Source: a bacterium (GTDB lineage: Bacteria > UBA9089 > CG2-30-40-21 > SBAY01). Taken from it: a stretch of 23,044 nucleotides of DNA. The stretch is from the NCBI GenBank assembly GCA_040757115.1, contig JBFLYA010000045.1:1-23044 (forward strand), written 5' to 3'. Shown piece by piece: positions 1-23,044 of this stretch. Positions within the stretch are counted from its first letter, which is position 1. Each line of letters starts with the position of its first letter. The notes under the pieces were generated by a model, which saw nothing but the letters and a program-made list of their open reading frames with translations, made no database searches and had not been told where the DNA came from. The position numbers were made by a program, and so were the translations under genes.

Positions 1-200
1 GTTGTTTTCCACAATCAATTTCTACCTATTTCTATAAATTTCAATCTATTTCTATTATCTTATCTCCATATCACTTTTATCTCCTTATCCCCTTTCTTAC
101 ACTTTTGATATATAGCCTGAACGGTTAAAAAAATTTGTAGTTATTGTCAGACACTACCGAATTTTTGGTGGTGTCTTAATCTAGCATAAAGGTTGAAATA

Positions 201-568
201 GTGTCCGAAAAGGGTAACCGTTCAGGATATAGCCACAGAGTCACAGAGAACACAGAGGAAATATATAACCACGAATGAACACAAATACAAAAAGATTTGT
301 AGTGCGAGGCTTTGGCCTCGCTTCTGGCAAGCCAAAAGGCGAACCTAAAGGTTCGCACTACATTTATGGGATGTCAGAGGTTAATTCGTGTGCATTTGTG
401 GCTAATTTCCTTAATTCTCTGTGAACTCTGTGCCTCTGTGGCTGAACGCTTACCGAAAAGGAGATATGGGGATTATGGAGATAAGGAGATAAATTCATTC
501 TAAAATTTTGCAAATTACAATGAATAATCTCCATATCTCCCTTTATCTCCTTATCCCCTTTTGGACAC
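201..568. repeat. Older inverted-repeat element split by a younger mobile element
   Basis: Removing the insert at 214-453 and one copy of its 8-bp target duplication leaves an element of about 120 bp. Its ends are GTGTCCGAAAAGGAGATA on the left and, read on the opposite strand, GTGTCCAAAAGGGGATAA on the right. The two arms (A/G-rich GGAGATA-type motifs, 454-500 and 525-562) are near reverse complements and can form a long hairpin. The insertion lies 13 bases inside the left end. This is seen directly in the sequence; the element family is unknown to me. Confidence 0.7.
214..453 (+). mobile_element. MITE-like element, copy A (240 bp, 8-bp target duplication)
   Basis: The element begins GTAACCGTTCAGGATATAGC and ends with GCTGAACGCTTAC, so the termini are imperfect inverted repeats. 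It is flanked by perfect direct repeats CGAAAAGG (206-213 and 454-461), the mark of transposition. The interior is one imperfect palindrome: CACAGAG-type motifs on both arms and a central hairpin with GTAGTGCGA at about 299-307 and TCGCACTAC at about 353-361. It has no transposase gene, so it must be moved in trans. It matches 19645-19886 in the same orientation and 22321-22562 in the opposite orientation. Its right end carries one change (GCTTAC instead of GGTTAC), so it may be older. Confidence 0.88.
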
Positions 569-785
569 CAAATCTGCATAGATTTCACTATTAGCGTTAT
601 TTTCAGCCACCACCCAAAAATTCAGGGTGTGAGGTTTTGAGCAAGGCTTCTCGAATGCCGCTAATTTCCTGCATAAATAGAGTCTATAGTCTTGTGTCTG
701 ATGTCCAGTGTCTGAATCACAGAATTTCCAACATAAAACTTGACAAACTAATGGTTATTTGCTAAAGTATACCCAAATAAATTGA

Positions 786-921
786 GTTTGCAAATATTTT
801 GCTCTAAAAAGGGATCAAGGATTCGAGGGGTCAAGGATTCAAGGGAGATGAAAAATAAGGTGCTCACTCGACCCCTGGAGCCCTTGACCCCTTGAATCCT
901 TTCAAGAAAGTTTTTGCAAAC
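786..921. repeat. Inverted-repeat element abutting the coaX start
   Basis: The ends are GTTTGCAAA (786-794) and its reverse complement TTTGCAAAC (913-921). Inside, AAGGATTCGAGGGGTCAAGG (817-836) pairs with CCTTGACCCCTTGAATCCTT-type sequence at about 882-902, forming a long hairpin. The right terminus lies only 35 bases before the coaX start and could contribute a weak -35 box (TTGCAA, 914-919). Confidence 0.6.
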
Positions 922-943
922 CTGTTTTCTTTGAGTATATAAT
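914..943 (+). promoter_or_regulatory. Possible coaX promoter
   Basis: TTGCAA (914-919), 18 bases, then TATAAT (938-943). The -10 box is perfect but the -35 box is weak. Transcription would begin near 950, inside the strong ribosome binding site GGAGGG (946-951), which is hard to reconcile with use of that site. An alternative start upstream is TTGACA at 740-745 with TAAAGT at 763-768. Which one is used cannot be settled by reading. Confidence 0.35.
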
Positions 944-956
944 CTGGAGGGAAGTT

Positions 957-1709
957 ATGCTTTTAGCCATTGATATTGGGAATACAACGATTGTTTTTGG
1001 CGTTTATGACTATGATGAATTGAAATACCACTTTAAAATTGGTACAGATAAGAAAAAGACCGCAGATGAATATGGGAAAATTATCTCTGGTATGATTAAA
1101 ACGAATATCTCTGCCGTTATAATCTCCTGTGTTGTCCCACCATTAATTCCCATATTTACGCAGATGGTCAAAGATTATTTTCAAACTGAGCCAGTGTTTG
1201 TTGAAGGAACAAAGGTTAAATTTCCTGTTCTTTATGATAATCCAGAAGAGGTCGGAGCAGATAGAATCGTTAATGCTATTGCTGGGTTTAGACTTTATGG
1301 AGGACCGATAATTATTGTTGATTTTGGGACAGCAACTACCTTTGATGTTGTCTCTCAAAATGGTGAATATTTAGGCGGAGCAATTGCCCCGGGCATTGCG
1401 ATTTCCATTGAGGCATTGTGGACTAAAACCGCTTTACTTCCCAGAGTAGAATTGATAAAACCAGAAACTGTTATTGGTAAAACGACAATTAAAAGCATGC
1501 AGGCAGGAATATTCTATGGATTTGTTGGACAGGTAGATGAGATAATAACAAAGATTAAGCAAGAACTTGAATTAGAACCAAAGATAGTCGCTACCGGTGG
1601 CTTAGCCAAATTAATCAGTCAGGAATTAAGGTATATTCAATCAGTGAATCCTTTATTGACATTGGAAGGATTAAAGATTATTTATGAAGAGGGATTAATG
1701 AATGAGTGA
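957..1709 (+). CDS. coaX: Type III pantothenate kinase
   Basis: CoaX phosphorylates pantothenate to 4'-phosphopantothenate, the first step of coenzyme A synthesis, in the cytoplasm. The 250-residue protein is normal length for the family. The ASKHA-fold motifs are all visible: DIGNTT at residues 6-11 (phosphate-1 loop with the catalytic Asp), GADR at 100-103 (pantothenate site), DFGTATT at 122-128 (phosphate-2 loop) and GGAIAPG at 140-146. A strong ribosome binding site, GGAGGG at 946-951, fixes the ATG start. The last 8 bases overlap mnmG, so the two are very likely co-transcribed and translationally coupled. CoaX is monovalent-cation dependent and insensitive to CoA feedback in known members. 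Identification is secure. Confidence 0.96.
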
Positions 1710-3483
1710 TTATGAGATAATCGTTGTTGGAGGTGGACATGCGGGTTGTGAGGCAAGTTTAGCCGCCAGCCGAATGGGTTGTAAGGTAGCTTTGATGACA
1801 ATGCAAAAGGATACCATTGCCCAGATGTCCTGCAATCCAGCAATTGGCGGTCTGGCTAAAGGACAACTTGTTCGGGAAATAGATGCCCTTGGCGGCGAAA
1901 TGGCGAAGGTGATTGATAAAACCGGCATTCAATTCCGCATGCTCAATACTAAAAAAGGTCCTGCAGTCAGGTCTCCGCGAGCCCAGGCCGATAGACAGGC
2001 TTATCAACAAACTATGCAAAAGATAGTCGAACATCAGACAAATCTTGAGATTATTGAAGATGTGATTGAAAAGATATTAGTAAAAAAAAATAAAGTGGTT
2101 GGAGTAGTCACAAGCCAGGGCGAGATATATTCAGCAAAAGCAGTTATTATAACGACTGGAACATTTTTAAATGGACTTATTCATATTGGACTCGAGTCTT
2201 ATGAAGGTGGCAGAATTGGCGAAAAAGCCGCTTATGGATTATCCAGTTCATTAAAAGAGATTGGATTTGAATTGGGTAGATTGAAAACCGGCACAAGCCC
2301 ACGAATTGACCGTGCAACCATTGATACCTCTAATTTAATCCAACAGGATGGGGATAAATTCCCTCAACCATTTTCTTTTTCTACTTCAAAGATTGAGATT
2401 GAACAAATCCCCTGTTATTTGACCTACACAAATCAAACTACCCATAATATAATCCAGAATAACCTTGACCGCTCGCCTTTGTATTTGGGTAAGATTAAAG
2501 GCACTGGAGTTCGATATTGTCCGTCTATTGAAGATAAAATTGTCAGGTTTGCTGAAAAAGATAGACACCAAATATTTATCGAACCAGAAGGTAGAACCTC
2601 TAATATCGTTTATTTGAATGGTGTTTCGACAAGTTTGCCAATGGATGTTCAAGAAAAGATGATTAAAACTATTCCGGGATTAGAAAATGCAAAAATCCTA
2701 CGGTATGGCTATGGAGTTGAATATGACTTTGCCCCACCAACCCAATTAAAACCTACCCTTGAAACGAAACTCGTGGAAAATCTTTACTTTGCCGGACAGA
2801 TTAATGGTACCTCAGGCTATGAAGAAGCCGCGGCTCAAGGCATTATGGCAGGAATAAATGCCGTGCTTAAATTAAAAAAGAAAGAACCATTCATTCTCAA
2901 TCGTGCACAGGCATACATTGGCGTTTTGATTGATGACTTAGTCACAAAAGGCACCCAGGAGCCTTACCGAATGTTCACCTCACGGGCAGAATATCGCTTA
3001 ATTCTGCGTCAGGATAATGCAGACTTAAGATTGATGCATTACGGACATAAATTTAACTTGATTGCGGATGCCCAATATGATAAACTCTTAAATAAGAAAA
3101 AACAGATTGAGAATGAAGTTTATAGATTAAATCATACCCGGATAAAAGGAACACCTTTAGCCCAGCTTTTGAGAAGAGATGAATCTCTGGATTGGGACAC
3201 AGGTCTCCTGCCTGAGGTTATAGAGCAGGTAAAGATAGAAATTAAATATGAAGGCTATATCAAAAGGCAGATGGGACAGGTAGAGCAGTTCAAAAAAATG
3301 GAAAACTGGAAGATACCAATGAATTTTGATTATTCTGCCATTACCGGGCTTTCTAATGAAACAAGAGATAAACTTTCAAAAATCAGACCATTATCCCTTG
3401 GTCAGGCATCTCGAATCTCCGGCATCCGACCAGCAGATATATCAATATTAATGGTCTGGTTAAAAGCAAGTAAGCAGGAATAA
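1702..3483 (+). CDS. mnmG: tRNA uridine 5-carboxymethylaminomethyl modification enzyme MnmG (GidA)
   Basis: With MnmE, MnmG installs the (carboxymethyl)aminomethyl group on wobble uridine 34 of certain tRNAs, using FAD, methylene-tetrahydrofolate and glycine or ammonium. The 593 residues are slightly shorter than E. coli MnmG (about 630) but both ends are intact. Visible features are the dinucleotide-binding GGGHAGCE at 10-17, the GidA signature [12 protein letters not shown] at 44-55, Cys44 and Cys273 (in RYCPSIEDK), which match the two functionally important cysteines of the E. coli enzyme, [18 protein letters not shown] in the FAD domain, and the C-terminal [10 protein letters not shown]...GQASRISGI that contacts MnmE. 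The ATG lies inside the end of coaX. mnmE is not in the window. Secure call. Confidence 0.97.
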
Positions 3484-3601
3484 AAGTAGAAGAGATAACT
3501 GTTCAGCCACGGATTAACACAGATTGACACGGATAAAATATAGCGGCTATTAACTGGAAGTTTACATAGGATAATACCCATAAATAAGGCATGAGAATAA
3601 T

Positions 3602-3723
3602 CGTTCCGTTAGGAACATAATATCGGTAGGAATAGATAGACAAATCAATCAGTTCCGTAGGAACGATATATTGGTAGAAAATTTATGGAAAGCCATTTAC
3701 CGATATGTTGTCCCTATGGGATA
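3602..3723. repeat. Three short palindromic GTTCC...GGAAC units
   Basis: Unit 1 (3602-3631) reads GTTCCGTTAGGAAC then ATAATATCGGTAGGA. Unit 2 (3651-3680) reads AGTTCCGTAGGAACGATATA then TTGGTAGAAA. Unit 3 (3696-3723) is inverted: TTTACCGATATGTTGTCCCT then ATGGGATA. Each has a small stem (GTTCC/GGAAC, or its GTCCC/GGGAT counterpart) followed by a shared tail resembling ATATCGGTAGAAA. This resembles dispersed palindromic intergenic repeats; no function is evident. Confidence 0.6.
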
Positions 3724-3832
3724 TTAAATGAAGGATGAGGTAGAATTTTCACATTCTATTTTTTTCCATTTTATCATAAGAAATGAGAGAAGGCAAGCCA
3801 AATGGACATAATTGTCTAAAAATATAGAGAGT

Positions 3833-3944
3833 TATAGCACTAATTTGACATAGTGTAGTAATGGTTCACGCATAACTTGTTAATTCACTACGAGTAGTTA
3901 CGAGTATTTAATTCTAAGTAAAGTTTTGAATAATAACTGCTATA
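3833..3944. repeat. TATAGC-ended element, copy 1
   Basis: The ends are TATAGCACTAATTTGACATA and, on the other strand, TATAGCAGTTATTATTCAAA, imperfect inverted repeats. The right end (3914-3946, AGTAAAGTTTTGA...CTGCTATAG) reappears inverted at 21866-21898, and the left end matches the far side of that second copy at 22060-22087. The two copies differ in interior and length (about 112 and 221 bp), so this is a family defined by its ends. Confidence 0.6.
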
Positions 3945-3992
3945 GAATGGGTTTAGTGTTTATCTGTGGCTGAATAGTTGCATTGTTTTTGC

Positions 3993-4021
3993 TTGACAGA
4001 AGTTAAATAATAGGATATAGT
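3993..4021 (+). promoter_or_regulatory. Strong sigma-70-type promoter for radC and the restriction locus
   Basis: A perfect -35 box TTGACA (3993-3998), 17 bases, then TATAGT (4016-4021, five of six consensus bases). Initiation is expected near 4028-4029, only about 7 bases before the radC ATG at 4036. It is the only consensus promoter I see before the closely spaced genes that run to 14431. Confidence 0.75.
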
Positions 4022-4035
4022 TAGGGGTATGACCA

Positions 4036-4725
4036 ATGAACGAAACTAAATCTTTTACTATTCATGACCTGCCGATTTCTGAAAGGCCACGCGAGCGATT
4101 ACAGAAATTTGGCTCGGAGGCACTTTCTTCACAGGAGCTTTTAGCCTTGATTTTAGGAAGAGGAATTGCTGGAGAATCGGTAATGGTTACCGCTCAAAGG
4201 TTATTAACTACCTTTGGCAATGTTAAGGCAATCTCCGAAGCCTCGCTTGAAGAATTGGCAAAGGTGCGGGGGATAGGGCAAGCCAAAGCCTCCCAAATCA
4301 AAGCCGCATTTGAGCTGGCAAAAAGAAGCGATGAGGAAGTAGGAGAAAGGGTTTCTATAAAATCCTCAGAGGATGTAGCTAAATTAGTCAGACCAAGACT
4401 TAAAGATAAGAAGAAGGAATATTTTTTAATCTTATCATTAGATACAAGGAACAATCTAACCAAAATTAGCGAAATATCCATTGGCAGCCTGAATGCCAAT
4501 TTAGTCCATCCCCGCGAGGTTTTCAAAGAGGCAATTCAATCCATCGCCAATTCGGTAATCTTAGTTCACAATCACCCCTCGGGAAATCCAGAACCATCAG
4601 AGGATGACCTTGAAATTACCAAACGGCTCATTGAAGCAAGTAAAATTTTAGGCATAGAAATCCTTGACCACATCATCATCGCTAAAACAGGATTCTATAG
4701 TTTTAAGGAGAAAAGGCTGATTTAA
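4036..4725 (+). CDS. radC: RadC family JAMM/MPN protein
   Basis: RadC proteins carry an N-terminal helix-hairpin-helix region and a C-terminal MPN/JAMM metal-binding domain. The old 'DNA repair' label is poorly supported and the biochemical role is unsettled. Here 229 residues give a full-length protein: UPF0758-type N-terminus ([14 protein letters not shown]), helix-hairpin-helix around [16 protein letters not shown] (about 74-89), and a complete JAMM motif, H178-x-H180, seven residues, S188-x-x-D191. The start is supported by AGGGG about 8 bases upstream, though the predicted transcript may begin so close that this site is not included. It lies 16 bases upstream of hsdM and seems to head the restriction operon. 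radC genes are often found in mobile or defence islands, which fits this context. Confidence 0.93.
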
Positions 4726-4741
4726 AAGTAGGAGCAACTAT

Positions 4742-6304
4742 ATGGCAAGAAATCATATTGCAGAACTGGAAAAACGGTTGTGGGATGTAGCAGATGAATT
4801 GCGGGCTAATTCTGATTTAAAATCATCTGAATACTCCCCACCGGTTTTAGGACTCATCTTTTTGAAATATGCGGATTATCGGTTTACTAAACAGGAGAAA
4901 ATACTTTCTGAATCCCTGATTAAATCAGGGACAAGTACTCGCCGCAAGATTGGTAAAACAGATTATCAGGCCGCTGGTGTTATGTTCTTGCCAACTGAGG
5001 CAAGATTTTCTTACCTGTTAAACCTTCCTGAAGGTGCTGACATTGGTAGAGCAATAAATGAAGCAATGGAGTCAATTGAGCGTGAAAACGAAGGCCTTGT
5101 GCTACCAAAAACCTATCACAGATTTAAAAACAACCTGCTGGTTGAATTGATAAAGCTTATGTCATCAATTCCAGAGGATATAGAAGGAGATGCCTTTGGT
5201 AAGATTTATGAGTATTTCCTTGGGAAATTTGCTATGACTGAAGGTTCAAAAGGAGGAGAATTTTTTACTCCAACTTCTATTGTTAAATTGATTGTCTCTG
5301 TAATTCAACCGTTTCATGGAAAGATACTTGATCCTGCCTGCGGTTCAGGCGGTATGTTTGTTCAGAGCGCTGAGTTCGTTGAAGAACACAAAAAGCGGGC
5401 AATTGATGTGATTAGCATTTATGGACAGGAAAAAACAAGAGAAACAGTTAACCTTTGCAAGATGAACCTTGCTGTTCATGGTCTTTCAGGTGATGTTTTA
5501 CAGGCTAATTCTTACTATGATGACCTGCACGATATGGTAGGCAAGTTTGATTTTGTAATGGCTAATCCCCCATTCAATGTAAACCGGATTGATAAAGAGC
5601 GTATTAAAAATGATAGAAGGCGTTTTCCCTATGGTATGCCTTCAGTGGACAATGGTAATTATCTCTGGATTCAGCTTTTTTACAGTGCTTTAAATGAAAA
5701 AGGACGGGCAGGATTTGTTATGGCTAATTGTGCAAGCGATGCCCGGGCAAGTGAATTGGAGTTACGGAAAAAGTTGCTTCAGGACAGAGTCGTTGATATA
5801 ATGATTGCAGTTGGTTCTAACTTCTTTTATACGGTCACCCTGCCTTGCACATTATGGTTCTTGGATAAAGGTAAACACAATACAGATTGTAAGGATAAGG
5901 TGCTTTTTATTGATGCAAGAAAAATCTATCAGCAGATAGACCGAGCACATCGTGAATTTTTACCAGAGCAGATAGAGTTTATTGCTAATATCGTTCGCTT
6001 ATATCGGGGAGAGGATATTGAAATAACACATGGCAGTGAGAAACTGACAAAAGCAACATTCCCAAAGGGCAGGTATCAAGATGTCGCTGGTTTGTGTAAA
6101 GTTGCTACATTAAAAGAGATTGAAGAACAAGGTTGGAGCTTAAACCCTGGACGATATGTAGGCGTAGTTGAAGAGGAAGTAGAGGATTTTGATTTTAAGG
6201 AACGGCTTGAAGAATTGAATGAAGAGCTGGAAGTTTTAAATACAGAAGCAAAAGAGTTGGAAGAGCAAATATCAGAAAATGTTGCAAAGATTCTGGAGAA
6301 GTAA
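4742..6304 (+). CDS. hsdM: Type I restriction-modification system methyltransferase subunit HsdM
   Basis: HsdM uses S-adenosylmethionine to methylate adenine in the target sequence chosen by HsdS. M2S is the methylase and R2M2S the restriction complex. The 520 residues are normal length. The N-terminal HsdM helical domain (about 1-140, [18 protein letters not shown]) is followed by the gamma-class N6-adenine methylase domain with SAM-binding motif I DPACGSGG at 197-204 and catalytic motif IV NPPF at 275-278. The final 45 residues are strongly acidic coiled coil ([18 protein letters not shown]) ending [11 protein letters not shown]. That ending is repeated at 7748-7778, downstream of the next gene. 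ATG start preceded by TAGGAG. Confidence 0.97.
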
Positions 6305-6306
6305 AA

Positions 6307-7689
6307 ATGGTTAAAACACATCCACCTGAATCAGAAAATATAGAATATAAATCAAATTGGAATGATGATTGCTTAAAAGTTGTTTCTGCTTTTGCCAATA
6401 CCAGCGGTGGAGAATTAATTATTGGCATAGATGATAATAAAAATATATTGGGTGTCCTTGATGCTAAAAAATTACTTGTTGATATTCCTAATAAAATAAA
6501 AGACAAACTTGGTATTATTCCTATTGTGAAGATAGAGAAAAAGAAAGGGAAAGAAATAGTTATGGTAAAAATAGAAGTATCTTCAGTGCCAATATCTTAT
6601 GATGGAAGATACTATATAAGAAGCGGAAGCACAACTCAACAATTACAAGGGCAATTGCTTACTGACTTTTTAATCAGAAAATCAGGAAAAACATGGGATG
6701 AATTTATTGAAGAAAGTTTTACTCTTAGTGATATAAATTTTGAGACTGTTAAAGAGTTTAAAAGAAAAGCTGTTGATAGGATTCCATCAATTGTTAAAGA
6801 GGATGAAATAAAAGTAATTCTTGAGAAATTACATCTTATAGAAAATGAAAAATTGAATCGGGCAGCAGTTCTACTTTTTGGTAAAGACCCTCAACGGGTT
6901 TATCGGCAATCAATCGTAAAAATAGGCAAATTCTTAACTGAAACAGAGATTCAATTCACGGATATTGTCAAAGGGAATCTTTTTGAACAAATAGAAAACG
7001 CTCTTGAAATTCTCAGGTCAAAATATCTTGTAAGTGAAATTAAATATGAAGGTATTCACCGAAGGGATATTCTTGAATATCCTTATGAATCGTTAAGAGA
7101 AGCAATTATCAATGCGTTAATTCATAGAGATTATCTCGGCAGTTCCAATATTCAGATAAGGGTTTATTCCGACAAACTTATCATTATGAATGAAGGAAAA
7201 CTTCCTCCTGAAGTGCCTGTGGACAAACTAAAAACCGAGCATTTGTCAAAACCGAGAAATAGATTGCTTGCTGAAATTTTTTATTATGCAGGTTTGATAG
7301 AATCCTGGGGCAGAGGAACAATCAAGATTGTGGATAATTGTTTGCAGCAAGAATTACCTGAACCTGATTTTGTTGAAGAATATGGCGTTATGAAAGTAGT
7401 ATTTTACAAAGATAAATGGGCCGAGGAAAATCTTAAGAAAATGGGATTAAATGAAAGACAAATAAAGGCAGTGATGTATGTAAAAGAAAAAGGTAAGATT
7501 ACGAATAAGGAATATAGAGAGATTTGTAATACATCTGAACGAACCGCAACGAGAGATTTAGCCAGTTTAGTTTCCTTAGAAATATTTGAACAAATAGGCA
7601 TTACTGGCAAGGGGACCGAGTATATTTTAAGACGCCATAAAGACGCCAAAGATGCCATAAAGACGCCTAAAAGACGCCAAGATGAATAA
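6307..7689 (+). CDS. AlbA_2 (Schlafen-like) domain protein with C-terminal GHKL ATPase-like domain
   Basis: This is the 'RecG-like' or divergent AAA-4 family of predicted DNA-binding, ATP-binding regulators often embedded in type I restriction loci; its job there is not established. In the 460 residues: the AlbA_2 domain at about 5-125 (ENIEYKSNWNDD, FANTSGGELIIGIDD, YYIRSGSTTQQL); a linker with a HATPase_c_4-type domain containing N269-ALIHRDY and YSDKLIIMNEG; then ESWGRGTIKI; and a winged-helix region at about 380-440 (RQIKAVMYVKEKGKITNKEY). The tail is basic and encoded by near-repeats of AGACGCC (7631-7680). It starts 2 bases after hsdM ends and probably was inserted between hsdM and the membrane-TIR cassette, because a copy of the hsdM 3' end follows it. 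Confidence 0.85.
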   Translation: MVKTHPPESENIEYKSNWNDDCLKVVSAFANTSGGELIIGIDDNKNILGVLDAKKLLVDIPNKIKDKLGIIPIVKIEKKKGKEIVMVKIEVSSVPISYDGRYYIRSGSTTQQLQGQLLTDFLIRKSGKTWDEFIEESFTLSDINFETVKEFKRKAVDRIPSIVKEDEIKVILEKLHLIENEKLNRAAVLLFGKDPQRVYRQSIVKIGKFLTETEIQFTDIVKGNLFEQIENALEILRSKYLVSEIKYEGIHRRDILEYPYESLREAIINALIHRDYLGSSNIQIRVYSDKLIIMNEGKLPPEVPVDKLKTEHLSKPRNRLLAEIFYYAGLIESWGRGTIKIVDNCLQQELPEPDFVEEYGVMKVVFYKDKWAEENLKKMGLNERQIKAVMYVKEKGKITNKEYREICNTSERTATRDLASLVSLEIFEQIGITGKGTEYILRRHKDAKDAIKTPKRRQDE

Positions 7690-7703
7690 AAAGGTTTAAA
7701 GAA

Positions 7704-7787
7704 ATGAAAAATAGTGCAACATTTCGTTGCACGAATTGTGGGAATAAAATATCAGAAAATGTGGCAAAGATTCTGGAGGTGAAATAA
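7704..7787 (+). pseudogene. 27-codon frame with a CxxC motif and a duplicated HsdM tail
   Basis: The frame begins ATG at 7704 and reads MKNSATFRCTNCGNK followed by [12 protein letters not shown] and a stop at 7785-7787. Bases 7748-7778 match the end of hsdM (6268-6298) at 30 of 31 positions and keep the same reading frame, so the second half is a copied HsdM C-terminus. The first half is a CTNCG zinc-ribbon-like piece, partly encoded by a 7-bp hairpin (GTGCAAC 7714-7720, GTTGCAC 7726-7732). I read it as a scar of gene insertion rather than a functional peptide, but translation is possible. The sequence just before the next gene, GGAGGTGA (7775-7782), can serve as its ribosome binding site. 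Confidence 0.6.
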
Positions 7788-7789
7788 AC

Positions 7790-8227
7790 ATGGAGGATAA
7801 AAATAATCTTAAAGAATATATGTTGAAGGAGATTGATATAGTTCAGGATATTATAAAGAGAATGGCTCACAATTCCTTTATGATAAAAGGATGGGCGATA
7901 ACTCTGGTTGTTGCTACTCTCCTATTGAAAGGCACAAAATATCAAGCTCTAATTGCTTTTATTCCGTTGTTAGTTTTCTGGTTTTTGGATGCGTATTTCT
8001 TGTGGCAAGAGAGAATGTATAGAAAACTACATAACTGGATTATCAGTAATAGATTGAATACCGACGAACATTTATTTAATATGAACGCTTACCGATTTAA
8101 AAATGAGGTTCAGTCAAAATTCAGAATTATGTTTTCAATAACTTTAGGATGGTTCTATGGTTCAATAGCAATTCTGACGGTAATTTATACCATTATTCTA
8201 TTTTTAACTCAAAATGGAGGTAATTGA
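7790..8227 (+). CDS. Small multi-pass membrane protein of a TIR-associated cassette
   Basis: A 145-residue protein with a charged N-terminal helix (1-28), hydrophobic segments at about 30-47 and 51-71, a charged cytoplasm-like stretch with the motif FWFLDAYFLWQERMYRKL (63-80), an amphipathic region to 112, and a third hydrophobic segment at about 113-139. I recognise the DAYFL..ER..RKL-type motif only as a feature of small membrane proteins found beside TIR-like genes, similar in style to the two-transmembrane SLATT-like effectors; I cannot assign a family with certainty. The stop is 1 base before the next ATG, and the ribosome binding site of that gene (GGAGG, 8216-8220) lies inside this gene, implying coupled translation. 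Candidate membrane effector of the TIR pair (inference). Confidence 0.75.
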   Translation: MEDKNNLKEYMLKEIDIVQDIIKRMAHNSFMIKGWAITLVVATLLLKGTKYQALIAFIPLLVFWFLDAYFLWQERMYRKLHNWIISNRLNTDEHLFNMNAYRFKNEVQSKFRIMFSITLGWFYGSIAILTVIYTIILFLTQNGGN

Positions 8228-8228
8228 A

Positions 8229-8603
8229 ATGGCGAAAAAGAGAGTATTTGTTAGTTTTGATTTTGATAACGACAAGAGTTTGAAAGATTTTATTATTGGT
8301 CAGTCAAGATTACCAGATTCTCCATTTGAAGTTGTTGATACTTCAATGAAAGAAGCCTCTCCAGAAAAAGATTGGCTGGATAGGGCTGAGACAAAAATTA
8401 AAGGTTCTGATATGGTTCTTGTTATGGTAGGGCCGAAAACACATAAAGCCCCTGGAGTTCTTAAAGAGATAGCACTTGCGAGAAAATGGAATATACCGAT
8501 TGCTCAAGTCATCGGCTATAAAGACGGTAATTATACACCGGTTCCAGACGCTGGGCGACTCTATTCCTGGAATTGGGACAATTTAAAAAAACTATTGAGT
8601 TAG
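8229..8603 (+). CDS. TIR-like domain protein 1 (ThsB-type)
   Basis: A 124-residue protein that is essentially one TIR-like domain. The first beta strand is KKRVFVSFDFDND (3-15), followed by ASPEKDW (43-49), a hydrophobic strand DMVLVMVGPKT (61-71), GVLKEIALA with Glu80 where the catalytic glutamate of NAD-consuming TIR domains is expected, and the C-terminal YSWNWDNLKKLL. The start is placed at 8229, not at the upstream in-frame ATG 8214, because GGAGG (8216-8220) is 8 bases from 8229 and the homologous N-terminus is MAKKRVF. ThsB proteins sense phage and make a cyclic ADP-ribose-type signal in Thoeris defence. That role here is inferred from family and context, since no ThsA partner is present. 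Confidence 0.82.
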   Translation: MAKKRVFVSFDFDNDKSLKDFIIGQSRLPDSPFEVVDTSMKEASPEKDWLDRAETKIKGSDMVLVMVGPKTHKAPGVLKEIALARKWNIPIAQVIGYKDGNYTPVPDAGRLYSWNWDNLKKLLS

Positions 8604-8615
8604 GAGAAAAATTAA

Positions 8616-9089
8616 ATGGCAAGAAGAGTTTATTTTGCATTTCACTATCAAAGAGATATCTGGAGAGTAAATCAGGTTAGACATGCTTGGGTTACAAAAG
8701 AAGATATAGAAGAAGCAGGTTATATTGATGCTGCTGAATTTGAAAAAGTTGAAAGACAAGGTGAGGAAGCAATCAAACGATGGATTGACAAACAATTAGA
8801 AGGGACATCTGTTACGGTTGTTTTGATTGGTTCTAAAACGGCAGAGAGAGAATATGTCCAATACGAAATCAATAAAAGTTGGAATAGGGGCAATGGACTT
8901 ATAGGAATTTATATTCATGATCTTAAAGACCAGAATGGGAACACAGATTATAAAGGTGCCGACCCTTTTGTCAAATTGGGTTACAAAGGTATTAGGACAT
9001 ACGATTGGATTTCCGATAACGGATACAATAATTTAAGTGAATGGATTGAAGCAGCGTATCAGCGCGCTCAAAACAGACAAAAACAATAG
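8616..9089 (+). CDS. TIR-like domain protein 2 (ThsB/DUF1863-type)
   Basis: A 157-residue TIR-like protein of a different subfamily from its upstream neighbour. The N-terminus MARRVYFAFHYQRDIWR is typical of the DUF1863/ThsB family, followed by RHAWVTKEDIEEAG (22-35), TVVLIGSKTAEREYVQYEI (67-85) with Glu84 as the candidate catalytic residue, and GLIGIYIHDLKD (94-105). The ribosome binding site AGGAG (8602-8606) overlaps the stop of the first TIR gene. The gene ends 12 bases before hsdS. Having two non-identical TIR proteins side by side suggests either two recognition specificities feeding one effector or a hetero-oligomer (inference). Family placement is confident; biochemical activity is not demonstrated. 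Confidence 0.86.
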   Translation: MARRVYFAFHYQRDIWRVNQVRHAWVTKEDIEEAGYIDAAEFEKVERQGEEAIKRWIDKQLEGTSVTVVLIGSKTAEREYVQYEINKSWNRGNGLIGIYIHDLKDQNGNTDYKGADPFVKLGYKGIRTYDWISDNGYNNLSEWIEAAYQRAQNRQKQ

Positions 9090-9101
9090 GAAGTTAAACT
9101 T

Positions 9102-10274
9102 ATGCAAAAGGTGAAGATAAAAGATTTAGGAAAAATTATTACTGGAAAAACACCATCCACAAAGAAACCAGAGTTATTTGGTTATGATTATCCTTTTATC
9201 ACACCTTCGGATATTAACACATACGAGGTTTACTATGTTCAAGATACAGAACGTGGTCTTTCAAAAGAAGGATATTTGACTCAAAAGAGTAAATTGCTCC
9301 CACCAAAAACAGTCTGTTATGTTTGTATCGGTTCAACCATTGGAAAAATATGTTTGACGAAAAAACCAAGTTTTACAAATCAGCAATTGAATAATATTAT
9401 AGTTGACCAGTCACGCTATGTCCCAGAATATATTTACTATCGCTTGAGATATGAAACTCCAAAAATTCAATCAATATCTGGTGGAACGGGTTCAGGGAAA
9501 GCCATCTATAATAAAACAGCATTTGAAGAATTTCAGTTTGAAATCCATGATTTACCTTTACAGCACAAAATCTCTTCCATCCTCTCCACCTACGATGACC
9601 TTATTGAAAACAACACCCGACGGATACAAATACTTGAAGAAATGGCACAGAGGATTTATCGGGAGTGGTTTGTTGATTTCCGATTTCCAGGACACGAAAA
9701 AGTGAAGTTTGTAGATTCAGAAATGGGAAAGATTCCCGAAGGATGGGAAGTCAAAAGACTAGGGGATGCCATTGAGCTAGCCTATGGAAAGGGATTAAAA
9801 GCTTCGGAACGAAAAAGTGGAAGCGTACCAGTTTTTGGCTCAGGTGGAATTGTAGGATACCATAATCAAAGCTTGGTTAAAGGGCCAGGAATTATTGTGG
9901 GAAGAAAGGGAAATGTTGGTTCTATTTTTTGGTCAGATCGTGACTTTTTTCCCATTGATACTGTATTTTATGTAAGAACTACAATATGCTTACATTACGT
10001 CTATTATTATCTGCGGCAGATGAATTTTATAAATAGCGATGCAGCAGTTCCAGGGTTGAATAGGAATCAAGCCTATTTATTGCCATTTTTAATTCCTTCA
10101 GAAGAATTAGTGGATGTATTTCAAGAAAGGATTTGTTCAAATTTTAAGCTTGTTACGGTCTTGAAATCAAAGTGTGAGATATTACGGACAAGTAGAGATA
10201 TTCTCCTCCCCAAACTCATCTCAGGGGAACTTGATGTGTCGGATTTAGATATTGCTATAAGGGAGCAGGAATAA
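9102..10274 (+). CDS. hsdS: Type I restriction-modification specificity subunit HsdS
   Basis: HsdS recognises the bipartite DNA target and positions HsdM and HsdR. The 390 residues show the usual two-fold layout: target recognition domain 1 (about 1-150), a central conserved helix (LPLQHKISSILSTYDDLIEN then RRIQILEEMAQRIYREWF, about 150-190), target recognition domain 2 starting near MGKIPEGWEVKRL (about 210-345), and a C-terminal helix ending in RDILLPKLISGELDVSDL. Full length, with no frameshift or truncation. It is separated from hsdM by five inserted frames, whereas hsdM and hsdS are normally adjacent. Its stop overlaps the start of the next gene by one base (TAATG). The target sequence cannot be predicted by reading. 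Confidence 0.95.
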   Translation: MQKVKIKDLGKIITGKTPSTKKPELFGYDYPFITPSDINTYEVYYVQDTERGLSKEGYLTQKSKLLPPKTVCYVCIGSTIGKICLTKKPSFTNQQLNNIIVDQSRYVPEYIYYRLRYETPKIQSISGGTGSGKAIYNKTAFEEFQFEIHDLPLQHKISSILSTYDDLIENNTRRIQILEEMAQRIYREWFVDFRFPGHEKVKFVDSEMGKIPEGWEVKRLGDAIELAYGKGLKASERKSGSVPVFGSGGIVGYHNQSLVKGPGIIVGRKGNVGSIFWSDRDFFPIDTVFYVRTTICLHYVYYYLRQMNFINSDAAVPGLNRNQAYLLPFLIPSEELVDVFQERICSNFKLVTVLKSKCEILRTSRDILLPKLISGELDVSDLDIAIREQE

Positions 10275-11254
10275 TGAAAGGACAAACAGAATCTAAAGGA
10301 CAAATTGTTTTATACAAGAACCGGCTTGAGGTCAGATTAGAACAGGATACTGTATGGTTAAATTTAAATCAAATCGCCAAACTTTTTGAAAGAGACAAAT
10401 CTGTAATTTCACGTCATTTGGATAATATATATAAAACAAATGAGTTAAAGCGAACTTCAACTGTTGCATTTTTTGCAACAGTTCAAAATGAAGGAGGACG
10501 ACTTATAGAGCGTAAGATTGAATTTTTTAATTTAGATGCAATAATTTCTGTTGGCTATCGGGTAAATTCAAAAAGAGGTACGCAGTTTCGCATTTGGGCA
10601 ACAAATGTCTTAAAGAAACATCTTGTTGACGGATATACCATCAATGAAAAACGACTTAAGGTTGCCGAGCATAAATATAATGAATTACAGAACTCATTAC
10701 GGTTATTAAGCAATGTTCTTGCTCTTGACGAAGTTTCTGACGAGACCAAAGGTTTGATTCAAGTTATAACTGAGTATTCCCGTGCACTTGACATTCTGGA
10801 TGAGTATGACAATAACAGATTACCTATCCCAAAAGGGACAACTCAGTTAAAATATAGACTTACTTACCAGGAAGCGAGGATAATTATAGATGAGATGAGG
10901 GAAAAATTTAAAACCGCATCTCTTTTTGGACAGGAAAAGGATAAAAGTTTTGAAAGTTCGCTTAAAACAATTTATCAGACTTATGATGGTAAAGAGCTTT
11001 ATCCTACAATAGAAGAAAAATCGGCAAACCTATTATATTTTGTTGTCAAAAATCATAGTTTTGTGGACGGCAATAAAAGAATTGCCGCAGCGCTTTTTAT
11101 CTGTTTTCTACAAAAGAATGGAATTTTAACTCGTAAAGATGGAACGAGATGTATTGACAATAACTCTTTGGTTGCCTTAACACTGATGATTGCTATAAGC
11201 AAGCCATCAGAGAAAGATGCGATGATAAAAGTAATATTAAATTTATTGGTATAA
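10274..11254 (+). CDS. RhuM-like protein fused to a Fic/Doc domain
   Basis: 326 residues. The N-terminal half matches the RhuM 'virulence protein' family (VRLEQDTVWLNLNQIAKLF, DKSVISRHLDNIYKTNEL, and IISVGYRVNSKRGTQFR at about 96-112), a predicted DNA-binding fold. The C-terminal half is a Fic/Doc domain with the active-site motif H261-S-F263-V-D265-G-N267-K-R269. The ending GNKR, rather than GNGR, is the Doc-like variant; Doc of phage P1 phosphorylates EF-Tu, while classical Fic proteins transfer AMP. Which reaction occurs here is unknown. RhuM-Fic genes are frequent guests in type I restriction loci. No separate small antitoxin is visible next to it, so inhibition, if needed, may be built into the RhuM part (inference). 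Confidence 0.87.
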   Translation: MKGQTESKGQIVLYKNRLEVRLEQDTVWLNLNQIAKLFERDKSVISRHLDNIYKTNELKRTSTVAFFATVQNEGGRLIERKIEFFNLDAIISVGYRVNSKRGTQFRIWATNVLKKHLVDGYTINEKRLKVAEHKYNELQNSLRLLSNVLALDEVSDETKGLIQVITEYSRALDILDEYDNNRLPIPKGTTQLKYRLTYQEARIIIDEMREKFKTASLFGQEKDKSFESSLKTIYQTYDGKELYPTIEEKSANLLYFVVKNHSFVDGNKRIAAALFICFLQKNGILTRKDGTRCIDNNSLVALTLMIAISKPSEKDAMIKVILNLLV

Positions 11255-11257
11255 ATT

Positions 11258-14200
11258 ATGACATCAAAAGATAACAAGTATTCAGAATCTGCATTAGTAG
11301 AAAGACCAGCAATGGACTTATTCAGCCAATTAGGCTGGTCTGTTCAGAACTGTTTCTATGAATTTGACGAGAATGGCAAAAGTTTTCTCAGCAGAGAAAC
11401 AAAGGCAGATGTTGTTTTGGTTTCAAAACTTAAACCTGCTTTGCAAAAACTCAATCCATCTCTTTCTGAAACAGTTCTTGATGAGGCAATAAAAATACTT
11501 ACCTCGGATAGAAGTTTGATGGGGATGGTATCTGCAAACCGTGAGGTATTTGATTTTCTTAAAAATGGAATTCTTGTTTCCTATCTGAATAATAAAAATG
11601 AGCAAGTTTCTGAACGAGTCCAAATTGTTGACTGGATAAATATAGAAAACAACGATTTCTTTCTGGCTTCACAGTTTTGGATTTCAGGCGAAATGTATAC
11701 CAGGAGAGTTGACCTTTTAGGGTTTGTTAATGGTATTCCGCTTCTTTTTATGGAACTTAAAGCATCTCATCGCAACCTTAAAAAAGCCTATGATGAGAAT
11801 TTAAGGGATTATAAGTCAACCATTCCGCAATTATTCTGGTTTAACGGAGTGATTATCCTTTCTAATAGTAGTCAAAGTAGGGTTGGAACGCTATCTGCTG
11901 AATGGGACCATTTTAGCGAATGGAAAAGGATTAACAATGAAGGTGAAAAAGGTATTGTTTCACTTGACACAGTTATAAAAGGTGTTTGTGAAAAATCCCG
12001 ATTTATGGATATTCTTGAAAACTATACTTTATTTAAGGAAGAGAAAAACGGGACTATAAAAATTATTGCCAAGAATCACCAGTATTTAGGGGTTGAGAAG
12101 TCAATCAAAGCATTTCTTCAAGTGAATCAGAATAAAGGGCGGCTTGGTGTTTTCTGGCATACCCAGGGTTCAGGAAAAACAGAATCAATGATTTTCTTTT
12201 CACAGAAGATTTTAAGAAAAATACCGGGCAACTGGACATTTGTAGTTGTAACCGATAGAAACGAACTGGATGAACAGACCTATAAACGGTTTGTGCGTTC
12301 AGGGGTTATTCAGGGAAAACAGGAATGGGCTCAAAACACTGAGGATTTAAGACGATTGCTAAAAGAAGACCACCGATATGTCTTTACAACTATTCAGAAA
12401 TTCAGGACAGAAAAAGGAGCAAAGCACCCTGTTATTTCTGACCGTTCTGATATAGTTGTTATAACGGATGAGGCACACAGAACCCAGTATGATATATTTG
12501 CTATGAATATGCGCAATGCTTTGCCGAACGCAGGGTTCATTGCCTTTACCGGCACACCGCTTATTGTTGGTGAAGAGAAGACAAAGGAGGTCTTTGGTGA
12601 TTATGTCAGTATTTACAATTTTAAACAGGCAACTGATGATAAAGCAACTGTTCCACTTTATTATGAGAACCGAAAACCCAAAGTCCAGTTGGTAAACTTA
12701 AGTCTGAATGAAGATATTCAGCGCATTTTAGAAGATGCAGAACTGGATTCTGCACAAGAACAAAAGTTTGAAAGAGAATTCTCTAAAGAATACCAACTCA
12801 TTACCCGTGAAGACCGACTTGAAGACATTGCTCAGGATATCGTTTTGCATTTTATGAACAGGGGTTTTATGGGTAAGGCAATGGTGGTTTCCATTGACAA
12901 GGCTACAGCGGTAAAGATGTACGATAAGGTGAAGAAATATTGGGATAGATACGCTGATAAATTACAAAAAGATTATAAGCATGCAACAGATGTTGTCAAA
13001 GAAGAAATCGGCAATAAACTGATTGATATGCATCAAACCGATATGGCAGTTGTGGTTTCGCAATCCCAGAATGAGGTTGAGGATTTAAAAGCAAAGGGAG
13101 TGGATATCACACCGCATCGCATTAGAATGAACAACGAACACCTTGACGAAAAATTTAAGGATGCAGATGACCCATTAAGGATTGTTTTTGTCTGTGCTAT
13201 GTGGATGACAGGTTTTGATGTGCCTTCTTGTTCCACAATCTATCTTGATAAGCCAATGAAAAACCATACCCTTATGCAGACCATTGCAAGAGTAAACAGG
13301 GTTTTTGGCGAGAATAAAGTTGTAGGACTAATCGTTGATTATATCGGTGTGCTTCATAATTTGAATCAGGCACTGGCTATTTATGCTGCTCCTGTTGGAG
13401 AAGGTGGCGTTGAGACACCAATTATTGAAAAATCCGAATTGATAGAACAACTCCGTAAAGATATTCAGGAAATGATGGAGCTGTTAGATGGATGGGAAAT
13501 ATCTTTGCCAAAAATAATGGCATCTGAAGGATTAAAATGCGTCAGTCTGATAGATGATGCAGTTGAATGCATATTAGAGAGTGAAGAACGGCAGTCTATA
13601 TTTAAAGAAAAGAATGCAATTATTCAAAAGACATACAAAGCAATATTACCGGATACTTCTGCCAGTGAATTCCAGTCAGTTGTGAAGACATTACAGGTTT
13701 TAGCAGACAAATTAGCTCCAATATCGGGAGCGGTTGATATTTCTGATGTGCTTAGGAGGGTTTCAGAATTATTGGATAAATCAGTGAAGGTTGAAGCAAT
13801 GTATGTTGCAGAGACACCCGACGAATACAACGCAGGCAAAATACTGGATTTGACTAAAATTGACATTGATAAATTGCAGAAAGAGTTTAATAAAGGCCGT
13901 AGACGAATACTGGCAGAGCAGTTAAGAAAAGCAATTGAGGTTAGATTGCGTGCTTTATATATGCTTAATAAATCTCGGATGAATTATATGGAAAGATTCC
14001 AGCAATTAATTGATGAATACAATGCCGGGTCAATGAATGTGGAAGAGTATTACAGACGATTACTTGAGTTTGTTAAAAATCTGGATGATGAAGAGAAACG
14101 GGCGATGAAAGAATCTCTATCAGAAGAGGAACTTGCAATCTATGACTTGCTGGTGAATCCGCCGATTAAAATGACGCAGAAAGAGATTCTGGCAGTAAAA

Positions 14201-14431
14201 AAAGTAGCACACGACCTTCTGGAAAAACTGAAATCAGAAAAACTTGTCCTTGACTGGCGAAAAAAACAGCAGGCAAGGGCATCAGTTAAGTTATGCATTG
14301 AAGAAATACTCGAAAATCTACCACCAATATTCTCAACTGAAATCTATCATCAGAAGTGTGGTTTAATTTATCAGCATATCTATGAGTCATACTATGGAAG
14401 TGGTATGAGCGTATATGCACATCAAATTTGA
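11258..14431 (+). CDS. hsdR: Type I restriction endonuclease subunit HsdR
   Basis: HsdR is the ATP-driven translocase and nuclease of the type I complex; it cuts unmethylated DNA at a distance from the recognition site. The 1057 residues are full length. Seen in order: the PD-(D/E)xK nuclease with D152 (RVDLLGF) and E166-x-K168 (LLFMELKAS); superfamily 2 helicase motif I TQGSGKT (302-308); motif II DEAH (404-407); motif III FTGTPL (430-435); motif VI QTIARVNR (674-681); then a helical C-terminus that binds HsdM. All catalytic motifs are intact, so the system is predicted active. The ATG lies 3 bases after the RhuM-Fic stop, making hsdR the last gene of the run. Confidence 0.97.
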   Translation: MTSKDNKYSESALVERPAMDLFSQLGWSVQNCFYEFDENGKSFLSRETKADVVLVSKLKPALQKLNPSLSETVLDEAIKILTSDRSLMGMVSANREVFDFLKNGILVSYLNNKNEQVSERVQIVDWINIENNDFFLASQFWISGEMYTRRVDLLGFVNGIPLLFMELKASHRNLKKAYDENLRDYKSTIPQLFWFNGVIILSNSSQSRVGTLSAEWDHFSEWKRINNEGEKGIVSLDTVIKGVCEKSRFMDILENYTLFKEEKNGTIKIIAKNHQYLGVEKSIKAFLQVNQNKGRLGVFWHTQGSGKTESMIFFSQKILRKIPGNWTFVVVTDRNELDEQTYKRFVRSGVIQGKQEWAQNTEDLRRLLKEDHRYVFTTIQKFRTEKGAKHPVISDRSDIVVITDEAHRTQYDIFAMNMRNALPNAGFIAFTGTPLIVGEEKTKEVFGDYVSIYNFKQATDDKATVPLYYENRKPKVQLVNLSLNEDIQRILEDAELDSAQEQKFEREFSKEYQLITREDRLEDIAQDIVLHFMNRGFMGKAMVVSIDKATAVKMYDKVKKYWDRYADKLQKDYKHATDVVKEEIGNKLIDMHQTDMAVVVSQSQNEVEDLKAKGVDITPHRIRMNNEHLDEKFKDADDPLRIVFVCAMWMTGFDVPSCSTIYLDKPMKNHTLMQTIARVNRVFGENKVVGLIVDYIGVLHNLNQALAIYAAPVGEGGVETPIIEKSELIEQLRKDIQEMMELLDGWEISLPKIMASEGLKCVSLIDDAVECILESEERQSIFKEKNAIIQKTYKAILPDTSASEFQSVVKTLQVLADKLAPISGAVDISDVLRRVSELLDKSVKVEAMYVAETPDEYNAGKILDLTKIDIDKLQKEFNKGRRRILAEQLRKAIEVRLRALYMLNKSRMNYMERFQQLIDEYNAGSMNVEEYYRRLLEFVKNLDDEEKRAMKESLSEEELAIYDLLVNPPIKMTQKEILAVKKVAHDLLEKLKSEKLVLDWRKKQQARASVKLCIEEILENLPPIFSTEIYHQKCGLIYQHIYESYYGSGMSVYAHQI

Positions 14432-14471
14432 AGAAAATGCAAAGCCATATTTGGAATCGGCAAAAATAAAA

Positions 14472-14635
14472 GTAACTATTCAGCCACTGATTAACACGGA
14501 TTAGCACGGATAAATACAGAAGGCAGAGGGCAGAAGGCAGAAGACAACAGGAAGAAAAACCTTCAGCCTAATTATACGGACACGGATTACGAATTTTCAG
14601 TGTTTCATCCGTGTCCATCTGTGGCTGAATAATAC
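14472..14635 (+). mobile_element. GTAAC-ended repeat, family 2, copy 1
   Basis: The ends are GTAACTATTCAGCCAC (14472-14487) and the complement of GTATTATTCAGCCAC (14621-14635), imperfect inverted repeats carrying CACGGA motifs. The flanks AAATAAAA (14464-14471) and AAATAGGA (14636-14643) match at 6 of 8 positions, consistent with a decayed 8-bp target duplication. The same element occurs inverted at 22082-22285 with a different interior. It fills most of the spacer between hsdR and the pseudopilin genes. No coding content. Confidence 0.65.
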
Positions 14636-14649
14636 AAATAGGAAAAACA

Positions 14650-15063
14650 ATGAAAATGAACCGTCTTAATAAAATCTTTTTAAAAGCAAAGAGAAATAAC
14701 GGTTTTACCCTTATCGAGGTGATAGTGGCAATAACCATTTTTGCCGTGAGTGTCCTTGCCATTCTTAATTTATTCTCCACAATACTTAAATCAACTACAC
14801 AGATTCGTCATTATACCATCGGACTTATCCTGGCTCAATCTAAAATGGCAGAGATTAAAAGTGGTTTAGAAATAGAATCAGCTGGAATTTTCAAGGAAGA
14901 TGATATTGAGTATGAATGGTCAGTTCATACAAATCCAACAGAAATTAAAAACATAGAAGAAATCAGACTTCAGGTGACATGGAAAGGTCAAAAGGCGAAA
15001 AAAAATATCGAATTAGTTGGGTATCGAGTTATTGAATCAAGAAAAGACAGGGAAGAAAAATGA
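14650..15063 (+). CDS. Minor pseudopilin, GspI/PilV-like
   Basis: A 137-residue class III prepilin-type protein. After a short basic leader (KMNRLNKIFLKAKRNNG) comes the prepilin peptidase site G18 followed by F19-TLIE, with Glu23 at the conserved +5 position, and a 20-residue hydrophobic helix (VIVAITIFAVSVLAILNLFS). LAQSKMAEIKSG at about 65-76 is typical of GspI-type minor pseudopilins of type II secretion or type IV pili. It is followed 60 bases later by a GspJ-like gene in the same order as in secretion operons. AGGAAAA lies just upstream of the ATG. No assembly ATPase, secretin or major pseudopilin is in the window, so these may be a detached minor-pilin pair. Confidence 0.85.
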   Translation: MKMNRLNKIFLKAKRNNGFTLIEVIVAITIFAVSVLAILNLFSTILKSTTQIRHYTIGLILAQSKMAEIKSGLEIESAGIFKEDDIEYEWSVHTNPTEIKNIEEIRLQVTWKGQKAKKNIELVGYRVIESRKDREEK

Positions 15064-15123
15064 ACTGGTAACTAATTACCATTCACCAGTTACCATTTAC
15101 TAAAGATAAGGAAGGGAAAAAGA

Positions 15124-15720
15124 GTGAAGAGGCAATCAGGATTTACTCTAATCGAAATTTTAATTACTTTATTAATTATCAGTATTACTGTAGTTCTAAT
15201 TGCCAGTTCTTTTAGTTTGAGTTTAAAATCCTGGTCTTCTGTCTCTGCAAAGGTAGAGGTCTATCAACGGGTCAGGGTCTGTCTGGATATGATGAGTTCA
15301 AGAATCCGTAATGCGGTTATTTTCCCGTTAAATAAAAATTTAACCTTTAAAGGAGATAGATATTCCTTAAGTTTTATTACCACCTCATCAGATTTTGAAG
15401 GTTGGACAAAGGTAGATTTTGGAATAAAAAAGGAGGAAGAATTCTTATGGTTGGAAAAAGAAGAAGAATTGGCTAAAGGAGAAAAGATATTCTTAGGTAA
15501 AGGTATAGAATCAATAGAATTTATGTATTATGACTTTCAAGATGGGCAGTGGAAAGAGAGCTGGGATTCTTCTGAAACTGGACGACTACCATTTGCAGTT
15601 AAGATTTTCATTACCTTTGCAATAAGCAATGATAAGGTAGAAAAAATTACTATTCCGGAGGTAGTAATTATGATTCCGGCGGCAATGGAATCTATCAAGG
15701 AGTCGGAAAAGGTAAGTTAG
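15124..15720 (+). CDS. Minor pseudopilin, GspJ-like
   Basis: A 198-residue prepilin-type protein starting at GTG 15124, supported by AAGGAAGGG about 7 bases upstream. The leader is only MKRQSG; cleavage is predicted between G6 and F7 (GFTLIEI), with Glu11 at +5, followed by a hydrophobic helix to about residue 30. The region RVRVCLDMMSSRIRNAVIFP (about 54-73) and the later beta-rich part (GIESIEFMYYDFQDGQWKES) match the GspJ pattern. It likely forms a tip complex with the preceding GspI-like protein. The gap between the two genes holds a small hairpin (AACTGGTAA against TTCACCAGTT, 15063-15096). Confidence 0.85.
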   Translation: MKRQSGFTLIEILITLLIISITVVLIASSFSLSLKSWSSVSAKVEVYQRVRVCLDMMSSRIRNAVIFPLNKNLTFKGDRYSLSFITTSSDFEGWTKVDFGIKKEEEFLWLEKEEELAKGEKIFLGKGIESIEFMYYDFQDGQWKESWDSSETGRLPFAVKIFITFAISNDKVEKITIPEVVIMIPAAMESIKESEKVS

Positions 15721-15722
15721 AC

Positions 15723-15944
15723 GTAACTATTCACCATTCACCATTCACAATTTCTTCCCTAAATTTCCTTAATAATGGTAAATGGTGAATTGTCAATTGT
15801 GAATTGTGAATTATCACTCTTCACGGTGTCAAGCAAACCTGGCCCAAGAGTTCGATGCACCGCTATAGCGCATCCAATGACTCTATTCGATAATTCATCA
15901 AATTTCACTTCGTGCTCTCCGTACCCTTCGTGGTGAATAGTTAC
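15723..15944. repeat. GTAAC-ended inverted-repeat element, family 3
   Basis: The ends are GTAACTATTCACCATTCACC (15723-15742) and, on the other strand, GTAACTATTCACCACGAAGG (reading back from 15944). Inner arms with ATTCACCATTCACAATT at 15735-15751 pair with AATTGTGAATT and AATGGTGAATT sequences at about 15781-15812. No matching target duplication flanks it. The remaining spacer to the next promoter shows nothing else. Confidence 0.65.
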
Positions 15945-16043
15945 TTCGCAGATTAAACGCGAAGGGAGAGGTGAGCCGGGATAAATGGGAACTTCGAGGT
16001 AGAAGAACCCTAATCCTTAAAGATAAGTTTCACAAAAAAACTG

Positions 16044-16072
16044 TTGACAGGAAAGAAGAGTTATGCTATGAT
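16044..16072 (+). promoter_or_regulatory. Consensus sigma-70 promoter of the coiled-coil gene
   Basis: Perfect TTGACA (16044-16049), 17 bases, then TATGAT (16067-16072, five of six consensus bases). Predicted initiation near 16079 gives a leader of about 47 bases to the ATG at 16126. Confidence 0.8.
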
Positions 16073-16125
16073 AAGAATGTTTCCTGAAAGAGATTTCTAA
16101 AATTGACTAAAGAGGAGAGATGAAT

Positions 16126-16620
16126 ATGGCTACATATACCTTGCCTCGAGCAACATATGATTTATTAACAGAGGCATTAGGAGAAAAGCAAAGAGCAGAG
16201 ACTTTTGCTAAGGCAATGGAGTCAGTAATTGAGGCAATTGATAATCGGGCAAAAGAGGGAATAGTAGAAAAAAAGAGCCAGATAAAGACGGAATTAAGAG
16301 ATGAATTAAGAAATGAACTGGTAACAAGAGAATTATTTGAAGAAAGATTTAAGGTTGTAGATGAAAGATTTAAGACTCTTGATAACAAAATGGAGGAAAG
16401 ATTTAAGACCCTTGAAAATGAGATGAACGGGAGATTTAAAATACTTGAAAATGAGATGAATGAAAGATTTAATGTTGTTGATGAAAGATTTAATGTTGTT
16501 GATGAAAAGTTCAAGAGCCTTAATTTTAGGCTTAATATCTTTATCGCCATTGCCCTTATTGCCCTAACCTTTGCTAATCCTACCTTTGTGAAATTAATAG
16601 AAAAGGTCTTTGGGATTTAA
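16126..16620 (+). CDS. Membrane-anchored coiled-coil protein (DUF1640-like)
   Basis: A 164-residue protein if translation starts at ATG 16126. The earlier in-frame ATG 16120 is only about 2 bases from AGGAG (16113-16117), whereas 16126 is 8 bases away, so the later start is preferred. The N-terminal 60 residues are helical and charged. From about 68 to 130 the sequence is built from ERFK-type repeat units of 7, 11, 11, 11, 7, 7 and 7 residues, each with a phenylalanine core, giving a long coiled coil. A hydrophobic helix at about 135-153 (IFIAIALIALTFANP) anchors the C-terminus. This layout resembles DUF1640/CCDC90-like proteins; function unknown. The gene stands alone with its own promoter. 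Confidence 0.78.
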   Translation: MATYTLPRATYDLLTEALGEKQRAETFAKAMESVIEAIDNRAKEGIVEKKSQIKTELRDELRNELVTRELFEERFKVVDERFKTLDNKMEERFKTLENEMNGRFKILENEMNERFNVVDERFNVVDEKFKSLNFRLNIFIAIALIALTFANPTFVKLIEKVFGI

Positions 16621-16861
16621 GAAAGAACACGAATTGGACGAATTAACGAATATCACGAATTTGGAACGCAGATGAACGCAGATTTTCAAGATTTTAAATA
16701 TAAAATTATTGTAAACGTTCAGCCATAGAGGCACAGAGTTCACAGAGAATTAGGGGAATTAACCACATAAGGGAAAAATTTTGTAACCGTTCAGGGCTAT
16801 ACATTAGAAGTGTAAACAAGGAGAAATGGGGAAAAAGGAGAATTGGAGAAATGGCTCAAAC

Positions 16862-17227
16862 TTTTTCGACCTGTGCGGTTAAATGTAAAATGGATAATGT
16901 AAAATGAGAAATGTAAAATGAAAATGTATAACCGAAAGGTAATGAGTCTTGCGAAGTCCTAAAATTTCCCATTTTTCATTTCCTATTTTACATTTTACAT
17001 TTATTTTTCCTTTGCATCTCTGCGATGAATTAGTCTAATCGCACAGGTGGAATTTTTTTGTAAGCTGATTAAACAGATTACATTTTTTTATTGTAAGCGG
17101 ATTGAACGGATTGAGCGGATTTTTTTTATTTCTTTTTCCGCTAAATCCGTTAAATTCGCTTACTAAATCCACCCGCTTACTATTAAAAATCTACTTCCTT
17201 AATTTTCTACCTGCACAGGTCGAAAAA
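16862..17227. repeat. Inverted-repeat element with perfect 15-bp ends and nested hairpins
   Basis: TTTTTCGACCTGTGC (16862-16876) and GCACAGGTCGAAAAA (17213-17227) are exact reverse complements. Inside lies a long AT-rich hairpin of TGTAAAATG-type repeats (about 16881-16926 with 16970-17002), a further GCACAGGT at 17041-17048, and a 71-bp element with GTAAGCGGATTGAACGGATT (17093-17112) opposite its near-complement at 17138-17163. The GCACAGGT at 17041 suggests internal duplication or nesting. No target duplication is clear. Confidence 0.7.
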
Positions 17228-17255
17228 TTTCTCATAGAACAGATATAGCAACAGG

Positions 17256-17308
17256 GTTGATAGTTTATAGTTGATAGTTTCATAGACTATCAACCATCAA
17301 CTATCAAC
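17256..17308. repeat. 22-bp-stem hairpin
   Basis: Arms 17256-17277 and 17287-17308 pair at 20 of 22 positions (TTGATAG-type repeats) around a 9-base loop. It is AT-rich with no following T-run, so it is a palindromic repeat more than a classic terminator, though it lies downstream of both convergent genes. Confidence 0.6.
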
Positions 17309-17406
17309 AATACTTTTGTTGTGTTTGAAGTGGTTTCGCACTAAATCAGTACCATTCATTTGTGCTCTCTGACCACGCTAAACAGGGACGGTTCGGCTGA
17401 ATCTAT

Positions 17407-19611
17407 TTAACCAGTTACCAGTTCTGTTATAAATCTTCGCACCTCTTTATAATCATAGATATTATATCTGGCAAAGGAGGATGAAATCCCAACCTTGACA
17501 GAATATGCCTTTTGAGGAAGAACTTTAAACATATCCTCATCTGTGGCATCATCACCAATGGCTAAAATAAATTCATAATTCTTGTTCGAGATAAAATGCG
17601 TGGCTATTACCCCTTTATTTATACCAGCACTTTTAATCTCGATGACCTTCTCTCCTGATAAAATCTGGACATCGATATTTGCGGTTAAGGAGATTAAATC
17701 ATCTATTAACTCTTTGGCTCGAATAGAGGCAAGTTCAGGGTCTGATTTGCGGTAATGCCACACTAATGAAAATTCCTTTTCTTCGATAAACGAGGCAGGT
17801 AACCTATCTACGGTTAATTTAAGTAACGGGTAAAGTTTAGATTTCCAGTCAGCAGATACAGGTTTTAGCAGTAACCAGTCTTTATTTTTTTCTTTTAGCC
17901 AAACGCCATGTTCTGCGGATAAAGAAATATCTAATCGACCAAACCACTTCTTTACTGTAGATTTATCTCGACCACTAACAAGCACCACCTCTGTATCTGG
18001 ATATTCGGATAGGATCCTGATAAGTTTTAATAGGCTATTATCCGGTTTAGAGCTCTGGGGTCTGTCTGTAAGCGGGACTAATGTTCCATCGTAATCTAAA
18101 AAGATAATTCTTGAATTAGAGGTTTGAAAATCTTTTATTATCTCTTCTTTTTCCAGATGAGATAAAAGTTTTGTCATTCGGAGCATCTTTTGTTTATTCA
18201 AGTCTAAAAGTTCGGAGATAAAATCACCTGCCCACCGAATAACATCATAATCACTCAGTCTTTTCTGCATAATCTTAATTCTTCTTGTTTGTTCTTTTAT
18301 GGACATTGATAAGGCATCTTTTATGGCTTGAGCAATTTCTTGTTTATGGTTTGGGTTGATGATAATTGCCTCGCCAAGTTCCTTAGCCGCACCAGCCATC
18401 TCGCTTAAGATTAAAACCCCTTTTTTATCTGATTGTGAGGCAATATACTCCTTTGCTACCAGATTCATCCCATCCCTCAAAGGGCTGATTAAGGCAATAT
18501 CCGCAACATTATACAAGGCAACTAATTGTTTAAACGGAATATGTTTATATTGATACTGGATGGGTGTCCAGCCGACATTTCCAAACCGACCATTGATTTT
18601 TCCGATAAATTCATCAATCTTGATTTTTATCCGTTGATAGCGTTCTACTCCGATTCGAGATGGAACAACGATTAACAAAAGAGTGATTTTATTATGCCAG
18701 TGTGGATTTTCTTCAAGGAATAATTCATAGCCTTCCAGACGATTGATAATCCCCTTGGTATAATCAAGTCTATCTACGGAGAGTATAGTTTTTGTATTCA
18801 TTAAGATTCTGGCAAACTCATCTTTTTCTTTCTGGACATCAGGGTCAGCAGCCGCCGCATAAAACTTTTTATAGTGAATACCCATAGGAAAGGTATCGGC
18901 ACGAAGAATCCTATTATTTAAAGTTAGACTTCCAAGATTATGTTCTAATCCTGAAATCCGTAAAACACATCTCAGGAAACTCTGGGTATAATCAATTGTA
19001 TGAAATCCAATTAAATCTGCTCCTAAAAGTCCCTCTAATATCTCTGTGCGCCATTTTTTAGGTAAAAGGCGATATATTTCATAAGGTGGGAATGGGATGT
19101 GCAGGAAAAAGCCAATAAGTGATTCTGGCCTTTTTTCGCGGATGAGTTTTGGAAGTAACAAAAGATGATAATCATGTATCCATAAAATATCATCTGACTT
19201 TAAAATTTTACAAATTGCCTCACAAAAGAATTCATTTACCTGTTTATAATAATTCCATAAATTTTCGTTAAATTCAGCATAGATAGGAAAACAATGAAAC
19301 AATGGCCAGATAGTTTTGTTGCAAAATCCATGGTAGAAATTATCCATCTCTTTTTCCGGGATAAATACAGGTGAACAGTTATATTCCTTAATGGTTTTCC
19401 TTCTTAAGGCAGGTTGATATTTTTCTTTCACGGTTACCCCGGGCCACCCAATCCAGAGATGCTCAAGTGGTGTAAATGAAGAATCTTTCAAGGAATCAAG
19501 GTAGTCACTTAATCCAGTAACAAGTCCACCCGAACTTTTTACTAATTCCAGTGCCCCTTCTTTTTCTATAACCGTAAATGGTAATCTGTTAGAAACGATG
19601 AGTAATCTCAT
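17407..19611 (-). CDS. Bifunctional trehalose-6-phosphate synthase/phosphatase (OtsA-OtsB fusion)
   Basis: The N-terminal glycosyltransferase family 20 domain makes trehalose 6-phosphate from a nucleotide-glucose and glucose 6-phosphate; the C-terminal HAD phosphatase releases trehalose. 734 residues from the ATG at 19611. OtsA motifs: MRLLIVSNRLPF at 1-12, WIHDYHLLLLP, FFLHIPFPPYE, SVDRLDYTKGI and SPLRDGMNLVAKEYIA. OtsB motifs: D506-Y-D508-GT, VLVSGRD, SAEHGVW and GDDATDEDMF. The open frame runs 60 residues further upstream, but that part is translated mobile-element DNA (19645-19886) plus spacer and lacks family similarity. The chosen start is preceded by GGGTG about 8 bases away. Fused OtsAB of this size is known in various bacteria. 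It lies downstream of treT, with the mobile element between them. Confidence 0.94.
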   Translation of the reverse strand: MRLLIVSNRLPFTVIEKEGALELVKSSGGLVTGLSDYLDSLKDSSFTPLEHLWIGWPGVTVKEKYQPALRRKTIKEYNCSPVFIPEKEMDNFYHGFCNKTIWPLFHCFPIYAEFNENLWNYYKQVNEFFCEAICKILKSDDILWIHDYHLLLLPKLIREKRPESLIGFFLHIPFPPYEIYRLLPKKWRTEILEGLLGADLIGFHTIDYTQSFLRCVLRISGLEHNLGSLTLNNRILRADTFPMGIHYKKFYAAAADPDVQKEKDEFARILMNTKTILSVDRLDYTKGIINRLEGYELFLEENPHWHNKITLLLIVVPSRIGVERYQRIKIKIDEFIGKINGRFGNVGWTPIQYQYKHIPFKQLVALYNVADIALISPLRDGMNLVAKEYIASQSDKKGVLILSEMAGAAKELGEAIIINPNHKQEIAQAIKDALSMSIKEQTRRIKIMQKRLSDYDVIRWAGDFISELLDLNKQKMLRMTKLLSHLEKEEIIKDFQTSNSRIIFLDYDGTLVPLTDRPQSSKPDNSLLKLIRILSEYPDTEVVLVSGRDKSTVKKWFGRLDISLSAEHGVWLKEKNKDWLLLKPVSADWKSKLYPLLKLTVDRLPASFIEEKEFSLVWHYRKSDPELASIRAKELIDDLISLTANIDVQILSGEKVIEIKSAGINKGVIATHFISNKNYEFILAIGDDATDEDMFKVLPQKAYSVKVGISSSFARYNIYDYKEVRRFITELVTG

Positions 19612-19622
19612 TAAATTTACAC

Positions 19623-19955
19623 CCAATGTTATTTTAGATTTTAGGTAACCGTTCAGGGATATAGCCACAGAGTCACAGAGAACACAGAGGGAATATATAA
19701 CTACGAATGAACACGAATAATAAAAAGATTTGTAGTGCGAGGCTTTAGCCTCGCTTCTGGCAAACAGGAAAGCGAACCTAAATGTTCGCACTACATTTAT
19801 CGAATGTCACAGGTTAATTCGTGTCCATTTGTGGCTAATTTCTCTAATTCTCTGTGAACTCTGTGCCTCTGTGGCTAAACGGTTACGATTTTAGATTGCT
19901 GATTTTTGATTGAAAAATAAATCCAAAATCCGTAATCGAAAATCCAAAATTTATT
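19623..19955. repeat. Hairpin element interrupted by copy B of the mobile element
   Basis: When the 242-bp insert and one 8-bp duplication are removed, the flanks join into an arm of about 31 bases starting ATTTTAGATTTTAGATTGCT. It pairs at about 26 of 31 positions with the complement of 19920-19950 (AATCCAAAATCCGTAATCGA and following). The pre-insertion site was therefore a hairpin repeat in the treT-otsAB spacer. Confidence 0.65.
19645..19886 (+). mobile_element. MITE-like element, copy B (242 bp, perfect 8-bp target duplication)
   Basis: It starts GTAACCGTTCAGGGATATAG and ends GTGGCTAAACGGTTAC. Direct repeats GATTTTAG flank it at 19637-19644 and 19887-19894. The interior has CACAGAG motifs on both arms and a central hairpin pair GTAGTGCGAGG...GTTCGCACTAC. 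It carries no transposase. It sits 33 bases upstream of the otsAB ATG. Read toward otsAB, it is open in frame from a GTG, which produces a false N-terminal extension of that gene. Confidence 0.93.
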
Positions 19956-19963
19956 TGATACCC

Positions 19964-21184
19964 CTACAGATATACAATATCCCCTTCATAAAACATCGAT
20001 AAAAACAACAAGAGATAATCCTGGATATGTCTTGTAATCAAGAAATTATTTTTGATATGTTCTCGACCATTTTCGCCCAGTTTTTTTGCGTATTCAGGTT
20101 CATTAATAAGTCGTTTTATCCAATAAACAGTTCCTTCGATAGAGCGGGTTAAAACACCAGAATATTTATGAGTGATTTGAAGGGGTATGCCGCCAACTGC
20201 ACCAGCGATAACCGGTTTTGCCTTCCAGAGTGCCTCTGCCACAGTTAAACCAAATCCTTCTTTCAACGATTTTTGTAAAACTACGCTCGAGGCTCGTTGT
20301 AAGGCATTTATTTCAATATCGCTTGCTGGTGGAAGGAATAAAACAAAAATATCCCTATCCTTTTCTGCCTCATTTCTAACTTTGTTCAAAACCTCCATCC
20401 CTTCAGGGTCATCTGTTGCTCCGCCGCCGGCTAAAATCAGTTGACAATCAACATACTTCTTTACCTCAAAATATGCCTCAATTACACCTAAAGGGTCTTT
20501 CAAATAATCAAATCTGGAGATTTGAGTAATAATCGGACGATTTTTATCAATCCCGTATCTTTCTAAAATAGAATCTATTACATCTTCCGGTATCTCTTTA
20601 TTTTTATCACTTAACGGGTCAATTGACGGAGAAATAAGAACCTGCGGTATGCTAAGTTCCCTGGAAAAGGCTGGTGCTGAAAAGACAGCTGTATCATACT
20701 GGTTAATATATTGTTTTAAAAACTCCCAGATGTCTTTTTGTGGAGTTGAGAAATCTATATGGCAACGCCAGAGCCATTTTTTATCAAGATTCTTCTTTTC
20801 CTCAACTAAGGCAATTGGTTGAGAATCATGAACAAAAATAATATCACCAATAAGATTTAACTCCTGGGCATTGTTACGATTTATTTCGATAAAATATTCT
20901 AACTCTTCATCTGGAAACTCGGTTTTTACCCCATGTAAGGCATTATGAATCTTTTTGGTTATCACAAAAAACCTTTCATTCCCTTTAATAACATCCCATC
21001 TAAAATCTATTCCTAACTGTTGAATTAAAGGTAACATCCTGGTCAGGATTTCAGCCACACCACCGCCAACCGCGGTTGAGTTTATATTCTGGATAACCTT
21101 TCCTTTGAGACAGTTAGCTAAAAAGTACAGGTCATCTATTACCTCTTGACCAACAATCTTTGTATAATCATTAATATTTTGCAT
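19964..21184 (-). CDS. treT: Trehalose synthase TreT-like glycosyltransferase (GT4)
   Basis: TreT makes trehalose directly from a nucleotide-activated glucose and free glucose, reversibly. The 406 residues match the size of archaeal and Thermotoga TreT (about 410). Diagnostic stretches are NSTAVGGGVAEILTRMLPLI at about 34-53, GIDFRWDVIKGNERFF at about 58-73, KKIHNALHG, and in the C-terminal GT-B half QISRFDYLKDPLGVIEAY, LAGGGATDDPEG and EGFGLTVAEALW, where the two glutamates eight residues apart form the EX7E nucleotide-sugar site. The ATG overlaps the end of the upstream DUF5752-like gene by 14 bases, so the two form an operon. A related GT4 synthase with another acceptor remains possible. 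Confidence 0.88.
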   Translation of the reverse strand: MQNINDYTKIVGQEVIDDLYFLANCLKGKVIQNINSTAVGGGVAEILTRMLPLIQQLGIDFRWDVIKGNERFFVITKKIHNALHGVKTEFPDEELEYFIEINRNNAQELNLIGDIIFVHDSQPIALVEEKKNLDKKWLWRCHIDFSTPQKDIWEFLKQYINQYDTAVFSAPAFSRELSIPQVLISPSIDPLSDKNKEIPEDVIDSILERYGIDKNRPIITQISRFDYLKDPLGVIEAYFEVKKYVDCQLILAGGGATDDPEGMEVLNKVRNEAEKDRDIFVLFLPPASDIEINALQRASSVVLQKSLKEGFGLTVAEALWKAKPVIAGAVGGIPLQITHKYSGVLTRSIEGTVYWIKRLINEPEYAKKLGENGREHIKNNFLITRHIQDYLLLFLSMFYEGDIVYL

Positions 21185-21812
21185 ATTTTTCCACCAGCGA
21201 GATAATTTTTCCCCTTAAACTTTCGAGGGTATAAGCATAAGGATCTAAATTTGCCATTTTGTTAGCCAGTTGAGCATAACCAGCATCCCTGAACCATAAA
21301 GAGAAATCGTTATCTTCCTTTTTCAGTCTTAACCTTGCCTCAAAGATATGGAAATACAAGGAATCAGCACTTATTTTTTTGACTATATCCTTAAATTCGC
21401 TGAGATTGTTTGCCACATAAGGAGTTTTTAAGATAAAACTTTTTGAAGATACAAAATAAAACGCCTCATCTTCAGGACACTGGACATTCCGAGCGTCTTT
21501 TAAAAGGTGTTGTTCGATTATTTCCACAAATTTTTTCCTTATCTCTTCAATCCAATGAAACTGGATGATATTAATACTGAACAATTTTTCACCCAGTAGT
21601 TTCTCATTCAAGACATTATTAACCCAGTAGGCAAAATCGTTTGGAGGTTCTGGAACAAGATATTGATATTGTTGTAAAAACCTGTGAGTATGATGATAGA
21701 TTGATGAGCCGGGAACTGTTTTTATCCCGGCTAATAATTCTTTTAAATCCCTTGCTTTTTTACCTAAGAGTATGGTTTGATTAAATCTGGTATAAAATAA
21801 AAATGGTTCCAT
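21171..21812 (-). CDS. DUF5752-like protein linked to trehalose synthesis
   Basis: A 213-residue soluble protein from the ATG at 21812. I recognise it as the DUF5752 type from the pattern SIYHHTHRFLQQY at about 38-50 followed by PNDFAYWVNNVLNEKLLGE (about 59-77) and WIEEIRKKFVEIIEQHL; function unknown. Upstream in-frame starts (TTG 21848, ATG 21833) are rejected because a perfect promoter (21820-21848) covers them. It overlaps treT by 14 bases, suggesting that the two proteins act together, perhaps as a regulatory or accessory partner of TreT (inference). The gene shows no signal peptide or membrane segment. Confidence 0.78.
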   Translation of the reverse strand: MEPFLFYTRFNQTILLGKKARDLKELLAGIKTVPGSSIYHHTHRFLQQYQYLVPEPPNDFAYWVNNVLNEKLLGEKLFSINIIQFHWIEEIRKKFVEIIEQHLLKDARNVQCPEDEAFYFVSSKSFILKTPYVANNLSEFKDIVKKISADSLYFHIFEARLRLKKEDNDFSLWFRDAGYAQLANKMANLDPYAYTLESLRGKIISLVEKYAKY

Positions 21813-21819
21813 AATAAAT

Positions 21820-21848
21820 ATTATATTCAGCATCCTATCAGATGTCAA
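21820..21848 (-). promoter_or_regulatory. Perfect sigma-70 promoter directly before the DUF5752-treT operon
   Basis: On the minus strand, TTGACA (21848-21843), 17 bases, then TATAAT (21825-21820): both boxes and the spacing match consensus. Only 7 bases separate the -10 box from the ATG at 21812, so the expected initiation base is the A of the start codon or its neighbour. The mRNA would be leaderless, and no ribosome binding site precedes this ATG. Confidence 0.85.
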
Positions 21849-21866
21849 CTTTTATTTTCTTGTAAC

Positions 21867-22087
21867 TATAGCAGTTATTAGTCAAAACTTTACTCAGAGT
21901 GGATAAGTAAAAAAATCCCAAATCCCAAACACCAAATCTCAAATAAACACCAAATTTCAAATCCTAAATACAAACTATGGGGGTAATGTTTTGAATTTTG
22001 GTTATTTGAATTTATTTGGAATTTGGAATTTGTGATTTGGAATTTCATAGCCATATCTATGTCAAATTTCGATTAATAAGTGTTATA
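21867..22087. repeat. TATAGC-ended element, copy 2, with a long AAATCC/GGATTT-type hairpin
   Basis: The ends TATAGCAGTTATTAGTCAAA (21867-21886) and, on the other strand, TATAACACTTATTAATCGAA (back from 22087) match the termini of the element at 3833-3944 in inverted orientation. The interior is a hairpin of CAAATCCCAAA-type sequence (about 21912-21975) against TTTGGAATTTG-type sequence (about 21996-22045). Its right end merges with the next repeat at 22082. Confidence 0.6.
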
Positions 22088-22285
22088 TTCAGCCACAGAT
22101 GGACACGGATGAAACACTGAAAATTCGTAAATCGTGTCCGTAATTAGGCTGATGGCTGAAAATTTAGGTATAGTGCCTCGTGTCTCCTCTCCTTCTCCGT
22201 TTCTCCCTTTCTCCGTTTCTCATCTGTCTTCTGACCTCTGTATTTATCCGTGCTAATCCATATTAATCAGTGGCTGAATAGTTAC
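22082..22285 (-). mobile_element. GTAAC-ended repeat, family 2, copy 2 (inverted)
   Basis: GTTATATTCAGCCACAGATG at 22082 and GTGGCTGAATAGTTAC at 22270-22285 are the termini. The arms are reverse complements of 14472-14635 (for example, GGACACGGATGAAACACTGA at 22101-22120 matches the right arm of copy 1 inverted). The middle differs: here there is a pyrimidine-rich TCTCC/TTTCTC tract (22182-22230), there an AGGCAGA tract. No target duplication is evident. Confidence 0.65.
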
Positions 22286-22320
22286 ATTTTCTTCCAGTTC
22301 TGAAGAGTAAAAAATCTTCG

Positions 22321-22562
22321 GTAACCGTTTAGCCACAGAGGCACAGAGTTCACAGAGAATTAGAGAAATTAGCCACAAATGGACACGAATTAACCTGTGA
22401 CATTCGATAAATGTAGTGCGAACCTTTAGGTTCGCTTTCCTGCTTGTCAGAAGCGAGGCTAAAGTCTCGCACTACAAATCTTTTTATTATTCGTGTTCAT
22501 TCGTGGTTATATATTCCCTCTGTGTTCTCTGTGACTCTGTGGCTATATCCTTGAACGGTTAC
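22321..22562 (-). mobile_element. MITE-like element, copy C (242 bp, perfect 8-bp target duplication)
   Basis: Inverted relative to copies A and B: it begins GTAACCGTTTAGCCACAGAG and ends TATATCCTTGAACGGTTAC. Perfect direct repeats AATCTTCG flank it (22313-22320 and 22563-22570). It has exactly the length of copy B and nearly the same sequence, so it appears recent. The pre-insertion site contains a small palindrome (GAAGA...TCTTC). Confidence 0.93.
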
Positions 22563-23044
22563 AATCTTCGCACAAAAACTCCTTGAAATAATCCAATTTT
22601 TTATCCCCCAAAAATTTTTTTTAAAAAAAATATTTATATTTTTACACTTTTTAAGGATATTTTCCACGCACCAAATTTTGTTTATTATTTGAGAACTTGT
22701 ATGCAGGGAAACCCGTATTTGATTTATAAGGGAGAAGGGGAAAAACAGGGAAAAATGGGAAAAGAAAAAATGGAATCACTTTTACCCTTTTCCCCAGTTT
22801 TCCATTTTCCCTTTATTACACACTGTTCACTTACAAAATCTTAATTTATGCCGTTGTTGAGTATAATTCTGATGTCAACATTTTTCAAAAAATAATTATT
22901 GACATTTGTTTAACCTAAAATCGGCAAGTAGCTGAGTAAAAAGGGGAGAGGGGGGTGAAAAAGAAGGTTATTTTGACAAATTTGGAAGGGAATTAAGGAG
23001 AAGATGAAGGGAATTAGATAACGGATAGAAAAGAGATGGGATTA
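22563..23044. other. Gene-free window end with a purine-rich inverted repeat
   Basis: No gene or promoter I can support. A long imperfect inverted repeat spans about 22725-22817, with a GGGAGAAGGGGAAAA-type left arm and a CCCTTTTCCCCAGTTTTCC-type right arm. The last 110 bases are purine-rich on the plus strand. TTGACA at 22899-22904 lacks a matching -10 box. Confidence 0.55.

Follow-up and report, generated by a model that had tools for sequence, protein, structure and literature searches.

Within the 23,044-nucleotide stretch of bacterial DNA analysed here (the window), a type I restriction-modification operon was found to be complete, with hsdM, hsdS and hsdR all present and intact, and to enclose a gene for a small membrane protein (TM) followed by two genes for TIR-like proteins (TIR1 and TIR2). 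The question raised by this locus is whether the three small genes act together as a defence system related to Thoeris and, if they do, what part the membrane protein takes in it.

Gene content of the operon

The features of the locus are collected in Table 1. The original prediction had placed three small genes between hsdM and hsdS; all three are open and stand in the right order, but an AlbA_2/Schlafen gene upstream of them had been overlooked. A RhuM-Fic gene lies between hsdS and hsdR. The most likely translation start of TIR1 is 8229 and not the ATG further upstream at 8214; a GGAGG motif at 8216–8220, inside the TM gene, precedes this start. With this start the gaps are 1 base (TM to TIR1), 12 bases (TIR1 to TIR2) and 12 bases (TIR2 to hsdS), so that the predicted spacing of 1 to 12 bases and the predicted ribosome binding site within the previous gene were both borne out.

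A GTGCAAC hairpin is located between the AlbA_2 gene and TM (7714–7732) with a T run next to it on the minus strand, and is terminator-like on that strand. Further along the window, a trehalose cluster on the minus strand (17407–21848) encodes a trehalose-6-phosphate synthase/phosphatase fusion, a TreT-like glycosyltransferase and a DUF5752 protein.

Table 1. Features of the restriction operon and the embedded genes (positions in the window).
Feature	Position	Strand	Evidence
hsdM, type I restriction methyltransferase	4742..6304	+	Pfam N6_Mtase E 1.8e-84, HsdM_N E 1.2e-17
hsdM 3' tail, duplicated upstream of TM	6267..6307	+	41-nt direct repeat, 88% identical to 7747-7787
AlbA_2/Schlafen-HATPase_c_4 gene, 460 aa	6307..7689	+	Pfam SLFN_AlbA_2 E 7e-19, HATPase_c_4 E 2e-21
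Scar, copy of hsdM 3' tail right before TM start codon	7747..7787	+	direct repeat
TM, three-helix membrane protein, 145 aa, PDC-M50A family	7790..8227	+	PADLOC E 2e-51, residues 8-139
TIR1, 124 aa, Glu80	8229..8603	+	Pfam ThsB_TIR E 2e-6; fold match; tree
TIR2, 157 aa, ThsB homologue, PDC-M50B, Glu84	8616..9089	+	Pfam ThsB_TIR E 3.4e-26; PADLOC; PDB
hsdS, specificity subunit	9102..10274	+	Pfam Methylase_S E 1.5e-33
RhuM-Fic gene, PADLOC candidate PDC-S23	10274..11254	+	Pfam Virulence_RhuM E 1e-24, Fic E 4e-11; PADLOC E 8e-131
hsdR, restriction subunit	11258..14431	+	NCBIfam hsdR E 3.5e-147

Origin of the arrangement

The hsdM-tail repeat aligned with a score of 63, against a maximum of 24 for shuffled sequences. 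In a metagenome-assembled genome of another lineage (L021), the order TM-TIR1-TIR2-hsdS-hsdR is the same (DNA 78% identical over 1202 bases), and a 105-nt hsdM tail occupies the corresponding position, preceded by a YhcG nuclease gene where the window has AlbA_2. The junction between hsdM and TM is intact in a further locus (L014). Taken together, the repeat, the second scar and the intact junction indicate that the cassette once followed hsdM directly and that other genes slotted in later; these later insertions between hsdM and the cassette left copies of the hsdM end. The scars illustrate how restriction operons come to hold a stack of defence genes.

An operon that has accreted unrelated AlbA_2 and RhuM-Fic genes, with YhcG at the same slot elsewhere and hsdM-tail scars as traces, could also have gathered TM and the TIR genes as independent passengers without a joint function. 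The arrangement does not appear to be due to chance, because the second genome has the same order and because the association of TM with TIR genes recurs across bacteria and archaea, as described below.

Linkage of TM and TIR genes across genomes

Relatives of TM were identified by sequence scans in archaea, in many bacterial phyla, on plasmids and on a few viral contigs. An alignment of four closer TM proteins was used for the TM scan, eight diverse ones being too divergent. Across 89 loci, TIR genes accounted for 76 of 148 immediate TM neighbours (genes of at least 90 aa), for 13/126 genes at distance two and 3/111 at distance three, and for a single one of the 639 genes at distances 4–15. 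The TM and TIR families, whose co-occurrence had been proposed as a check, are thus linked far above background, both in and outside restriction loci. Among 85 TM-linked proteins scanned for TIR labels, at least 69 matched ThsB_TIR and 52 matched TIR_2; one supposed TIR neighbour (L083) was RecA, a false positive of the profile and the single such case among the 85. An adjacent TIR was present in 12 of 15 TM loci from a Bacteroidota sample picked regardless of neighbours, and a TIR was near TM in four of nine loci from a Bacillota sample (the phylum of a Clostridia genome).

The TM-linked TIR proteins vary: some stand alone, some are repeated and some are fused with SLOG, Roc-COR or ATPase (AAA) modules. 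In one locus (L085) TM lies beside a Roc-COR protein whose match to TIR is weak. No fusion of TIR to TM was found among the loci scanned. The pair is carried by many plasmids, including those of E. coli and Klebsiella, where TM is followed by a TIR gene, and in a Vibrio phage TIR-TM occurs near an integrase gene. Among 5426 complete E. coli genomes the TM-TIR form was present in 10, every time on a plasmid, which makes tests in laboratory strains practical. That the pair recurs away from restriction loci, in bacteria, archaea, plasmids and phages, contradicts an assembly of mere passengers, which we regard as very improbable.

A different neighbourhood was observed in genomes of the Beggiatoa/Thiomargarita type (L049, L051, L058, L062, L063, L066), where a type II secretion pseudopilin gene comes after TM. 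In one of these loci a protein of 399 aa (L049:4881-6080) has a domain resembling nucleoside deoxyribosyltransferase, and similar-sized genes occur in the other five; this protein is possibly a different partner of TM.

The membrane protein

The hydrophobic segments of TM comprise residues 28–48, 49–73 and 113–144. A model predicted from 73 sequences was all-helical (mean pLDDT 92.6, pTM 0.82), with a long helical hairpin (4–45, 50–87), two short helices and a last helix at 117–142. R24, K33, F63, D67 and R78 were invariant in the 73 homologues and N28, W35, P59, W64 and E74 nearly so; part of the conservation at FWxLDAY and RMAxNS reflects bias, as peptides from those stretches were used in the scan. 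Judging from the helix register, the polar residues R24, N28, K33, D67, E74 and R78 are expected to lie close together, where the first two membrane helices face the cytosol.

Pfam and NCBIfam hold no family for TM, and no ligand-binding domain was recognisable in it. The PDB yielded no relative of TM by sequence or by fold, and Foldseek searches against the PDB and viral models gave zero matches at E <= 0.001. The top VIA-align score (Z 9.6), to ESCRT-III-like helical hairpins, was set aside because common arrangements of helices reach such values. A weak structural hit to DUF2270 (prob 0.94, E 0.43) was accompanied by a short motif, NWAIT, that is similar in the two. SLATT/DUF4231 and DUF2270 families resemble TM in being small helical membrane proteins, and kinship with either found no support, the hhalign probabilities lying under 1% with thin profiles of 4–5 sequences. 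A DUF4231 membrane protein was observed in a separate locus (L171:952-1818) with TIR genes of the TIR1 profile on both sides, which suggests a second membrane family paired with TIR1-type TIRs.

The two TIR proteins

Both TIR1 and TIR2 exceeded the Pfam ThsB_TIR cut-off (Table 1), in agreement with their original description as two ThsB-type TIR-like proteins. TIR2 matched the PADLOC models of ThsB (E 6.5e-65) and PDC-M50B (E 3e-59) and the ThsB structures 6lhy and 9b7d (E 1.4e-34), with Glu84 of its YEI motif opposite the conserved ThsB glutamate. TIR1 gave PDB profile matches to EcThsB (8wcf) and a B. cereus TIR (8fz9) at E 0.004–0.007, with Glu80 in the same column, and its model, which was built from only six sequences (pLDDT 80.6), matched 8fz9 at E 3e-7 and also EcThsB 8wcf and NAD-cleaving TIRs such as SARM1. 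The predicted candidate glutamates were correctly numbered, and comparison with TIR proteins of known structure put both Glu80 and Glu84 at the TIR catalytic position. Three columns are nearly invariant across 85 diverse TIR-labelled proteins of TM loci, and this glutamate (E84) occupies one of them. On the strength of family membership and these conserved glutamates, TIR1 and TIR2 probably catalyse a reaction on NAD+.

TIR1 lineage and caspase-like proteases

Close relatives of TIR1 (65–96% identity) accompany TM and another TIR in five loci (L016, L021, L053, L054, L068), and also in L118. The trio of TIR1, TM and TIR2 is present in at least five distant hosts and its gene order differs between them, which again speaks against independent accumulation. 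The Sporomusa locus (L053:6722-10033) encodes TIR1, a TIR-SLOG protein (616 aa), TM and TIR2, and it is possible that two effectors are combined there with two TIRs.

Caspase-family genes adjoin more distant TIR1 relatives on Methylorubrum, B. subtilis and Providencia plasmids, where the caspase identity was taken from the record annotation and confirmed by PADLOC. Random genomes with a caspase beside a TIR1 relative were also found (L119-L122, L129, L130, L136); the TIR1 partners in L128 and L137, which had been guessed to be caspases by their length, were housekeeping genes. In a maximum-likelihood tree the TM-linked TIR1 proteins formed one clade (support 97/91) nested within the caspase-linked TIRs, with a root that rests on the long TIR2 branch. 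One TIR lineage therefore has a caspase-like protease as its neighbour in some hosts and TM in others. The simplest reading is a replacement of the caspase by TM in this lineage, and such a replacement speaks for TM as the effector. A TIR gene beside a caspase gene is also the composition reported for type IV Thoeris, in which N7-cADPR, the product of the TIR, activates a caspase-like protease (Rousset et al. 2025, as described in PMC12847820).

Solo TM genes

No labelled TIR was found near TM in 26 of the 89 loci, some of which are contig ends or hold missed TIRs (e.g. L085). Solo TM genes about 70–83% identical to that of the window, with neither TIR nor transposase, were recovered from several loci (L027:8364-11407, L028:3298-5933 and others). 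Some lie inside housekeeping operons (grpE-TM-dnaK in an ANME-1 genome, GTPase-TM-cysS), and similarity between the solo loci and the others is confined to the reading frame plus no more than about 110 bases upstream of it. Purifying selection acts on the solo copies (dN/dS about 0.1 in unsaturated comparisons). Among 16 genomes with a solo TM, five had a ThsB_TIR, seven a TIR_2 and six neither, these being metagenome-assembled genomes that may be incomplete. An obligate tie of TM to TIR proteins did not survive the finding of many intact solo copies.

Since an effector would be useless without its activator, solo TM proteins may respond to signals of another kind, or the role of TM may be that of an antidote. 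As an antidote, TM would hold toxic TIR NADases off at the membrane until infection, and solo genes would be orphan antidotes against the TIR systems of others. An orphan antidote is more sensible than an orphan pore, the solo genes are common, conserved and selectively maintained, six of them in genomes without a detected TIR, and the tight translational coupling of the cassette would suit this role as well. It is nevertheless hard to reconcile a specific protein-binding antidote with one TM family that pairs with ThsB-type, Roc-COR-TIR, TIR-SLOG and TIR_2 proteins, and in the TIR1 lineage TM seems to replace a caspase, which is a known kind of effector. A fusion of TM with a HIT domain points to a nucleotide instead, and overall we consider the antidote role unlikely.

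HIT nucleotide hydrolases

In four loci (L006, L009, L011, L073) a HIT nucleotide hydrolase gene was found no more than two genes away from TM; these were the sole HIT genes in the loci scanned. On a Rhodococcus ruber plasmid (L166:2533-3423) a HIT domain with an HVHVH motif is fused to TM in a single protein, and the fusion gene is flanked by a TIR gene on one side and by drmD, a DISARM gene, on the other. As a lead only, the linkage and fusion suggest a nucleotide messenger, which HIT would perhaps remove. They also raise the question of whether HIT enzymes tune ADP-ribose immune signals.

Proposed mechanism

The reading that we favour, and hold to be somewhat probable, is that the cassette is a Thoeris-like abortive-infection module in which an NAD-derived messenger made by the TIR proteins triggers TM to breach the membrane. 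In a first step, phage infection or interference with the restriction system would activate one or both TIR enzymes. TIR1, TIR2 or both would then turn NAD+ into an ADP-ribose-type messenger, as their family and conserved glutamates suggest; judged by their lineages, the signal of TIR2 could be 3'cADPR-like, as that of ThsB is, and the signal of TIR1 could be the one made by the caspase-linked TIRs (N7-cADPR in type IV Thoeris). The messenger would finally act on TM, a step proposed from partner swapping, operon structure and conservation, and TM would assemble or open and so breach the membrane.

The roles could also be reversed, with TM as a membrane sensor of phage entry or membrane stress that recruits and activates the TIRs, which would themselves kill by NAD+ depletion. 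In favour of this, TM has a membrane position and, in its model, long cytosolic helices, the membrane component is constant while the TIRs are variable, and TIRs can act as direct NADase effectors (PMC12847820). Against this, the small ThsB-type TIRs closest to TIR2 make messengers for a separate effector (PMC11204291), and many TM-linked TIRs carry fused SLOG, Roc-COR or AAA domains that resemble sensing modules in their own right. A sensor role for TM is in our view quite unlikely.

If the favoured messenger-triggered module is true, it adds a membrane effector without an obvious ligand-binding domain. A broader proposal, which we put forward tentatively and with less than even confidence, is that TM represents a new class of membrane effector gated by ADP-ribose signals, without a known ligand-binding domain and driven by two TIR lineages (type I-like and type IV-like), on which two NAD-derived signals may converge, which would have replaced the caspase in the TIR1 lineage and for which HIT would be the off-switch.

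Comparison with known systems

A ThsB-type TIR protein with a predicted catalytic glutamate, a criterion for Thoeris, is present here twice, as TIR2 and as TIR1. The locus is like type I Thoeris (ThsA SIR2-SLOG with ThsB) in that TIR2 is a ThsB homologue with its glutamate at the same place, and it differs in having a small membrane protein where the effector would be. No SIR2-SLOG ThsA was detected among the operon proteins scanned with Pfam and PADLOC, and a STALD search of the whole genome gave no match, its control likewise matching nowhere. With type II Thoeris (ThsA TM-macro with one or two ThsB) the locus shares a membrane effector candidate and two TIR partners, as in E. coli CFT073, where a membrane effector has two TIR partners (PMC11204291); TM differs in having no Pfam macro match and in being all-helical in its model. 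The predicted absence of ThsA was thus confirmed among the operon proteins scanned, where neither a SIR2-SLOG nor a TM-macro gene was found. The likeness to type IV Thoeris (TIR with a caspase-like protease) lies in the nesting of TIR1 among caspase-linked TIRs, and was drawn from the tree and from the caspase-family neighbours of the TIR1 relatives that are nearest outside TM loci, rather than from a characterised type IV ThsB. No caspase-like ThsA was found among the operon proteins scanned; TM stands in its place.

The closest counterpart is PDC-M50, a phage defence candidate of PADLOC-DB 2.0, of which TM is the A and TIR2 the B component in the same operon, with TIR1 intervening. TIR1 is outside the definition of the pair (PDC-M50B at only E 0.016). 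PDC entries stem from the 'guilt-by-embedding' survey of Payne et al. 2024 (bioRxiv 2024.01.29.577857, as cited in PMC12988326 and PMC13356809), and the pair in the window is likewise embedded in another defence system, the setting in which PDCs were discovered (PMC12988326). In the literature searched there was no mention of PDC-M50 and no report of anti-phage activity for it. We know of no mechanism for it. The cassette is consequently not uncatalogued, its core pair being listed already. The original prediction of a Thoeris-like system with TM as effector remains the best reading and is strengthened by the kinship of TIR1 with caspase-linked TIRs. The pore-type action of TM and the two sensors that the prediction also named are conjectural. 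The comparison gives PDC-M50 a testable mechanism and, by partner swapping, places it in the TIR signalling family.
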